From Weeksellaceae bacterium (GTDB lineage: Bacteria > Bacteroidota > Bacteroidia > Flavobacteriales > Weeksellaceae), in the NCBI GenBank assembly GCA_022013695.1, contig JAKLPS010000027.1:60716-124715 (forward strand): a stretch of DNA of 64,000 bases, read 5' to 3'. The translations under genes and the position numbers were made by a program. Positions 1 through 64,000 of the stretch are shown here, piece by piece. The notes under the pieces are model-generated. The model ran no database searches. It saw only the letters and a list, made by a program, of their open reading frames with translations, and was not told where the DNA came from. Numbering within the stretch: position 1 is the stretch's first letter; the number at the start of each line of letters is the position of its first letter.

Positions 1-1878
1 AATGAAAGAGTTAGAAAAGGTTTCCAACCAATTTTCCAATTACAGGATTTCCTGAAAATTAATAAAAATTCTAATTTGTGGACCTCCGTTTCTTATCAAT
101 TTGGAAAAGACAAGGGATCCCGATTGGACTGGCAGAATGTGCAGAATCCGTCACCAACCTATTATAAAAAATTACCAAGTTATTTTTCTAATAGTATAGA
201 TTACAACGCCTATCACAACAATACGGATCCCGCTTTGTACAGCACTTTAGAAGCAGGGCGCCTTGCTGCTTTGAGTGACTGGGAAAACAACAACGAGAAT
301 GTCACCCAACTCAACTGGAACGCAATGTATAACACCAATATGGCAAACGATGCGGTCGATCAGGCAGATTTGGCCAAGCGATACGGCCTTACCGGACGCA
401 GAGCAAAATACTTCTTAGTAAATGACGTGAGTGATGATAAAATTTGGAACGCCGCAACTCATTACACTTATAACTTTACAGACAAATCCAAATTCTTGTT
501 GAATGTATCCTATCAAAATTACCGATCAGAATACTACCGAGAGGTGAACGATATGTTAGGAGCAGACTATGTTTTAGGAGTTGATCCTTATGCACAGTCC
601 AACAGACAGGGCTCCTCGGGTCTTTATGATGTGAACGACACCAATCTTGCAAAACATGTGGGCGACAGAATTGGTTATAATTATATCCTTAGAAGACAGG
701 AAGTAAAAGTGAATCCGGGCATCAAATTCTCAACGGGAAATTTTGATGTTTTTGTAACTGGTTTGTTCGGATACTCTACTTCTAGCAGAGAAGGATTGTT
801 CCAACACTACCTCTATCAAAATAATTCTCTCGGAGAAAGCAAAGATTTCAACTACTGGAATTATGGTTTGAAAAGCCAGATCGTCTATAGACTTAATGGT
901 AGAAACTTCTTGGTTTACAACGGCTCCTATTTTTCGCAAGCCCCTTTCTTAGAAGACATTTTTATTAACCCAAGAAATAATAATTACGCAGCTCCTGGCA
1001 TCAAGAACACAAAAATAAACGGAAACGACTTGAGTTATGTCATGTCTACACCAAGAATGAAGCTGAGAGTAACTGGTTATCTTGTTGATACGCAAGATGA
1101 TACCAATGTTCAAAGATTCTTCACAGATGGACTTAGCCTCGCTACAAGTACCAGTGATGCCACCAACGGCGACACTGGTCAGACAGCAAGTGCTTTTGTG
1201 GTGCAGACGATGTCTAACTTAGACAAAAGAAATATGGGAGCAGAGTTGGGAGTAGATTACAAGATATTGCCAACGCTTTCCTTACAGGGTGTGGCGAATT
1301 GGGGAGATTACACTTACCGAAACAATCCAACTGTATATTTCGCATCCGACGTAGTAGCAGCCCCTTATGTAGATTATGGCAAAACCAATATCAAAGGGAT
1401 GAAAGTCGGCGGAACACCTCAAAAAGCATTCTCCGCAGGATTACGTTACAGCGATCCTCATTACTGGTGGATCGGTGCCAATTGGAATTATTTGGATGAC
1501 AACAATCTGGATCCGAATGCGATTACCAGAAGTGATGAGTGGATCCAAAATAATGCAAGCAACACACCTTACACCAATTTGGATCAGGACAAGGTTGATT
1601 ATTATATGAAGCAGAAAAAGCTAATGTCTGCCAATTTCATTAATGCAAATGTTGGAAAATCTTGGATCTTCGGAAAATATTATTTATTGATTTCTGCTTC
1701 TGTTAATAATATTTTAGATAATACAAAATATATTACCGGCGGATTCGAGCAGATAAGAAACTCCAACGGAAACGTAGATTTTGAGAATGATTTTAACAGC
1801 AAAACCCCAAACTTTGCACCAAAATACTGGTACACACAAGGGCGATCTTATTTCGTAAACCTACAAGTTAGATTCTAA
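1..1878 (+). CDS. TonB-dependent outer-membrane receptor, 5' partial
   Basis: The reading frame is open from base 1, so the TTG listed at 76 is not a real start and the N-terminal plug lies outside the window. What remains is about 625 residues of aromatic-rich alternating strands, typical of a 22-strand barrel. It ends in the outer-membrane signature SYFVNLQVRF with a terminal Phe, which is recognised by the BAM machinery. The next gene, 28 bases on, encodes a DUF5689 surface lipoprotein. This pairing resembles SusC/SusD-like uptake loci, but no SusD is visible. The substrate cannot be read from the barrel. The family is certain enough; the ligand is unknown. Confidence 0.9.
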   Translation, partial: NERVRKGFQPIFQLQDFLKINKNSNLWTSVSYQFGKDKGSRLDWQNVQNPSPTYYKKLPSYFSNSIDYNAYHNNTDPALYSTLEAGRLAALSDWENNNENVTQLNWNAMYNTNMANDAVDQADLAKRYGLTGRRAKYFLVNDVSDDKIWNAATHYTYNFTDKSKFLLNVSYQNYRSEYYREVNDMLGADYVLGVDPYAQSNRQGSSGLYDVNDTNLAKHVGDRIGYNYILRRQEVKVNPGIKFSTGNFDVFVTGLFGYSTSSREGLFQHYLYQNNSLGESKDFNYWNYGLKSQIVYRLNGRNFLVYNGSYFSQAPFLEDIFINPRNNNYAAPGIKNTKINGNDLSYVMSTPRMKLRVTGYLVDTQDDTNVQRFFTDGLSLATSTSDATNGDTGQTASAFVVQTMSNLDKRNMGAELGVDYKILPTLSLQGVANWGDYTYRNNPTVYFASDVVAAPYVDYGKTNIKGMKVGGTPQKAFSAGLRYSDPHYWWIGANWNYLDDNNLDPNAITRSDEWIQNNASNTPYTNLDQDKVDYYMKQKKLMSANFINANVGKSWIFGKYYLLISASVNNILDNTKYITGGFEQIRNSNGNVDFENDFNSKTPNFAPKYWYTQGRSYFVNLQVRF

Positions 1879-1906
1879 AAAATAATAATTTTAAAAAAGC
1901 AATATA

Positions 1907-3265
1907 ATGAATATAAAAAAATACTTCAAAATAAGTCTAGGGGCAGCTCTTTTAGTAGCAACCCAGATTTCTTGTATCCAAGACGATAATTGGGATGCGC
2001 CAGAGATTGTTTGTAACAACAAATTTGACGCTGCTACCTATTCTATGGCAGATGTTGTGGCAATGGCGCCCGCAAGCGGGACCAAGTTGTTCCCCAATTT
2101 ACCAGACTCCCCACCTGTTATTTTTGATGGTTACGTGGTATCATCTGATCAAAGTGGAAACTTTTACAAAACCATTTCTTTCCAAGACAAACCAGTCAAT
2201 CCAACCGTGGGACTGCAAATTGAAATTGATAACTCCGGTAATTTTGCCGATTTCCCAGCCGGTGCGCACATTAGAATCAAAGCCAACGGACTTGTTCTTG
2301 GCAGAGATGCGGGTGTGCTAAAATTAGGAGCAGTTGATCCCAACTACGCTATCGGAAGAATTCCTAAATCCATTGTCGGTCGATTTATGTCTGGAGTTTG
2401 CAGCGGGAACGGATTGGAAATTGTACAAATTACTCCTACAGTTGTCACATTAGATCAAATCACGGTAAGTCCTGGAGCGGATAAATTCATTAACACGCTA
2501 GTAAAGGTAAATGATGTTCAGTTTATTGATTCAGAAGTTGGCAAAAACCTGATGGACGTTGATGCTTCTAATACGCCAATCGACACCGATAGACATATTG
2601 AAAATCTTGCCGGCAAAACAGCGGTGGTAAGGACAGACGGTTTCTTCAAGCCAGCATATCAAATCCCGAATAAAAGCGGTGATATTACTTTTGTAGTGAG
2701 CAAATACAACTCCGCTTATCAAAATGTAATTAGAGCTTCCGGAGATATCAACTTTACAAAAGACAGACTGCCAAAACCAGCAACCATTTTTGAAGACACT
2801 TTCTCCAGTAATAGTTTTGCAACCAATGGCTGGTCTTTAGTAAGTGTGACGGGCGCAGAAACTTGGTACATCGCCGCCTTCGGAAATCCTAAACCGTGCG
2901 CAGCAATGAGCGGCTTCAACAGCGGGAATAAGGTTAATGAGGACTGGTTGATTTCAAAATCAATTTCACTTGCCGGCGCCAAAACGGCATCTTTCACTTT
3001 TGAAACGGATCGAGGCTATGCTGGAAACGAAATTGAAGTTTACGTAACCGAAAATTATACGGGTAATCCTGGAACTACAACTTGGACCAAACTAAATCCA
3101 ATTTTAGACACCACCACCACTTTCAGTGGATTCGTAAGTTCTGGAAATGTTGACTTTACGCCTTATATTGGGAAAAACGTTAACATTGCTTTCAAATATA
3201 CATCGACCACTTCTGCAGCAGCAACTTGGGAGATCGATAATGTAAAAGTTATCTTAACAAAATAA
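1907..3265 (+). CDS. DUF5689 / choice-of-anchor J lipoprotein
   Basis: A 452-residue predicted lipoprotein: a basic N-terminus and hydrophobic stretch are followed by the lipobox-like TQISC, with Cys as mature residue 1. Residues about 40-270 resemble DUF5689, an OB-fold-like domain common in Bacteroidota surface proteins. Residues about 290-452 (FEDTFSS, GWSLVSV, WEIDNVKV) look like a choice-of-anchor J beta-sandwich. No type IX secretion C-terminal signal is evident, so anchoring is probably by lipid. It lies 28 bases downstream of the TonB receptor and probably shares its transcript, acting as a surface partner for ligand capture. The substrate is not known. Confidence 0.8.
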   Translation: MNIKKYFKISLGAALLVATQISCIQDDNWDAPEIVCNNKFDAATYSMADVVAMAPASGTKLFPNLPDSPPVIFDGYVVSSDQSGNFYKTISFQDKPVNPTVGLQIEIDNSGNFADFPAGAHIRIKANGLVLGRDAGVLKLGAVDPNYAIGRIPKSIVGRFMSGVCSGNGLEIVQITPTVVTLDQITVSPGADKFINTLVKVNDVQFIDSEVGKNLMDVDASNTPIDTDRHIENLAGKTAVVRTDGFFKPAYQIPNKSGDITFVVSKYNSAYQNVIRASGDINFTKDRLPKPATIFEDTFSSNSFATNGWSLVSVTGAETWYIAAFGNPKPCAAMSGFNSGNKVNEDWLISKSISLAGAKTASFTFETDRGYAGNEIEVYVTENYTGNPGTTTWTKLNPILDTTTTFSGFVSSGNVDFTPYIGKNVNIAFKYTSTTSAAATWEIDNVKVILTK

Positions 3266-3284
3266 CCATCCAACTTTGAGAGAC

Positions 3285-3314
3285 AAAAAAGACCACAAAT
3301 TGTGGTCTTTTTTT
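3285..3314. terminator. Rho-independent terminator between convergent genes
   Basis: The stem GACCACAA / TTGTGGTC is flanked by A6 on the left and a T-run on the right, so it can work in both directions. It separates the DUF5689 lipoprotein gene from rnpA, which ends on the opposite strand. Confidence 0.85.
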
Positions 3315-3350
3315 ATGTCAGTTTGGGAAAATTATTCTGTCATCCGTCTG

Positions 3351-3722
3351 CTACTCCAACTTCCGCTTGCAAAGATTCAGAAATTGAGATTCAACCACCG
3401 CATAACTATCCGGCATTTCTTTGGAAGCCCAGAAAATCATCGCCATCGATCGATCGCCAAACGCCTCCAGATAGGTCGCCTTATTTAGTCTGTAAGCTTC
3501 TCTCAGCAAGCGTTTGATGCGATTCCTATCCACCGCCCTTTTGAAAAATTTCTTGCCCACCGAAACACCAACTCGATGATTGGGAACGGAAAAACTTTCA
3601 CCAGATTTAAGGTGAATTACCCGGATATTGTCCACCGTCAGCCACTTCCCTTTCTTAAAAAGATGGTCGATTTCTGCTTTTCTTTTCAGCTTTTCGTGCG
3701 AGGGGAAGGTGTTTTTCATCAT
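3351..3722 (-). CDS. rnpA: Ribonuclease P protein component
   Basis: A 123-residue basic protein with the RNase P protein signature RNRIKRLLREAYR (about residues 72-84) and the central V-SVGKKFFKRAV strand. It binds the RNase P RNA and assists 5' maturation of pre-tRNAs. It is the last gene of a minus-strand set, 8 bases after tcdA. In many bacteria rnpA sits between rpmH and yidC near dnaA; neither neighbour is present here. The first two codons are both ATG, so the start may be one residue later. Confidence 0.93.
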   Translation of the reverse strand: MMKNTFPSHEKLKRKAEIDHLFKKGKWLTVDNIRVIHLKSGESFSVPNHRVGVSVGKKFFKRAVDRNRIKRLLREAYRLNKATYLEAFGDRSMAMIFWASKEMPDSYAVVESQFLNLCKRKLE

Positions 3723-3730
3723 TCGGAAAA

Positions 3731-4456
3731 TTATTCTTTTCCCATTAAATAATTGATAGCCTCCGCCGAAGCATATAATCCGAAAAGCGCCGGCATAAAA
3801 CTGATTGTTCCATAAAAAGAACGTTTAAAATTAGCGCCATCGGTCATTTTCAGGCTGTCTTCATCTTGCAATTCTGTTGAGAAAACACATCGGACACCTT
3901 TATCGATTTTTTCTTCCTTCAGCCGCTTTCGCACTTGTTTTGCCAACAGACAATTGTGGGTCTTGTGAATATCGCGCACCAAAACTTTGCTGGGATCGGT
4001 CTTTCCGCCGGCCCCCATCGAGGAGACCAGTTTGGTTTTGCTCCTTCTGCAAGCGATAATTAAAGCCAATTTTGGAGTCAGAGAATCGATACAATCCAGC
4101 ACATAATCAAATTTTTCCGATTTTATAAGTGCATCCATTTTCTCCGGTTCCAAAAAATCATTGATTTTTGTCAGCTCAAGTTGCGGATTAATGTCCATCA
4201 AGCGGTGTCCCACCACGTCTACTTTATGCTGCCCAATCGTAGAATGCAAAGCCGGTAATTGCCTGTTGATATTGGTAATATCTACAACGTCACCGTCTGC
4301 GATCACCATTTTTCCCACGCCAGCTCTCGCCAGAAATTCTGCTGCGAAAGATCCGACACCACCTAAGCCAACGACCAGAACTTTGGCCTTTTGCAGTTTT
4401 TCAATGCCTTCTTCTTTGACTAACAGTTCGGTGCGCTCCAGCCAAAATTTATCCAT
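3731..4456 (-). CDS. tcdA: tRNA threonylcarbamoyladenosine dehydratase (TcdA/YgdL family)
   Basis: A 241-residue E1-like ThiF-fold protein. The nucleotide-binding GLGGVGS lies at about residues 30-36, followed by the ADGDVVDITNINRQ segment and GAGGK. The length and absence of rhodanese or second domains fit TcdA, which cyclises the t6A37 base of tRNA in an ATP-dependent reaction, better than MoeB or ThiF. It overlaps the 3' end of the upstream tatD-like gene by 8 bases and precedes rnpA by 8 bases, so the three are co-transcribed. The link to tRNA processing by rnpA is suggestive. tsaB, which helps make the t6A precursor, lies at 38 kb. Confidence 0.85.
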   Translation of the reverse strand: MDKFWLERTELLVKEEGIEKLQKAKVLVVGLGGVGSFAAEFLARAGVGKMVIADGDVVDITNINRQLPALHSTIGQHKVDVVGHRLMDINPQLELTKINDFLEPEKMDALIKSEKFDYVLDCIDSLTPKLALIIACRRSKTKLVSSMGAGGKTDPSKVLVRDIHKTHNCLLAKQVRKRLKEEKIDKGVRCVFSTELQDEDSLKMTDGANFKRSFYGTISFMPALFGLYASAEAINYLMGKE

Positions 4457-5072
4457 TTGTTACGATATTTTCCAAATTTTCCCACATTTGCTGATTCAAC
4501 TTTTCCAATGAAATTGATTTAAGATCTGCCACCTTTTGATACAGTTTAATGATCTCAAAATCAGAATCATCCGTTTCCAAAAAGAGTTTTTGAAGAGGAA
4601 TATTTTTAATGATATTTTGCAAAGATAAGTTTTCTAAAGCCGCATATCCAAAACTGAGGTAGAAGCCCGCTTCCAAAAGTTCTCTCGCAATATTCTCTTT
4701 TTTATTAAATCCATGAACAACTAAAGGAACTTTCGTGTTTTTGTAATGCAAAATCTGGGAAAATCGTCTCACACAATGGATGATGATTGGTTTTCTGACG
4801 GTTTGTGCCCAAGAAATATGTGCGGCGAAAACTTCATTTTGAAGTTCATCATCAATGGCAACATTGCTGTCTAACCCACATTCGCCGATGGCAATGCAGT
4901 TTGCGGAAAAAGAAGTGATTTTGATTTTTTCGAACTGGGTTTTCCAGTTTTCGGTAATGTCTTTGGGATGCAAACCTGCGGAAAATTTGGTGTTCGGAAT
5001 TTCTTCATCCAAACCTAAATTATAAATTCCGTTTCTAGCGAGTTGATGATGGTGAAAATCCAGCAAATCCAT
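4449..5072 (-). CDS. TatD-family metal-dependent hydrolase (short)
   Basis: A 207-residue TatD-like amidohydrolase. Metal ligands are visible as DFHHHQ near the N-terminus, GECGLD in the middle (the family's GE-GLD motif), IHC and VVHGF for later histidines, and LETDDSD near the C-terminus. TatD proteins are usually about 255-260 residues, so this is a compact variant. They act as 3'-5' exonucleases or general metallo-hydrolases. The ORF track starts at TTG 5078, but a TAnnTTTG box covers that codon, so ATG 5072 is preferred. It is the first gene of the tatD-tcdA-rnpA set. Confidence 0.75.
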   Translation of the reverse strand: MDLLDFHHHQLARNGIYNLGLDEEIPNTKFSAGLHPKDITENWKTQFEKIKITSFSANCIAIGECGLDSNVAIDDELQNEVFAAHISWAQTVRKPIIIHCVRRFSQILHYKNTKVPLVVHGFNKKENIARELLEAGFYLSFGYAALENLSLQNIIKNIPLQKLFLETDDSDFEIIKLYQKVADLKSISLEKLNQQMWENLENIVTNG

Positions 5073-5075
5073 ACT

Positions 5076-5083
5076 CAAAGATA
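5076..5083 (-). promoter_or_regulatory. -7 box TATCTTTG for the tatD-tcdA-rnpA operon
   Basis: A perfect TAnnTTTG box ends 4 bases before ATG 5072. The transcript would start at or next to the start codon, so it should be nearly leaderless. Confidence 0.5.
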
Positions 5084-5255
5084 AGGAATTAAACTTTTTC
5101 AGACGGATAACGAAACGATCATCATCATTTCAAAACTAAATAGTGGGGAGAAAGTGCAATGCCCGAGTTTACATTAGCCGGCAATAAAATGGAACATCAA
5201 ATTTATTCCTAGTAATTAAAGAATTTGCTACTTTTACATAGATTTTTCCTAATTC

Positions 5256-5885
5256 ATGAGAAAAAAATTTACCGAGAAACAGATAAAAATTCTGGATGTT
5301 GCAGAAGAATTAATTGCTAAAAAAGGCTTCGACGGCACTACGGTGCGCGATATCTGTACAAAAGCCAACATCAATGTTGCGATGATCTCCTACTATTTCG
5401 GATCCAAGGAAAAGATGATGTCCTATCTTTACCAACTGCGGGCGCAACGCACGAAAGAAAGTTTTGCTGAGTTCGCCCAAACTATCAAAGAAGGGAAACC
5501 CGAGATGCAGATGAAGGAAATCATCAATTATCTCTTGTCCCTGCTTTTCCGGTTCAATTATTTCCACGGTTTTGTGACGCAGGAGATCCGGACGATGGAT
5601 CACGTGAAAGATGATCTTTTGGATTTTTATCAGATCTGCGTCGCAAGGATCGATGAGGTAGTGAAAAAGGGCATTGTTTCAGGCGTTTTTCACAACGCGC
5701 CAAAATCAGAAGATGTCCTGACTATGATTATTGGCTCAACTTTATTCGTGATTAGAAATAGGAATTTTTATGAGCTTTACATTCCTGCAACGAGCGACGC
5801 GCAATATATGAAAGAAGCCGAACAGAAACTGAGAAGCAGTATTCTGCTGACGGTTTTTGCACTTTTGGATTATGATGCAGAGTGA
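5256..5885 (+). CDS. TetR/AcrR-family transcriptional regulator
   Basis: A 209-residue one-component repressor. Residues about 8-55 form the TetR DNA-binding domain, with the typical GFDGTTVRDICTKANIN-MISYYFGSKEKM helix-turn-helix. The C-terminal ligand domain is generic. It is a single gene, with a convergent serine hydrolase downstream and the divergent tatD operon upstream. The 177-base upstream gap contains no full TAnnTTTG box and no clear operator palindrome. The ligand and targets cannot be inferred. Confidence 0.88.
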   Translation: MRKKFTEKQIKILDVAEELIAKKGFDGTTVRDICTKANINVAMISYYFGSKEKMMSYLYQLRAQRTKESFAEFAQTIKEGKPEMQMKEIINYLLSLLFRFNYFHGFVTQEIRTMDHVKDDLLDFYQICVARIDEVVKKGIVSGVFHNAPKSEDVLTMIIGSTLFVIRNRNFYELYIPATSDAQYMKEAEQKLRSSILLTVFALLDYDAE

Positions 5886-5916
5886 TTTTTCCAGCTCGGC
5901 GCAAGAGCATTTTTAC

Positions 5917-7059
5917 TTAATTATGAGCCAATTTCAACGCTTCGTTGATGTAGAATTGCACTTCTGCCGGGCGGTTTTTGGCGTCCTTTTCTTGTCCTTC
6001 TTTATTGCCCAATCGCACGATAATCAGATCAAAATCCGGAACCACGATAACATATTGGCCATAAAGTCCCCGAAGATAATAATGGGGAATCTTGGCGTCG
6101 TCATTTATCCAAACGCCCATTCCGTAAACACCGTTTGAATGCTGCGTTGGTGTAATCATTTGATGCACAAATTTTTCATCAATCAAAGGAATATTCTGAA
6201 ATTTTCCGCCGTTTAAAAGCAGCGAACCCAGTTTTGCGAAGTCTCTGGCATTGGAATGGATGCAGCAGAACGCTTTTTCAACACCGAGTTCGTCCGTTGT
6301 CCAATCTGCGTCTTGCTCCATACCGAGCGGTTTCCACAGTTTTGCAGAAGCGTACTCGGCAAGTGGCATCCCCACGGCTTTGCCAACGGCAAATCCCAAT
6401 AGTTGAGTAGCGCCACTTTGGTATTCAAATTTTTCGCCCGGTTGTTGTTTTATCTTTTTTTGGAAGACCACCTGGGCTAAAGAAAATCCATAGTAGGCCG
6501 CTGCATTGGGCGAAAAGGGGTTTTTGTAATCCTCGTTCCAATCTAGTCCGGCTTCCATCGTTGCGAAATTTCGCAAGGTCAAATCATTCCCAAACGATTT
6601 TTCCGAAAATTCAGGATAGAAATCTGAAAATTTTTGATCAAGGCTTAGAATCCTACCATCATCAATGGCCTTCCCAACCAAGAGGACGGTCACGGCTTTG
6701 GCCATAGAAAAGGAGTTACTGCCGGTGTTATTTTTATAACCATCCCAATATCTTTCCTGCAAAATCTTCCCGTTCCGGATGATCAAAAAAGAAACAGATT
6801 CTGTGTCCTTCAGATGCTTTTCTAATTGGGGAGACAGCGCGATTTTGTTGTAATCCTTATCAATCGGCCATGGTTTGGCGTTTCCTTTGGAAATCTTGCG
6901 AGCCGGGAAATACTTGCCATCGTCAATCGTAGAACTGGTTTCTCCGCGCAAGTAAGTTAATCGGACGCCTTTGAAAAGGTACTGATAGCCGGAAATGTAA
7001 ACGGCGAGAATAACTCCTGCTATGATCAGAAGCGATATATTCAAAGGTTTTTTCAACAT
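5917..7059 (-). CDS. CubicO/beta-lactamase-family serine hydrolase, membrane anchored
   Basis: A 380-residue member of the class C-like penicillin-binding/esterase family. An N-terminal membrane segment (about residues 8-25) is followed by the hydrolase. The catalytic SMAK (the SxxK motif, Ser118/Lys121) and the YQS tyrosine motif in FEYQSGATQ are visible, with a GLYGQ loop late in the protein as third motif. Family members are periplasmic esterases, D-amino acid peptidases or, rarely, beta-lactamases; the sequence does not decide between them. It stands alone and is divergent from the DUF445 gene. Confidence 0.85.
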   Translation of the reverse strand: MLKKPLNISLLIIAGVILAVYISGYQYLFKGVRLTYLRGETSSTIDDGKYFPARKISKGNAKPWPIDKDYNKIALSPQLEKHLKDTESVSFLIIRNGKILQERYWDGYKNNTGSNSFSMAKAVTVLLVGKAIDDGRILSLDQKFSDFYPEFSEKSFGNDLTLRNFATMEAGLDWNEDYKNPFSPNAAAYYGFSLAQVVFQKKIKQQPGEKFEYQSGATQLLGFAVGKAVGMPLAEYASAKLWKPLGMEQDADWTTDELGVEKAFCCIHSNARDFAKLGSLLLNGGKFQNIPLIDEKFVHQMITPTQHSNGVYGMGVWINDDAKIPHYYLRGLYGQYVIVVPDFDLIIVRLGNKEGQEKDAKNRPAEVQFYINEALKLAHN

Positions 7060-7106
7060 CAGAAATACTTTAGTGTAAAATTAAATCTAATTTGCCCAAT
7101 TATCGA

Positions 7107-7114
7107 TAAATTTG
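7107..7114 (+). promoter_or_regulatory. -7 box TAAATTTG upstream of the DUF445 gene
   Basis: A TAnnTTTG match 29 bases before ATG 7144, giving a leader of about 25 bases. No strong -33 TTG at the usual distance was identified. Confidence 0.4.
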
Positions 7115-7143
7115 TTTGGAATGATTTTCGATTTTCTTGTTTT

Positions 7144-8385
7144 ATGAATGATGATCTCAAAAAAAAGCAACTTCGCAATCACAAGCGCTTGGCAACGGGA
7201 TTATTTATCTTGATGGCGATCGTGTTTGTTGGGATGACTGTTTTGCAAAAACAAAATCCTTCGCATTGGATCGGATACATCCGGGCCTTCTCGGAAGCAG
7301 CGATGGTTGGCGCTTTGGCCGATTGGTTTGCCGTGACGGCGCTTTTTCATTATCCTTTGGGAATCAAAATACCACACACGAATCTGATCGAAAACAGCAA
7401 AGAAAAAATCGGCGATAATCTGGGCAACTTCGTGGTGGAGAATTTTCTTTCGCCTCAAAATATCCGACCATATATCCAAAAACTAAAAGTTTCGGCTTAT
7501 CTGGGCGATTGGCTTTCAAAGGAACGAAATCAAAACCTTTTGATCTCCGAGCTGTCCTCTATTTTAATGGATATTCTTCAAAAACTGGACGACGATGCTG
7601 TGGTAAAATTCATTACGCATAAAGCGGAAGAAATGTCGCAATCCATAAAACTCAATGCCATCATCGGAAACGGAATCGAATATTTATTAAACAAAAATGA
7701 TCATCAGAGATTGATTACCGGTCTGAGCTCGCAAATTAAAAATTATATCCTCGCGAATCAACAGCTGGTGACGGAACGGGTGGAAAAAGAAAGCTTCTTC
7801 TTCATTCCAAAATCGGTGGATTCCAAAATTTCTGAAAAAATCACGAAAGGACTCAGCGATTATTTCCGCGAAGTGGAAGAAGACTTGAATCATCCTCTGC
7901 GAACCGAAATCACCCAAAAGATTTTTGAATTTTCCAAAGAATTGAAAGATGAACCAAAATGGGAATCGGAGTTTGAAGGCATAAAATCGGAATTTCTGGA
8001 TGGTGAAAAACTGAATCAATATGCCGAGGATATTTGGCATTCGCTGAAATCTTCGTTAATTGTAGAATTGACGGAAAATAATTCTAAACTGAAATCATAC
8101 ATCCAAAAAAATCTCGGCGAGCTCGTTGACAACCTCCAGAACGATGAGCCATTTCAGCACCGAATCGATCATTGGGTGCGGGTTACGGCTTACAAATATA
8201 TTCTGAAAAACACCAAAGGTTTCGGGGAATTAATTAGCAACACCGTCGGGAATTGGGAAGGCAAAGAACTCAGCCGAAAACTAGAGTTGGAAGTGGGGAA
8301 AGATCTGCAATTTATTCGTATTAATGGAACGGTCGTCGGCGGTTTGGTAGGACTGATTATTTACACCATCGCCAATTTCATATAA
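7144..8385 (+). CDS. DUF445 family membrane protein (YjiN-like)
   Basis: A 413-residue protein with a hydrophobic segment at residues 16-34, the family's ADWFAVTALFHYPLGIKIPHTNLI block at about 57-80, a long charged helical middle, and a C-terminal membrane helix (GGLVGLIIYTIANFI). It matches DUF445/YjiN, inner-membrane proteins of unknown role. It begins divergent to the serine hydrolase and converges on htpG. No function beyond family membership can be given. Confidence 0.85.
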   Translation: MNDDLKKKQLRNHKRLATGLFILMAIVFVGMTVLQKQNPSHWIGYIRAFSEAAMVGALADWFAVTALFHYPLGIKIPHTNLIENSKEKIGDNLGNFVVENFLSPQNIRPYIQKLKVSAYLGDWLSKERNQNLLISELSSILMDILQKLDDDAVVKFITHKAEEMSQSIKLNAIIGNGIEYLLNKNDHQRLITGLSSQIKNYILANQQLVTERVEKESFFFIPKSVDSKISEKITKGLSDYFREVEEDLNHPLRTEITQKIFEFSKELKDEPKWESEFEGIKSEFLDGEKLNQYAEDIWHSLKSSLIVELTENNSKLKSYIQKNLGELVDNLQNDEPFQHRIDHWVRVTAYKYILKNTKGFGELISNTVGNWEGKELSRKLELEVGKDLQFIRINGTVVGGLVGLIIYTIANFI

Positions 8386-8390
8386 AAAAA

Positions 8391-8416
8391 TAGCGACCCA
8401 AAAATATCGGTCGCTA
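8391..8416. terminator. Terminator between DUF445 gene and htpG
   Basis: The 8-bp stem TAGCGACC / GGTCGCTA with a 10-base loop lies between two convergent genes. The A-run on its left gives a T-run for the minus-strand htpG transcript. Confidence 0.75.
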
Positions 8417-8437
8417 TTCTTTATTGATTGAAAATGA

Positions 8438-10327
8438 TTACTTCAAACTCTCGAAACTACGCTTGATAAAGTCGGTCAGTTCCTTTCCTTTCAGTAGATT
8501 TTGAGATAATTTTGCGAGATCCAACGCCTGATTAATCATCGCTTTTTTCTTATCGGCATCCTCTATTTTCAGCAATTCTTCCGCAAATTCGGAATTGCAA
8601 TTGACGACGAGATTGTACATTTCGGGGAAACCGCCCATTGCAAACATTCCGCCGCCGCCTGTAGCCTGCATATCTTTCATTCTTCGAAAAAACTCCGGCT
8701 GAGTCAAGGTAAACGGCGCATCGGCAGAATCAAGATCTTCCAACTGAACAGTGAATTTCTCATCATTGACAGATTCCTCGATTTCTTTTTTCAATTTTTC
8801 CTTATCCGTTTCATTCAATTTAGAAATCACTGGCTCATCTTTTTTGATGAGATTATTGATGTGATCTGCATCCACTCTTGCAAAAGCAATCTTTTCTTTC
8901 GATGCCTCCATTTTTTGGATCAGATGCGGCACGATGGGAGAATCGAGCAATAGCACTTCATAGCCTTTCTCTTTCGCCGCCTCGATGTAGCTGTGTTGCT
9001 CATCGCTGTTGGACGCATATAGAACGACTGTTTTGCCGTCCTTATCGGTTTGGTTGGTTTTGATTTTGTCCATCAACTCGTCCCAAAGATAATACTGGCC
9101 ATCGGTTGTTGGATATAGTGCAAATTTGTCAGATTTGTCATAGAATTTATCCTCCGAAATCATCCCATATTCTATCACGACTTTGATATCGTTCCAATTT
9201 TTTTCGTAATCTTCACGGTTTTCGTTGAGGAGCGCTACCATCTTGTCGGCCACTTTTTTGGTGATGTAAGACGAGATTTTTTTCACCGCGGCATCAGCTT
9301 GTAGATAAGAACGCGAAACATTTAAAGGAATATCAGGAGAATCGATTACACCTCTCAGAAGCATCAAGAAATCCGGAACGATGCCTTTCACTTCATCGGT
9401 CACAAAGACCTGATTTTGATACAATTGGATCTTATCTTTCTCGATATTAATATTGTTTCCTAATTTTGGAAAGAACAAAATTCCGGTCAAATTAAACGGA
9501 TAATCCACATTCAAATGGATATGAAACAAAGGATCTTCAAACTGCATCGGATACAGCTCTCTGTAAAAGTTGTTGTAATCCTCCTCGGTCAGCTCAGAGG
9601 GCGCTTTCGTCCACGCCGGATTGGGATTGTTGATAATATTGTCCACCTCAACGGTTTCTGGTTTTGCATCTTTCGCAGCACCTTCCGGCAAAGGCAGTGT
9701 TTCTTTTCGGGTTCCGAATTTGATAGGAATTTGATTGAATTTATTATACTTCGTCAAAAGCTCACGAATCTTGTACTCTTCCAAAAATTCCAAAGAATCT
9801 TCTGCAATATGAAGCACGATTTCCGTTCCTCTGTCAGACTTTTCAGTTTCTTCAAGCGTATATTCCGGACTTCCGTCGCAAATCCACCGAACCGCTTTAC
9901 TATCTTCTTTGTAAGATTTGGTTAAGATTTCCACTTTCTCCGCCACCATAAACGCAGAATAAAATCCAAGACCAAAATGTCCGATAATTCCAGCATCTTT
10001 GGCAGAATCTTTATATTTTTCAAGAAATTCCTCTGCGCCAGAAAACGCCACTTGGTTGATGTATTTTTCAACTTCCTCGCCCGTCATTCCGATTCCTCGA
10101 TCCTTGATGGTCAGCGTTTTCGCCTCTTTATTAATTTCCACTTCGATGATCGGATTTCCGTAATCCACTTTCGCTTCACCAATCACGGTCAGATGTTTCA
10201 ACTTCGTGGTGGCATCTGTCGCGTTCGAGATCAATTCACGAAGAAAAATTTCGTGATCGCTGTAAAGAAACTTTTTGATCAGCGGAAAAATATTCTCCAC
10301 GGACACATTAATACTTCCTGTTGACAT
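8438..10327 (-). CDS. htpG: Molecular chaperone HtpG (Hsp90)
   Basis: A 629-residue bacterial Hsp90. The GHKL ATPase domain is intact: LISNATDA (ATP-Mg Asn), DRGIGM, GHFGLGFYSAF and GTEIVLHI within the first 180 residues. The middle domain follows, with the NVSRSYLQ catalytic-loop Arg region, then the C-terminal dimerisation domain. It is a homodimeric ATP-dependent chaperone in the cytosol. It is a single gene. Upstream lies a 477-base divergent gap holding the RNA-like repeat element. No heat-shock operator was seen. Confidence 0.97.
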   Translation of the reverse strand: MSTGSINVSVENIFPLIKKFLYSDHEIFLRELISNATDATTKLKHLTVIGEAKVDYGNPIIEVEINKEAKTLTIKDRGIGMTGEEVEKYINQVAFSGAEEFLEKYKDSAKDAGIIGHFGLGFYSAFMVAEKVEILTKSYKEDSKAVRWICDGSPEYTLEETEKSDRGTEIVLHIAEDSLEFLEEYKIRELLTKYNKFNQIPIKFGTRKETLPLPEGAAKDAKPETVEVDNIINNPNPAWTKAPSELTEEDYNNFYRELYPMQFEDPLFHIHLNVDYPFNLTGILFFPKLGNNINIEKDKIQLYQNQVFVTDEVKGIVPDFLMLLRGVIDSPDIPLNVSRSYLQADAAVKKISSYITKKVADKMVALLNENREDYEKNWNDIKVVIEYGMISEDKFYDKSDKFALYPTTDGQYYLWDELMDKIKTNQTDKDGKTVVLYASNSDEQHSYIEAAKEKGYEVLLLDSPIVPHLIQKMEASKEKIAFARVDADHINNLIKKDEPVISKLNETDKEKLKKEIEESVNDEKFTVQLEDLDSADAPFTLTQPEFFRRMKDMQATGGGGMFAMGGFPEMYNLVVNCNSEFAEELLKIEDADKKKAMINQALDLAKLSQNLLKGKELTDFIKRSFESLK

Positions 10328-10804
10328 ATTTATATTATTTTTTGTTTTATTTAATTTTCAATCCAGACATCAGAATCAATCTACTTTCTAACATCTAAAC
10401 GCTCACTTCTACTTGGGCGACTGCCAAAAGCCAAAACTTTCCCCACGCTATTTTGTCACCGGGCTATTCGCTACAATCTTTTGCTTATCACGTCTTGTCA
10501 TCAATCGGCGCATTTCACAAGCAAAAGGATTTCCACTACTATCCCTATCGCAGATTTCCACAGCCACTCCAGATTTCACAAAAAAAAGACCATTGAGATA
10601 ATAATGACAAATTGTCGCTTTGTATTTTATCTTTGCATTCATTGTTGAGTTTGAAGTTTATACTGAGCTTGACGAAGCGCCTTTGCGAACCTTAAAATAT
10701 TTTCAATATGGGAAAAAATCTTTGGTCCCTTTACGTTTAAAGCAAAATTACAATTTCACTTTATCAAAAATCCTTACATTTACTTTCCAGAACAAGAAAG
10801 CACT
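10328..10804. other. Intergenic region htpG / methylmalonyl-CoA mutase
   Basis: A 477-base divergent gap with no convincing gene. The small ORFs at 10413-10642 overlie the RNA-like repeat described separately. Bases about 10655-10705 contain a GAGCTTGACGAAGCGC stretch resembling short dispersed sequences common in intergenic DNA. The last 60 bases, rich in A and T, presumably carry the mutase promoter, but no full TAnnTTTG box is present. Confidence 0.6.
10445..10560 (-). repeat. RNA-like hairpin repeat element, copy A
   Basis: Read on the minus strand, this holds GTAGTGGAAATCCTTTT, then the stem CTTTTGCTT, a 32-base loop, the matching AAGCAAAAG, then ATTGTAGCGAATAGCCC. The first block (17 bases) is identical to copy B at 47.48 kb. 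There the stem has a different sequence but still pairs fully, as expected of a conserved RNA or DNA hairpin. The 64-residue ORF over it (10448-10642) has no protein-like features. Intergenic sequence of this pattern recurs in flavobacterial genomes as I remember them; I cannot give it a family name. Confidence 0.55.
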
Positions 10805-12922
10805 ATGCGTCACCAAATACAAAATCAAAACCCTGATTTTAAGAATATTACATTCGATTCCCATTCAGAAAACTATATTTTTGAAAAAGACGGTTTGGAA
10901 CTGAAATCAAAATACACCAGCGAAGATGTAAAAAATAAAGACATCCAGGCCGGCTCGGCAGGCATTGCCCCTTTTCTTCGCGGCCCCTACTCCACAATGT
11001 ACGTCCAAAAACCTTGGACTATTCGGCAATATGCTGGATTTTCAACCGCAGAAGAATCGAATGCCTTTTACCGAAGAAATTTGGAAGCAGGCCAAAAAGG
11101 GCTTTCCGTGGCTTTCGATCTCGCAACGCACCGCGGTTACGATTCTGATCATCCAAGAGTCGTTGGCGACGTTGGAAAAGCAGGCGTTGCAATAGATTCG
11201 GTTGAGGATATGAAGATTTTGTTTAACGAGATTCCCTTGGATCAAATCTCCGTTTCGATGACGATGAACGGCGCAGTTTTACCCATTTTGGCCTTTTACA
11301 TCGTGGCTGCAGAAGAGCAAGGCGTTTCTATGGACAAGCTCTCCGGAACCATTCAAAATGATATTCTCAAAGAATTTATGGTTCGTAATACTTACATCTA
11401 TCCGCCCACACCATCGATGAAAATTATAGCCGATATTTTTGAATATACTTCTAAAAATATCCCGAAGTTCAACTCCATTTCCATCTCAGGCTATCATATG
11501 CAGGAAGCTGGCGCAACACCGGTGCTGGAAATGGCCTACACTTTAGCCGACGGTTTGGAATATGTGCGAACAGGAATAAAGGCCGGAATGAACATTGATG
11601 ATTTTGCGCCAAGATTGTCCTTTTTCTGGGCCATCGGAATGAATCATTTTATGGAAATCGCCAAAATGCGCGCCGCCAGATATATTTGGGCCAATCTTCT
11701 CCAACAATTCAATCCTCAGAATCAAAAATCTCTCGCTCTCAGAACGCATTCGCAAACTTCTGGATGGAGCTTGACGGAGCAGGAACCTTTTAATAATATC
11801 ACAAGAACCACCATCGAAGCATTGTCGGCCGCATTGGGAGGCACGCAATCGCTGCACACCAATGCTTTGGACGAGGCTATCGCTTTGCCAACCGATTATT
11901 CGGCGAAAATTGCCAGAAATACGCAGATCATTCTTCAGCAAGAAAGCGGAATCTGCGACGTTGTCGATCCAATGGGTGGAAGTCATTTGATAGAATCGTT
12001 GACTCAGCAAATGATTGAGGAAGCTACCAAATTCATCGATGAAGTGGAACAAGAAGGCGGAATGACCAAAGCCATCGAAGCCGGAATCCCGAAAATGAGA
12101 ATCGAAGAAGCATCGGCCATCAAACAGGCCAAAATCGACAGCGGAGAAGAATTTATCATTGGTATAAATTCTTTTAAATCTCATCTGCAGCAGTCCGAAA
12201 TCGAAATCCTAGACATCGATAATACAGAAGTCCGCAGAAAACAAATCGAAAGACTGAACAAAATAAAATCGGAACGAAATGCCGAATCGGTAACAGAAAT
12301 TCTGAGTCAAATCCGAGAAACCGCTAAAACAGGAAAAGGAAATCTGTTGGAATTATGCATCGAAGCGGCTCGCCGAAGAGCAACGCTTGGCGAAATAAGC
12401 GATGCTATGGAAGCGAGTTTCGGACGTTACAAAGCCAATATCAAAACCATATCAGGTGTTTACGCTATGAATGCAGGAAAAAACGAATACTTCGACAAAG
12501 CCGTTGCCTTGAGCCAAAAGTTTGAAGATCAGAACGGCAGACGACCCAGAATTATGGTCGCCAAGATGGGACAGGACGGCCACGACCGAGGCGCAAAAGT
12601 CGTAGCAACCGCCTTTGCAGATATGGGATTTGATGTGGATGTTGCGCCGCTCTTCCAAACGCCGGAAGAAGTGGCGAAGCAGGCTGTGGAAAATGACATT
12701 CACATTCTAGGTATTTCTTCTTTGGCTGCCGGTCACAAAACGCTGGTACCGCAAGTGGTGGAAGAACTGAAAAAATTAGGCGCCGACGACATCACAATCG
12801 TCGTTGGCGGCGTGATTCCCAAGCAGGATTACGAGTTTTTATATGCCAACGGTGCCGACTTTATCTTCGGCCCTGGAACGAATTTGCCAAAGAGCGCTTT
12901 TGAAATTTTGGAAAAGCTTTAA
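10805..12922 (+). CDS. Methylmalonyl-CoA mutase large subunit
   Basis: A 705-residue adenosylcobalamin enzyme converting methylmalonyl-CoA and succinyl-CoA. Residues about 50-540 form the TIM barrel ([34 protein letters not shown]). Residues about 575-705 form the B12-binding domain with [10 protein letters not shown], whose His is the lower cobalt ligand. The length fits the catalytic subunit (MutB/ScpA type). No small subunit gene is adjacent, although in many Bacteroidota the two are neighbours; the partner must be elsewhere or absent. The maturation GTPase meaB lies about 14 kb away on the other strand. Confidence 0.95.
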
Positions 12923-12972
12923 GAATAATTTTTTACCAAATGACAAATCAGACAAAAAAGAATATTAATTAA

Positions 12973-13010
12973 TTGAGCTCAAAAGATATGAATTTATCTT
13001 GTGAGCTCAA
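12973..13010. repeat. 38-nt near-perfect palindrome upstream of pabB
   Basis: Arms TTGAGCTCA and TGAGCTCAA, with inner arms AAGATA / TATCTT, pair in 15 of 16 positions around a 6-base centre. No T-run follows on either strand, so it is a poor terminator. It sits about 46 bases upstream of the pabB -7 box, where an operator could lie. Most of it is part of the 42-nt repeat found again at 28948-28989. Confidence 0.7.
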
Positions 13011-13023
13011 AAAATTGAATACA
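12982..13023 (+). repeat. 42-nt repeat, copy 1
   Basis: These 42 bases are identical to the reverse complement of 28948-28989. They include an ATG followed by ten sense codons, but here the frame leads nowhere useful and crosses the pabB start out of frame. The identity stops abruptly on both sides. Confidence 0.9.
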
Positions 13024-13055
13024 AATTTCTATGTGATTCTAATCGATCTAATCCC

Positions 13056-13063
13056 TACTTTTG
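13056..13063 (+). promoter_or_regulatory. -7 box TACTTTTG for pabB-pabC
   Basis: A perfect TAnnTTTG box ending 5 bases before the pabB ATG, implying a leaderless transcript. No clear -33 TTG is present at the usual spacing. Confidence 0.45.
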
Positions 13064-13067
13064 TTTT

Positions 13068-14039
13068 ATGGTTCAGAATCTGGAGTTTCATAGAATGGAC
13101 GTCTTGTCGGAACAGGGAGAAGCCTTCTTTTTTCTGGTTGATTTTTTGATGAAGAATGTTAAAATTTTTCCTCAAAATGATATTGAAAATGGGAGTTTAT
13201 TGATTGATTTTCCGAATGTTACGAACGTGAGTAAGGATCAGACAACAATCCCCAACTTCGATTGGAAATCTTATCCCGAAAAGTTGGAGGATTATCAGCG
13301 CGGTTTCGACATCGTGCAGGAAAACATTAGAAAAGGAAATTCCTATCTGGCCAATTATACGCGGAAAACCGAGATCCAGGCAGGGCTAAGTTTGGCAGAT
13401 ATTTTCAGTTTTTCCAAAGCGAAATATAAGATCCTGCTTCCCAACGAATTTGTTTGCTTTTCGCCAGAAACTTTCGTGCAAATTATCGATCATAAGATTG
13501 TTACGCATCCAATGAAAGGTACAATAGACGCCAACATTCAAGATGCAGAAAAACTTCTGAAGAACGATCCCAAAGAAAAAGCGGAACATTACACCGTTGT
13601 GGATCTGCTAAGAAATGACCTGAGCATCGTCGCCAATAATGTAAGAGTCAAACATTTTCAGAGAATCGAACTTATTAAAAGCAGACAAAAAAACTTGCTG
13701 GCGATGAGTTCGGAGATAGAAGGTGATGTAAAACAGGAATTTAAAAATAAAGTGGGTTCCATTTTGCAAAAATTATTGCCCGCAGGATCCATTCTGGGAG
13801 CGCCGAAATCAAAAACTTTAAATGTTGTTCTAGACGCAGAATGTTACGACCGTGGTTTCTACACCGGAGTTGGCGGATATTTTGATGGAAGAAATCTGGA
13901 TTCCTGTGTGATGATCAGATTTATAGAGAAGGAAAATGGAAAACTATTTTTCAAGAGCGGCGGCGGAATCACGCACCAGAGCATCCTACGACGCGAATAC
14001 GAAGAAATGAAAAACAAAATCTATGTCCCGATTTATTGA
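13068..14039 (+). CDS. pabB: Aminodeoxychorismate synthase component I
   Basis: A 323-residue chorismate-binding enzyme of the PabB/TrpE family. The conserved blocks are HPMKGTID, DLLRNDLS, LPAGSILGAPKSKT and RGFYTGVGGYFDG, in the usual order. It lacks the long N-terminal domain of classic PabB (about 450 residues), as is common in the short form seen in Bacteroidota. Together with a PabA-type glutaminase, not found nearby, it makes 4-amino-4-deoxychorismate for folate. The pabC-like gene overlaps its 3' end by 17 bases, which supports PabB rather than anthranilate synthase. Confidence 0.87.
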   Translation: MVQNLEFHRMDVLSEQGEAFFFLVDFLMKNVKIFPQNDIENGSLLIDFPNVTNVSKDQTTIPNFDWKSYPEKLEDYQRGFDIVQENIRKGNSYLANYTRKTEIQAGLSLADIFSFSKAKYKILLPNEFVCFSPETFVQIIDHKIVTHPMKGTIDANIQDAEKLLKNDPKEKAEHYTVVDLLRNDLSIVANNVRVKHFQRIELIKSRQKNLLAMSSEIEGDVKQEFKNKVGSILQKLLPAGSILGAPKSKTLNVVLDAECYDRGFYTGVGGYFDGRNLDSCVMIRFIEKENGKLFFKSGGGITHQSILRREYEEMKNKIYVPIY

Positions 14040-14649
14040 AAGCATCAAGGTTGAAGATCAAAAAATCTTCCTGGCGGCACTTCATCAGAACAGAATGAAT
14101 GAGACATTTTCTCACTTCGGGAAATCGTGCGAAATTGACATTGGAACTATGTTTGTGAGCCTGCAGCATTCAGAAAATGGACTTTTCAAACTACGAATTG
14201 AGTATGATTTGGACAGCCATTTCAAAATTCAGATGATTCCATACGCCATTTCGGAGTACAATGATTTCGAGCTGGTTATAAACGACGAAATCGAATACGG
14301 ATTCAAATACGCCGACCGAACGCAGCTTCAAAAATTAAAAGAAGAAAGCGATGCAGACGAAATCATCATTGTGAAAAACGGGCAAATTGCAGACACCTCC
14401 TATTCCAATCTTCTGTTTCTGAAGGGCAAAACGTGGTTTACACCCAAAAGCTACCTTCTCAATGGTGTTATGAGAAAGCATTTGCTCAGTAAGAAAAAAA
14501 TCAAAGAAACCGAAATCACGCTTGCAAATATCAAAGAGTTTTCGCATTTCCAACTCATTAATGCGCTCAATGATTTTAACGAAATGTTCATTTACCCGAT
14601 CGAAAAGATCACGAATCTGCCAAAAGAAGAGACGGATCTGGAGTTTTGA
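14023..14649 (+). CDS. pabC: Aminodeoxychorismate lyase-like class IV aminotransferase
   Basis: A 208-residue fold-type IV PLP protein. The TSYSNLLFLKGKTWFTPKSYLLNGVMR block (about residues 124-151) matches the SN-F substrate-site region and LLNG-R phosphate-binding segment of PabC-like enzymes. It is shorter than usual (about 250-280), mainly at the N-terminus. It starts inside the end of pabB (17-base overlap), so the two are translationally coupled. The inferred reaction is release of pyruvate from aminodeoxychorismate to give p-aminobenzoate. A branched-chain aminotransferase role is unlikely given context. Confidence 0.8.
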   Translation: MSRFIESIKVEDQKIFLAALHQNRMNETFSHFGKSCEIDIGTMFVSLQHSENGLFKLRIEYDLDSHFKIQMIPYAISEYNDFELVINDEIEYGFKYADRTQLQKLKEESDADEIIIVKNGQIADTSYSNLLFLKGKTWFTPKSYLLNGVMRKHLLSKKKIKETEITLANIKEFSHFQLINALNDFNEMFIYPIEKITNLPKEETDLEF

Positions 14650-14673
14650 TTGAAACTTTATAAGTACAATCCG

Positions 14674-16338
14674 TCACTTCAGCGCCACAAAATACTGCTT
14701 CAGAACATCTGCATTATTGCATTCGGAAGTCATCACTTCCAGGATTTTTGGTTTCGGATTTGGTTTGAAAAAGTTTGGTAAAACGCGAGCAAGACTGGTT
14801 TCTTCCTCTACTTTAGTATAGTCAAAACCGAAATTCTTTGCCAGCAATTCTGCATTTCTATGATGTTGTGTTGCGATAAACTCATCTAAAGCATTGGTTC
14901 CACTGGGTCCCGCGATAATTTTGAAAATGTTGCCTTCTCCATTATTGAAAATTACAATTCTCGTGTACGGCGGAATATACTGATTCCAAAGTCCATTAAT
15001 ATCATAAAAAAATGACAAATCTCCAGTGATCAGGATCGTGGGCTCATCTTCCATCATTGCAAAGCCCATCGCCGTAGAAGTGCAACCGTCGATGCCGCTG
15101 GTTCCGCGATTGCAGTAAACATCATGTTGCTGAAATTCAAATAGCTGCGCATAGCGGATGGCAGAGCTGTTGGAAAAATGAATTTTATAATTCTCCGGAA
15201 TATGGTTGGATAATTGGTAAAAAAGATAAAAATCAGAGTAATGCGCTTTTTTTAGATATTCCAAGTGCTTGGCGTCTTTTTTACTTTTCAAAACATCCCA
15301 AAGATTGAAAAACGGCCGTGGTTCCAGATTGACCGATTTTAGCAACTGGGCAAAGAAAATCTCTGGCCTAGTTTCTATTTTCTGTGTCAGCGAATAGTAA
15401 GTATCTGGTTGCCACTGCTCATCGATGTGCCACTCCTGTGGTGGCTTGGCTTTTCGAAGGAATTGTTTTACTCTTTTGGAGACCACATTTTGCCCAATCG
15501 TTATAAGCAGATCTGGGGCATAGATCCGATAATCGTCCTCAGAAAAATCGGTAATATAACGATCGATGTGCCCAAAAAACTTTTCGTGTGCCAGGTTGGA
15601 TGTCATTTCCGTCAAAACCACAACGGTGTGATTTTTCACCAATTGCGCGAGCTGCGTCTGCAACTCTGGGTTGGGAGCCAAAGTCCCGGACAGAATTAGA
15701 ATTCTTTTGGAAGTATGCCAGTCTGCAATCAGATTGGATGGTAATTCATAATTTTTTTTCTGAATCGTTGGCTCTACAATGCGAAAAAAGGGCAACTCAT
15801 CGATCAGATTATAAAGTGGTTCGGCTAAAGGAATATTGATGTGAACTGGTCCGCTTTTTTCGAAGCAGAGTTCAACCGCTTTTTTTACCGTTTCGAAATT
15901 GTGATCTTCTGCACCATCTTTATCGTCCTCCATCAATTCGAAATCGCCGTTGGAATGCTTTTGGAAGAGATTTTTCTGGCGAATGGTCTGCCCATCAAAA
16001 ATATCGACGAAATCCACCGGCCGGTCTGCCGTCAAGATCAGCAACGGAACATTCTGATAGAAAGCCTCTACCACGGCAGGATAATAATTGGTTGCAGCAG
16101 AACCGCTTGTGCAAGTGATGGCGACGGGTTTTCTTGTCGCTTTTGACATTCCCAAACCAACGAAAGCTGCAGAGCGCTCGTCCACAATACTGTAGCATTG
16201 GAACGCATCGATTTCTGAAAAATGAACAGCCAAAGGTGCGTTTCTAGATCCTGGCGAAATAATGATTTTGTCGATGCCGTATTGTCTTAGAATATGCGCT
16301 AGAATTTGAATGCTGCGTTTGGCGGAATATTGCTTCAT
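14674..16338 (-). CDS. menD: SEPHCHC synthase MenD (menaquinone biosynthesis)
   Basis: A 554-residue thiamine-diphosphate enzyme adding a 2-oxoglutarate-derived succinyl semialdehyde to isochorismate. Visible are ISPGSRNAPL near the N-terminus, DERSAAFVGLGMSKATRKP with the ThDP-activating Glu, the TSGSAATNYYPAVVEA block, and the ThDP motif GDLSFFYDINGLWN about 430 residues in. The track begins at 16359, but those codons overlap a TAnnTTTG box; ATG 16338 starts the recognisable protein. No other men gene is in the window. The convergent pabC ends 24 bases away. Confidence 0.95.
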   Translation of the reverse strand: MKQYSAKRSIQILAHILRQYGIDKIIISPGSRNAPLAVHFSEIDAFQCYSIVDERSAAFVGLGMSKATRKPVAITCTSGSAATNYYPAVVEAFYQNVPLLILTADRPVDFVDIFDGQTIRQKNLFQKHSNGDFELMEDDKDGAEDHNFETVKKAVELCFEKSGPVHINIPLAEPLYNLIDELPFFRIVEPTIQKKNYELPSNLIADWHTSKRILILSGTLAPNPELQTQLAQLVKNHTVVVLTEMTSNLAHEKFFGHIDRYITDFSEDDYRIYAPDLLITIGQNVVSKRVKQFLRKAKPPQEWHIDEQWQPDTYYSLTQKIETRPEIFFAQLLKSVNLEPRPFFNLWDVLKSKKDAKHLEYLKKAHYSDFYLFYQLSNHIPENYKIHFSNSSAIRYAQLFEFQQHDVYCNRGTSGIDGCTSTAMGFAMMEDEPTILITGDLSFFYDINGLWNQYIPPYTRIVIFNNGEGNIFKIIAGPSGTNALDEFIATQHHRNAELLAKNFGFDYTKVEEETSLARVLPNFFKPNPKPKILEVMTSECNNADVLKQYFVALK

Positions 16339-16356
16339 TGAGGAATGGATGAATTG

Positions 16357-16364
16357 CAAAATTA
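16357..16364 (-). promoter_or_regulatory. -7 box TAATTTTG for menD
   Basis: A perfect TAnnTTTG box 18 bases before ATG 16338 on the minus strand. TTG triplets lie 17 and 22 bases upstream of it, within the accepted spacing. It argues against the longer MenD start. Confidence 0.55.
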
Positions 16365-16465
16365 ATCAAAACATTTCAAAGCAAGACAATGACTTTCTTT
16401 TTGATTAATTGGATTTAGCAAAAAATTTATATAAGGCTAAACGGCTTTAATCGCGAATGTTGGTT

Positions 16466-17506
16466 CTAAAACAAGCGCAATTGCTGCGTTCTGCTTCCTG
16501 TAAAATGGTCTGTTGTGAGCACTGCTCTTTCTTGATTTGCAAAAAATTTCCTTTGGCCTATTTCGAACGTTTTGTGAATCATGTCCGCGATGTTTCCTTC
16601 ACCCTGATAGCGTTGGAAAAACCGCTTTTCGCCCAGATTTCCGCTGCGCATGGATCGGATGAGGTTCAGCACTTTATCTTTTCGATCGGGGAAATAGGTT
16701 TCCAGCCATTGGACAAAAACGGGCTCAACCGTATCGTTCAGTCTTACCAAAGTGTAGCCACAGGTCCTGGCGCCAGCTTCGGAAACGGCTTTCATAATGG
16801 CCAGACTTTCGTCGCTCGTCAAACCGGGGATGACCGGCGCTATCATCACATTCACGGGGATGTTTTTTTCAGATAATATTTCGATGGCCTTCAGTTTGTT
16901 TTTTGCGGTTGACGTTCGGGGCTCCATCACGCGTCGCAGTTCTTCATTGATGGTTGGAATACTCATGGAAACGGAAATCAGGTTCTTTTCGGCCATCGGT
17001 TCTATAATATCTAAATCTCTTAAAATCAAAGCATTCTTGGTGATGATCGCCGCAGGATGTCTGTAATCCAAACAGACCTGCAGCAGTTTTCTTGTGATTT
17101 CAAATTCTCTTTCAATGGGTTGGTAGCAATCTGTGTTACCAGAAAGCATAATGGTTTTGGGAACATAGGATTTCTTTTGGAAGGCTTTCTCCAGAAGTTC
17201 CGGTGCATTTTTCTTCACCATCAATTTTCTTTCGAAATCGACACCGGCGCTGTAACCCCAGAATTCGTGTGTTGGTCGTGCGAAACAGTAGGAGCAGCCG
17301 TGCTCGCATCCTTGATAGGGGTTCATGGAATAATCCATCTTGAGATCTGGACTTTTGATGGCATTGATAATGCTTTTTGGGAAGACTTCGGTCACTTGCG
17401 TTTTGATCGTGTCCATCTCATAATCTTCTGGCTCGTGCGTAAAGCGGTCGAACCGGTTGATGATGTTTCGTTGGGCGCCTTGCCCTTTTGGGATGAAATC
17501 TGACAT
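16466..17506 (-). CDS. PA0069-family radical SAM protein
   Basis: A 346-residue radical SAM protein. The cluster motif CEHGCSYC (Cys67, 71, 74; CxxxCxxC) is preceded by MNPYQG and followed by ARPTHEFWGYSAG. The TIMLSGNTDCYQPIE segment and the RNDTVEPVF-like end are typical of the PA0069/Rv2578c group, distantly like spore photoproduct lyase. The group's reaction is not known to me. It is monocistronic with its own -7 box. Confidence 0.85.
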   Translation of the reverse strand: MSDFIPKGQGAQRNIINRFDRFTHEPEDYEMDTIKTQVTEVFPKSIINAIKSPDLKMDYSMNPYQGCEHGCSYCFARPTHEFWGYSAGVDFERKLMVKKNAPELLEKAFQKKSYVPKTIMLSGNTDCYQPIEREFEITRKLLQVCLDYRHPAAIITKNALILRDLDIIEPMAEKNLISVSMSIPTINEELRRVMEPRTSTAKNKLKAIEILSEKNIPVNVMIAPVIPGLTSDESLAIMKAVSEAGARTCGYTLVRLNDTVEPVFVQWLETYFPDRKDKVLNLIRSMRSGNLGEKRFFQRYQGEGNIADMIHKTFEIGQRKFFANQERAVLTTDHFTGSRTQQLRLF

Positions 17507-17528
17507 TGTTGAATGGACGATCTTTCTT

Positions 17529-17536
17529 CAAAATTA
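17529..17536 (-). promoter_or_regulatory. -7 box TAATTTTG for the radical SAM gene
   Basis: A perfect TAnnTTTG box on the minus strand, 22 bases before ATG 17506. The -33 element is not clear. Confidence 0.45.
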
Positions 17537-17583
17537 TCATTAGAAAAACAAAATCGCTGTTAAAATTAAGGAAAGTTTTCCAC

Positions 17584-17608
17584 AAAAAAACCGATTCGCA
17601 AGAACCGG
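17584..17608 (-). terminator. Terminator of the small membrane protein gene
   Basis: On the minus strand CCGGTTC-TTGC-GAATCGG (one G-T wobble) is followed by seven T. It lies 31 bases beyond the stop of the gene at 17640. Confidence 0.7.
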
Positions 17609-17639
17609 AATTTCTATTAAAAAATGAAATGGTGTAGCG

Positions 17640-17837
17640 TCACAAAAAAGCGTCTAACTCAATGCCGTCGCCTCCTGCAGAATAAGGGCTCCGCTTGGAA
17701 TTGCCGAATAAAAGATGATGATCGGAATAGTCGCTGTTGTATATTCTTTTTTTAAAATATTTCCTTGCCAGTAAAACGCTCAGGATAGCAGCTGTCCCGA
17801 CGATGCCTGCAAAAATTATTTCGACGTTTCTCTTCAT
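17640..17837 (-). CDS. Small single-pass membrane protein, unknown function
   Basis: I do not recognise this 65-residue protein. It has one hydrophobic helix (IIFAGIVGTAAILSVLLA, residues about 6-23) followed by a basic patch (RKYFKKR) and a polar, Gly/Ser/Asp-rich tail. That suggests a cytoplasmic tail under the positive-inside rule. The track starts at 17909, but the first 24 residues are low quality and ATG 17837 opens directly onto the helix. A clear terminator follows it, which supports a real gene. Prophage-like or toxin functions cannot be excluded. Confidence 0.55.
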   Translation of the reverse strand: MKRNVEIIFAGIVGTAAILSVLLARKYFKKRIYNSDYSDHHLLFGNSKRSPYSAGGDGIELDAFL

Positions 17838-17976
17838 ATTAGCAGATAATTTTAAATTTTGGAAAGCAAAAGCTGTTCCTTTTTTGGAAGAAAAGGTCAA
17901 TCTTATCAAAAATTTAAGATTCCAAGTGCTCTTTTTACAGTTCAGCCCTATTTTTTAACAATTCGGTCATATATAA

Positions 17977-18007
17977 TTGCTTAGCGATTGTGCTTGTCCT
18001 AATTTTG
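17977..18007 (+). promoter_or_regulatory. TTG-N20-TAATTTTG promoter of the LytS/LytTR operon
   Basis: A -33 TTG at 17977 and a perfect -7 TAATTTTG at 18000, 20 bases apart, match the Bacteroidota housekeeping promoter well. The start codon at 18025 leaves a leader of about 12 bases. Confidence 0.65.
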
Positions 18008-18024
18008 AACTCAGAAATTAAAAA

Positions 18025-19347
18025 ATGAAAAGAAAAACGTTCATCACCATATTATGGATATCGCTTGGCACTGGCATATTCTTTTTTACGCTCTTTAATG
18101 ATGACAAATCGTTTAAGAATCTGTTCTTATATATTCTGAATTCTTTCATTTATTCATTTGTTTTAACCTTCGGAAATACAATTGTTAATGATTTGCTAAA
18201 CAAAAAATATTCTTGGATAGAACAAACAAAACAAAGGACGATCTATGGTGTATTAGCGATGATTGTGACCAATGTGGTGTTGATTTTCTTTTGTAACTAT
18301 TTGGTTTTTGTGATCATAAATGGAATGCCTAAAGAATATTTCTTCTCTGAAAAAATGAATTTTACCAATTGGTTTATTCTTAATGTCGCTTTTCTCATCT
18401 CCGCTATTTTGCATGCCAAAGGCTTTATGGTGGAACTGAAAAAAAACACAAAAAAGGAAGTCGTAGAACAGAAACTGATAGCAAAATCTGCCAACGCCCA
18501 GTTCGAGTCTCTCAAAAATCAACTGGATCCGCATTTTCTTTTTAATTCTTTAAATGTCTTATCAGCTTTGATTGATGAAAATCCTGATCAGGCTCAGAAA
18601 TTCACTTCCTCGATGTCGAAAATTTACAGGTACGTTTTGGAGCAGAAAGATAAAGAATTGGTAACCATCGAAGACGAAATAGAATTTGCAAAAACCTATT
18701 GTAATCTTCTGAAAACCAGGTTCGAAGACAGCGTCGAGTTCACTTTTGATATCCAGCCCGATGATCGGCAGAAGTTCGTGGTTCCCCTCTCTCTGCAATT
18801 ATTATTGGAAAACTGCATCAAACATAATTTGGCCACCTCGTCAAAACCTTTGCACATCCGCATCTTTACCGAAGAAAAATTCCTCTGCATCGAGAATAAT
18901 CTTCAGCCGAGAGAGCAAATCAAAGAAAGCGCCGGAATCGGCTTGGCCAACATCGTTCAGCGGTACGCACTTCTTACGAAAGACCATGTTTATATAGAAA
19001 AATCAGATCAACTTTTTAAAGTAAAAATCCCAATATTAACACAAAAAACATCTCAAACAATGACAACTTACACCCCACAATCTACAGAAAACGTCGCTTA
19101 TGAAAGAGCGGTAAAAAGAGTAAAAGAACTGAAGGGTTTCTACGGAAACTTAATCTCATATTGCATTATTATTCCTTTTTTGGTAATCATCAATCTACTC
19201 ACATCTCCAAGAGAAATTTGGTTTTACTGGCCAATGCTGGGATGGGGAATTGGACTTCTCGCGCACGGAATGAGCGTTTTTGCCATTGGAAAAAATTGGG
19301 AAGAAAAAGAAATACAAAAAATACTTAACAGAGAAAATCAAAAATAG
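18025..19347 (+). CDS. LytS-type sensor histidine kinase with C-terminal 2TM domain
   Basis: A 440-residue kinase. Four hydrophobic segments lie in residues 1-140, a coiled stretch to about 165, then the His_kinase domain with NQLDPHFLFNSLNVLSAL (the phospho-acceptor His) and an ATPase with LLLENCIKHN (N box) and GIGLANIVQRY (G box). Unusually, residues about 346-440 form a separate 2TM domain after the ATPase. An in-frame ATG at 19060 (MTTYTPQ) sits exactly where independent 2TM proteins start, so an internal start is possible. It leads an operon with two 2TM genes and a LytTR regulator. The signal is unknown. Confidence 0.88.
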   Translation: MKRKTFITILWISLGTGIFFFTLFNDDKSFKNLFLYILNSFIYSFVLTFGNTIVNDLLNKKYSWIEQTKQRTIYGVLAMIVTNVVLIFFCNYLVFVIINGMPKEYFFSEKMNFTNWFILNVAFLISAILHAKGFMVELKKNTKKEVVEQKLIAKSANAQFESLKNQLDPHFLFNSLNVLSALIDENPDQAQKFTSSMSKIYRYVLEQKDKELVTIEDEIEFAKTYCNLLKTRFEDSVEFTFDIQPDDRQKFVVPLSLQLLLENCIKHNLATSSKPLHIRIFTEEKFLCIENNLQPREQIKESAGIGLANIVQRYALLTKDHVYIEKSDQLFKVKIPILTQKTSQTMTTYTPQSTENVAYERAVKRVKELKGFYGNLISYCIIIPFLVIINLLTSPREIWFYWPMLGWGIGLLAHGMSVFAIGKNWEEKEIQKILNRENQK

Positions 19348-19349
19348 TC

Positions 19350-19646
19350 ATGGAAAATAAAAACGAACAATTGCGCTACGAATTAGCTGCAGAAAGAGTG
19401 AAAAAAATCAGAAAATTCTATACCGGAATGCTGGTTTTTGCGATCGTCTTTGGATTTGTTTATGGCATTCGATTCTACAAACACGGATTTCCCCAAAATC
19501 TTGGAGAGATGCATGTTTCCTGGATTTTTATCATCTGGGGTTTGATACTTGCGATAAAAGGAGTAAAATTATTTTTCTTCAATTCGGATTGGGAAAAAGA
19601 TATGATCAATAAAGAAATCAAAAAACAAAACAATGGAAATTATTAA
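19350..19646 (+). CDS. 2TM domain protein (first)
   Basis: A 98-residue protein consisting of one 2TM domain. The N-terminal YELAAERVKKIRKFYTG is the charged lead-in, followed by two hydrophobic helices (about residues 25-42 and 58-75) and the closing FNSDWEKDMI, equivalent to GKNWEE in its neighbours. It starts 2 bases after the kinase stop and overlaps the next gene by 14 bases. It is paralogous to the kinase's C-terminal domain. It probably modulates the kinase in the membrane; this is inference from linkage only. Confidence 0.8.
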   Translation: MENKNEQLRYELAAERVKKIRKFYTGMLVFAIVFGFVYGIRFYKHGFPQNLGEMHVSWIFIIWGLILAIKGVKLFFFNSDWEKDMINKEIKKQNNGNY

Positions 19647-19935
19647 TAATCAAAATGATATCAGATATCAGGAAGCGGTAAAAAAAGTTAAAAAACTGAA
19701 AGGTTTTTATACCCATTTCACGATTTATGTACTTGTAAATCTGTTGATCGTATTTATCAATATCCAAAATCTAAAACCCGGTGAAAGCTATTTTAAACCA
19801 GAAAATTTCATCACCTTGTTCTTCTGGGGAATCGGCTTACTCGCTCACGGGTTGGGCGTTTTCTGTCCAAGTTATTTTTTAGGAAAAGATTGGGAAGAGC
19901 GAAAGACCAAAGAACTAATGGAAAAATATAGATAA
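19633..19935 (+). CDS. 2TM domain protein (second)
   Basis: A 100-residue 2TM protein: RYQEAVKKVKKLKGFYTHF, two hydrophobic helices, the WGIGLLAHGLGVF loop and GKDWEERK end. The WGIGLLAHG block is almost identical to that in the kinase's C-terminus, so the two share recent ancestry. It begins inside the previous gene (14-base overlap) and ends 38 bases before the response regulator gene. Confidence 0.82.
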   Translation: MEIINNQNDIRYQEAVKKVKKLKGFYTHFTIYVLVNLLIVFINIQNLKPGESYFKPENFITLFFWGIGLLAHGLGVFCPSYFLGKDWEERKTKELMEKYR

Positions 19936-19973
19936 ATAAAAATTTTTGTATTATTGAATGAGTTTTAAAAAAA

Positions 19974-20720
19974 ATGATAAGAACGATCATCATAGAAGAC
20001 GAAAAACCGGCAGTTAGACGACTTGAAAAATTATTACGTTTGTTTGCTGATTTAGAAGTAGTTGCAAGCCTCAATTCTGTGGACGAAGCCGTCTCATGGT
20101 TTCAGAAAAATGAACATCCCCAACTGATTTTTTCGGACATCGTTTTGGGCGACGGATTGTCGTTTGATATCTTCGAGCAAGTTTCTACAAAGGCTTTTAT
20201 CATTTATACGACAGCTTTTGACCAATATACTTTGAAGGCCTTCAAGCTCAACAGCATCGATTATCTTTTGAAACCCATTGAACAAGAAGACTTGGCAAAA
20301 GCTATCGAAAAATATAAATCGTTCTTACCAGAAGAAGGCAGTGTTAATTCACAGGAAATCAGGCAAATCGTGAAAAAAGAGCGTGCAACGCTTTCGAGGA
20401 TTTTGGTGAAAATTGGTTATAATTTGAAAGTGGTTTCCATCAATGAAGTCAGTTGTTTCTACAGCGAAAATAAAATCGTCTATCTCCAAACCAAAGAGCG
20501 CGTTTTTCCTACAGATTTCACTTTGGACGAATTGGAAAATGTTCTTGAAGAAAGTAAGTTTTTCCGCGTCAACAGGCAGTTTATCATCAGTTCAGATTAT
20601 ATCAAAAATATCCATACTTCACCAAATTATAAAGTTGATCTGGCGTTTCAGCCCGACGAAGAAATTACAGTTAGCCGCGAGCGCGTGAAGGATTTTAAGG
20701 AGTGGTTGGCAGGAAACTGA
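19974..20720 (+). CDS. LytTR-family response regulator
   Basis: A 248-residue regulator. The receiver domain (about 1-120) has the acidic pair in IIIEDEKPA, the phospho-acceptor Asp in FSDIVLGDG, a Thr/Ser switch in YTTAFDQY and the conserved LKP. The LytTR DNA-binding domain (about 145-248) shows FYSENKIVYL and FFRVNRQFIIS. It is the cognate regulator of the kinase at 18025 and ends the operon before a strong terminator. LytTR proteins bind tandem direct repeats; none was identified nearby. Confidence 0.92.
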   Translation: MIRTIIIEDEKPAVRRLEKLLRLFADLEVVASLNSVDEAVSWFQKNEHPQLIFSDIVLGDGLSFDIFEQVSTKAFIIYTTAFDQYTLKAFKLNSIDYLLKPIEQEDLAKAIEKYKSFLPEEGSVNSQEIRQIVKKERATLSRILVKIGYNLKVVSINEVSCFYSENKIVYLQTKERVFPTDFTLDELENVLEESKFFRVNRQFIISSDYIKNIHTSPNYKVDLAFQPDEEITVSRERVKDFKEWLAGN

Positions 20721-20726
20721 AAAATT

Positions 20727-20760
20727 AAACAGGCTTCAGAAAGTTTCCCGAAGCCTGTTT
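20727..20760. terminator. Terminator between LytTR operon and mnmA
   Basis: The 11-bp stem AAACAGGCTTC / GAAGCCTGTTT with a 12-base loop lies between convergent genes and can serve both. Confidence 0.85.
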
Positions 20761-20782
20761 GATTATTGATCTTAATGTATTT

Positions 20783-21970
20783 TTAGGCGATCACGCCACT
20801 TCCGATCAACTCATCATCCAGATACCAAGCTGCAAACTGCCCTTCAGCAATCGCAGATTGAGGATTTTCAAATTCAATATAAAATCCATTTTCGAATTGA
20901 TGAATCGTTGCTTTTTCCAAAGTTTGACGGTATCTGATTCTTGCCAAAACTTTCATAGATTCGCCGTTTTCCAATTTCAAATCTTCGCGAACCCAATGCC
21001 GTTCAGCGTTTTCGATCTTCAAAGCTTTTCGGAACAGTCCGGGGAAATTTTTCCCTTCGCCTACGAAGATGATGTTGTTTTCCATTTCTCGGCAGATGAT
21101 GAAACAAGATTCCTTGTGACCACCGATTCCCAAGCCTTTGCTTTGACCAATCGTGAAAAACTGCGCTCCTTGATGCTTGCCAATCACCTTTCCGTCCTCT
21201 TTTTTATACTTGATTTTGGTCGAAAGATATTCTAATTCTTCCAACTTTGAAGAGAAAGTTGGTGTTTCTTTATGGAACTCAGGAAAATCATTGAAGATTT
21301 CTACAATTTCACCTTCTTTCGGAATCAGCTGTTGCTGAAGAAAAGTTGGCAAACTCACTTTCCCGATGAAGCAAAGCCCCTGAGAATCTTTCTTATCCGC
21401 CGTTACCAATCCAATTTCTTTTGCAATTTTGCGAACTTCCGGCTTCGTCAATTCTCCGATTGGGAAAAGCGCTTTGGAGAGTTGATCTTGGCTTAGCTGA
21501 CAAAGGAAATAACTTTGGTCTTTGTTATGATCCTTCCCTGCCAAAAGATGAAAAATTTCTTTTCCGTTTTCATCAAAAGTAGAAGTTACGCGCGCATAAT
21601 GTCCGGTCGCAACTTTCTCAGCCCCAAGCGATAAGGCCGTTTTCATAAACACATCGAATTTCACCTCGCGGTTGCAGAGGATATCGGGATTCGGCGTTCT
21701 GCCGCGCTGATATTCATCAAACATATAATCTACGATGCGCTCTTTGTAGAGCTCGCTCATATCGATGACTTGAAAAGGAATTCCTAATTTTTGTGCAACG
21801 AGAAGTGCATCATTGCTATCTTCGATCCAAGGGCATTCATCTTCCAATGTGACCGATGCATCGTTCCAGTTACGCATAAAAAGGGCAATGACTTCGTGAC
21901 CTTGCTGCTGCAAAAGATAAGCGGCCACGCTGGAATCTACGCCTCCGGAGAGGCCAACAACTATTTTCAT
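20783..21970 (-). CDS. mnmA: tRNA-specific 2-thiouridylase MnmA
   Basis: A 395-residue ATP-dependent thiolase for U34 of Lys, Glu and Gln tRNAs. The PP-loop [12 protein letters not shown] is at residues 5-16. The catalytic pair is likely the Cys in DECPWIED (about 67) and the Cys in SQGLCFIG (about 205). The ATGHYARV and [11 protein letters not shown] blocks are intact. The length is slightly above the usual 360-370 because of an insertion near residues 230-260. It is monocistronic, convergent with the LytTR operon. Confidence 0.96.
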
Positions 21971-22087
21971 TTTGGTTCAATTTTACGAAACTCTTGACGG
22001 GAGTTCTTAGTTTGAGATGGCAAAAATACGATTAAAACTTTCTGCGGGAAAATCTAATGACCCATATTGAAAAAAAGCGATGAAAAA

Positions 22088-22113
22088 AAAGACCACCGTC
22101 GTGCGTGGTCTTT
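22088..22113 (-). terminator. Terminator of clpC
   Basis: On the minus strand AAAGACCAC / GTGGTCTTT forms a 9-bp stem followed by more T. It lies 26 bases after the clpC stop codon. Confidence 0.85.
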
Positions 22114-22138
22114 AGTTTAGAATTTATCAATGAAGTAA

Positions 22139-24658
22139 TTAAACGATTTGCTCTTCTTTTGCTGTTTCGCCTTCTAAACCATCTTTGGCCTCGTTCACTT
22201 TCAGAATTACAGTTTCGCCTTCGCCAAACTGTCTGTTGACCAGCATTTCCGCTAATAAGTCTTCGATGTATTTCTGAATAGCGCGTTTCAGAGGTCTGGC
22301 TCCGAAATCTTTGTCCCAGCCTTTTTCTGAGATGAAATCTTTGGCATCTTCCGTCAATTCGACTTTGTAGCCCAATTTTTCCAATCTATTGTAAAGTTTA
22401 GACAATTCCAAATCGATGATGCGTTTGATGTCTTCCTGTTGCAGAGAATTGAAGATCACAATATCATCAATCCTGTTCAAGAATTCTGGAGCAAAGGCTT
22501 TTTTCAAAGCGCTTTCTATGGTTGCTCTAGCTCTGGCATCGGTATTCGTTTTCTTAGCATTGGTTCCGAAACCGACGCCGTCTCCGAAGTCCTTGAGATC
22601 TCGGGTTCCGATGTTGGAGGTCAGAATAATAATTGTATTTCTAAAATCAATTTTCCTTCCCAAAGAATCTGTCACGAAACCTTCATCCAAAATCTGCAAC
22701 AAGATATTGAAAACATCCGGATGCGCTTTCTCGATTTCATCAAGAAGTACAACGGCATACGGTTTTCTGCGAACGGCTTCGGTCAACTGGCCGCCTTCTT
22801 CGTATCCCACGTATCCCGGAGGCGCACCAACCAATCTGGAAACGGCGAATTTCTCCATATACTCGCTCATATCGATTCGGATCAAAGATTCATCGGAATC
22901 AAATAATTCGCGTGCCAACACTTTGGCCAACTCTGTTTTTCCAACGCCTGTTGTGCCCAGGAAAATAAAGGTTCCGATCGGGCGATTTGGATCTTTCAGC
23001 CCGGCTCTGTTTCTTTGGATGGCCTTCACTACTTTTTTCACGGCATCTTGCTGTCCTATGACTCTTCCGTTCAGTTTTTCATCCATCTGAGCCAGTTTGT
23101 CGAGTTCATTTTTACCCACTTTGGTTACAGGAACGCCGCTCATCATTGATACAACTTCTGCAACACTTTCCTCGGTCACTTCTTCTTTCTTCTCTTTGAC
23201 GTCTTTGTCCCATTTTTCTTGCGCAAGATTCAGTTCTATTTGGAGCCTTTCTTCCTCGTCTTTCAATTTTCTGGCTTCGAGGTAATCCTGAGCTTTTACA
23301 GCTTGTTGTTTTAGCTCTTTCACTTCTTCAATTCGTGCTTCATGCTCGATGATTTCGGAAGGCACTTTCATATTTTTGATGTAAACTCTGGAGCCGGCTT
23401 CGTCCATCGCATCGATAGCTTTGTCTGGCAGGAAGCGATCTGTGATGTATCTTGAAGTCAAATTTACACAAGCTTGGATCGCCTCATCGGTGTAATGCAC
23501 GTTGTGGTGATCTTCGTATTTGTCTTTGATCTGATGCAGGATCTGAATCGTTTCGTCCACGGTAGTAGGCTCCACCATCACTTTCTGGAATCTTCTTTCC
23601 AAAGCACCATCCTTCTCGATGTATTGTCGGTATTCGTCAAGGGTTGTTGCGCCAATGCACTGGATCTCTCCTCTTGCCAATGCCGGTTTGAACATATTGG
23701 AGGCGTCCAAACTTCCTGTAGAACTTCCTGCACCAACGATGGTGTGAAGCTCATCGATGAAGAGAATGACGTCGCGGTTCTTTTCCAATTCCGTCATAAT
23801 TGCTTTCATTCTTTCTTCGAATTGTCCACGATATTTGGTGCCGGCAACCAAGCTGGCGAGATCCAAGGTAATGACTCGTTTTCCATAAAGAACCCTGGAA
23901 ACTTTCTTCTGCTGAATTCTCAAAGCCAAGCCTTCTGCGATGGCAGATTTACCAACGCCCGGCTCTCCGATCAAGAGCGGATTATTTTTTTTCCTTCTTG
24001 ATAAGATTTGAGAAACCCTTTCGATTTCTTTTTCACGACCGATTACAGGATCCAGTTTTCCATCTCTTGCAAGAGACGTCAAATCTCTCCCGAAATTGTC
24101 TAAAGTCGGCGTTTTACTTTTCTGCGAACCAAGATTTCCAGCCGGTTTTTTCATCTGGCTGTATGGTTCTTCTTTTTCCTCATCGTCGTCGTAGGCACTA
24201 TTTTGTGGTAGCTGGTCGGTGTTTTTCAGCATCGTTCTATATTCTTTTTGCACAGCGTCATAATCAATATCATAAGCTTGAAGAATATTGGCTGTAGGAT
24301 CTTCCTCTTTGTACAGGATACCCAGCAGAAGGTGGACGGTGTTGATATCAGAAGATTGGTATTGGCGACACTCCAACTCTGATCTTTTCACGGCCTGATC
24401 TGCCATTTTTGTAAAAGAAATACTTCCCATATTGGCAGTAAAGGGATTGGAATTTACGGCACTCAAGGTTTCTATTTTTCTTTTGATCTGGGTAAGATCT
24501 GCGTTGAGGCTTTGAAGGATCTCTTTTGCAGAATTTTCAGTTTTGATCATTCCTAAGAGAAAGTGTTCTGTGTTCAGAAATTCACTCTGCAAACGCCTTG
24601 CTTCATTTTTGCTTTGCTTGAACACGTGGCTCAAATCGTCTGAAAATTTATAATCCAT
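22139..24658 (-). CDS. clpC: ATP-dependent Clp protease ATP-binding subunit ClpC
   Basis: An 839-residue Hsp100 unfoldase. A double Clp N-domain covers about 1-145. The first AAA+ module has [13 protein letters not shown] (Walker A, about 230) and the second [13 protein letters not shown] (about 570). The short middle domain carries a UVR-like [12 protein letters not shown], which separates ClpC from ClpB. A VGF tripeptide in the second module (DGVGFGTN) fits the loop that docks onto ClpP. No clpP or ctsR/mcsB gene is nearby. It degrades misfolded proteins together with ClpP. Confidence 0.93.
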
Positions 24659-24774
24659 AATTAAAAATTATACACTAAGTTATGTTTTTTATGATAAATC
24701 CTACAATTTTTATTGTAAAATTCAAATATTTGTTTGCAAATAGATTGCCATCAGAAAAAAATGGACTTTATGAC

Positions 24775-24803
24775 TTGATTTTTTTAAAAATTGTTTAGGT
24801 TTG
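24775..24803 (+). promoter_or_regulatory. TTG-N18-TAGGTTTG promoter
   Basis: A TTG at 24775 and a perfect -7 TAGGTTTG at 24796 with 18 bases between, 21 bases before ATG 24825. It drives the small membrane protein and the GT4 gene. Confidence 0.6.
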
Positions 24804-24824
24804 TAAGCCTCAAAAAAAAAATTA

Positions 24825-25040
24825 ATGGAGAATTGGTCAGAGTACGTAGGCTATCTAGCTTCGGCTTTTGTTGTAGTAAGTTTCTTATTGAAAAACATTA
24901 CCACCCTGCGAACTGTAAATTTGTTGGGATGCATTTGTTTCGTCATCTACGGTGTTTATAGCGGAATGCTTTTTCCTATCATTATCCCAAATGCCATTCT
25001 GGCGGTGATTCAGGGGTATCATATCATAAAAAAGGACTAA
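24825..25040 (+). CDS. Small three-helix membrane protein (YgjV/SemiSWEET-like)
   Basis: A 71-residue, almost wholly hydrophobic protein with three helices (about 6-22, 28-45, 47-64). The pattern YVGYLASAFVVVSFLLKN-LRTVNLLG-CFVIYGVYSG resembles the repeat unit of YgjV proteins or SemiSWEET transporters, which form dimers of three-helix units. YgjV itself is about twice as long. Homologues are often mislabelled in databases, as I recall, so transferred names should be treated with care. It is separated from the following glycosyltransferase gene by one base. Confidence 0.65.
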   Translation: MENWSEYVGYLASAFVVVSFLLKNITTLRTVNLLGCICFVIYGVYSGMLFPIIIPNAILAVIQGYHIIKKD

Positions 25041-25041
25041 A

Positions 25042-26148
25042 ATGAAAGTCGTCGTGAGTGTTTTTAATAATTTATATACCGATCAGCGCGTGGAGAAGGT
25101 GTGTAAAACATTATCAGACAACGGCTACGAACTTGTTCTCATCGGCTGCAACTGGCTGGGATCGCCCGAAATGAAGCGGCCTTACCCTTTTTTGAGGATT
25201 GAATTGAAATCTAAAAAACTGCGTTTTGCATACATAGAATTTCAAAGAAAACTTTACAAAGAACTGCTCAAAAAGGCTGACAATAAGACCATTTTGCTGA
25301 CCAACGATTTAGAGACTTTAATGCCAAATTATCTAATTTCCAGAAAACTAAACATTCCTCTTATCTTCGACAGTCACGAGATTTTTACGGAGATGCCCAC
25401 CGTGCAGGGACGCTGGGTAAAGCACGTTTGGAAAAGAATAGAAAAGACTTTTGTCCCGAAAATTAAAAGAATGATGACGGCCAGTGATTCCTACGCCCAA
25501 TGGTTCGCAAAAGAATATAACATCAATAAACCTTTGGTAATAAGCAACTTGCCTAGAAAAATAGTTTTCAGCGGAATCAGTGAGAATTCAAAAAAAGTTA
25601 TTTTGTACCAAGGCTGGCTCAACTATTCCCGCGGAATAGACAAAGCAATCCTGGCTATGAAATTCATCGAAAATGCAGAGCTGTGGATTGCAGGAACAGG
25701 TCCTCTGGAAGATGAATTTCGGAAATTGGCTAAAAGAACCGGAATCGGAGATCGAGTAAAATTTCTTGGAAAACTCGCTCCCGAAGATTTGCGAAAAATC
25801 ACGCCCAAAGCAGATGTAGGACTGAGCATCGAGGAAAACAACGGCCTGAGCTATTATTATTCTTTGCCCAACAAAGTTTCAGATTACATCCAGTCGCGCG
25901 TCCCCGTGGTTGTCTCCAACTTTCCCGAAATGGCGAATATTGTACAGACTTTTGGAGTTGGAGAAATCATAGAAAACCACTCGCCCGAGCATCTTGCCGA
26001 AAAAATAAATGTCGTTCTGCAAAATGGTAAAGCCTTTTATCTTCATAACCTGAACGTCGCTTCGGAAGAACTGTGCTGGGAAAATGAAGAAGACAAACTG
26101 CTGAAACTTTTTAGCGACGCGAGAACAGAATTGGAACGCCGGCGATAA
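25042..26148 (+). CDS. GT4-type glycosyltransferase
   Basis: A 368-residue GT-B retaining glycosyltransferase. The N-terminal half has the DSHEIFTEMP acceptor-side block. The C-terminal half contains the Glycos_transf_1 motifs ILYQGWLNYSRGIDKAI, WIAGTGPLEDEFR, VKFLGKLAPEDLRKI and SIEENNGLSYYYSLPNKVSDYI, the latter covering the E-x7-E region. It probably adds a sugar to a surface glycan; donor and acceptor are not readable. It is co-transcribed with the small membrane protein. Confidence 0.85.
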   Translation: MKVVVSVFNNLYTDQRVEKVCKTLSDNGYELVLIGCNWLGSPEMKRPYPFLRIELKSKKLRFAYIEFQRKLYKELLKKADNKTILLTNDLETLMPNYLISRKLNIPLIFDSHEIFTEMPTVQGRWVKHVWKRIEKTFVPKIKRMMTASDSYAQWFAKEYNINKPLVISNLPRKIVFSGISENSKKVILYQGWLNYSRGIDKAILAMKFIENAELWIAGTGPLEDEFRKLAKRTGIGDRVKFLGKLAPEDLRKITPKADVGLSIEENNGLSYYYSLPNKVSDYIQSRVPVVVSNFPEMANIVQTFGVGEIIENHSPEHLAEKINVVLQNGKAFYLHNLNVASEELCWENEEDKLLKLFSDARTELERRR

Positions 26149-26212
26149 CTTTTTATTTTAACAGTTCGTCCAAAAATTGCATCATTTTTGCTTCAAGTAA
26201 GGTTCTAAAACA

Positions 26213-26737
26213 ATGAAAATGAAATTTTTGATATTAGTATTCAGTTCAGCCTTGATGACGATAAGCTGCAGAAGTCAAACTTATTTGGATCCGGCAACAT
26301 TAAGTTCTGCCGTAGAAAAAAAGGAATTCAATTTCAACGCCACGAAAGCCTTCCCGATGGGCGGCGATGTGATCGGTATTCTCAATTCGATGCCTAATGC
26401 TTCTGCAGGTAGAATTTTGAATCTGGATCCAGGCTATGGTTTTAATCTTAAAAAAGATTTATTAAGCGTGTCGCTTCCCTATTTCGGGCGGGCTTACAAC
26501 AGCAATCCTGCCGATGCCAGCAAGGGAGGAATCCGCTTCGAGTCGAAAGAATTTTCTATCAAGGAATCTAAAACCAAAAAAGGTAATCCGCTTTTGGTTA
26601 TTACCCCAAAAGATCAGCAGACATCCTACACACTTAATCTCGAAATTTTCAAGAATGGAAGCGCATTTCTATCCGTGAGCTCTAATGACAGGCAACCAAT
26701 CAGTTACGACGGCAACATCTCTATTGACACACACTAA
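26213..26737 (+). CDS. DUF4251 lipoprotein
   Basis: A 174-residue protein. The signal sequence ends in LMTISC, a lipobox with Cys at about residue 19. The mature part has the DUF4251 blocks: FNATKAFPMGGD, LPYFGRAYNSNPADASKGGIRF and DQQTSYTLNLEIFKNGSAFLSVSSNDRQPISYDG. This family is restricted largely to Bacteroidota; function is unknown. Its last codons overlap the stop of meaB on the opposite strand by 4 bases. Confidence 0.88.
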   Translation: MKMKFLILVFSSALMTISCRSQTYLDPATLSSAVEKKEFNFNATKAFPMGGDVIGILNSMPNASAGRILNLDPGYGFNLKKDLLSVSLPYFGRAYNSNPADASKGGIRFESKEFSIKESKTKKGNPLLVITPKDQQTSYTLNLEIFKNGSAFLSVSSNDRQPISYDGNISIDTH

Positions 26738-27720
26738 TTTTCGAATAATTTCTTTACAAATTCTCGGGCTTCGGAACTGGCGTTCGAAAGCAGTTCGGAA
26801 GCCTTTTTCTGATGTTCCAAGTACGAGATTTCTAACTTGTGATCTATTTTTGCCTTTTCGAGAATATACTCCTTCACCCAAAACTCAAATCTTTTTTCAG
26901 CCTGATTTTTCCGGTTTTCGAGGAAAGTTCCGTTCTTTTTTTTGAGGGAAATGAACTCTTTCACCTTTTCAAATACCTCCGCAAGTCCCTCGTTTTTTAG
27001 AGCCGAGCCGAGAATAATCGGGACTTTCCAGCCTTTTTCTTTCGGAGTGATGAATTGCAACGCTCGGGACAATTCGGTCTTTGTCAGTTTCGCTTTGGCC
27101 AGATTTTCAGAATCTACTTTATTAATGAAAATCAAGTCTGCCATTTCCATAATGCCGCGTTTGATGCCTTGCAGTTCGTCGCCACCACCAATGATTTTAA
27201 GGTAGAGAAAGACATCTGTGATATCATTTACCAATATTTCGCTTTGCCCAACACCCACGGTTTCTATCAAAATATAATCGTAGCCTGCCGCCTCGCAAAT
27301 CAGCAGGCTTTCGTAGGTTGTATTGGCAACGCCTCCAAGAAATCCGGAAGTCGGACTTGGGCGGATAAAGGCATTGGGATTCTTTGCCAATTCTTCCATC
27401 CTGGTTTTGTCGCCCAGAATGCTTCCTTTGTTGAGCGTCGAGCTGGGATCAACCGCCAAAACGGCCACTTTTTTTCCTTGTTCAATCGCGAGTTTTCCGA
27501 AGGTTTCTATAAAAGTAGATTTTCCCGCTCCCGGAACGCCCGTAATTCCTATTCTGATTGAGTTTCCTGTCATCGGCAAGATGGCCTTCAAAAGCTTGTC
27601 GGCAAGATCTCGGTGTTCGGGTTTTTTGCTTTCGATGAGGGTAATGGCTTTCCCAAGAATCCGCTTGTCACCCGCTTTGATCCCATTGACGTAATCTTCG
27701 ATACCGAATTGCTTTGCCAT
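26734..27720 (-). CDS. meaB: Methylmalonyl-CoA mutase-associated GTPase MeaB
   Basis: A 328-residue SIMIBI-class G protein (ArgK/MeaB). Visible are the P-loop GVPGAGKSTFIE (about 60-71), the Mg2+ region AVDPSSTLNKGSILGDKTRM, VGVGQSE (G3) and FINKVDSE (G4). MeaB gates cobalamin loading of methylmalonyl-CoA mutase and protects it from inactivation. Its client is almost certainly the mutase at 10805-12922, although they are unlinked here. It overlaps the end of the DUF4251 gene convergently by 4 bases. Confidence 0.93.
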   Translation of the reverse strand: MAKQFGIEDYVNGIKAGDKRILGKAITLIESKKPEHRDLADKLLKAILPMTGNSIRIGITGVPGAGKSTFIETFGKLAIEQGKKVAVLAVDPSSTLNKGSILGDKTRMEELAKNPNAFIRPSPTSGFLGGVANTTYESLLICEAAGYDYILIETVGVGQSEILVNDITDVFLYLKIIGGGDELQGIKRGIMEMADLIFINKVDSENLAKAKLTKTELSRALQFITPKEKGWKVPIILGSALKNEGLAEVFEKVKEFISLKKKNGTFLENRKNQAEKRFEFWVKEYILEKAKIDHKLEISYLEHQKKASELLSNASSEAREFVKKLFEN

Positions 27721-27804
27721 ATTTGGAACAATTACAAATTAGAATTTTTAGCTGGAAACTGCTTACGAATTAATTATTTTTGATGAATTTCAAATTCAAA
27801 AATA

Positions 27805-28107
27805 ATGAAAAAATATATATACAGTTGGTGTCTTTTGGGAGCGATTGTTTATTCTTGCAAAATTCAGCAATCTACGCCGGCCAAAGCCTCTGCTTCAAGC
27901 GCCGATCTTGCAAAATCGGAAATGCTGAAAAAAGGAGAGGACTTGTTTAATCTGCAATGCGGAAGATGTCACGATCTGCCCGCGCCATCACAATTTACCG
28001 CCGCAGATTGGGAACCCATCATTGCAAGAATGGCACCCAAAGCAAAATTGTCGGCGGATGAAACCCATTGGGTTTTGGCTTATGTAAATGCGAATGCTAA
28101 GAAATAA
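27805..28107 (+). CDS. Monohaem cytochrome c lipoprotein
   Basis: A 100-residue protein. Its signal ends in AIVYSC, a lipobox with Cys at about residue 18. The haem-binding CGRCH is at about residues 53-57 after KKGEDLFNLQ, and an M-x-P (ARMAP) supplies a likely Met ligand. It is a small c-type cytochrome facing the periplasm, attached to a membrane. No oxidase or dehydrogenase partner lies beside it. Confidence 0.85.
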   Translation: MKKYIYSWCLLGAIVYSCKIQQSTPAKASASSADLAKSEMLKKGEDLFNLQCGRCHDLPAPSQFTAADWEPIIARMAPKAKLSADETHWVLAYVNANAKK

Positions 28108-28108
28108 A

Positions 28109-28135
28109 AATAGAGAACCTCAAAGTTTCTCTATT
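28109..28135. terminator. Terminator between cytochrome c and SDR genes
   Basis: A 9-bp stem AATAGAGAA / TTCTCTATT with a 9-base loop. The T-run is on the minus-strand side, so it mainly serves the SDR gene. Confidence 0.7.
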
Positions 28136-28170
28136 AATCATTAATTCTGTACGTTTTACATTTGACAAAA

Positions 28171-28983
28171 TTACCAAGGACTGATTCCTATCTCATCGTC
28201 GATATCATTACTATAAAATTGGCCAGTGGGAGCGTCATCATCTGTCACGGTATGTTTAATGATTAAGCTGGCAGCACTTTCCACAGATCCGGGTCCACGA
28301 TGCCCATTGAAGTCTGTCGCCGTATAACCAGGATCTATCACGTTCACTTTAAAATTTGAATCTTTCAATTCATAAGCCAAAACGATGGTGTAAGCATTCA
28401 AAGCCGATTTTGATGGGCCGTACGCAGCATGTTTTACCTGATAATATTTCCATGTTGGGTCGCTGTGAAGCGTCAATGAACCGAGTCCCGAAGTAATATT
28501 GCTGATTCTTGGTTTGTCTGATTTTTTGAGCAATTCTAAAAACGCCTGCGTTACATTGATCACACCGAAGAAATTAGTTTCGAAAACCTCTCTGATATTA
28601 TCAACAGAAGTTTCTGCTGCAGTTTGAGGCAGAGTACCGGGGATTCCCGCATTGTTAATCAGAATATCAAGTTTTCCCTGTTCTTTTTCGATAATATTTC
28701 TAGCTGAAGAAATTGATTCCGGTTTGGTAACATCTATTTCTATCGCTTTGATGTTTTTTAATCCTTGTTCCCCAAGTTCTTTTACAATTGCTTCCCCTTT
28801 CGCCAAATCACGGCTTCCCAGATAAACGAAAAAACCTTTCTGTGCAAGTTGTTTTGCTGTCTCAAGACCAATGCTTCTGTTGGCTCCTGTTATCAATACT
28901 ATTGTATTCCCGTTTTTTAAATTATTGTTTTCGAGTTCCTGATTCTCTGTATTCAATTTTTTGAGCTCACAAGATAAATTCAT
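28171..28983 (-). CDS. Short-chain dehydrogenase/reductase
   Basis: A 270-residue classical SDR. The cofactor motif is TGANRSIG (TGxxxGxG variant), then NNAG, a structural Asn, a Ser in NITSGLGSL, and YGPSK for catalytic Tyr/Lys. A PGYTATDFNGHRG tail resembles carbonyl-reductase-like SDRs. The track extends to 29139, but that part runs antisense through a dead transposase; ATG 28983 is the only usable ATG. That ATG and about 11 further codons lie in a 42-nt repeat that is also upstream of pabB, so the leader of about 25 residues before the Rossmann fold looks acquired. Confidence 0.85.
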   Translation of the reverse strand: MNLSCELKKLNTENQELENNNLKNGNTIVLITGANRSIGLETAKQLAQKGFFVYLGSRDLAKGEAIVKELGEQGLKNIKAIEIDVTKPESISSARNIIEKEQGKLDILINNAGIPGTLPQTAAETSVDNIREVFETNFFGVINVTQAFLELLKKSDKPRISNITSGLGSLTLHSDPTWKYYQVKHAAYGPSKSALNAYTIVLAYELKDSNFKVNVIDPGYTATDFNGHRGPGSVESAASLIIKHTVTDDDAPTGQFYSNDIDDEIGISPW

Positions 28984-28989
28984 ATCTTT
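28948..28989 (-). repeat. 42-nt repeat, copy 2
   Basis: Reverse complement identical over 42 bases to 12982-13023. Here it provides the start codon and first codons of the SDR gene. The left arm of the palindrome seen in copy 1 is missing, being replaced by sequence leading into the transposase remnant. Confidence 0.9.
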
Positions 28990-29894
28990 GAAGTACCAAA
29001 AAAAGGTAAACCTATCGAAATATTTAAAGGTCAAAATCTCATAGAGTTTGCTGAGCGCTTCAAAACCGATGAAGATTGTAAAGAATATCTTGCTTTTCTG
29101 AAGTGGGAAAACCTTTACAAATGCCGAAAATGTGGACATGATAAGTCACAGATTCGAAAAGATTTTTCAAGAACGTGTAATATTTGTAGCGATACAGAAA
29201 GTCCTTCGTCTGGAACCTTGTTTCACAAAGTGAAATTTGGTTTAAGGAAAGCGTTTTTCATTTGTTTCGAGATGAGTACCACCACTAAAAGTCTTTCTGC
29301 AAGCCAAATGAGCGTTCGATATGGAATAGCAGAACAAACCGCAAGATTGTTTATGCAAAAGGTTCGTGAAGCGATGAAATCATCAGAAAATCATCCACTT
29401 ACGGGGGTTGTTCATGTAGATGAGTTCGTTGTTGGAGGAAAAGAAAGTGGTAAACCAGCAATAAGTTACGATGCCAAAAAGAAGAAAGTTGTTTGCGCAG
29501 TAGAACTCACAGAAGAAGGAAAAGCGGTTTGATGCTCTGAAAATCAAAGATTTTTCGGCAAAATCTTTAAAAGAAATTTTTGATAAGCATATCGATAAAA
29601 AGGCAACAATTCCAACGTATGAGTGGAAGGGTTACATTCCCGTCTCCAAAGAATATATTCTTGAGCAAATTCCACGTAATGATGGTAACAATTTTAGGCA
29701 TTACACACGATGATTCACCAAGTGAAATCCTGGATACGAACGACCTATTCTTGGGTTTAATATTGACTGATATTTAGCCGAGTTTAGTTTTAGAATAAAT
29801 CGGTCTCAATCCAAGAAATACAATTTTTAACAACCTTATCAAACGAATGGTTACATCTGATCATATTTACCAAAAAAATCTGGTATGTAGTTAA
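28990..29894 (+). pseudogene. IS1595-family transposase, frameshifted
   Basis: In frame from 28990, KGQNLIEFAERF, the zinc-ribbon Cys pairs (CRKCG, CNIC), LFHKVKFGLRKAFFICFEMSTTTKS and HVDEFVVGGKE are clear IS1595 features. The last carries the first catalytic acidic residue. A stop at 29530 ends the frame. The protein continues in the next frame as RFDALKIKDFSAKSLKEIF to 29713, then as HQVKSWIRTTYSWV to 29760, then as EFSFRINRSQSK, then as NNLIKRMVTSDH to the stop at 29894. At least four frame breaks make it inactive. The ORFs at 29218 and 29580 are fragments of, or shadows over, this gene. Confidence 0.85.
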
Positions 29895-29940
29895 ATTGTG
29901 ACCTATGTTAATTTTTATTTAACAAGTTGTGCATATTGGT
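28990..29940 (+). mobile_element. Decayed IS1595-type insertion sequence remnant
   Basis: The span contains a transposase pseudogene with several frame breaks and an AT-rich right flank (TTAATTTTTATTTAACAAGTTGT) that may hold the right end. No matching inverted end is seen on the left, where the transposase abuts the SDR start, so the left end appears deleted. No target-site duplication could be recognised. The boundaries are approximate. Confidence 0.6.
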
Positions 29941-29983
29941 CTTTTTTTTGAACACCTCGAATTTATTCTTTCCATTAATTGGT

Positions 29984-29991
29984 TACTTTTG
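29984..29991 (+). promoter_or_regulatory. -7 box TACTTTTG
   Basis: A perfect TAnnTTTG box, 16 bases before ATG 30008. It supports that start over the track's 29927, which would begin upstream of the promoter. Confidence 0.5.
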
Positions 29992-30007
29992 CAAAAAAGT
30001 TTTTAGA

Positions 30008-30715
30008 ATGACGATGCCAAAACCTGAGATTGGAAAACTGCTGACAGACGCTTATCAATATTGGATGAGAACCTTGCCTTTTCAACTGTTGTTCACCTTG
30101 ATTTACTTCTCTGTGACGATGTTTGCGGGATCTTACGCCTTCGGATATTATGGACTTTTTGCAGAGATTCAAAAGTTCCAGAATCTTCTTTATTCAGACA
30201 GTCAGGCGTTTCTAGCAAAATATGAAGCCTTGATGCAAACCGAAAATGCGGTTTATTTTTTACACGTTATGATGGTAATAAAAGCCATCATCTTCCCATT
30301 AAATATTGGTTTTTTGAAAATCTTTCGAAAGCTGGATCTTGGAGAAAAGCCGGTAACTGGCGATCTTTTTGCGGGCTTCCAAGGACATTATTTCTTTTTG
30401 TTTGCGATCTACTCTCTCGCGTGGAGTGCGATCAGCAATTTTCTCTCTTTTTTTATTTTCCTTTGGATTCCGATGTTGCTCTTGGTTCCTTCTTTGATGT
30501 TTTTCAAGGGTTTTAATTATTTCAAATCTTTCAAAATAAGTGTTTCGACTTTCCGGCAGCACTTCGTTCTGATTTTTGTCGCCTGCTTGGTTTCCATTCT
30601 TTTTTCATATTGCGGCTTTATTATGTTCTTCTTTGGGATTTTTCTCACATTTCCTTTTTGGAATGCGATGATTTATGTGCTTTACAAAAATCTGATAGGA
30701 GATTTTGAGCAATAA
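30008..30715 (+). CDS. Polytopic membrane protein, unknown function
   Basis: A 235-residue protein with about five or six hydrophobic segments and a short charged N-terminus (MPKPEIGKLLTDAYQYW). It resembles the general DUF975/glycerophosphodiester-phosphodiesterase-associated membrane fold, in which a soluble lead-in is followed by paired helices. No catalytic motif is seen. The next gene encodes a protein of the same design (ISHALEIFKNTF... at its start), so the two are probably paralogous or partners. The track's longer start would include the promoter. Confidence 0.65.
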   Translation: MTMPKPEIGKLLTDAYQYWMRTLPFQLLFTLIYFSVTMFAGSYAFGYYGLFAEIQKFQNLLYSDSQAFLAKYEALMQTENAVYFLHVMMVIKAIIFPLNIGFLKIFRKLDLGEKPVTGDLFAGFQGHYFFLFAIYSLAWSAISNFLSFFIFLWIPMLLLVPSLMFFKGFNYFKSFKISVSTFRQHFVLIFVACLVSILFSYCGFIMFFFGIFLTFPFWNAMIYVLYKNLIGDFEQ

Positions 30716-30752
30716 TTCACGACTCGATAATTTATTTCAATTTTTTTTTATG

Positions 30753-30760
30753 TAGATTTG
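30753..30760 (+). promoter_or_regulatory. -7 box TAGATTTG
   Basis: A perfect TAnnTTTG box 25 bases before ATG 30786. The T-rich DNA upstream has no clear TTG. Confidence 0.4.
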
Positions 30761-30785
30761 ATAATAACTTCAAACTTAAACTACT

Positions 30786-31520
30786 ATGGAAAATTTTACT
30801 GAATTCGAACCAGCGGCCACCGCACCCGCAAGGGAGACAGGAAGCATCATTTCGCACGCTTTGGAAATATTCAAAAACACGTTTTTGTATTGTTTTCTCG
30901 CTGTTGTCATCTATTTTTTAATCAGTTTTGTCATTCAGCTTTTGACAGGCTTCGATTCCCAGCTACTGGTTGAGCAGGCAAGAGAAAGCCAAGGTGATTT
31001 TGGTTATCGCGACATCATCACTGCACCGGGCTTTGTGACCTATAGCGGCGCCAATTTTCTTGTAGGTGTCCTTCTGACGCCTATATTTGTAAGCTTAATT
31101 TACGTTGCCAACAAATCCAATTTTAAAGAATCGATAACGGTTTCTGACATATTTTTCGCCTTCAGGCAGAATTTCATTAACATTATTATTTACGCTCTCA
31201 TTACTCAGATTGCACTTTTCATTTTACTATGTATGTGTGTATTGCCTGCTGTTTTTGTGATGCCATTCTTTTTTCTTGGCTATCCGATTTTGCTGTTTGA
31301 AAAAGCAAATGCATTTGACGCCCTGAAAAAATCTTTCGCCATAGTTCAAGAAAATTATGGCACAATTTTATTTACAGGATTGCTGGCATGCCTTATTAGT
31401 ATTGCCGGGATCATCTTGTGCTGCGTTGGGATTTATCTTAGCATCCCATTTATATACATTGCAATGTATTCTGCGTACTGTGCTTATGAAGGACCGCCCA
31501 AACAATTAGAAAAAATATAA
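30786..31520 (+). CDS. Polytopic membrane protein, unknown function
   Basis: A 244-residue integral membrane protein with about six helices. The N-terminal 20 residues are acidic and Ala/Pro-rich. The DALKKSFAIVQENYGTILFTG segment resembles the amphipathic linker of DUF975-type membrane proteins. Homologues have, as I recall, sometimes carried an unsupported carotene-oxygenase label; no His ligands of that family are present. It precedes the AI-2E transporter gene by 11 bases and is likely in its operon. Confidence 0.65.
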   Translation: MENFTEFEPAATAPARETGSIISHALEIFKNTFLYCFLAVVIYFLISFVIQLLTGFDSQLLVEQARESQGDFGYRDIITAPGFVTYSGANFLVGVLLTPIFVSLIYVANKSNFKESITVSDIFFAFRQNFINIIIYALITQIALFILLCMCVLPAVFVMPFFFLGYPILLFEKANAFDALKKSFAIVQENYGTILFTGLLACLISIAGIILCCVGIYLSIPFIYIAMYSAYCAYEGPPKQLEKI

Positions 31521-31531
31521 AACAAAAAAGT

Positions 31532-32620
31532 ATGTCAGATTTTGGTAAACCCATAGAGTCCGTGGTTATAAAACAAGTGGCTCTTATTATTTTAATATGC
31601 GTTTTAGTCGCCTTGATTGGCTGGAATCTGGCATTATTTATTCCATCGGTGCTGGGAGCCGTCACGCTCTACATCATCTGCAGGAAGTACAATTTCTATC
31701 TTGTAGAAGAAAAGAAATGGAAACCTTGGCTTGCGTCCATCGTTTTGATTTTGGCCTCCTTGGTCGTGCTCATTCTTCCTGTATACTTTATTGTAGATCT
31801 GTTGGTGTCCAAGGTTGGGAATATGCAGGCCTATATGGAGAAGTTTAATATTTTTTTGGAGAAGATTCATCAATTTATCTACTCCAAGGTCGGCTTTGAC
31901 ATCCTTAGCAAAGAGAACATCACGAAAGTTACCAATTTTGCCGGAACCCTCTCTACAAAAGCTCTGAGCACAACTTTCAACACGTTTACCGTCATTGTTT
32001 CCATGTATTTTATCCTTTACTTTATGTTTGTAAAAGCCCGATTTTTTGAAAGAGTGGTTGTAAAAGCCATGCCTTTCAAAAGAACTAATACACAGATGCT
32101 GGGTGATAAATTCAATAAATTGGTGATTGCCAACGCGATCGGGATTCCTGTGGTAGCGATTGGGCAGGGTCTGGTTTCATTGATTGGTTATTCGATTTTT
32201 GGAGCACCCAGCCCGATGCTTCTATTTGCTCTTACTGCCGTGGCTTCTATGCTTCCCGTGGTGGGTGCGGCAATTGTTTATCTGCCGGTAGGTATTTATA
32301 TGATTGCTGAGGGAAATGGCGGTCCAGGGGTTGGCGTTTTGATCTACGGACTTGTTGTTGTAGGACTTACGGACAATTTATTAAGGTTTACATTATTAAA
32401 AAGACTAGAAGATATCCATCCGTTGGTTACGGTTTTCGGAATTATTATGGGGATGAATATTTTTGGATTTATGGGATTGATTTTTGGCCCCATTCTTCTA
32501 TCAATTACGCTATTACTCATCCAAGTGTACCGAGATGAGTTTTCTGATGAAGACACACCTCCACCACTTCAGCTACCTAAAGAAAGCAGCAAAGACCAAC
32601 CAGTAGACCTCATTGTGTAA
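31532..32620 (+). CDS. AI-2E/PerM family transporter
   Basis: A 362-residue membrane protein of the AI-2 exporter/PerM family. It has eight predicted helices, a long mid-protein segment (about 85-140), then the conserved GAPSPMLLFALTAVASMLPVVGAAIVYLPVGIY block and the DNLLRFTLLKR motif near residue 280. Family members export autoinducer-2 or exchange Na+/H+; which applies cannot be told. The stop overlaps the next ATG (TAATG). Confidence 0.87.
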   Translation: MSDFGKPIESVVIKQVALIILICVLVALIGWNLALFIPSVLGAVTLYIICRKYNFYLVEEKKWKPWLASIVLILASLVVLILPVYFIVDLLVSKVGNMQAYMEKFNIFLEKIHQFIYSKVGFDILSKENITKVTNFAGTLSTKALSTTFNTFTVIVSMYFILYFMFVKARFFERVVVKAMPFKRTNTQMLGDKFNKLVIANAIGIPVVAIGQGLVSLIGYSIFGAPSPMLLFALTAVASMLPVVGAAIVYLPVGIYMIAEGNGGPGVGVLIYGLVVVGLTDNLLRFTLLKRLEDIHPLVTVFGIIMGMNIFGFMGLIFGPILLSITLLLIQVYRDEFSDEDTPPPLQLPKESSKDQPVDLIV

Positions 32621-32883
32621 TGGACGAGCTGAACCCTGCAATCCTGAAAGAAATCTGCGAAGCACGGATGCCATTTGGGAAATATAAAGACGTGGTGCTT
32701 GTAGATTTACCCATCAGTTATTTGGAATGGTTTGTGAGAACTGGCGGATTCCCAAAGGGAAAATTGAGGATGCAGCTTTCCACGGTTTACGAAATAAAAG
32801 TCAATGGTTTGACGGATTTGTTGTCGCCCAGCCGCGGGGAAATCAAAAATCAAAAGCCCAAAAATAAGATTTATAAGTTTTAA
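32620..32883 (+). CDS. DUF3820 family protein
   Basis: An 87-residue soluble protein with the DUF3820 core MPFGKYKDVVLVDLPISYLEWFVRTGGFPKGKLR at residues 15-49. The Lys/Asn-rich C-terminus is poorly conserved. The family resembles quorum-sensing-regulated and exonuclease-linked small domains but has no assigned function. It is translationally coupled to the AI-2E gene and 3 bases from the GT9 gene. Confidence 0.8.
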   Translation: MDELNPAILKEICEARMPFGKYKDVVLVDLPISYLEWFVRTGGFPKGKLRMQLSTVYEIKVNGLTDLLSPSRGEIKNQKPKNKIYKF

Positions 32884-32886
32884 TCA

Positions 32887-33927
32887 ATGACTGTTAAAAA
32901 AAGAATTAATGCTATCCGAAGGCGAATTATGCAAAGGCTTACCAAAAACATTGGTAAATCGAACACGAATCAAAATCGCAATGAACAGGTTGAAATCAAA
33001 AGAATATTGATCTCCAGACCCAACCATAGATTGGGAAATCTCCTGCTCCTAACGCCTTTGGTACAGGAGGTTGTCCATACTTTTCCCGACAGCCGCATCG
33101 ACCTTTTCGTCAAGGGTAGTGTCGCGCCGGTAATTTATAAAAATTATGAAAATATTGACCGCTACATTCAGCTTCCAAAAAAACCTTTCAGCGATTTGGG
33201 AAAGTATATCGCGGGCTGGCTTCAACTGAGACGCCGAAAATATGACTTGGCCATCAATTCCAATCCCGGCTCATCATCCGGTCGGCTGTCTCTTCTCGCC
33301 ACCAATGCAACTTACAAACTTTTTGGCGATCAGGATGAGGAACTTAGCGCAAAATATCCCGATTATAAACACGACGCCAAAAAAACCATCTACAATCTAA
33401 GAAAATTCCTTACAGAATTGGGTTTTCCTGAAAATACATCCAAAGTCCCATCTCTAAAAATCATCTTGGATCAAGAAGAAATTGAAAAGGGAAAAGAAAA
33501 TCTAAAGCAAATAACCCAAAACGACAGGAAAACCATCTGCCTCTTTACCAATGCCACCGGCACCAAATGCTATTCCGAAGAATGGTGGATTGCCTTCTAC
33601 CAAAAACTGGAAGCTAAATTTCCGAATTACAACATCGTCGAACTTCTGCCCGTCGAAAACGTTTCCAAACTGAATTTTGCAATTCCGAATTTTTACAGTA
33701 AAGATATTCGTGAAATGGGTGGTTTTCTCGTAAATTGCGCCTTATTCATAGCGGCAGACAATGGCGTCATGCATCTCGCCAGTTCTGTAAACGTGCCTAC
33801 AGTTGGGCTTTTCAAAGTTACGGACGAAACAATGTACATGCCTTACAACGACAAAAGCTTCTCCATCAATACCAATGATATAGATCTTGACAAAATGATG
33901 GATATGATAGAAACAACACTGAAGTAA
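32887..33927 (+). CDS. GT9 (heptosyltransferase-like) glycosyltransferase
   Basis: A 346-residue GT-B enzyme. After a basic N-terminus comes the ILISRPNHRLGNLLLLTPLVQE motif (about 46-67), typical of GT9 heptosyltransferases. The C-terminal half has FTNATGTKCYSEEWW and AADNGVMHLASSVNVPTVGLF, equivalent to the D-GxxHLA donor site. It is expected to add heptose or a similar sugar to the LPS inner core on the cytoplasmic side. The InaA/Kdo-kinase-like gene follows, which supports this. Confidence 0.87.
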   Translation: MTVKKRINAIRRRIMQRLTKNIGKSNTNQNRNEQVEIKRILISRPNHRLGNLLLLTPLVQEVVHTFPDSRIDLFVKGSVAPVIYKNYENIDRYIQLPKKPFSDLGKYIAGWLQLRRRKYDLAINSNPGSSSGRLSLLATNATYKLFGDQDEELSAKYPDYKHDAKKTIYNLRKFLTELGFPENTSKVPSLKIILDQEEIEKGKENLKQITQNDRKTICLFTNATGTKCYSEEWWIAFYQKLEAKFPNYNIVELLPVENVSKLNFAIPNFYSKDIREMGGFLVNCALFIAADNGVMHLASSVNVPTVGLFKVTDETMYMPYNDKSFSINTNDIDLDKMMDMIETTLK

Positions 33928-33949
33928 AAAAAATTAAAGTAGCAACATT

Positions 33950-34711
33950 ATGAAGTTCGTTTTATCCGAGGAATATGCGCTCTACAAAAATGACATTTTG
34001 AACATTTTGAATAATTTTAAAAATGAGGGGGTCGTAGTAGGACGCGGAAACAGAAATGTTGTTAAGTACTTCGTAGTGAAGGATTTGGTACTGAATTTTA
34101 AATCTTTCAAACAACACAACATTATCAACAGACACGTCTATAAACATTACAGAAGATCCAAGGCACACCGCTCCTACGACTACGCTCATATGCTATTGGA
34201 CAAAGGTTTTTTGACACCAAAACCCATTGCTTATATAGAGAATTACGATTGGATCGGAGTCACCTCCAGCTACTATATTAGCGAACAATTGCAGGAGGTT
34301 TGCACGCTGGCAGACGTGCTGGCAGACCCGGATTTTGCAGACAGAGAACAGATCATCAAAGGATATACCCAACTCATTTACCGGTTGCACGAGCACGGAA
34401 TCATCTTCATCGATAATGCCGCCGGCAACTTCTTGATCAAAAAATCGGAAGGTCAGTACCTGTATTTCCTCGTAGATCTCAACCGAATGAGTTTTTATGA
34501 GGAAATTAATATCACCAAAAGATTAAAAAATTTCGAGAGACTCACCAACGATCGCAAAATTATCGAAAGCATCAGCGCCGAATATGCCAAACTTTCTGGC
34601 CATTCCTACGAATTTTGCCTGAAAAAGATCGTAAATTTCACCAACAGAAAAGCCTTTAAGCGCAAGGCCAAAAAAATCCTGAAGTTTTACAAATATCTAC
34701 TTCCGCATTAA
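33950..34711 (+). CDS. LPS core kinase-like protein (InaA/KdkA family)
   Basis: A 253-residue eukaryotic-like kinase fold. Visible are a Lys-rich strand region (VVKDLVLNFK), a hinge (YYISEQLQEV), the catalytic-loop-like HEHGIIFIDNAAGNFLIKK, where the Asp and Asn fit the HxD...N pattern shifted by a few residues, and FLVDLNRM for the DFG-like Asp. It is similar to Kdo or heptose kinases. The adjacent GT9 gene suggests phosphorylation of the LPS core. Its TAA stop overlaps the uvrB stop by the palindrome TTAA. Confidence 0.75.
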   Translation: MKFVLSEEYALYKNDILNILNNFKNEGVVVGRGNRNVVKYFVVKDLVLNFKSFKQHNIINRHVYKHYRRSKAHRSYDYAHMLLDKGFLTPKPIAYIENYDWIGVTSSYYISEQLQEVCTLADVLADPDFADREQIIKGYTQLIYRLHEHGIIFIDNAAGNFLIKKSEGQYLYFLVDLNRMSFYEEINITKRLKNFERLTNDRKIIESISAEYAKLSGHSYEFCLKKIVNFTNRKAFKRKAKKILKFYKYLLPH

Positions 34712-36699
34712 GCTTTCAGCGCGGCAATTTCGTCCCGTAGTTTAGCAGCTTTTATGAAATCCAGATTCTTCGCGGCGGCTTGCATTTCTTTTTGCTTTGC
34801 AACCACAATTTTTTCGATATCTGCGCCTCCGTAATGCGCTTTGGTTTCCGCCACTTCCTGCATCAGCACTTTTTGCGTGTACTTTTCGTCCGGGAAATCC
34901 TTGCTTCTGCCCACCAGATTTTCACTGATTTTTTTGTTAAGTGCCGTAGGAACTTTGCCGTTTTCGGTGTTGTATTGCATTTGTTTTTCCCTTCGATAAT
35001 TGGTTTCATCGATGGCGGCTTGCATAGATTTCGTCATTTTGTCGGCGTACATAATGGCTCTTCCGTTCAGGTTTCTTGCGGCACGACCCACCGTCTGAAT
35101 CATTGATCTTCTGGATCGCAGCATGCCCTCTTTATCTGCGTCCAAAATCGCCACTAAGGAAACTTCTGGCAAATCCAAGCCTTCTCTCAAAAGATTGACG
35201 CCCACCAAAACATCAAACAGACCGAGACGCAGATCCTGCATAATCTGAATCCGCTCCAAAGTCTCGACATCCGAATGAATATATCGGGTTCGGATACCGA
35301 CTTTCGAGAAATATTTAGTCAACTCTTCGGCCATTTTTTTGGTCAAAGTCGTTACCAAAACACGCTCATCGGCTTCTTCTCTTTTATGAATTTCCTCGAT
35401 GAGATCATCAATCTGGTTCATTGTCGGACGAACTTCGATGATTGGATCCAAAAGTCCGGTAGGGCGCACAATCTGCTCAATATAGGTTCCGCCGGATTTT
35501 TCCAACTCATAATCGGCAGGCGTTGCAGAGACGTAGATTACCTGATTTTGCATCATTTCAAATTCGTCAAATTTTAGCGGTCTGTTGTCCAGCGCAGCCG
35601 GCAATCGGAACCCGTGTTCCACCAGAACTTCTTTTCGGCTCCTGTCGCCGCCGTACATCGCGTGAACCTGCGGAATGGTGACGTGGCTCTCGTCAATGAC
35701 CATCAAGTAATCCTTCGGAAAATAATCCAAAAGACAAAAAGGCCGAGATCCCGGCAGGCGCCCGTCCATATATCTGGAATAGTTTTCGATGCCCGAGCAA
35801 TAGCCTAATTCTCGGATCATTTCCAAGTCCAATTCCGTGCGTTCTTGCAGACGTTTTGCTTCCAAAGGCTTTTCTATTTCCCGGAAGAAATCGACTTGTT
35901 TTACCAAGTCATCCTGAATCTGACGGATCGCGGACTGCATGGTCTCGGGTGTGGTTACGAAAAGATTGGCCGGATAAATATTAATCGAGTCAAAATTAGA
36001 AATCACGTTGCCAGAAACCGGATCAAAACTTTGAATCACCTCTATCTCGTTTCCAAAAAACTGAAGTCGAATTGCCGTGTCTGCATAAGCGGGATAGACA
36101 TCGATGACGTCTCCCTTCACGCGGAATGTTCCTCGCTGAAACTCATTCAAAGCTCTCGAATACAAGGCGCCCACGAGCGAATTGAGGAGTCTTGTTCTGG
36201 ATATTTTTTCACTTTTCGTGATGCTAATCAGGGATTTCTCGAATTCTTTTGGGTTGCCTACACCATAAATGCAGGAAACAGATGCAACAATCAAAACATC
36301 GCGCCGGCCGGAAAGCAGACTGGCTGTGGCAGAAAGTCTGAGTTTCTCTACTTCTTCATTGATGCTGAGATCTTTCTCGATATACGTATTAGTCGATGCA
36401 ATGAAAGCCTCCGGCTGGTAATAGTCGTAATAACTTACAAAATACTCTACGGCGTTTTCTGGGAAAAACTCCTTGAACTCCATAAAAAGCTGAGCCGCCA
36501 ATGTCTTGTTGTGCGCCAAAACCAAAGTCGGCTTCTGAACCTGATTCACAACATTGGCAATTGTAAAAGTTTTTCCGGAACCTGTAACCCCTAAAAGGGT
36601 TTGATATTTCTCGCCGACATTAATGCCTTCTACCAATTTTTCTATGGCTTGTGGCTGATCTCCAGTGGGTTGATAGTCTGATTGAAGTTTGAATTGCAT
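34708..36699 (-). CDS. uvrB: Excinuclease ABC subunit B
   Basis: A 663-residue UvrB helicase-like damage verifier. The Walker A GVTGSGKTFT is at about 39-48, the beta-hairpin YYDYYQPEAFIASTNTYIEK at about 92-111, then DESHV (DEAD-like), the SATPADYEL motif III and QTVGRAARN motif VI. The C-terminal UVR domain is residues about 625-660. It works with UvrA and UvrC in nucleotide excision repair. It is divergent from the sugar dehydrogenase gene with only about 100 bases between. Confidence 0.97.
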   Translation of the reverse strand: MQFKLQSDYQPTGDQPQAIEKLVEGINVGEKYQTLLGVTGSGKTFTIANVVNQVQKPTLVLAHNKTLAAQLFMEFKEFFPENAVEYFVSYYDYYQPEAFIASTNTYIEKDLSINEEVEKLRLSATASLLSGRRDVLIVASVSCIYGVGNPKEFEKSLISITKSEKISRTRLLNSLVGALYSRALNEFQRGTFRVKGDVIDVYPAYADTAIRLQFFGNEIEVIQSFDPVSGNVISNFDSINIYPANLFVTTPETMQSAIRQIQDDLVKQVDFFREIEKPLEAKRLQERTELDLEMIRELGYCSGIENYSRYMDGRLPGSRPFCLLDYFPKDYLMVIDESHVTIPQVHAMYGGDRSRKEVLVEHGFRLPAALDNRPLKFDEFEMMQNQVIYVSATPADYELEKSGGTYIEQIVRPTGLLDPIIEVRPTMNQIDDLIEEIHKREEADERVLVTTLTKKMAEELTKYFSKVGIRTRYIHSDVETLERIQIMQDLRLGLFDVLVGVNLLREGLDLPEVSLVAILDADKEGMLRSRRSMIQTVGRAARNLNGRAIMYADKMTKSMQAAIDETNYRREKQMQYNTENGKVPTALNKKISENLVGRSKDFPDEKYTQKVLMQEVAETKAHYGGADIEKIVVAKQKEMQAAAKNLDFIKAAKLRDEIAALKA

Positions 36700-36703
36700 A
36701 GTA

Positions 36704-36711
36704 CAAAAATA
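36704..36711 (-). promoter_or_regulatory. -7 box TATTTTTG for uvrB
   Basis: A perfect TAnnTTTG box, 4 bases before the uvrB ATG on the minus strand. The transcript should be leaderless or nearly so. No SOS box was seen. Confidence 0.5.
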
Positions 36712-36798
36712 CGAAATATTTACATTTATATGAATTGCTAAATGACTGGCGAGATAATCACTGGCACTATTTTTTCATTTGGTTATGAAAATAAATCT

Positions 36799-37998
36799 AT
36801 GTTAAAATCCAACTTCCCAGCGCTTTTTTGTGTCTTCTTTCTTTTATACTCTTGCGGATGGAAAGGACAGCCGAGCAAACCAACAGCCCAAGAGGAAACG
36901 CCAAACACCAATTACAAACCCGCTTTTGCCGGGCAAACCAGAATTGCTCCTGTAAAAACAACAACGCCTTATAAAGTCGAAGTCCTTAATGACGCGCTGG
37001 GAAGACCGTGGGGAATCATCAACCTGCCCGACGGAAGATTCCTAATTACAGAGAAGTCGGGTTTTATGAACGTCGTCTCTGCTGATGGAAAATCGGTTTC
37101 TAAAATAATGGGATTCCCCAAAGTAGACGCCAAAGGACAAGGCGGAATGCTGGATGTGGCTTTGGATCCCGATTTCCCAACAAACCATATTATTTACTTT
37201 AGTTTTTCCGAACCTTATGCCAACGGAAATCATACTGCTGTGGGAAAGGGGAAATTATCGCAAGATTTAAAAACTATTTCCGATGTGAAAGTGATTTTCC
37301 GCGCTACGCCAACTTATGACGGCGACAAACATTACGGAAGCCGATTGGTTTTTGACCGAGACGGAAATCTGTTTGTAAGCACGGGCGAAAGATCGGATAA
37401 ACAGACGAGGGTCTATGCGCAGAAAACCGATAATTATTTGGGAAAAATATTGAAGATAACTAAAGACGGGCAGCCGGCTCCGGGAAATCCTTTTATTGGA
37501 AAAACCGGTTACAAACCCGAGATCTATTCCTACGGAAGCAGAAATCCGCAAGGCCTGGCGATGGACGAAAAAGGGCAACTTTGGGAAACGGAAATGGGAC
37601 CGAGAGGCGGCGACGAAATCAACCTCATCAAGGCGGGAAAAAATTATGGCTGGGGCGACGTGACCTACGGAATCGAATACAACGGTCAAAAAATCAATAA
37701 CGGAACCACTCAAAAAGCTGGGACAGAACAGCCGGTGTACTATTGGGATCCAGTGGTCTCTCCCAGCGGCATCACCTTCTACACCGGAAATATCGAGGAA
37801 TGGAAAAACAATCTTTTCATCGGCTGCCTCAGCGGCGAACACATCAACAGAATCGTGATAAAAGAAAATAAAGTTGTAGGCGAAGAGCGGCTACTGCTTG
37901 ACCAAAACGAAAGATTTCGGGATGTTTTGAACGGAATGGATGGAAATCTTTATGGGATTACGGATAGCGGGAAACTCTATAAAATCTCAAAGAAATAA
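36799..37998 (+). CDS. PQQ-type soluble aldose sugar dehydrogenase lipoprotein
   Basis: A 399-residue protein (start at the ATG opening the signal peptide; the track's 36742 adds 19 unlikely residues). FFLLYSC is the lipobox. The mature part is a six-bladed propeller of the glucose/sorbosone dehydrogenase family: GRPWGIINLPDGRFLITEKSG, GQGGMLDVALDPDF, HYGSRLVFDRDG, YSYGSRNPQGLA and DEINLIKAGKNYGWGD. These cover the PQQ-pocket His/Arg region. It oxidises aldoses in the periplasm with PQQ; no PQQ biosynthesis gene is present, so cofactor supply is unknown. Confidence 0.87.
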   Translation: MLKSNFPALFCVFFLLYSCGWKGQPSKPTAQEETPNTNYKPAFAGQTRIAPVKTTTPYKVEVLNDALGRPWGIINLPDGRFLITEKSGFMNVVSADGKSVSKIMGFPKVDAKGQGGMLDVALDPDFPTNHIIYFSFSEPYANGNHTAVGKGKLSQDLKTISDVKVIFRATPTYDGDKHYGSRLVFDRDGNLFVSTGERSDKQTRVYAQKTDNYLGKILKITKDGQPAPGNPFIGKTGYKPEIYSYGSRNPQGLAMDEKGQLWETEMGPRGGDEINLIKAGKNYGWGDVTYGIEYNGQKINNGTTQKAGTEQPVYYWDPVVSPSGITFYTGNIEEWKNNLFIGCLSGEHINRIVIKENKVVGEERLLLDQNERFRDVLNGMDGNLYGITDSGKLYKISKK

Positions 37999-38017
37999 AT
38001 AAGATGGCTTGTAACTT

Positions 38018-38704
38018 TTATCCTTTTTTGATCCGATCTGCTTTCTTAATTCCCTGAAAATCCTTTAAATAAAAAGGTTCAAAATATGCGGTATCTTCAA
38101 AATCTTTTTGATTAAATTTCTCAACAGATTTTTTAATCAAACCTTTTGCGGAAGGATAAATCTCGGATTTGAATTCTGCATTTTGAAGGCTTAGAATTTC
38201 CTGCGCTTTTCTTGAACCATCGCCAATAAACAGAATTTTCTTGTGTGCAAATTCGGAAAATGAATTTTCGTCTAAGATTTTGGCTTCCGTTTGAGAAATC
38301 ATTTCGCCGGTAGCTCCATCAAAAACAGCGGTATAAACTTCCATTCTTCGGGCATCGATCAACGGAATAATAATTTCAAACCCTTGATTTACAAATTCTT
38401 CGACCATAGAATCCAGGGAATTGATGGCTATCAACGGGATTTTCAAACCATAGCAAAATCCTTTTGCAGAAGCGGCGCCAATCCTAAGGCCTGTGTAAGA
38501 ACCGGGACCTTTCCCAAGAGAAATTGCATCCAAATCTTTCAAAGAAATCTCGGCACCTTCCAAAGCCCATTCTACAAACGAATGAAGACTTTCGGATTGT
38601 TTATAATTATCTGAAACTTCTTCGCACAGACAAAGCATTTCTTCGCCATCAGAAATGGCAACAGAGCAGTTTTTGGACGAGGTTTCTATGTGGAGGATTT
38701 TCAC
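38018..38704 (-). CDS. tsaB: tRNA threonylcarbamoyladenosine biosynthesis protein TsaB
   Basis: A 228-residue ASKHA-fold protein. It starts with ILHIETSSKNCSVAI and contains GKGPGSYTGLRIGAASAKGFCYGL and the IPLIDARRMEVYTAVFD strand, both diagnostic. TsaB is the non-catalytic partner of TsaD in making t6A37 on ANN-decoding tRNAs, in which tcdA (3.7 kb) makes the cyclic form. It is a single gene ending 20 bases from the sugar dehydrogenase stop. Confidence 0.95.
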   Translation of the reverse strand: MKILHIETSSKNCSVAISDGEEMLCLCEEVSDNYKQSESLHSFVEWALEGAEISLKDLDAISLGKGPGSYTGLRIGAASAKGFCYGLKIPLIAINSLDSMVEEFVNQGFEIIIPLIDARRMEVYTAVFDGATGEMISQTEAKILDENSFSEFAHKKILFIGDGSRKAQEILSLQNAEFKSEIYPSAKGLIKKSVEKFNQKDFEDTAYFEPFYLKDFQGIKKADRIKKG

Positions 38705-38708
38705 TGTG

Positions 38709-38716
38709 CAAATGTA
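38709..38716 (-). promoter_or_regulatory. -7 box TACATTTG for tsaB
   Basis: A perfect TAnnTTTG box 4 bases before the tsaB start on the minus strand. It suggests a leaderless transcript. Confidence 0.45.
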
Positions 38717-38770
38717 TGATTAACTGCAAGATTCGCTTCCATTAAAAAAAATGGACTTAAAAACATTTCA

Positions 38771-39520
38771 TTATTTCCTGTAAATCGTTCTTGGTTCAGC
38801 TTGCGCTTTTGGATAAATCGTGAATTCTGCGATCGAAACACGCTCCGGAACATTGATACAATAAGCAATCGCATCGGCAATGTCTTCAGCGATTAATGGC
38901 TCGTAACCAGCATAAACGGTTGCGGCTCTTTCATCATCACCTTTGAAACGCACTTTTGAAAAATCGGTTTCCACGGCTCCAGGTTGGATATTCGTCACGC
39001 GGATTCCAAATTCTGTCAGTTCAAGCCTCATCCCTTCGGAAATGACGTCCACCGCTCTTTTCGAGGCGCAATACACGACGCCATTGGCGTAAGTTTGTCT
39101 TGCCGCAACCGAACTGATATTGATGATTTGTCCGTTCTGTTTTTCTTTCATTAATCTGATAATCGGCTGGGAAACGTAAAGCAAACCTTTGACATTGCCA
39201 TCAATCATAGCGTCCCAATCTTCAGGATTTCCGTCTGCAATAGAATCTAACCCGTGTGCATTTCCGGCATTATTAATTAGTACATCAATGTTTTTCCAAT
39301 CTTCAGAAAGTGAAGCAATTGCTGCAAAAACCTCATCAGAATTTCTGACATCAAAACTCAGCGTAAAAACTTCGGTCTCTTGGGATAATTCGGTTTTCAG
39401 TTCTTCTAGAATTATTTGATTTCTTCCGCAGAGAATGAGTCGGTTTTTTTGTTTTGCTAAAAGGATTGCAGTTGCTTTTCCGATTCCGGAAGTGGCGCCC
39501 GTAATGAAGATGGTTTTCAA
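38771..39520 (-). CDS. SDR oxidoreductase (YdfG-like)
   Basis: A 249-residue classical SDR. TGATSGIGKAT is the NADP-binding TGxxxGIG, and CGRNQ gives a basic residue for NADP preference. NNAGNAHGL, ISSVAARQTYANGVVYCASK (Ser-Tyr-Lys) and NIQPGAVETDFSKVRFKGD complete the set. This combination matches the YdfG/3-hydroxy acid dehydrogenase group acting on serine or small 3-hydroxy acids. It is monocistronic with a -7 box 21 bases upstream. Confidence 0.87.
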   Translation of the reverse strand: MKTIFITGATSGIGKATAILLAKQKNRLILCGRNQIILEELKTELSQETEVFTLSFDVRNSDEVFAAIASLSEDWKNIDVLINNAGNAHGLDSIADGNPEDWDAMIDGNVKGLLYVSQPIIRLMKEKQNGQIINISSVAARQTYANGVVYCASKRAVDVISEGMRLELTEFGIRVTNIQPGAVETDFSKVRFKGDDERAATVYAGYEPLIAEDIADAIAYCINVPERVSIAEFTIYPKAQAEPRTIYRK

Positions 39521-39541
39521 TTTTATTAAGATTTAGAACTA

Positions 39542-39549
39542 CAAAATTA
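39542..39549 (-). promoter_or_regulatory. -7 box TAATTTTG for the SDR gene
   Basis: A perfect TAnnTTTG box on the minus strand, 21 bases before ATG 39520. Confidence 0.45.
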
Positions 39550-39657
39550 AGGATGATTAAGTTCAGTTAGCTAATTTTAGATATAATTTTTCTCTCTGAT
39601 TAGGCCAATTGCACTGCATCCAAATTATTTCGAAAGTGATTTGTGATGAATGAAACA

Positions 39658-39688
39658 AAAAAATCGCAAATTTATCTTTGCGATTTTA
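39658..39688 (-). terminator. Terminator of msrB
   Basis: On the minus strand AAATCGCAAA / TTTGCGATTT forms a 10-bp stem followed by TTTTTTG. It lies about 35 bases after the msrB stop. Confidence 0.85.
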
Positions 39689-39722
39689 GAATCCATTTTT
39701 TATCAAACTTTTTTGCCAGAAA

Positions 39723-40265
39723 CTATTTTTGACTATCCGGCTCGAAATCCAAACTTGCAGAATTCATGCAGAAGCGCATCCCAGTCGGCGGCGGACCATC
39801 ATTGAAAACGTGTCCCAAATGCGACTCGCAACGTTTGCAAAGAACCTCTATTCTTTCCATGCCGTGCGAGGTGTCTCTTTTGTAAATCACGCCGTCTTTA
39901 TCGGCTTCGTAGAAACTTGGCCAGCCGCAAGAGCTTGCAAATTTCGAACTGGAACGGAATAGATGATTGCCGCAAACCGCGCAATAATATTCCCCAAGTT
40001 CATCAAAATCATTGTATTTTCCGGTGAAAGGATATTCGGTATTGGCCTCTCTTGCAATGGCATAAACTTCCGGCGGCAGGATTTTTCTCCACTCTTCGTT
40101 GGAGACATTCAGCTTGGTTTTATCGGTTCTCGAGTAATACGGATTGTTGGTGTGGGTGCTATTTTCCATAGTATGTTGTTCTGGTTTTTGGGTTAAATCT
40201 ATTTTTTTCTGTGCGCAGTGAAACAGAAAGAAGTTCATAAAAGTTAAAATCAATAAATTTTTCAT
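39723..40265 (-). CDS. msrB: Peptide-methionine (R)-S-oxide reductase, lipoprotein form
   Basis: A 180-residue MsrB. The signal ends in FFLFHC (lipobox), so the enzyme is tethered in the periplasm. The zinc site is two CxxC pairs (CAVC and CKRC); the catalytic Cys is in RFCMNSASLDF; ESHLGHVFNDGPPPTGMR is the substrate block. It repairs methionine-R-sulfoxide in envelope proteins. The start at 40265 is chosen because it opens the signal peptide; the track's 40304 adds 13 residues. Confidence 0.93.
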   Translation of the reverse strand: MKNLLILTFMNFFLFHCAQKKIDLTQKPEQHTMENSTHTNNPYYSRTDKTKLNVSNEEWRKILPPEVYAIAREANTEYPFTGKYNDFDELGEYYCAVCGNHLFRSSSKFASSCGWPSFYEADKDGVIYKRDTSHGMERIEVLCKRCESHLGHVFNDGPPPTGMRFCMNSASLDFEPDSQK

Positions 40266-40332
40266 TGATGTAAATTTACGAAGAAATAGAATGCCAATTT
40301 CCATTAGCGTCGGTTCTTTATTGAAGAAAAAA

Positions 40333-40367
40333 TTGTGCCGATGGGATAAAATATTTTCCTAATTTTG
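40333..40367 (+). promoter_or_regulatory. TTG-N24-TAATTTTG promoter of the putative metal operon
   Basis: A TTG at 40333 and a perfect TAATTTTG ending at 40367 (24-base spacing, a little long), 7 bases before ATG 40375. A near-leaderless transcript is expected. No metal-regulator palindrome was found here. Confidence 0.5.
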
Positions 40368-40374
40368 CAAAGCA

Positions 40375-40746
40375 ATGCTTAGAAAACTGCAACTTTTGCT
40401 AATGATTTTTTGTTTGGGAATTTTTATATTTCCAAATCAGAATTTTGCTACGACAGTTTCTGAGAATTCTTGTTGTGAAGCGCAAACTCAAAGTTCAGAC
40501 TGCTGCAAAAAAGAAGAGAAAAAATCTAATTCTTGCGATCACGATTCAAAGAAAGACAAGAACTGCAAAGACAACTGCTCCAGCTGCAAAATTTGCAATG
40601 CCGGATTCGTCTTTTCTGTTATTCTAAACAGTTTAGATAACGCCTTGAACGCACCCATTTTCGAAATCAGCAATCCATTTTCTTATAATCCTCGCACGCC
40701 TCTTGAACGATCTTTCAATATTTGGCAGCCGCCAAAGCTTGGTTAA
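40375..40746 (+). CDS. Cysteine-rich secreted protein, unknown function
   Basis: A 123-residue protein with a signal peptide (LLLMIFCLGIFIFPNQNFA). The mature part has nine Cys within about 45 residues (SCC, DCC, then single Cys and SCKIC), mixed with Lys and Asp, then a hydrophobic stretch and the ending FNIWQPPKLG. It resembles small periplasmic proteins found in Bacteroidota copper-handling operons, some called HYC_CC_PP; I cannot confirm membership. It is first in a set with a secreted HMA protein and an HMA-TonB receptor, so metal binding is likely. Confidence 0.7.
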   Translation: MLRKLQLLLMIFCLGIFIFPNQNFATTVSENSCCEAQTQSSDCCKKEEKKSNSCDHDSKKDKNCKDNCSSCKICNAGFVFSVILNSLDNALNAPIFEISNPFSYNPRTPLERSFNIWQPPKLG

Positions 40747-40843
40747 TTTTAATATCATTTTTTAAACGTTTCGAAAATCTCAGCTTGGAAATAGTTGAGG
40801 ATTTCTCACAGTTTCATCATTCAACCCATTAAAATTAATCAAA

Positions 40844-41233
40844 ATGTATTCTATCATAAAATCAGGAATATTATTCCTTCCCACTTTTCTATTTTCAATT
40901 GTTGCCGCACAAACAAAAACCTTCACCGCCCGAGTGGAAGGCAACTGCAAAATGTGCAAGCAACGCATCGAAACGGCCGCCAAAGCTGAAAATGTAAGCG
41001 CAGCCGACTGGAGCATCAGCAAAAAAACCTTGACCGTAAGCTATGACGCTTCCAAAACTGATAAAAAAACGATTTTGAAAAGTGTCGCCGACGCGGGCCA
41101 CGACAACGAGATGTTCCGTGCGTCCGACACAACTTACAACGGACTGGAATCTTGCTGCCAATACGGCCGACCGGACAATAGCCAAAAAATAGCCCAATCG
41201 TGTGATCCAACGCAAGTTTGCGAGCTTAAATAA
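40844..41233 (+). CDS. Secreted heavy-metal-associated (HMA) domain protein
   Basis: A 129-residue protein: a signal peptide to about residue 22 (IVAAQ), then one HMA ferredoxin-like domain with the metal site NCKMCKQRIE (CxxC). A Cys-rich tail follows: ESCCQYGR and CDPTQVC. It shares a long signature, AGHDNE-x(2)-RA-D-x(2)-YN-L-x(2)-CC-Y, with the first 115 residues of the next gene's product. It probably carries Cu+ or a related ion in the periplasm. It lies 97 bases after the Cys-rich gene and 19 bases before the receptor. Confidence 0.85.
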   Translation: MYSIIKSGILFLPTFLFSIVAAQTKTFTARVEGNCKMCKQRIETAAKAENVSAADWSISKKTLTVSYDASKTDKKTILKSVADAGHDNEMFRASDTTYNGLESCCQYGRPDNSQKIAQSCDPTQVCELK

Positions 41234-41252
41234 TTAATTAAACTTTTCAACG

Positions 41253-43592
41253 ATGACTTATTTAAGTAGAAAACTTACGTTTTTTATTCTAATGCTGGCA
41301 TCTGTTTTTTCTTTGGGACAAACCATTACCGAACAGTTTTTGGTAAAAGGAAATTGCGGACAATGCAAAGCGAGAATAGAAAAAGCGGCACTAACCGCCG
41401 GCGCCACTTCCGCCAATTGGAGCGCCGAAAACCAGACGCTGACAACCACCCTCGACCAATCAAAAGTGACAGGCGATGCCATTCTGAAAAGCATTGCGGA
41501 CGCCGGCCACGACAATGAAAAATATAGAGCGCCGGATGAGGTTTACAACGCGCTCCCAGAATGCTGCCTTTACTCCCGAGATTCTGATTTTGAAAAACCT
41601 AATGATACTCTTCTTCATCACTCGGAAACTAATGAGAAGCAGATCGAAGGGGTAAAATTGATACGGGAAAAAGAGGCCACCGCTCTGAACAAGAAGGAAG
41701 CCGGACTTGTCTTCAACATCAGTTCCAAAGAATTGCTTAAAGCCGCCTGCTGCAATCTTTCCGAAAGTTTTGAAACCAACGCAACTGTCGATGTCTCCTT
41801 CAGCAACGCTGTGACCGGAACCAAGCAGCTGAAAATGTTGGGATTAGACCAAAAATACACTTTGCTTACCAAAGAGCAATTGCCGGAAATCCGCGGTTTG
41901 GCCTCGCCATACGGACTGACTTTTATTCCTGGAAGATGGATTGGCGGCATCCAGCTGACGAAAGGTGGAAGCACGGTTGTGAACGGCTACGAAAGCATCA
42001 CGGGGCAAATCAATACCGAACTTTTGAAAACCAAAGATGATGCTAAAAAAGCGGAGACCGAAATCAATCTTTTTGCCGATAACAACGGCCGCGTTGAAGC
42101 TAATGTAACCAGCACCTCGCCACTTTCCGGCAAATGGAACCAAAGTGTTTTGTTGCACGGAAACGCGACCTTCGGAGATACGGATATGAACGATGACACC
42201 TTTCTCGACCGGCCAAAAGGAAGCCAGCTCAACGTGGCTTATTTGTTGAATTACAACGATTTAGCAGGCTCTGGACTGGGTTCGCATTTCGGAATCAATT
42301 TTCTGAAGGATGAACGAACTGCCGGACAAATTGGATTTAATAAAAGGATTCCGCAGCAAGACCAATCGCTTTACGGCGTCGGGATTGACATTTCGAGATT
42401 CCAATTGTGGAACAAAACGGGTTATATTTTCAAAGGAAAACCTTATCAAAGTCTCGGTTGGATGAATCAATTGACTTATCATCAGCAAGATAGCTTTTTC
42501 GGATTAAGAAATTATTTTGGGAAAGAAACGTCTTATTATTCCAATTTGATTTTCGAAAGCATCATCGGAAATACGAACAACAAATATAAAGTTGGCGCGA
42601 GTTTCCTTTATGATAAGTACGATGAAGATTATCTTTTGGACAATTACAAGAGAACTGAAACCGTTCCGGGATTGTTTGCAGAATATACTTTGACTGGCGA
42701 AAAATTCACTTTGGTGACGGGCGCTCGCGTGGATTTTCACAATCTTGCAGGAACGCAGTTTACGCCGAGAATGAATTTCAAATATGATTTGACGCCTCAA
42801 ACAATTTTCAGAATTTCTGCCGGCAGAGGTTTCCGAACTGCGAATATTTTTGCGGAAAGTCAGGCCTATTTTGCATCCAACCGAAAAATTGAAATCCAGA
42901 ATAATGGTGGAGAAATCTATGGTTTGAAACCCGAAATTGCCTGGAATTATGGTGTGAGTTTACAACAAGAATTCAAATTGTTTGGAAGAAAATCCAGTAT
43001 TTTAGCCGATTTTTTCAGAACCAATTTTCAGGAGCAAGTGGTGACGGATTTGGATGAATCTGCTCAGAAGATTCTGTTTTATAATTTGGAAGGAAAATCA
43101 TTTGCCAATAGTTTCCAGACGCAATGGGATTTTCAGCCAGTGAAAAACTTGGAATTCAGAATTGCTTATAAATATTACGATGTTGCTTTGGATTACTTGA
43201 GTGGACTGAAAAAAGTGCCGTTTATGGCGAAACACCGTGGATTTGCAAACCTGGGGTATTCAACCAATAAAACTGAAAAAGGCAGATTTTGGAGTTTCGA
43301 CACGACTTTGAATTTGGTTGGAAAACAAAGACTTCCGAATACGAAATCAAATCCTGCTGAGTTCCAGATTGGAGATTATTCGCCAAGTTATTCTACTTTG
43401 AATGCTCAGATTTCAAGGAACTTTTCTGAGAAAATCAGAGTTTATTTGGGCGGTGAAAATTTGGCAGGCTATCAACAGAAAACTGCAATTCTGGATGCAG
43501 GCAATCCTTTCGGAAATTACTGTGACGGCGGAATGGTGTATGCGCCAATTATGAAGCAGAATTTCTATGTTGGTGTGGATTTTAAGTTCTAA
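41253..43592 (+). CDS. TonB-dependent receptor with N-terminal HMA metal-binding domain
   Basis: A 779-residue outer-membrane receptor. The signal peptide ends near VFSLGQ. Residues about 24-110 are an HMA domain (NCGQCKARIE, CxxC) with the same AGHDNEKYRAPD-YNALPECC tail as the previous protein. The plug follows (GLTFIPGRWIGGIQLTKGGSTVVNGYESITGQIN), then a barrel ending in FYVGVDFKF. The HMA domain stands where Bacteroidota receptors usually carry a CarboxypepD_reg-like domain. The simplest reading is a receptor for a metal ion or metal complex that hands its load to, or takes it from, HMA partners. Confidence 0.88.
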   Translation: MTYLSRKLTFFILMLASVFSLGQTITEQFLVKGNCGQCKARIEKAALTAGATSANWSAENQTLTTTLDQSKVTGDAILKSIADAGHDNEKYRAPDEVYNALPECCLYSRDSDFEKPNDTLLHHSETNEKQIEGVKLIREKEATALNKKEAGLVFNISSKELLKAACCNLSESFETNATVDVSFSNAVTGTKQLKMLGLDQKYTLLTKEQLPEIRGLASPYGLTFIPGRWIGGIQLTKGGSTVVNGYESITGQINTELLKTKDDAKKAETEINLFADNNGRVEANVTSTSPLSGKWNQSVLLHGNATFGDTDMNDDTFLDRPKGSQLNVAYLLNYNDLAGSGLGSHFGINFLKDERTAGQIGFNKRIPQQDQSLYGVGIDISRFQLWNKTGYIFKGKPYQSLGWMNQLTYHQQDSFFGLRNYFGKETSYYSNLIFESIIGNTNNKYKVGASFLYDKYDEDYLLDNYKRTETVPGLFAEYTLTGEKFTLVTGARVDFHNLAGTQFTPRMNFKYDLTPQTIFRISAGRGFRTANIFAESQAYFASNRKIEIQNNGGEIYGLKPEIAWNYGVSLQQEFKLFGRKSSILADFFRTNFQEQVVTDLDESAQKILFYNLEGKSFANSFQTQWDFQPVKNLEFRIAYKYYDVALDYLSGLKKVPFMAKHRGFANLGYSTNKTEKGRFWSFDTTLNLVGKQRLPNTKSNPAEFQIGDYSPSYSTLNAQISRNFSEKIRVYLGGENLAGYQQKTAILDAGNPFGNYCDGGMVYAPIMKQNFYVGVDFKF

Positions 43593-43934
43593 AACTTATA
43601 GTTTTTAATTATTAACCCTTTCAGAGTTTTGAACTTTGGAGGGGTTTTTTGTTGGGGTTTAAATAATTCTTTCTGTTAAAAAAAAATATTTTGTAATACG
43701 GAAAACCGCACAGATTTGATAGTTTGCTTTTGTAGATTTGTGTTTACAAATCAAACAGAAGATTAATTAACTCTCATTGTAAGAAATTTTTTGTAAATTA
43801 AAAACTAAATCACTTTAATTACATTGACTTACTCACTGATGAAGGCACGCTCTTGGAAGGGTTTGTAGGGAGTTGAAATATAAGCTTACACCAGAATAAA
43901 TATAATATCAAAAGTCAAGAATTAATTTACAATT
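43593..43934. other. Intergenic region before the DUF2075 helicase gene
   Basis: A 342-base AT-rich gap. It contains the receptor terminator, a short inverted repeat GATTTGT-4-ACAAATC (43735-43752), and a TAGATTTG box at 43733 overlapping that repeat, which could be a regulated promoter though its TTG spacing (14) is poor. The leader to the helicase ATG would then be about 190 bases. I see no gene in it. Confidence 0.5.
43614..43650 (+). terminator. Terminator of the HMA-receptor operon
   Basis: AACCCTTTCAGAGTT pairs with AACTTTGGAGGGGTT over 15 positions including a few G-T wobbles, with a 3-base loop, followed by a T-run. Confidence 0.65.
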
Positions 43935-45908
43935 ATGCTCAATTACTACTATTCGGACTCTATCAAAAGTTTTCTTCAAAAATCTTTACAAACAATAATT
44001 GGAGAAATCTCTGTCAATGGAAGATTGGGGCATATTAATACTGAACTTTTTGCGTGGGAATTTCAGATTAATTTATTAAAAGAAATTTTGGTCGAACACG
44101 ATGGGCAGTTATTTTTCGAGTTTTCAATTCCTAGAATGGGAAAAAGGATTGATTGTTTATTAATAATTAAAAATATTGTTTTTGTACTTGAGTTCAAAGT
44201 TGGTGAAAAAATGTACCTGAATAATAATTTAGATCAGGTATGGGACTACGCTTTGGATCTGAAAAATTTTCACAAGCCAAGTCATCAACGATTGCTTGTT
44301 CCAATCTTGGTAGCAACTCAAGCAAAATCGGCACATCTCGAAATCATCACTACAAGCCACCAAGACAATCTTATAAATCCAATAAAAACGAACGCTAAAG
44401 ATTTAGGTCAAACAATTAATTTAGTTTTAGATTTCTTTTCTGGAAATGACGTGATAGATTGTTATGATTATGTTAATGGAAGTTACTCACCTACACCAAC
44501 AATTATTGAGGCTGCCATAAGTTTATACAATAATCACAATGTTGAAAACATTACCAGAAGTGATGCCGACGCAAAAAATTTGAGCATTACTACAGGATAT
44601 ATTTCTGAAACAATTGAATTTGCCAAAAATAATAACAAAAAAATTATATGTTTTGTTACAGGCGTTCCCGGTGCAGGTAAAACCCTTGTTGGATTAAAAG
44701 TAGCCGCAGAACATTTAGATAAAGAAAAAGGAAATACTAGCGTTTTTCTGTCAGGCAACAAGCCGTTGGTTGATATTTTACAGGAAGCGCTGACGCGAGA
44801 CAGGGTGTTTCAAGAAAAGTTGAATGGGAATAAATTAACTAAGAAACAGGCGCGAGAAAGTGTCAAGACTTTTATTCAAATAATACATCATTATCGCGAT
44901 GAATATTTAAGAGATCCTAAAGCTCCTTATGACCACGTTGCCATATTTGATGAAGCTCAACGAGCTTGGACAAAGGAACAAACCGTTAAGTTTATGCAGC
45001 AGAAAAAAGGAATTGCTAATTTTCAATTTTCTGAGCCTGAATTTTTAATTTCTTGTCTGGATCGCCATCAGGATTGGGCTGTTGTCATTTGCCTGGTTGG
45101 TGGAGGACAAGAAATAAATACAGGTGAAGCAGGAATTTCAGAATGGTTGAATGCTGTCAAAAATAAATTTCCGAATTGGGAAACTCATATATCACCTAAT
45201 TTATTTGATAGTGAATACGCAGCGCAACCAGCGATTGCTTCATTAAGTGAAACTAATCAAATAGTTTTCAACCCTGAACTTCACCTTTCAGTATCAATGC
45301 GCTCTTATAGAGCAGAACATTTGTCAAAACTAATCAAGCAAATTCTTGATATTGATGCAAATGCAAAACAAACACTAAGAGAACTTCAAGATAAATATCC
45401 TGTTATTTTAACCAGAGATTTGAATAAAGCAAAAGACTGGTTGAGAGAAAAAGCTAGAGGCTCCGAAAGATATGGACTTGTAGTATCATCGCAAGCTTAC
45501 CGCTTAAAGCCATTGGCGATAGATGTAAAAACACAAATCAATCATGTCAATTGGTTTTTAGATGGTAAAGATGATATTCGATCTAGCTACTTTTTAGAAG
45601 ATGTTGCAACCGAATTCCAAGTACAGGGACTAGAATTAGATTGGGCTTGCGTAATCTGGGATGGAGATTTCCGATTTTTAAATGGTGAATGGAAATCTCA
45701 CTCATTTGTAGGAAGTAAATGGCAAAATATACACAAAGAATTAAGAAAAAAATATCTTTTAAATGCGTACAGAGTTTTGTTGACAAGAGCTCGACAAGGA
45801 ATGATAATTGTTATTCCAGAAGGCAATACAGAAGATTACACTAGACTTCCTGAATTTTATGATTCAACTTTTGAATATTTAAAAAGTATTGGTATTGAAA
45901 TTATATAG
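43935..45908 (+). CDS. DUF2075 SF1-type helicase with N-terminal PD-(D/E)XK nuclease
   Basis: A 657-residue protein. Residues about 65-110 hold a full RecB-like nuclease signature: Asp73 in RIDCLLI, Glu86-x-Lys88 in VLEFKVG, and a Q-x3-Y-type QVWDYA. The helicase follows: Walker A TGVPGAGKTLVGL (about 242-254), Walker B AIFDEAQRAW (about 336-345), LVGGGQEIN (motif III-like), VQGLELDWA (motif V) and LLTRARQGMIIVIP (motif VI). The codons are visibly more AT-rich than in flanking genes, and the gene stands alone, so transfer is likely. The design recalls single-protein nuclease-helicase phage defence proteins such as Nhi; that role is inference. Confidence 0.85.
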   Translation: MLNYYYSDSIKSFLQKSLQTIIGEISVNGRLGHINTELFAWEFQINLLKEILVEHDGQLFFEFSIPRMGKRIDCLLIIKNIVFVLEFKVGEKMYLNNNLDQVWDYALDLKNFHKPSHQRLLVPILVATQAKSAHLEIITTSHQDNLINPIKTNAKDLGQTINLVLDFFSGNDVIDCYDYVNGSYSPTPTIIEAAISLYNNHNVENITRSDADAKNLSITTGYISETIEFAKNNNKKIICFVTGVPGAGKTLVGLKVAAEHLDKEKGNTSVFLSGNKPLVDILQEALTRDRVFQEKLNGNKLTKKQARESVKTFIQIIHHYRDEYLRDPKAPYDHVAIFDEAQRAWTKEQTVKFMQQKKGIANFQFSEPEFLISCLDRHQDWAVVICLVGGGQEINTGEAGISEWLNAVKNKFPNWETHISPNLFDSEYAAQPAIASLSETNQIVFNPELHLSVSMRSYRAEHLSKLIKQILDIDANAKQTLRELQDKYPVILTRDLNKAKDWLREKARGSERYGLVVSSQAYRLKPLAIDVKTQINHVNWFLDGKDDIRSSYFLEDVATEFQVQGLELDWACVIWDGDFRFLNGEWKSHSFVGSKWQNIHKELRKKYLLNAYRVLLTRARQGMIIVIPEGNTEDYTRLPEFYDSTFEYLKSIGIEII

Positions 45909-46009
45909 TTAGGACAGACTTGATTAGAGACAAAAAAATCTACCAGAATAAATATCTTCTTAAATTAAAAACCAGCTTCTTCACTATTTGCGAGCTATTA
46001 AACTAACCT

Positions 46010-46234
46010 CTAATCCTCCCTCAAATAAAACCCATCCATCAAGACATTCGCCTTCTCCCAATCACTTTCCGAAACTTTCAGCTGAACGCCGCCACTTGTC
46101 GTGTTGAATAAGTTGTAAGTATTCGCCAGAACATTTCCGAAGACAAAGGCTTCAACTTCATTGGTTTCTAAGAAAACCCTGAGCATTTCCGCTTCTATCT
46201 CTGTATTGAATATTTTGAGTGTAACTAATTCCAT
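46010..46234 (-). CDS. DUF2007 domain protein
   Basis: A 74-residue protein with the DUF2007 pattern VTLKIFNTEIEAEMLRVFLETNEVEAFVFGN and VQLKVSESDWEKANVLM. The small alpha-beta fold resembles PII-like signal domains and is called a putative signal-transducing protein; no ligand is known. It follows pyrD on the same strand by 84 bases of AT-rich DNA. Confidence 0.85.
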   Translation of the reverse strand: MELVTLKIFNTEIEAEMLRVFLETNEVEAFVFGNVLANTYNLFNTTSGGVQLKVSESDWEKANVLMDGFYLRED

Positions 46235-46318
46235 AATTGATGATTGATAAATGATAAATTAATTTGGATTCAACTGATTTAAAATTAAATCAAATCTTAT
46301 TATTTCTATAACCAAAAA

Positions 46319-47326
46319 TTAGCCAAGATTTAATATCTCCCGATTAATTTCATTAATCAACTCCGGACCTTCGTAAATGAATCCTGTGTAAAGCTGAACA
46401 AGACTTGCGCCAGCTTCTAATTTTTCCAAAGCATCTTGCGCCGAGTGGATTCCGCCAACGCCGATGATTGGAAATGCTTTTCCACTTTTTTCGGACAAAA
46501 ACCTGATAACTTCTGTAGAACGTTTAGCCAAAGGTTTTCCCGAAAGCCCTCCTGTTTCGGTTTTATTTTCTGAAACTAAATTTTCTCTCGACAAAGTGGT
46601 GTTCGTTGCGATAACGCCGGCGATTTGGGTTTCTTTAATGATATCAATGATATCCAAAAGTTGCTCATCCGTCAAATCGGGCGCGATTTTCAGCAAAATC
46701 GGTTTCTGTTTTGGCTTTTGGAGATTGAGGTTTTGAAGTGTCGAAAGAATTTCCGTCAAGGGTTTTTTATCCTGAAGTTCACGGAGATTGGGTGTGTTTG
46801 GCGAACTGACATTCACGACGAAATAATCGACGTACGGAAATAGTTTCTCGAAACAGATTTTGTAATCGTTGACCGCTTCTTCGTTTGGCGTCGCTTTATT
46901 CTTGCCGATGTTTCCGCCGATGAGAACGTTTTTGTTTTTCTTCAATCGTTCGATGGCTTCGTCCACGCCGCCATTGTTGAAACCCATTCGGTTGATGATG
47001 GCAGAATCTTCCTTCAATCTGAACAGGCGTTTTTTATCATTTCCGGGCTGCGGTTTGGGTGTCAAAGTCCCGATTTCTATGAATCCAAAACCGAGGCTGG
47101 AAAGTTCGTTGAAGAGTTTTGCATCCTTATCAAAACCTGCAGCCAAGCCCACCGGATTTTTGAATTTGACGCCAAAAACTTCGCGTTCGAGTCTTTTATC
47201 CTCAATTGGTTTGGGTAAAAATAATCGAGCTAGAAAACCGAAGTTTTTCAGAACAGAAAAGGTAAAATGATGAACCGCTTCCGGATCGAAGTGGAAAAGA
47301 ATTGGGCGGATAATGCGTTTGTACAT
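46319..47326 (-). CDS. pyrD: Dihydroorotate dehydrogenase (quinone), class 2
   Basis: A 335-residue FMN enzyme of pyrimidine synthesis. The N-terminal helix ([23 protein letters not shown]) is the membrane/quinone tunnel segment of class 2. The core shows [54 protein letters not shown] with the catalytic Ser, and [27 protein letters not shown] for FMN phosphate. It is peripherally attached to the inner membrane and feeds electrons to menaquinone, whose synthesis needs menD at 14.7 kb. Confidence 0.96.
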
Positions 47327-47341
47327 CGGAAAGAAGTTTCA

Positions 47342-47349
47342 CAAAAGTA
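47342..47349 (-). promoter_or_regulatory. -7 box TACTTTTG for pyrD
   Basis: A perfect TAnnTTTG box on the minus strand, 15 bases before the pyrD ATG. Confidence 0.5.
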
Positions 47350-47469
47350 ATGAAATTGCGGGAAGCGTGAAGATGGGTTTTGATAGTTTTTTCTACGTTT
47401 TTCTCTCGTTATATTGTGAATCCTCGATTTTTTTTTGAAGTTTTCTTTTCGAAGTCGAAAACGTTACTA

Positions 47470-47600
47470 GCCCTGATGGTAGTGGAAATCCTTTTTTGCC
47501 TTGTTTGTCCCGTGTCATCTTGGCAAAGCGTGTGGCAAAAAAGATTGACTACGTCGAACCACTTCGTTAGGTTTGCAACGGACAGCAGGTTCCCGGCTCC
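47470..47600 (+). repeat. RNA-like hairpin repeat element, copy B
   Basis: It begins CCCTGATGGTAGTGGAAATCC, shares a 17-base block with copy A, and has a perfect 10-bp stem CTTTTTTGCC / GGCAAAAAAG around a 33-base loop, then AAGATTG and later GGACAGCAGGTTCCCGGCTCC. Compared with copy A the stem sequence changed on both sides so that pairing is kept. Between ATTG and the GGACAGCAGG end there are about 30 bases (ACGTCGAACCACTTCG...) without an equivalent in copy A, perhaps a secondary insertion. Confidence 0.6.
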
Positions 47601-47670
47601 TTAAAATTCGGATTTTTGGGCGCTCGATTTTGGGAATCCAAAAAGTTCTCCTAACTTCCTACATTTTCCT

Positions 47671-47678
47671 TATTTTTG
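47671..47678 (+). promoter_or_regulatory. -7 box TATTTTTG for glyS
   Basis: A perfect TAnnTTTG box 19 bases before the glyS ATG. Confidence 0.5.
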
Positions 47679-47697
47679 CACTTCAATTCAACTCGAT

Positions 47698-49239
47698 ATG
47701 GCAAAGCAAGAAGATGTTTTCAAAAAGGTAATTTCCCACGCCAAGGAATATGGTTTTATTTTCCCAAGTTCTGAGATCTATGACGGACTTTCGGCGATCT
47801 ACGATTACGGACAAAACGGTGCGGAACTGAAAAATAACATCAAACAATACTGGTGGAAAGCGATGGTGCAGCTGAACGAAAACATCGTGGGCATAGACTC
47901 TGCCATCTTTATGCATCCCACGATCTGGAAGGCTTCCGGACACGTGGACGCATTCAATGATCCATTGATCGACAACAAAGATTCTAAAAAAAGATTCCGT
48001 GCGGATGTTTTGATTGAGGATTATTGCGCGAAAATTGAGGAAAAAGAAAATAAAGAAATTGAAAAAGCGGCTAAGAGATTTGGTGACGCTTTCGACAAAG
48101 CTGAGTTTGAAGCGACGAACCCCAAAGTCTTGGAATATCGGGCAAAAAGAGCGGCAATCCTTACGAGAATGGCAAAATCTCTGGAAACTGAAAACCTGGC
48201 GGATGTGAAAGCGTTGATCGAGGAATTGGAAATTGCCGATCCGGATACAGGTTCAAGAAACTGGACAGAAGTGCGACAATTCAACCTGATGTTTGGAACC
48301 AAACTGGGCGCGGCTTCGGAAAATGCGACGGAACTTTATTTAAGACCGGAAACGGCTCAGGGGATTTTCGTCAATTATCTGAATGTGCAGAAAACTTCCA
48401 GACATAAATTACCTTTTGGGATTGCGCAGATCGGAAAAGCCTTTAGAAATGAGATCGTTGCGCGGCAATTTATCTTCCGGATGAGAGAATTTGAGCAAAT
48501 GGAAATGCAATATTTTGTGCCTCCGGGAACGGAGTTGGAATTCTATGAATATTGGAAACAGACGCGTCTTAAGTGGCATTTGGCGCTGGGACTTGGTGCA
48601 GAAAATTACCGGTTCCACGACCACGAGAAACTGGCGCATTATGCCAATGCCGCGGCTGATATCGAGTTTAATTTCCCATTCGGATTCAAAGAATTGGAGG
48701 GAATTCACAGCCGAACTGATTTTGATTTGAAGGCTCACGAGAAATTCTCGGGCAGGAAATTACAGTATTTTGATCCGGAAAGAAACGAAAGTTATGTGCC
48801 TTACGTTGTAGAAACTTCGGTGGGTTTGGACAGATTGTTCCTTGCCTTATTCTCGACTTGTCTTAAAGATGAAGTTTTGGAAGACGGCTCGGAAAGAACA
48901 GTTCTAAGTTTACCACCCGCTTTGGCGCCGGTAAAAGCAGCCATTCTTCCATTGATGAAAAAAGATGGTTTGGCAGAATATGCAGAGACGATCTTCAACG
49001 ATTTGAAGTACGATTTCAACTTGTTCTACGAAGAAAAAGATGCGATCGGGAAACGCTACCGAAGACAGGATGCCATTGGCACTCCAATTTGCATCACCAT
49101 CGATCACGACAGTTTGGCAGATAATACCGTCACCATCAGAGATCGCGACACGATGAAGCAGGAGAGAGTTGCTGTGGCTGATCTTAGAAGAATTATTGAT
49201 GAGAAAGTGAATTTCAGGACTTTGCTATCTAAGATTTAA
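47698..49239 (+). CDS. glyS: Glycine--tRNA ligase (alpha2 type)
   Basis: A 513-residue class II synthetase of the eukaryote/Gram-positive-like homodimeric type. Motif 1 lies in the GAELKNNIKQYWWKAMV region; motif 2 is FRNEIVARQFIFRMREFEQME; the motif 3 region is VVETSVGLDRLFLA; and the anticodon-binding domain covers the last 110 residues. An inserted charged helical region (about 110-190) separates motifs 1 and 2. It charges tRNA-Gly. Confidence 0.95.
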   Translation: MAKQEDVFKKVISHAKEYGFIFPSSEIYDGLSAIYDYGQNGAELKNNIKQYWWKAMVQLNENIVGIDSAIFMHPTIWKASGHVDAFNDPLIDNKDSKKRFRADVLIEDYCAKIEEKENKEIEKAAKRFGDAFDKAEFEATNPKVLEYRAKRAAILTRMAKSLETENLADVKALIEELEIADPDTGSRNWTEVRQFNLMFGTKLGAASENATELYLRPETAQGIFVNYLNVQKTSRHKLPFGIAQIGKAFRNEIVARQFIFRMREFEQMEMQYFVPPGTELEFYEYWKQTRLKWHLALGLGAENYRFHDHEKLAHYANAAADIEFNFPFGFKELEGIHSRTDFDLKAHEKFSGRKLQYFDPERNESYVPYVVETSVGLDRLFLALFSTCLKDEVLEDGSERTVLSLPPALAPVKAAILPLMKKDGLAEYAETIFNDLKYDFNLFYEEKDAIGKRYRRQDAIGTPICITIDHDSLADNTVTIRDRDTMKQERVAVADLRRIIDEKVNFRTLLSKI

Positions 49240-49291
49240 GAAAATATTGCTTTATATAATGCAAAATACCGATTTGATGTTGGGGTTTTTT

Positions 49292-49299
49292 TATTTTTG
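49292..49299 (+). promoter_or_regulatory. -7 box TATTTTTG before the DUF1905 remnant
   Basis: A perfect TAnnTTTG box ending 3 bases before ATG 49303. It may also drive the downstream DUF885 gene, since the two are only 10 bases apart. Confidence 0.45.
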
Positions 49300-49302
49300 A
49301 AT

Positions 49303-49527
49303 ATGACTGAACCAATCATTTTCTCCGCAGAAATCCAGCAACATCAGGATATCAACGCCGCTTTTGTCAATTTCCCTTTCGACACTTTTGAGCTGTTTGG
49401 AAAAAAAGGACAGATAAAAGTGAAACTATTATTTGATGATAAAATAGGATACGGCGGAAGTCTTACCAAAATGAAATCTGATTCTCATATTCTTGGATTG
49501 ACAAAATTATTATCTTTACGATGCTAA
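49303..49527 (+). pseudogene. DUF1905 domain protein, truncated
   Basis: A 74-residue ORF beginning at ATG 49303 (the track's start is a TTG two codons earlier). The first two thirds, FSAEIQQHQDINAAFVNFPFDTFELFGKKGQIKVKLLFD and YGGSLTKMKSDSHILGL, match DUF1905. The family's usual following strand and helix are missing: the frame ends TKLLSLRC and the next gene begins 10 bases on. A deletion appears to have joined the gene to the promoter-proximal DNA of the DUF885 gene. It might still fold, but probably is a remnant. Confidence 0.65.
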
Positions 49528-49537
49528 AAAATTTAAT

Positions 49538-51337
49538 ATGAAACCCAATTATAAATATCTGCTTTTTGCGGGTCTGCTTTTCATTATGTCCTGCAAAAAA
49601 GGTGATTCTCCCATGATGACGATCAGAACATCCAACTCATCGGATTTGGACAGCATTGCCGCAAAATATTATGAGGGATATCTCAAGCTTTATCCGTTGG
49701 AAGCCACTTCGCAAGGTGACAACAGGTACAACGATCTTCTTCCCAACAATCTGAGTCAGGCGTTTATCCGGAAAGAAATTGCGTTTTACAATTCTGTAGA
49801 AAATCAGCTGAAGGTGGTGAATTATAATGGCTTGGACGATGATCATAAAGTGGTTTTCGATGTTCTGGAAAGCACTTTAGTCGATAAGCAAGAGCGATAT
49901 GCATATCATCCGGAGTATATTCCTTTTAATCAGTTTGTCGGTTTGCCATTGGATTTCCCAATGTTGGGTAGCGGAAGCGGCATTCAGCCCTTCAAAACCG
50001 AAAAAGATTACGACAATTGGCTGAAAAGAATAAAACTTTTCCCAGTCTGGATGGATTCTGCCATCGAAAACTTTCGCGCAGGTGTAGAGCACAAGGTGGT
50101 GTTGCCAAGAGCATTAGTTTTAAAAATGATTTCCCAGATGAAGGCGGAAGAAATTACTACCACAAAGATGGATCAAAACATCTTCTATGGTCCAATCAGA
50201 AACCTGCCGAAAAATTTCGCACCAGAAACAGCGGAGAAATATGCGGGGCTTTACCGGGATGCCATCCAAAATAAACTAATCCCAGCCTACCTTAAAATGG
50301 CAGAATTTCTCGAAAAAGAATATTTGCCAAAAGCGCGATCCACAGATGGCTACGATGCTTTGCCAAATGGAAAAAACGCTTACAATTACTATGTGAAAAG
50401 CTGGACAACAACCGATAAAACACCAGAGGAAATCCACCAGACAGGTCTTGCAGAAGTGGCAAGAATTCGCACGGAGATGGAACAAGTGAAAATCCAAATC
50501 GGTTTCAAGGGTTCGCTTGCGGAGTTTTTCAACTTTATAAAAACAGATCCGAAAGCGATGCCTTACAAAACGTCGAAAGAAGTGTTAGCTGGATTCCAGG
50601 CTATCTTGGACAAGATCACGCCGAAACTGGAAAATTTGTTCAATGTCACTCCCAAAACACCTTTCGAAATCCGTCAGACGGAAAAATACCGTGAAGCCAC
50701 CGCCAGCGCCGAATATATCCAAGGAAGCCCGGATGGAAAGCGGCCGGGGATCTTTTACACCCCAATTCCGGATCCCAAAAAATTCAATGTGACCTCTGGG
50801 ATGGAATCTCTTTTTCTTCACGAGGCCATTCCAGGACATCATTATCAGGTTTCTCTTCAACAAGAAAATTTGAAATTGCCCAAGTTTATGAGATTTGGAT
50901 GGCTGGGCGCTTATGGCGAAGGCTGGGCGTTGTACTGCGAATCGCTAGGGCCAGAGTTGGGCCTCTACACAGATCCTTATCAAAAAATGGGATCTTTGAG
51001 TGACGAAATGTTGCGTGCAGTCCGCCTCGTAGTCGATACCGGCATCCATACCGGACAAATGTCGCGCGAAGAAGCTATCCAGTATTTCCTGAGCAATGTA
51101 GCATACGACGAAGCCGGCGCAACAGCAGAAGTAGAGCGTTATATGGCGCTGCCCGGTCAAGCCTTGAGCTATAAAATAGGCGCTATGAAAATCCGGGAGT
51201 TGAGGGAAAAGTATAAAAAACAACTGGGAAACAAATTCAACATTGCAGATTTCCACGACGAGGTTCTCAGCCAAGGCTGCCTGCCACTTCAAGTCTTGGA
51301 ACGCAAGATGAACCTTTGGGCAAAGGAAAGAAAATAA
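49538..51337 (+). CDS. DUF885 family lipoprotein (putative metallopeptidase)
   Basis: A 599-residue lipoprotein (LLFIMSC lipobox at about residue 18). DUF885 proteins are gluzincin-like; the zinc motif LHEAIPGHHYQ is at about residues 427-437, with a downstream Glu in GEGWALYCESLG. The substrate is unknown but likely peptides in the periplasm or at the surface. The stop codon directly abuts that of nth on the other strand (TAATTA). Confidence 0.88.
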   Translation: MKPNYKYLLFAGLLFIMSCKKGDSPMMTIRTSNSSDLDSIAAKYYEGYLKLYPLEATSQGDNRYNDLLPNNLSQAFIRKEIAFYNSVENQLKVVNYNGLDDDHKVVFDVLESTLVDKQERYAYHPEYIPFNQFVGLPLDFPMLGSGSGIQPFKTEKDYDNWLKRIKLFPVWMDSAIENFRAGVEHKVVLPRALVLKMISQMKAEEITTTKMDQNIFYGPIRNLPKNFAPETAEKYAGLYRDAIQNKLIPAYLKMAEFLEKEYLPKARSTDGYDALPNGKNAYNYYVKSWTTTDKTPEEIHQTGLAEVARIRTEMEQVKIQIGFKGSLAEFFNFIKTDPKAMPYKTSKEVLAGFQAILDKITPKLENLFNVTPKTPFEIRQTEKYREATASAEYIQGSPDGKRPGIFYTPIPDPKKFNVTSGMESLFLHEAIPGHHYQVSLQQENLKLPKFMRFGWLGAYGEGWALYCESLGPELGLYTDPYQKMGSLSDEMLRAVRLVVDTGIHTGQMSREEAIQYFLSNVAYDEAGATAEVERYMALPGQALSYKIGAMKIRELREKYKKQLGNKFNIADFHDEVLSQGCLPLQVLERKMNLWAKERK

Positions 51338-51958
51338 TTACTTCTCAAAAAGCATCCTGGTCAAAAAATCTTTCTCCCGACTTCCTCTCGCCGGCGAATA
51401 TTCGCGGCCGTAATAGATGATTTGCAAGTGCAACTTATTCCAAACGCTCTCGTGCCAAAGGCGTTTTGCGTCGCGTTCCGTTTCTGCCACGTTTTTGCCA
51501 GAGCTCAGTTTCCATTGCTTCATCAGTCGGTGGATATGGGTGTCCACCGGAAAAGCGGGAAATCCAAACGCCTGACTCATCACCACCGAAGCCGTCTTGT
51601 GACCAACGCCAGCAAGCGCCTCCAGCTCTTCAAACGTTTGCGGAACAATGGAATGATGCTTTTCCACTAGCACTTCTGCCATTTTTTTTAGATTTTTTGC
51701 TTTGGAATTTGTAAGTCCAATTTCTTTGATAAGTTCCTTGATGGCTTCAACCCTCAGTTTTGCCATCTTCTCGGGCGTGTCGGCAACAGCAAATAGTCGG
51801 GGCGTGATTTGGTTCACTTTTTTATCCGTCGTCTGCGCAGAAAGTGCCACTGCAACCATCAAAGTATAAGCATCCTTGTGATCCAGCGGAATGGGAACTT
51901 TGGGATATAATTTTTCTAATTCTTGCTGAACTGTCTTTGCTCTTTGCTTTTTCGTCAT
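51338..51958 (-). CDS. nth: Endonuclease III family DNA glycosylase, without iron-sulfur cluster
   Basis: A 206-residue HhH-GPD glycosylase/AP lyase. The helix-hairpin-helix LEALAGVGHKTASVV includes the catalytic Lys, and PVDTHIHRL holds the catalytic Asp. The C-terminus is HLQIIYYGREYSPARGSREKDFL, where E. coli Nth has four cluster-binding Cys; none of those Cys is present. The start at 51958 is chosen because the extra N-terminal codons overlap a -7 box. Confidence 0.9.
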   Translation of the reverse strand: MTKKQRAKTVQQELEKLYPKVPIPLDHKDAYTLMVAVALSAQTTDKKVNQITPRLFAVADTPEKMAKLRVEAIKELIKEIGLTNSKAKNLKKMAEVLVEKHHSIVPQTFEELEALAGVGHKTASVVMSQAFGFPAFPVDTHIHRLMKQWKLSSGKNVAETERDAKRLWHESVWNKLHLQIIYYGREYSPARGSREKDFLTRMLFEK

Positions 51959-51966
51959 TTTGGTGC

Positions 51967-51974
51967 TAACTTTG
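51967..51974 (+). promoter_or_regulatory. -7 box TAACTTTG for bcp
   Basis: A perfect TAnnTTTG box 19 bases before the bcp ATG. It is only 5 bases from the opposite-facing nth box. Confidence 0.5.
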
Positions 51975-51979
51975 TGGTA

Positions 51980-51987
51980 CAAAAATA
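51980..51987 (-). promoter_or_regulatory. -7 box TATTTTTG for nth
   Basis: A perfect TAnnTTTG box on the minus strand, 21 bases before ATG 51958. It faces the bcp box, so the two promoters overlap. Confidence 0.5.
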
Positions 51988-51993
51988 GAAATT

Positions 51994-52440
51994 ATGTTGA
52001 AGCTTGGCGATTCTTTACCTCAGTTTATCGGAACCAATCAAAATAAAGAACGCGTAGATTCTCAAAAACTAAAAGGAAAAAAATTGGTGGTTTTCTTTTA
52101 TCCCAAAGCCAGCACGCCGGGCTGTACGGCGGAAGCCTGTAACCTGAGAGACAATTATGCGCTGTTGAAGCAGAAAGGATATCAGTTGCTTGGCGTGAGT
52201 GCAGATTCTGTGACACGTCAGAAGAATTTCAGCGATAAAAATGACTTGCCGTTTGATGTCATCGCAGACGAAGACCACGATATTATTAATAAATTCGGTG
52301 TGTGGCAACTCAAGAAGTTTATGGGCAAAGAGTTTATGGGAATCGTACGAACGACTTTTGTATTTGATGAAAACGGAATTTGCACAAAAATTATTGATAA
52401 AGTAAAAACGAAAGATCACGCCGCGCAGATTTTGGAATGA
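51994..52440 (+). CDS. bcp: Thioredoxin-dependent thiol peroxidase Bcp/PrxQ
   Basis: A 148-residue peroxiredoxin. The active site is YPKASTPGCTAEACNLRD with peroxidatic Cys44 and a Cys at 49, the spacing of Bcp-type atypical 2-Cys enzymes. GVSADS and the GIVRTTFVFDENG strand complete the fold. It reduces H2O2 and organic peroxides using thioredoxin. It shares a 35-base divergent promoter region with nth; joint response to oxidative stress is plausible. Confidence 0.93.
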   Translation: MLKLGDSLPQFIGTNQNKERVDSQKLKGKKLVVFFYPKASTPGCTAEACNLRDNYALLKQKGYQLLGVSADSVTRQKNFSDKNDLPFDVIADEDHDIINKFGVWQLKKFMGKEFMGIVRTTFVFDENGICTKIIDKVKTKDHAAQILE

Positions 52441-52452
52441 TTCATTAAAGAT

Positions 52453-52932
52453 TCATTTAATAGGAATCCAGATTTCCTCTTCTGCAGAATCATTGTTTGG
52501 ATTATAATCCTCCCTAAAAATTTCAAAATGCGGTCTGTCGTCAATCAAGAAATTATTTTCAGGAATAAAGTTTGGGAAGATAGATCCGAAAATTTCCGAT
52601 CCATTTTTTGCTTTTCCTATGTATTCGAAAACAAGATATTTTCCGCCATTTAATCCAAATGACTCAAAATCATTTGGAATATGGTCAAAATCGGAAACTT
52701 CCGCGAGTGCATATTTTAAAAAGGATTGATCGGGCGTAAAATTCTCAGGATAGATCTGAAGTGAAAATAGTTGGTCAGAAATTCGATTGGTCATTTCATT
52801 TCTTCTCATCATCAATTTCTTCCAGACAATTGGCGTTTTGTCTTTCTGGAAAGATGTTTTGAGGCTGAATCCCACCAATTTTTTGGGTTCGATAACTTCG
52901 ATGCGGTAAGGTAAAGGCATTTCGATTTTCAT
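52453..52932 (-). CDS. GyrI-like / AraC effector-binding domain protein
   Basis: A 159-residue protein with no DNA-binding domain. The start PYRIEVIEPKKLVGFS and the middle YLVFEYIGKAKNGSEIFGSIFPNFIPENNF and FEIFREDY fit the GyrI-like SHS2-pair fold that binds small molecules. Free-standing members may hydrolyse or sequester ligands. It is convergent with bcp; its own promoter is not clear. Confidence 0.75.
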   Translation of the reverse strand: MKIEMPLPYRIEVIEPKKLVGFSLKTSFQKDKTPIVWKKLMMRRNEMTNRISDQLFSLQIYPENFTPDQSFLKYALAEVSDFDHIPNDFESFGLNGGKYLVFEYIGKAKNGSEIFGSIFPNFIPENNFLIDDRPHFEIFREDYNPNNDSAEEEIWIPIK

Positions 52933-52997
52933 AAGAGATTCTAATTTTCGTTGGAACGTACATCCAAAATCTGATGTTTCCCATTCTTAATATTGAA

Positions 52998-53024
52998 CAA
53001 AAAGCCACCAAAAAAGGTGGCTTA
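52998..53024 (-). terminator. Terminator of the S46 peptidase gene
   Basis: AAGCCACC / GGTGGCTT, an 8-bp stem with a 6-base loop, followed on the minus strand by a T-run. It lies 24 bases after the peptidase stop. Confidence 0.8.
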
Positions 53025-53047
53025 GATATGATATTGTAACATAAATG

Positions 53048-55180
53048 TTATTTCACCAAAGTCAGCTCGCTGATAAGTCTGGTAGCACCGGCGTATCTGT
53101 CGATTACCCAAAGGACATATCGCACATCCACGTTGATGGTCCTCTGCAAATTGGGTTCGAAAACGATGTCGCCGCTCAAAGCTTCGCTATTGCCGTCGAA
53201 GGCAAGACCTAGCAGGTTTCCGTTTCCATCGATGATGGGTGAGCCAGAATTGCCTCCTGTGATATCATTGTTGGATAAGAAATTGATTGGCATATATCCC
53301 TGTTTGTCTGCATATTGTCCATAATCTTTTTTCTTGGCTAGATCCAAAACTTTTTTCGGAAGGTCAAATTCCTCATCGCCCTTTTTGTATTTGGCAACCA
53401 TTCCGTTGATGTCGGTATAATAATTTTCCTTGATGCCGTCGTAGTTTCGATCTGTTCTGATAGGCAAGGTTTGCACGGTTCCATACGTCAATCGCATCGT
53501 CGAGTTCGCATCTGGGTAGAAAACTTTTTCGGGCTGTGCTTTTCGGAGGCCGTCTAAGAAAAGTCGGCTGTTTTTGGCAAAATTATCCTCCACCTTCGCA
53601 TATTTTTCTATGCTTAATTTTTGATCTTCGACTACACCGTTGACGAATTGTCTCAGTTGGTCGGCATCAATTTTCAGCCTATCGGGATTTTCTACGAAGG
53701 CCAGCGCCGATTTTTTATTGGCAAAAATAGATTTGTAAGCCATTGTTGAAAGACTGTTTACATCTGCTGCCGCAATGGTGGGCGATGCAACATCCTTGGG
53801 AACCCGAGCTTTGTAAAGCGAGGTCAGCGCTACCAGCATATCGCCCTCTACATTGTCGTGGAATCCGTCGTAAGCTTTTTCTACGGCCTCGAGGACTTTG
53901 GGTTTCATCGCAGTTTTTCCTGCAGCATCTTGGTCGGCATAAGTTTTGAAAAGATTCCCCAATTGGAAAGCGGCACCTACGTAATGAGCATTTCTTTGCA
54001 ATATAGAAGCATAATTTCGCTCAACATTTCTATCCGAGATTTGCTCATAATAAGCTTTGATTTCCGTTAAAACGTTGTAGTAAGTTGGCTCGTTTGCAGA
54101 TTGAGCTGCCCATTGCGTATAGATTTGTTCTATTTTTTGTTTTTCGGCAATGGTTCCGTTTTTCTTCACAGCCTCTATCGTTCCTTGTCTGTTTTTCCAG
54201 TAATTTGCAACACTGGCGTACTGAAAAGCATAGTCCAACTGTGTTGCTTTGTCCTTATCCATATACTTTTTCATCACATCCATTGCTGCTTTAGACGCTT
54301 CTACCCAAGCTGGATAATCCTTGTCCACCATCTGTCCGATGCCGTAGGAAGTCAAGTACCGGTTGGTTCGCCCGGGATATCCTAGAATCATTGTGAAATC
54401 GCCGGGTTTGTAACCTTTAAGCGAAATGGGTAAGAAATGTTTCGGTTTAAGAGGGACGTTGGTCTCCGAATATTCTGCCGGATTGCCATGGGCATCGGCA
54501 TACGCGCGGAAAACCGTGAAATCTGCCGTGTGTCTTGGCCATTCCCAATTGTCGGTGTCGCCACCAAATTTTCCTAGAGAAGAAGGCGGAGCGCCAACCA
54601 AGCGAATATCTTTATAGTCTTGATAAACAAAATAATAGAACTCATTTCCGTTGAAGAAATCTTTCACTACCACGGTGTATTTTCCGTTATCAGAGTTTTC
54701 TGTTTGGATGGCTTTATATTCAGCATCGATCACCGCTTTTCTGTCTGCCGCCGACATACCGTTGTTCAGTTTTGCATTGATTCGTGCAGAGACGTCGTCC
54801 ATTCTCACCAGAAAACGGATGTAGAGTCCTTTCGCATTAAACTCTTCATTGGGTTTCATGGCCCAGAATCCATTTTTCAAATAATCTTTTTCGGGCGTAG
54901 AAGCTGCCGCAACGGCGTCATAACCGCAGTGGTGATTGGTAAAAATCAAGCCTTGGCTGGAAACCATTTCGCCAGTGCAGAAGCCGCCAAAACTGACGAT
55001 GGCATCTTTCAAACTGGAGTTGTTCACAGAGTAGATTTCTTCAGGCGTCAGATGCAAGCCTTCTTTCTGCATGTCCACGCCGTTCAGACGTTTTACCAGC
55101 ATCAGAAGCCACATTCCTTCGTCTGCTCTCATTTGGGCAAAGCTTAATAAAAATGTCAGTGCCAAAAATATTTTTTTCAT
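53048..55180 (-). CDS. S46 family dipeptidyl-peptidase (DPP7/DPP11 type)
   Basis: A 710-residue periplasmic serine exopeptidase. It has a signal peptide to about residue 19 (FAQMRA). The catalytic triad parts are visible: TNHHCGYDA (His, about residue 86), the middle Asp in GGDTDNWEWPRHTADF, and the nucleophile GGNSGSPI near residue 650. The stretch after it reads GLAFDGN. As I recall, DPP7-like enzymes carry Gly where DPP11 carries the Arg that selects Asp/Glu, so a hydrophobic-preferring DPP7 is more likely. It releases dipeptides for amino-acid growth. Confidence 0.92.
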   Translation of the reverse strand: MKKIFLALTFLLSFAQMRADEGMWLLMLVKRLNGVDMQKEGLHLTPEEIYSVNNSSLKDAIVSFGGFCTGEMVSSQGLIFTNHHCGYDAVAAASTPEKDYLKNGFWAMKPNEEFNAKGLYIRFLVRMDDVSARINAKLNNGMSAADRKAVIDAEYKAIQTENSDNGKYTVVVKDFFNGNEFYYFVYQDYKDIRLVGAPPSSLGKFGGDTDNWEWPRHTADFTVFRAYADAHGNPAEYSETNVPLKPKHFLPISLKGYKPGDFTMILGYPGRTNRYLTSYGIGQMVDKDYPAWVEASKAAMDVMKKYMDKDKATQLDYAFQYASVANYWKNRQGTIEAVKKNGTIAEKQKIEQIYTQWAAQSANEPTYYNVLTEIKAYYEQISDRNVERNYASILQRNAHYVGAAFQLGNLFKTYADQDAAGKTAMKPKVLEAVEKAYDGFHDNVEGDMLVALTSLYKARVPKDVASPTIAAADVNSLSTMAYKSIFANKKSALAFVENPDRLKIDADQLRQFVNGVVEDQKLSIEKYAKVEDNFAKNSRLFLDGLRKAQPEKVFYPDANSTMRLTYGTVQTLPIRTDRNYDGIKENYYTDINGMVAKYKKGDEEFDLPKKVLDLAKKKDYGQYADKQGYMPINFLSNNDITGGNSGSPIIDGNGNLLGLAFDGNSEALSGDIVFEPNLQRTINVDVRYVLWVIDRYAGATRLISELTLVK

Positions 55181-55307
55181 AGTGAAATTATTTTAATGAG
55201 GCTAATTTAAACATTATTTTAAATCTGTTGGTATGAATTTGGATAAGAAATTAGGCAAGTCCCACCCAAAAGATCAACGACAAATCCGTTTATTAAAATA
55301 AAAAATT

Positions 55308-55718
55308 ATGAAAAGAAGTGCAAAAGCAGTCTGGAAAGGCACAGTGAAAGAAGGAAGCGGCGTGCTGACAACGCAGAGCACCACACTTAATGAAACTCAA
55401 TATTCATTCAAAAGCCGATTTGAAGAAGGTGTGGGAACCAATCCGGAAGAACTGTTGGCCGCTGCGCACGCCGGCTGTTTCACGATGATGACTTCATCGT
55501 TGCTATCGGAAGCAGGCTTCACACCAGAAAGTTTGGAGACCGATTGCAAAATAAGCCTAACCGATGGAAAAATCTCATTATCAGAACTGACATTAACAGG
55601 AAAAGTACCAGGAATCTCGGAAGAAGAATTCCAGAAAATTGCAAAGGAGGCTAAGGAAAAATGCCCAGTAAGTGTGGCTTTCACATTCGAAAAAACATTG
55701 ACGGCCACTTTAGTTTAG
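55308..55718 (+). CDS. OsmC family peroxiredoxin
   Basis: A 136-residue OsmC/Ohr protein. The peroxidatic Cys is in AAAHAGCFTMMTS (about Cys57) and the second Cys in KEKCPVSVAF near residue 118. The N-terminal KRSAKAVWKG and GTNPEELLAA are typical of the OsmC rather than Ohr branch. It detoxifies organic hydroperoxides. It is monocistronic, with a strong terminator after it. Confidence 0.9.
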   Translation: MKRSAKAVWKGTVKEGSGVLTTQSTTLNETQYSFKSRFEEGVGTNPEELLAAAHAGCFTMMTSSLLSEAGFTPESLETDCKISLTDGKISLSELTLTGKVPGISEEEFQKIAKEAKEKCPVSVAFTFEKTLTATLV

Positions 55719-55754
55719 TTTGGAAAATCGACTTTCAAAGTTAAAATAGAAAAT

Positions 55755-55784
55755 AAAAAACCAAAGATGAACTTTGGTTTTTTT
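55755..55784. terminator. Terminator after osmC-like gene
   Basis: AAAAACCAAAG / CTTTGGTTTTT, an 11-bp stem with a 5-base loop followed by T-run, 40 bases after the stop. Confidence 0.85.
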
Positions 55785-55829
55785 GCTGAAAAAATGGTAA
55801 CTTGTCGGAATCAGAAATTATAGAATTTA

Positions 55830-57053
55830 ATGATAGAAAAAAAAGAGCATCTGTACGAAAAAGCGGTTTTGGTAGGCCTTATCACCCAAAACCAAAGCGA
55901 GGAAAAACTGACAGAATATATGGACGAGCTGGAGTTTCTCGCACTTACAGCCGGCGCAACTGTTGCCCAACGCTTTACCCAAAGATTGACCCAGCCGGAT
56001 TCCAAAACATTTGTCGGTAAAGGAAAAATGGAGGAAATCCGTGATTTTGTAAAAGAAAACGACATCGGAACCGTGATTTTTGACGACGAATTGTCGCCGT
56101 CTCAACTTAAAAATTTGGAACGCGAGATGGACATTAAAATTCTGGACCGAACGAATTTGATTCTGGATATTTTCGCCCAACGTGCGCAAACTTCCTACGC
56201 AAGGACTCAGGTGGAATTGGCTCAGTATCAATATCTTCTCCCGCGATTGAGCCGCATGTGGACGCACCTCGAAAGGCAGCAAGGAGGAATCGGGATGCGA
56301 GGCCCGGGCGAAACAGAAATCGAAACCGATAGACGGATCATCCGAGACCGCATCAATCTCTTGAAAGACAAGCTGAAAGTCATCGATAAACAGATGGGAA
56401 CGCAACGCAACAACCGCGGAAAAATGGTGCGTGCAGCACTGGTGGGCTACACCAATGTTGGGAAATCTACTTTGATGAATGCCTTGTCCAAATCAGATGT
56501 TTTTGCAGAGAATAAACTGTTTGCAACGCTGGATACGACGGTTCGCAAAGTTGTCATTGGAAATCTGCCTTTTCTTTTGACAGATACAGTCGGCTTCATC
56601 AGAAAATTGCCGACTCAGCTGGTGGAGAGTTTCAAATCTACTTTGGATGAGGTTCGAGAGGCAGATTTGCTGATCCACGTGGTTGATATTTCGCACGAAA
56701 GTTTCGAAGATCACATCAATTCTGTGAATGAAATCCTTCAGGAAATCGATGCACACCGCAAGCCTATGATAATGGTTTTCAATAAAATAGACGACTTCAG
56801 TTATGAGAAGAAAGAGGATGACGACCTGACGCCGGGCTCCCACAAAAATATTTCTTTGGAAGAATGGACCAAGACGTGGATGGCAAAATCCAAATTTCCC
56901 ACCGTTTTCATCTCTGCATTGACGAAAGAGAACTTTCCGGAGATGAAGAAAATGATCTATGACGAGGTTCACAGGATTCATATTTCCCGATTCCCATACA
57001 ATGATTTGTTGTTTGAATATTTTGAAGATGAAGATGATGCAAGTCATGAATAG
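55830..57053 (+). CDS. hflX: GTPase HflX
   Basis: A 407-residue ribosome-associated GTPase. The N-terminal HflX domain includes FVGKGKMEEIRDFV and the GIGMRGPGETEIETDRR signature before the G domain. G1 is GYTNVGKSTLMN, G3 is DTVGFIRKLP and G4 is NKID. HflX rescues or splits stalled ribosomes under stress. The glsA ATG lies 8 bases inside its end, so the two are coupled. Confidence 0.95.
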   Translation: MIEKKEHLYEKAVLVGLITQNQSEEKLTEYMDELEFLALTAGATVAQRFTQRLTQPDSKTFVGKGKMEEIRDFVKENDIGTVIFDDELSPSQLKNLEREMDIKILDRTNLILDIFAQRAQTSYARTQVELAQYQYLLPRLSRMWTHLERQQGGIGMRGPGETEIETDRRIIRDRINLLKDKLKVIDKQMGTQRNNRGKMVRAALVGYTNVGKSTLMNALSKSDVFAENKLFATLDTTVRKVVIGNLPFLLTDTVGFIRKLPTQLVESFKSTLDEVREADLLIHVVDISHESFEDHINSVNEILQEIDAHRKPMIMVFNKIDDFSYEKKEDDDLTPGSHKNISLEEWTKTWMAKSKFPTVFISALTKENFPEMKKMIYDEVHRIHISRFPYNDLLFEYFEDEDDASHE

Positions 57054-57966
57054 TCAAATAGCGGATATCATCACTCAGATTTTCTACAAAGTAAAAAACG
57101 AAGAAAGCTTGGGAGAAATCGCAAAGTATATTCCCGAACTTTCTAATGTAGATGCAGAAAAGTTCGGAGTGCATATTGCTTTTTTGAATGGCGAATCTTT
57201 CGGAATCGGTGATTTTCAGGAAAAATTTTCGATCCAAAGTATTGCCAAGGTTTTGTCCTTATCACTTGCATATCGGCATCTTGGAGAACGCATCTGGACA
57301 AGATTGGACGTTGAACCATCCGGAAATGCGTTCAATTCGTTGATCCAATTGGAGTCCGACAAAGGAATTCCGAGAAATCCCTTCATCAATGCTGGCGCCC
57401 TGGTAGTTTGCGATATTTTAATTGATATTTTACAAAATCCAAAAGAGGAATTACTCAGCTTCATTTGGCAATTTGCAGGCACAAAATCTATTAATTATTC
57501 CTTACGGATCGCGAAATCCGAAAAACAAACAGGCTTCAGAAATATTGCACTTTGCAATTTTATCAAATCTTTTGGAAATATCAAGAATTCTCCGGAAGAA
57601 GTTTTGGATTTGTACTATTTGCTATGTTCTGTCGAAATGAGTTGCGAAGAACTGAGCTATACTTTTGGCTTTCTCGCCAATAAAGGAAAGATTCTGGGTG
57701 CGGATCAGGAAATACTAAGCCTTAGCAAGACCAAAAGAATCAATGCTGTGATGCAAACCTGTGGCTTTTATGATGAGTCTGGCGAGTTTGCCTTCCGCGT
57801 GGGTTTGCCAGGGAAAAGTGGTGTCGGCGGTGGCATTGTTGCATTGATGCCCAATCAGTATGTGGTAAGCGTGTGGAGTCCCCAATTAAACGAAAAAGGA
57901 AACTCTTTCCGAGGGATGAAGTTTCTTGAAGAATTTACGACCGCAACAAACGTCTCAATTTTTTAA
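57046..57966 (+). CDS. glsA: Glutaminase
   Basis: A 306-residue serine-dependent glutaminase, deamidating glutamine to glutamate. Key blocks are KFSIQSIAKVLSLSLA with the SxxK Ser/Lys pair, VEPSGNAFNSLIQLE, GIPRNPFINAGAL, a Tyr in TCGFYDESGEFAFRVGLPGKSGVGGGI and VWSPQLNEKGNS. The track's 56959 start overlaps hflX far upstream; ATG 57046 fits homologue length and gives an 8-base overlap. Confidence 0.92.
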   Translation: MNSQIADIITQIFYKVKNEESLGEIAKYIPELSNVDAEKFGVHIAFLNGESFGIGDFQEKFSIQSIAKVLSLSLAYRHLGERIWTRLDVEPSGNAFNSLIQLESDKGIPRNPFINAGALVVCDILIDILQNPKEELLSFIWQFAGTKSINYSLRIAKSEKQTGFRNIALCNFIKSFGNIKNSPEEVLDLYYLLCSVEMSCEELSYTFGFLANKGKILGADQEILSLSKTKRINAVMQTCGFYDESGEFAFRVGLPGKSGVGGGIVALMPNQYVVSVWSPQLNEKGNSFRGMKFLEEFTTATNVSIF

Positions 57967-58004
57967 ACTCAATAAAAAGAAAACTATTAGTGGACAAAAA
58001 TCTA

Positions 58005-58331
58005 ATGGATTATCCTTCTCTCAGGCCGTTCCTACATTATTTCCTTCATCTGTTTTTTCCGGTGATTATTGCCTATGTCTTTTTTCGGAAGAATTGGAAA
58101 AAAGCGTACTTCATTCTCCTCGGGACGATGCTGGTAGACGCAGATCACCTGCTCAGTACGCCGATTTTCTCGGCAAACCGTTGCAGTATCAACTTTCATT
58201 TTCTTCATACTTATTGGGCGATGGAAATTTATGTTCTGCTCCTTTTTTTCAAGGGTGTCCCGAGGATCATTGGTGTGGGACTGCTGTTTCACATGCTTAC
58301 CGACTGGATAGATTGCCTCTGGATACATTAA
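58005..58331 (+). CDS. DUF6122-type small membrane protein
   Basis: A 108-residue protein (or 113 from GTG 57990). Three or four hydrophobic segments carry an LGTMLVDADHLLSTPIF motif, a His cluster (FHFLHTYW) and FHMLTDWIDC. The His/Asp pattern within the membrane resembles metal-dependent hydrolase-like DUF4184/LexA-unrelated YdjM families, but the best match by memory is DUF6122. It follows glsA closely on the same strand. The function is unknown. Confidence 0.7.
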   Translation: MDYPSLRPFLHYFLHLFFPVIIAYVFFRKNWKKAYFILLGTMLVDADHLLSTPIFSANRCSINFHFLHTYWAMEIYVLLLFFKGVPRIIGVGLLFHMLTDWIDCLWIH

Positions 58332-58401
58332 AAAGATTTTTTGGATTTTACTTCATAATGAGTTCCTGAATTTGCACTAAAATATTGCATAAATTTAACC
58401 A

Positions 58402-61400
58402 ATGGAAAAGGCAAGACAAATATTTCAAACCGAAAATAAAAAGCGCTGGAGAAACGTAAAATGGAGCGGCAGGGTTATTATCTTCGTCGTTCTGCTGTTG
58501 TTCGCTGCGCTGGGTCTGATGATGAAGATGGACAAGAGCCCAAAGTTCCCTTTTCACGAGGATTACAAAGCAGTCATCACGGCCAACAAGCCCTATCTGC
58601 AAGAGAACAAAATATCCAAAGAATACAAAGGTTTCCGAAGTTTTATCCACGCCAAGAAAATGCACACGGTGGAAGAAAAAGTAAAAAGATCGCGAGCGGA
58701 ACATCTCAAAAATCAAAGCAAAAGCTGGAACAGCTTTCCAGCAGGGATTCGATCTGCATTTTATGTGGCTTGGGATCCGCAATCTCTGATGTCTTTGCGA
58801 AGAAATATCAAACACATTAATCTCGTCTTTCCAGAATGGTTTTTCATAGATCCAAAAACGGGTGATTTGAAGACCAATATGGATCCCGAGGGCTTCAAGG
58901 TGATCAAAAGGAGCGGCATTGCAGTGCTTCCGATCCTCAGCAATAACTCCAATCAGGAATTTCATTCCGAAGGTATTGGAAAAGTTTTAGCTGATCCGCA
59001 CAAAAGAATGATCCTGATAAACAAAGTGACCGCCCAATGTTTAAAATATCATTTCAAAGGAATTAATATTGATTTCGAAGATTTGAACTTAGACAGCGAT
59101 CAGATCCTGATCGATTTCGTTGCAGATCTCTCGGTGGTTTTCCAAAAAAATCACCTTCTGATTTCTATGGATGTAATGACGGATAACGATGATTATAATA
59201 TCAAAAAGCTAGATCCGTATGTTGATTATTTTGTTCTGATGGCCTATGACGAGTACTCTGCAGACAGCGATTCGGGGCCGATTTCTTCCCAGAAATGGAT
59301 CGAGCAGCAGACGGATCAAATGATTGAAAAAACAAGTCCTCAAAAAGTCATTTTGGGTCTCGGAGCCTATGGCTACGACTGGAGCAGCAATGCCGATCAG
59401 AATACATCGGTCACTTACATGCAGGCCATTACAAAAGCCAGTGCCAGCGGCGCGGTCATTAATTTTGATGATAATACTTTTAATCTCAATTATTCTTACA
59501 ACGACAATAATAGCAACACACATACTGTTTTTTTCAATGATGCCGCTGCAATCTTCAACACCATGCGATTCTCTTCGGAATATCCATTGGCAGGAACCGC
59601 TCTTTGGCGTCTGGGAAGTGAGGATAGCCGCATCTGGACTTTCTACAACAAAGATTTGACCGCATCAGCGCTGGGCGGATTCAATATGAAAACGCTGGAA
59701 AATGTGAAAGGACAAACGATGGTAGATTACATCGGAGACGGAGAAGTTTTACAAGTTCTAAATACGCCACACGACGGGAAAATCAAGCTGGAAATGGATC
59801 AAAATGAGAAAATCGTAACAGACGAGAATTACCTCTCCTACCCCAGCTCCTATGAAGTGAGAAAGTATGGCGCTGCGCCGCAAAAACAATTGGTGCTCAC
59901 CTTTGATGATGGCCCCGATGAAACCTATACGCCGCAGATACTGGACGTTCTTTCCAAATATCATGTTCCCGCGGCTTTCTTTTTGGTGGGCATCAATGCA
60001 GAAAAGAATTTACCTTTAGTAAAAAGAATTTATCGGGAAGGCCACGAAATCGGAAATCACACCTTCACCCACGAAAATATCGCCAAAGTGACGCCGCAGA
60101 GAGCGTTGCTAGAGCTGAAGCTCACACGCCTGCTCATAGAATGCATCACGGGACACAGCACCCTCCTATTCCGCGCGCCATACAACGCCGATTCTGAACC
60201 TACGACGACGGAGGAGATCATCCCGGTAGCTTTGGCAGGACAGCAAAATTATTTGGATATCGGGGAAAATATCGATCCAGAAGACTGGCAGCCGGGCGTA
60301 ACTGCCCACCAGATCGTTGCCCGGGTGCTAGATGGCATCCGGAAAGAAAGGGGAAATATCATTTTGCTGCACGATGCCGGCGGAGAAACCAGAGCCGAAA
60401 CCGTAAAAGCACTTAACATCCTGATCCCGATGCTCCAGAAGAAGGGCTATCAGTTTACAAATATTACAAACATTCTTCATAAAAACAGGAATGAGTTGAT
60501 GCCGGCGGTTCCCAAAACCAAATCCTATTATATTATGCAGCTCAACTTGCTGCTCGCAACCGTTATCTATGGAATCAGTCATTTTTTGGTAGCCTTATTT
60601 GTGATCTTTATCTCCTTAGGAATTGTCAGATTGCTGCTGATGATGTATTGGGCAACTCGGGAATATAATAAAGAAAAAAAATTGATGGGATTCCCAACAT
60701 TAGAAAGCTATCCCAAGGTTTCCATCATTGTTCCGGCCTATAATGAAGAAGTGAACATTGTCTCTTCGCTGTATAATTTGCTCAGCCAGAGCTATCCCAA
60801 TTATGATATTGTGTTTGTGGATGATGGTAGCACAGATTCTACATTGGAAAAAGTGAAAGCTTCGTTTTCCGACATCAAGGATATGAAAATCCTTACAAAA
60901 GTAAATGGAGGAAAAGCAACGGCACTCAATTTTGGAATTTCGAAGACCGACGCAGAGTTTGTCGTCTGCATCGATGCAGATACCAAGTTGGAAAAAGACG
61001 CTGTAAAATATCTGATTTCCAGATTTGTAAATGAAACAGAAGAAAAGAATATTGCTGCCGTTGCAGGAAATGTAAAGGTAGGAAACCGGGTCAATTGGCT
61101 TACAAGATGGCAATCCATAGAATATACGACCAGTCAGAATTTTGACCGTTTGGCTTATGCGAATATCAATGCCATCACCGTAATACCTGGCGCAATTGGC
61201 GCTTTTAGAAAAGCGGTCATCCAGGAAGTGGGCGGCTATTCTTCCGACACTTTGGCCGAAGATTGTGATCTTACCGTTAGGATTTTGAAAAAAGGCTACA
61301 CCATTGCCAACGAAAATCGAGCTATTGCGATAACAGAAGCACCAGAATCTGTCACTCAATTTCTGAAACAGCGCTTCCGATGGACTTATGGCATTATGCA

Positions 61401-61806
61401 AATGTTTTGGAAACAGCGCGAGACCTTTTTGAATCCCCAATACAAGGGCCTCGGGTTGTGGGCAATGCCCAACATCTTGGTTTTCCAGTACATTATTCCG
61501 CTTTTTTCGCCAATTGCAGATGTGGTTATGTTTTTTGGGATTCTATCGGGGAATGGTCATAAGATATTCGGGTATTATCTGATGTTCTTGGCAGTAGATT
61601 CGTTATTAGCACTCATTGCTTTCTTGCTTCAGCGGGAAAAATGGGTTGATCTGTTGTACATTGTTCCCCAGAGATTTGGCTATCGCTGGCTGATGTACAT
61701 CGTTCTTTTCCGAAGTTTGAAACACGTGTCTAAGGGTGAAATGCAAGCCTGGGGTTTTCTCAAAAGAACGGGAAATGTCAAGAATTTTGTAACAGAGAAT
61801 CAGTGA
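58402..61806 (+). CDS. GH18 - NodB deacetylase - GT2 trimodular glycan enzyme
   Basis: A 1134-residue membrane protein. A membrane helix at about 22-41 leads to a GH18-type glycosidase domain (about 110-430) with FKGINIDFEDL, the DxE catalytic end of GH18. Next is a NodB polysaccharide deacetylase (about 495-690): LTFDDGPDE, EIGNHTFTHENI (metal HxxxH) and RAPYNAD. A membrane segment at about 715-740 precedes a processive GT2 domain (about 770-1000) with IIVPAYNEE, VDDGSTDST, CIDADTK, AEDCDLT and QRFRW. Further helices end the protein. It looks like a machine that makes, deacetylates and trims a GlcNAc-type polymer across the inner membrane. Confidence 0.9.
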   Translation: MEKARQIFQTENKKRWRNVKWSGRVIIFVVLLLFAALGLMMKMDKSPKFPFHEDYKAVITANKPYLQENKISKEYKGFRSFIHAKKMHTVEEKVKRSRAEHLKNQSKSWNSFPAGIRSAFYVAWDPQSLMSLRRNIKHINLVFPEWFFIDPKTGDLKTNMDPEGFKVIKRSGIAVLPILSNNSNQEFHSEGIGKVLADPHKRMILINKVTAQCLKYHFKGINIDFEDLNLDSDQILIDFVADLSVVFQKNHLLISMDVMTDNDDYNIKKLDPYVDYFVLMAYDEYSADSDSGPISSQKWIEQQTDQMIEKTSPQKVILGLGAYGYDWSSNADQNTSVTYMQAITKASASGAVINFDDNTFNLNYSYNDNNSNTHTVFFNDAAAIFNTMRFSSEYPLAGTALWRLGSEDSRIWTFYNKDLTASALGGFNMKTLENVKGQTMVDYIGDGEVLQVLNTPHDGKIKLEMDQNEKIVTDENYLSYPSSYEVRKYGAAPQKQLVLTFDDGPDETYTPQILDVLSKYHVPAAFFLVGINAEKNLPLVKRIYREGHEIGNHTFTHENIAKVTPQRALLELKLTRLLIECITGHSTLLFRAPYNADSEPTTTEEIIPVALAGQQNYLDIGENIDPEDWQPGVTAHQIVARVLDGIRKERGNIILLHDAGGETRAETVKALNILIPMLQKKGYQFTNITNILHKNRNELMPAVPKTKSYYIMQLNLLLATVIYGISHFLVALFVIFISLGIVRLLLMMYWATREYNKEKKLMGFPTLESYPKVSIIVPAYNEEVNIVSSLYNLLSQSYPNYDIVFVDDGSTDSTLEKVKASFSDIKDMKILTKVNGGKATALNFGISKTDAEFVVCIDADTKLEKDAVKYLISRFVNETEEKNIAAVAGNVKVGNRVNWLTRWQSIEYTTSQNFDRLAYANINAITVIPGAIGAFRKAVIQEVGGYSSDTLAEDCDLTVRILKKGYTIANENRAIAITEAPESVTQFLKQRFRWTYGIMQMFWKQRETFLNPQYKGLGLWAMPNILVFQYIIPLFSPIADVVMFFGILSGNGHKIFGYYLMFLAVDSLLALIAFLLQREKWVDLLYIVPQRFGYRWLMYIVLFRSLKHVSKGEMQAWGFLKRTGNVKNFVTENQ

Positions 61807-61930
61807 TAGAATTCGTTTGTAAGGTGAGGATCAGATGGTAATAGATTCCTTTCCCAGAAATTAATTCTTTAAGCTTATTCGGTCGGCTTTCTGTTTTTCC
61901 TATTTTTTAATATCGAAGCAAATTAAACTG

Positions 61931-61938
61931 TAATTTTG
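61931..61938 (+). promoter_or_regulatory. -7 box TAATTTTG for the Kir channel gene
   Basis: A perfect TAnnTTTG box 5 bases before ATG 61944, favouring that start over GTG 61941 and implying a leaderless mRNA. Confidence 0.5.
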
Positions 61939-61943
61939 CAGTG

Positions 61944-62897
61944 ATGTCAAAATTCAACTTTTCCGGATTAAAGTCCAACAAAGATACCGGCTTTGGAGAT
62001 AACTTCTCTGGGAGATTTATTGATAAAAATGGCTATCCCAATGTTCAGAAAAGAGGCGTCGGTATCCTCAATCGCTACAGCTGGTATCACACGATGCTGA
62101 ATCTCCCTCGCTGGCAGTTCATCGCGCTATTGATCTCGGGTTACATTGTTATCAATTTCATCTTTGCGATGATTTATTTTTTAATTGGAGTAGAACATCT
62201 TACGGGCATCAACCGTAGCAGTCTGATGGATGAGTTTACAGATGTTTTTTTCTTCAGCACACAAACATTTACCACCGTTGGGTACGGCCGTATTGCGCCT
62301 GTGGGGTTTTTGGCCAGTTTGGTGGCCACCTTTGAAGCATTTCTGGGTTTGCTGGGTTTTGCGATTGCAACGGGACTTTTCTTTGGAAGATTTTCCCGCC
62401 CGCGTGCTTTTCTCAAATTCAGTGACGTAGCTCTCATTTCTCCCTACAAAGATCGATCTGGACTGATGTTCCGGATGGCGCCTTTCAAAAACACATCGCT
62501 TACCGACGCCAGCATCACGGTTTTAGCTTCTTTTGAAATTACTGAAAACGGAGAAACCAAAAGTTCATTTTATAACCTCAAATTAGAAGTCACAACAATT
62601 ACTTCCTTGATTTTGAACTGGACGATCGTGCATTATATTGATGAGCAATCTCCTTTTTACGGACTTAGTTCCGATGATCTAAAAACCATTGCCATCGAGA
62701 TTATCGTGCATGTCAAGGCGTTTGACAGTATTTTTTCCAGCGATGTGGTCCAAAGAACGAGCTACACTTCCCAAGAAATCATTTACGGCGCCAAATTTGA
62801 AAAAATGTACAACCCAGACGAGACCAATCTATTTACAGTCCTCCATCTGGACAAGATCAACAGCTATTTCCCGGCTTCGTTACCAGATATTTCTTAA
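61944..62897 (+). CDS. Inward-rectifier-type potassium channel (KirBac)
   Basis: A 317-residue channel. A slide helix is followed by two membrane helices (about 55-78 and 125-150) flanking a pore helix and the selectivity filter TTVGYGRIAP (about 109-118). The C-terminal beta-sandwich domain (about 160-300), with SFYNLKLEVTTITSLILNWTIVHYID, is the Kir cytoplasmic assembly. It conducts K+ with gating from the cytoplasmic side. The next gene begins 2 bases after its stop. Confidence 0.92.
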   Translation: MSKFNFSGLKSNKDTGFGDNFSGRFIDKNGYPNVQKRGVGILNRYSWYHTMLNLPRWQFIALLISGYIVINFIFAMIYFLIGVEHLTGINRSSLMDEFTDVFFFSTQTFTTVGYGRIAPVGFLASLVATFEAFLGLLGFAIATGLFFGRFSRPRAFLKFSDVALISPYKDRSGLMFRMAPFKNTSLTDASITVLASFEITENGETKSSFYNLKLEVTTITSLILNWTIVHYIDEQSPFYGLSSDDLKTIAIEIIVHVKAFDSIFSSDVVQRTSYTSQEIIYGAKFEKMYNPDETNLFTVLHLDKINSYFPASLPDIS

Positions 62898-62899
62898 TC

Positions 62900-63388
62900 A
62901 TGGATCTCGATTTCTATAAAAAACAGGCCCAGCAGAAACAAAAAGATCACAGAAAATTTCTGGACGGTCTCAAAAGGAAACCGCCGAAAAATCTGGATTA
63001 TCTGACTTTGGAAACCCACGAGGAAACTTTCAAAGACATCGACTGTCTCATGTGCGCCAATTGCTGCAAAACCACGGGTCCGCTCTTCACAGAGAAAGAC
63101 ATCGAGCGAATCTCTAAACACTTGCAGATGAAACCGGCGGACTTCGAAGCTAAATTTCTGAGAGTGGATGAAGATCGGGACAAAGTTCTTCAAAAATTGC
63201 CTTGCTTTTTCCTGAATGAGGACAACAGTTGTTCTATATACGAGATCCGACCAAAAGCGTGCAGAGAATATCCCCATACCGACAGAAAAAAAATTTATCA
63301 GATCAATACTTTGACGATTCAGAACACGTTGATCTGTCCGGCGACCTATATTTTTGTAGAAAAATTGAGAAAAGTCTTGGAGAAATAA
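62900..63388 (+). CDS. YkgJ family Cys-cluster protein
   Basis: A 162-residue soluble protein with a Cys-rich metal-binding core: CLMCANCCKTTGPLF (about 51-65), CFFLNEDNSCSIYEIRPKACREYP (about 100-123) and a late CPATY. This matches the YkgJ/UPF0153 Zn- or FeS-binding family. The long charged N-terminus may form a helix. It is co-transcribed with the Kir gene, a linkage with no evident functional reason. Confidence 0.87.
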   Translation: MDLDFYKKQAQQKQKDHRKFLDGLKRKPPKNLDYLTLETHEETFKDIDCLMCANCCKTTGPLFTEKDIERISKHLQMKPADFEAKFLRVDEDRDKVLQKLPCFFLNEDNSCSIYEIRPKACREYPHTDRKKIYQINTLTIQNTLICPATYIFVEKLRKVLEK

Positions 63389-63487
63389 GGTCTTAAAGTT
63401 TTATTAAAAATCTTACCATTTCATAATTTTAACATAAGTTGGTTTGATGTTTGACATTTATAATCAACATCAATAAAATAAAGTCTT

Positions 63488-63841
63488 ATGAAAAAGTCAA
63501 TCACAACCGCCGCATTCCTATTGCTTGGAACCATGTTGATCTCCGCTCAAACAACGATGAAAAAAGACAACAGCACCAAGATGCCTAATAAACCGGCTAC
63601 CAGTACCGAAATGAAGATGGAAACAACCACAAAACCCAACGCGATGAGCGGCTCTGCCGACACCACAACAATGAACAAAAGATCAAGGATGCAAAGCAAT
63701 CCAAACCAAATGAGGCAAAATCAAAGCTTTCAGAATAGCAATACTTTGAAATCCCCAAGCAGCACGATGCCAAACAATTCTACCACCACACCTCAGGTAC
63801 AGCCTGTGAGTCCAGTAGATCCTGGAAAGCCGGCACAATAA
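63488..63841 (+). CDS. Low-complexity secreted protein
   Basis: A 117-residue protein: a signal peptide (FLLLGTMLISAQ) then a wholly low-complexity chain rich in Thr, Asn, Met, Ser, Gln and Pro, with repeated Met (for example TEMKMET) and a Pro/Val-rich end. There is no recognisable domain. Such proteins may be disordered surface or periplasmic polypeptides; Met-rich ones sometimes bind copper. It ends 20 bases before an IS3-type element, so a longer original 3' end cannot be excluded, though it has its own stop. Confidence 0.6.
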   Translation: MKKSITTAAFLLLGTMLISAQTTMKKDNSTKMPNKPATSTEMKMETTTKPNAMSGSADTTTMNKRSRMQSNPNQMRQNQSFQNSNTLKSPSSTMPNNSTTTPQVQPVSPVDPGKPAQ

Positions 63842-63860
63842 ATAAAGATCCAGAGCAAAG

Positions 63861-64000
63861 TGGACTGCCCCCAAAAAGTTAGACACTTTTTAGGGGCATT
63901 TTTTATGAATAGGAAAGAAAAATTTAGCGTTGCTTTCAAATTGGAATGTATTGAATATCATCAGAATTCTTATCGTTCGATTGAATCTATAGCGACAGAA
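63861..64000 (+). mobile_element. Left end of an IS3-family element, cut by window edge
   Basis: The probable left end is TGGACTGCCCCCAAAAAGTT, typical in starting with TG. It includes a hairpin TGCCCCCAAAAAG / CTTTTTAGGGGCA (one mismatch) directly before an orfA. The right end is outside the window. Confidence 0.75.
63905..64000 (+). CDS. IS3-type transposase OrfA, 3' partial
   Basis: The 32 codons present read MNRKEKFSVAFKLECIEYH... with the basic, helix-turn-helix-like start of IS3 OrfA proteins. The ATG follows the terminal hairpin by 9 bases. It continues beyond the window and is too short for the ORF track. Confidence 0.7.
   Translation, partial: MNRKEKFSVAFKLECIEYHQNSYRSIESIATE

What the first reader, a model, noticed from the sequence alone, without database searches (positions are those of the whole stretch)
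10445..10560. RNA-like hairpin element, copy A, with compensated stem changes against copy B
On the minus strand GTAGTGGAAATCCTTTT and the following AAAGATTG are shared with copy B at 47.5 kb. The stem differs in sequence (CTTTTGCTT/AAGCAAAAG here, CTTTTTTGCC/GGCAAAAAAG there), yet pairing is complete in both and loop lengths are 32 and 33. Paired changes are the usual mark of a selected hairpin. Both copies sit between divergent gene starts, so they are not 3' tails of genes. From memory, sequences of this pattern recur through flavobacterial genomes and are often mis-annotated as tiny ORFs; I know no function.
Basis: partly seen in the sequence, partly recalled or inferred. Interest (0 to 1): 0.65.

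Follow-up and report, generated by a model that had tools for sequence, protein, structure and literature searches.

The report
Dispersed Flavo-1 hairpin, two copies
The hairpin is one of about 55 copies in this genome of a known but unexplained flavobacterial element, Flavo-1; the copies are scattered between genes, their paired arms are held by selection at each site, and they look more like a structured DNA site (or a passively transcribed RNA) than like the small-RNA gene they are filed as.

Summary
Copy A (10460-10546, minus) is Rfam Flavo-1 (RF01705; 50.0 bits, cut-off 42). Copy B (47465-47596, plus) is the same element, broken by a 28-nt insert (38.1 bits). The genome holds about 55 copies and genus relatives 44 to 123, so this is a known family of unknown function, not a new one. 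New here: (1) across 95 copies 96% of cells pair, with 259 two-sided against 11 one-sided changes, plus a perfectly linked non-Watson-Crick pair; (2) between this genome and its closest held relative the two 28-nt arms differ at 1.1%, loops at 6.2%, flanks at 6.6%, so single sites are under purifying selection; (3) sites are old (copy A at the same place in 18 of 23 genus genomes), yet another site carries different subtypes in different species; (4) no promoter is attached, orientation to genes is mixed, G.T pairs are rare (0.9% against 8.1% in tRNAs), and nothing was found in viruses, plasmids or beside Y1 transposases. Flavo-1 thus behaves as a self-contained, vertically kept chromosomal hairpin site. 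I favour action at the DNA level; an RNA element inside passing transcripts is the main rival. An independent small RNA and a RAYT-driven REP are disfavoured.

The parts
10460..10546 (-). Flavo-1 copy A, whole element
   Evidence: RF01705 match 10460-10545, 50.0 bits against a cut-off of 42, E 8.4e-8; own model R1 51.1 bits
10527..10546 (-). copy A 5' arm AGGGATAGTAGTGGAAATCC
   Evidence: sequence; arm columns of A6
10519..10527 (-). copy A terminal stem, 5' side CTTTTGCTT
   Evidence: paired in 17 of 17 orthologues at the modelled T/A pairs
10487..10518 (-). copy A loop, 32 nt, unconstrained
   Evidence: loops diverge at flank rate
10478..10486 (-). copy A terminal stem, 3' side AAGCAAAAG
10460..10478 (-). 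copy A 3' arm GATTGTAGCGAATAGCCCG
47465..47596 (+). Flavo-1 copy B, whole element with insert
   Evidence: RF01705 38.1 bits, E 1.5e-4, under the cut-off of 42; R1 44.9 bits (locus L054)
47468..47491 (+). copy B 5' arm TAGCCCTGATGGTAGTGGAAATCC
47491..47500 (+). copy B terminal stem, 5' side CTTTTTTGCC
47501..47533 (+). copy B loop, 33 nt
47534..47543 (+). copy B terminal stem, 3' side GGCAAAAAAG
47543..47589 (+). copy B 3' arm, interrupted
   Evidence: same interruption in the closest relative G014 (L054/L137)
47548..47575 (+). 28-nt insert ACTACGTCGAACCACTTCGTTAGGTTTG inside the 3' arm of copy B
   Evidence: comparison with the uninterrupted arms of other copies
8438..10327 (-). htpG, neighbour of copy A
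   Evidence: NCBIfam NF003555, 644 bits
10805..12922 (+). methylmalonyl-CoA mutase, neighbour of copy A
   Evidence: NCBIfam NF006944, 1251 bits
46319..47326 (-). pyrD (quinone-dependent dihydroorotate dehydrogenase), neighbour of copy B
   Evidence: NCBIfam NF003652, 505 bits
47698..49239 (+). glycine--tRNA ligase, neighbour of copy B
   Evidence: NCBIfam NF003211, 660 bits

Best explanation
Both copies belong to Flavo-1, a self-contained imperfect hairpin made of two conserved arms of about 28 nt with purine-rich internal loops, closed by a T/A-rich stem and a free loop. SHOWN: about 55 copies in this genome, between genes, in both orientations; old, vertically inherited sites; arms conserved site by site between close species; different whole subtypes at one fixed site in different species. 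INFERRED: each copy is a site where the Flavo-1 strand folds, as extruded cruciform or single-stranded DNA, and is bound by a chromosomal protein, much as REP/BIME elements are used; copies also serve as templates for one another (gene conversion), which swaps subtypes without losing the site. The binding partner is unknown.
For: Family and copy number. Structure: 96.1% of cells paired, 259 two-sided changes against 79 in shuffles and at most 17 when slid; covariation score 0.451 against 0.141. Linked non-canonical change: 5' A with 3' G or 5' C with 3' A. Constraint at each site: arms 20/1789, loops 84/1349, flanks 416/6270 differences in 32 orthologous pairs; the 30 nt next to the arms are no better conserved than sequence further out. 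Old sites: copy A in 18 of 23 genomes, two changes on the tree; a second site occupied in 19 of 22 genomes, where the middle stem changes type four times and the x-y pair six times on the tree. No own promoter: TAnnTTTG within 120 nt upstream in 10/56 copies against 181/401 genes with a spacer. G.T pairs 10/1080 against 34/419 in tRNAs. Published transcriptome: sense, antisense and untranscribed hits alike. Orientation relative to neighbouring genes: -- 24, -+ 12, ++ 11, +- 6, unclear 3.
Against: No direct evidence for DNA binding or extrusion. G.A-rich internal loops also suit RNA. Scarce G.T pairs could reflect subtype swaps, which skip wobble intermediates, or strict RNA geometry; copies are related, so the counts are not independent. 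Predicted DNA folding energies are modest (-9.9 to -18.5 kcal/mol) and for some copies the minimum-energy fold departs from the consensus. No partner protein was found. Gene conversion is inferred from the pattern, not observed.
Confidence: 0.45

Rival explanations
1. Flavo-1 is a promoterless RNA structure that works inside passing transcripts: in untranslated regions when sense, and in antisense or read-through RNA otherwise, binding an RNA-binding protein or setting RNA stability.
For: Strand-specific purine-rich internal loops and linked non-canonical changes are typical of RNA; Rfam files it as RNA; several 5' transcribed regions of F. psychrophilum coincide with Flavo-1; consistent with constraint confined to the arms.
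Against: 24 of 56 copies are antisense to both neighbours and only 11 sense to both; many hits are not transcribed; G.T pairs are ten times rarer than in tRNAs.
Confidence: 0.32
2. Each copy is an independent small-RNA gene acting in trans, as the Rfam type 'Gene; sRNA' implies.
For: Rfam type; listed among abundant sRNA families in a review (PMC9029176).
Against: A promoter (TTG, 16-22 nt, TAnnTTTG) within 120 nt upstream in 0/56 own copies and 1/46 in G014; flanks of the arms unconstrained; 44 to 123 copies per genome; published transcriptome gives no such pattern.
Confidence: 0.07
3. Flavo-1 is a mobile hairpin element moved by a Y1 (RAYT/IS200-like) transposase, kept only by its own spread.
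For: Dispersed hairpin; patchy occurrence across families; subtype turnover at a fixed site.
Against: No Flavo-1 in 20 Y1 transposase loci; G005 and G017 hold at least 64 copies and no Y1 gene; the two Y1 genes of this genome have other palindromes at their sides; none found on plasmids or phages with one query, none in viral contigs with one exact pattern; sites are vertically inherited and arms are constrained at single sites, which idle copies would not show.
Confidence: 0.1
4. Flavo-1 is a (two-way) transcription terminator.
For: Hairpin with T and A tracts; many copies lie 10-80 nt behind a stop codon.
Against: Only 6 of 56 copies lie between convergent genes; the T tract is inside the stem, not after it, on either strand.
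Confidence: 0.03

Closest known systems
Flavo-1 RNA motif, Rfam RF01705 (Weinberg et al. 2010, PMC2864571)
   Same: Same conserved arms, same helices and internal loops; copy A scores above the curated cut-off; same taxonomic range.
   Different: Rfam's model has 76 positions with a short loop; copies here have loops up to about 80 nt. Rfam calls it a small-RNA gene; the evidence here speaks for a self-contained site without a promoter.
REP/BIME elements of enterobacteria and pseudomonads
   Same: Works alike: dozens to hundreds of intergenic imperfect palindromes at conserved sites; conversion between copies has been proposed for REPs (title of Higgins et al. 1988, seen in the reference list of PMC12306157).
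   Different: Longer, with conserved purine-rich internal loops and a free terminal loop; no RAYT link found. Not filed as a member.
STAXI motif (PMC2864571)
   Same: Motif for which the same authors discuss a single-stranded DNA function.
   Different: Pseudoknot repeats near DNA-processing genes; unrelated in sequence and structure.

Membership tests
Flavo-1 (RF01705) | Score at or above the curated gathering score | tested here: met
   Copy A 50.0 bits against 42. Copy B 38.1 bits, not met, explained by a 28-nt insert in its 3' arm.
Flavo-1 (RF01705) | Conserved arms, paired helices, internal loops | tested here: met
   95 copies, including copy A, aligned to one model, 96.1% of cells paired; copy B also matches the model, 44.9 bits.
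Small-RNA gene | Own promoter | tested here: not met
   0/56 full promoter matches; -7 box in 10/56 against 181/401 genes.
Small-RNA gene | Discrete transcript | not testable with these tools
   No RNA-seq here; the published transcriptome of a relative speaks against it as a general rule.
REP/RAYT system | RAYT (Y1) gene flanked by copies | tested here: not met
   No Flavo-1 at 20 Y1 loci; two rich genomes without Y1.
REP/RAYT system | Many intergenic palindromic copies | tested here: met
   About 55 copies; the few apparent overlaps with reading frames are at frame ends.
Mobile element in general | Precise empty site against filled site | tested here: inconclusive
   At the copy A site, absence in 5 genomes removes over 200 bp including linker sequence, not a precise element.
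Intrinsic terminator | Hairpin followed by a T tract | tested here: not met
   T tract lies inside the stem.

The most novel reading that the evidence does not exclude
Flavo-1 is not an RNA family: it is a chromosome-wide set of tens to over a hundred sequence-diverse DNA hairpin sites, each under selection, read by a structure-specific DNA-binding protein of the Flavobacteriales and renewed by conversion between copies.
Probability: 0.3. Interest if true: 0.72.

Novelty: already known. Interest (0 to 1): 0.42.

Why it matters
Flavo-1 is one of the more abundant annotated 'small RNAs' of Bacteroidota and has had no function since 2010. Showing that its arms are selected site by site, that it carries no promoter, and that subtypes replace one another at fixed sites turns a vague RNA annotation into a testable question: which protein reads this hairpin, and as DNA or RNA? 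If it is DNA, a sizeable Rfam entry should be re-typed and a chromosome-wide site class comes into view.

Tried and rejected
RAYT link: Y1 genes searched in the own genome and in 60 relatives, 20 loci scanned for Flavo-1, none found. Transfer on plasmids, phages or viruses: no match, but only one 90-nt query and one exact pattern were tried. Replication-strand rule: in complete genome G004 the strand of the copies falls into domains (p about 0.007-0.02), G023 p 0.027, G015 p 0.11 (for G015 and G023 only the best-scoring part of the copies was listed), but in the own genome there is no relation to local GC skew (20 of 49), so no claim is made. Antisense preference among tandem neighbours is weak (24 to 11, p 0.04). 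Terminator reading rejected by placement and by the T tract inside the stem. Homogenisation alone as the cause of arm conservation: rejected by argument, because 32 of 36 shared sites keep their own subtype while about three of every four to five expected arm changes are missing. First reading of the gene at 10805-12922 as a glutamine synthetase was wrong (my notebook entries say glnN); NCBIfam gives methylmalonyl-CoA mutase; the tree therefore rests on htpG and this mutase gene. Alignment A1 held one row on the wrong strand and was replaced by A2.

Full report
WHAT IT IS. The two hairpins are members of Rfam family RF01705, Flavo-1. Copy A matches at 10460-10545 on the minus strand with 50.0 bits (curated cut-off 42, E 8.4e-8); copy B matches at 47465-47596 on the plus strand with 38.1 bits (E 1.5e-4). 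Copy B falls short because a 28-nt insert (47548-47575) interrupts its 3' arm; the closest held relative has the same insert. The literature held here names Flavo-1 in few papers: the discovery paper, which scores it as a probable RNA, not cis-regulatory (PMC2864571); a review that lists it as an abundant sRNA of unknown role (PMC9029176); and a transcriptome of F. psychrophilum, which found hits indistinctly sense or antisense to transcribed regions and many outside them (PMC9723704).

HOW MANY AND WHERE. The own genome (2.61 Mb, 33 contigs) holds 43 copies over the cut-off and 55 at E below 1e-3. All 24 genus genomes examined hold 44 or more; two complete ones have 106 and 123. [quoted passage not shown] No match was found in plasmid or phage collections with one 90-nt query, nor in viral contigs with one exact pattern; these are limited tests. 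The copies lie between genes; relative to the Flavo-1 strand the neighbours are -- 24, -+ 12, ++ 11, +- 6, unclear 3 (gene calls by a simple open-frame rule).

STRUCTURE. On 31 own copies 96.6% of cells pair, with 78 two-sided changes against 25.5 in shuffles and at most 6 when the partner is slid. On 95 copies from several genomes the figures are 96.1%, 259, 79 and 17; that alignment was fitted to the model, so it leans towards the structure. One position shows T-A, A-T and G-C there, and C-G as well at the orthologous site below. Between the helices lie internal loops of the form GNA/GGA and GGA/GNA or GGC/ANA. The last base of the inner 5' triplet and the first of its partner change together (A with G, or C with A), a non-canonical covariation. 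G.T pairs make up 10 of 1080 standard pairs, against 34 of 419 in 20 tRNAs found in sampled stretches of the same genus.

EVOLUTION. Of the own copies, 38 could be paired by flanking sequence with copies of the closest held relative, G014, not all equally clean. In 36 pairs aligned, four carry a clearly different element; in the other 32 the arms differ at 20 of 1789 positions, loops at 84 of 1349 and flanks at about 416 of 6270. The 30 nt next to the arms are no better conserved than sequence further out, so constraint ends with the element. Copy A is present at the orthologous place in 18 of 23 genus genomes; absences need two events on a tree of the two neighbouring genes and remove over 200 bp, not a precise element. 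A second site (own contig C32, 34991) is occupied in 19 of 22 genomes in which its flank was found, decayed in two and absent in the rest; the element there is of the AAATCC type in some species and of the GCATCC type in others, four changes of type on the tree, with both sides of the helices changing together. In copy A's own orthologues the type is constant and single pairs change, some by way of G.T. Old sites with replaceable contents point to conversion between copies; this is an inference.

HOW IT MAY WORK. Constraint on arms at single sites argues for a function of each copy, not only for past spread. Nothing like a promoter goes with the copies: the full consensus is absent upstream of all 56, and the -7 box occurs in 10 of 56 against 181 of 401 genes with a spacer. 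About two fifths of copies are antisense to both neighbours. Together with scarce wobble pairs and the published transcriptome this makes a site read in DNA the best-supported single reading, at about 45%, with an RNA element inside passing transcripts next, at about 32%. Which protein would read it is unknown. A link to Y1 (RAYT) transposases was tested and not found.

VERDICT. A real, selected element; already a named family; function open. The finding itself is a rediscovery. What is worth a specialist's time is the conflict between 'sRNA' as filed and a promoterless, orientation-free, site-wise selected hairpin as found. Limits: gene calls are rough, the covariation tests use related sequences, E-values of the own model are approximate, and no expression or binding data could be used.

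Noticed in passing
window 10624-10756: A second dispersed repeat, about 105 bp and rich in TTTGCG-like words, lies next to copy A; dozens of similar stretches occur in the genus genomes, and it is missing at the matching place in G014.
   Followed up: partly
window 47548-47575; L261 and L268 around the Flavo-1 3' arm: Unrelated inserts of about 28 nt (one in copy B, another containing CCTTCGACAAGCTCAGGATAAACTA in two relatives) interrupt the 3' arm of Flavo-1 copies at nearly the same place, as if the arm were an insertion target.
   Followed up: partly
L075, L076, L078, L079, L085 (copy A orthologues): The terminal loop has been replaced by a TTCACTTCGTTCGGAATGACAAA-like repeat while the arms stay intact.
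   Followed up: no
L031 and L032 (own contigs C29 and C18): Two Y1 transposase genes of about 150-160 aa have their own short palindromes at their sides (CAGTCCGTAGGACTG, GATTCCGTAGGAATC; GGGCAAAGCCC), likely separate REP families.
   Followed up: no
window 10580-10620: The stretch CACAAAAAAAAGACCATC...AATGACAAATTGTCGCTT between copy A and the mutase gene is very well conserved in the genus, also where Flavo-1 is absent; perhaps a promoter or operator.
   Followed up: no
G004 contig 1: The strand of Flavo-1 copies falls into large domains that follow the sign of GC skew in this complete genome, but not in the own genome.
   Followed up: partly
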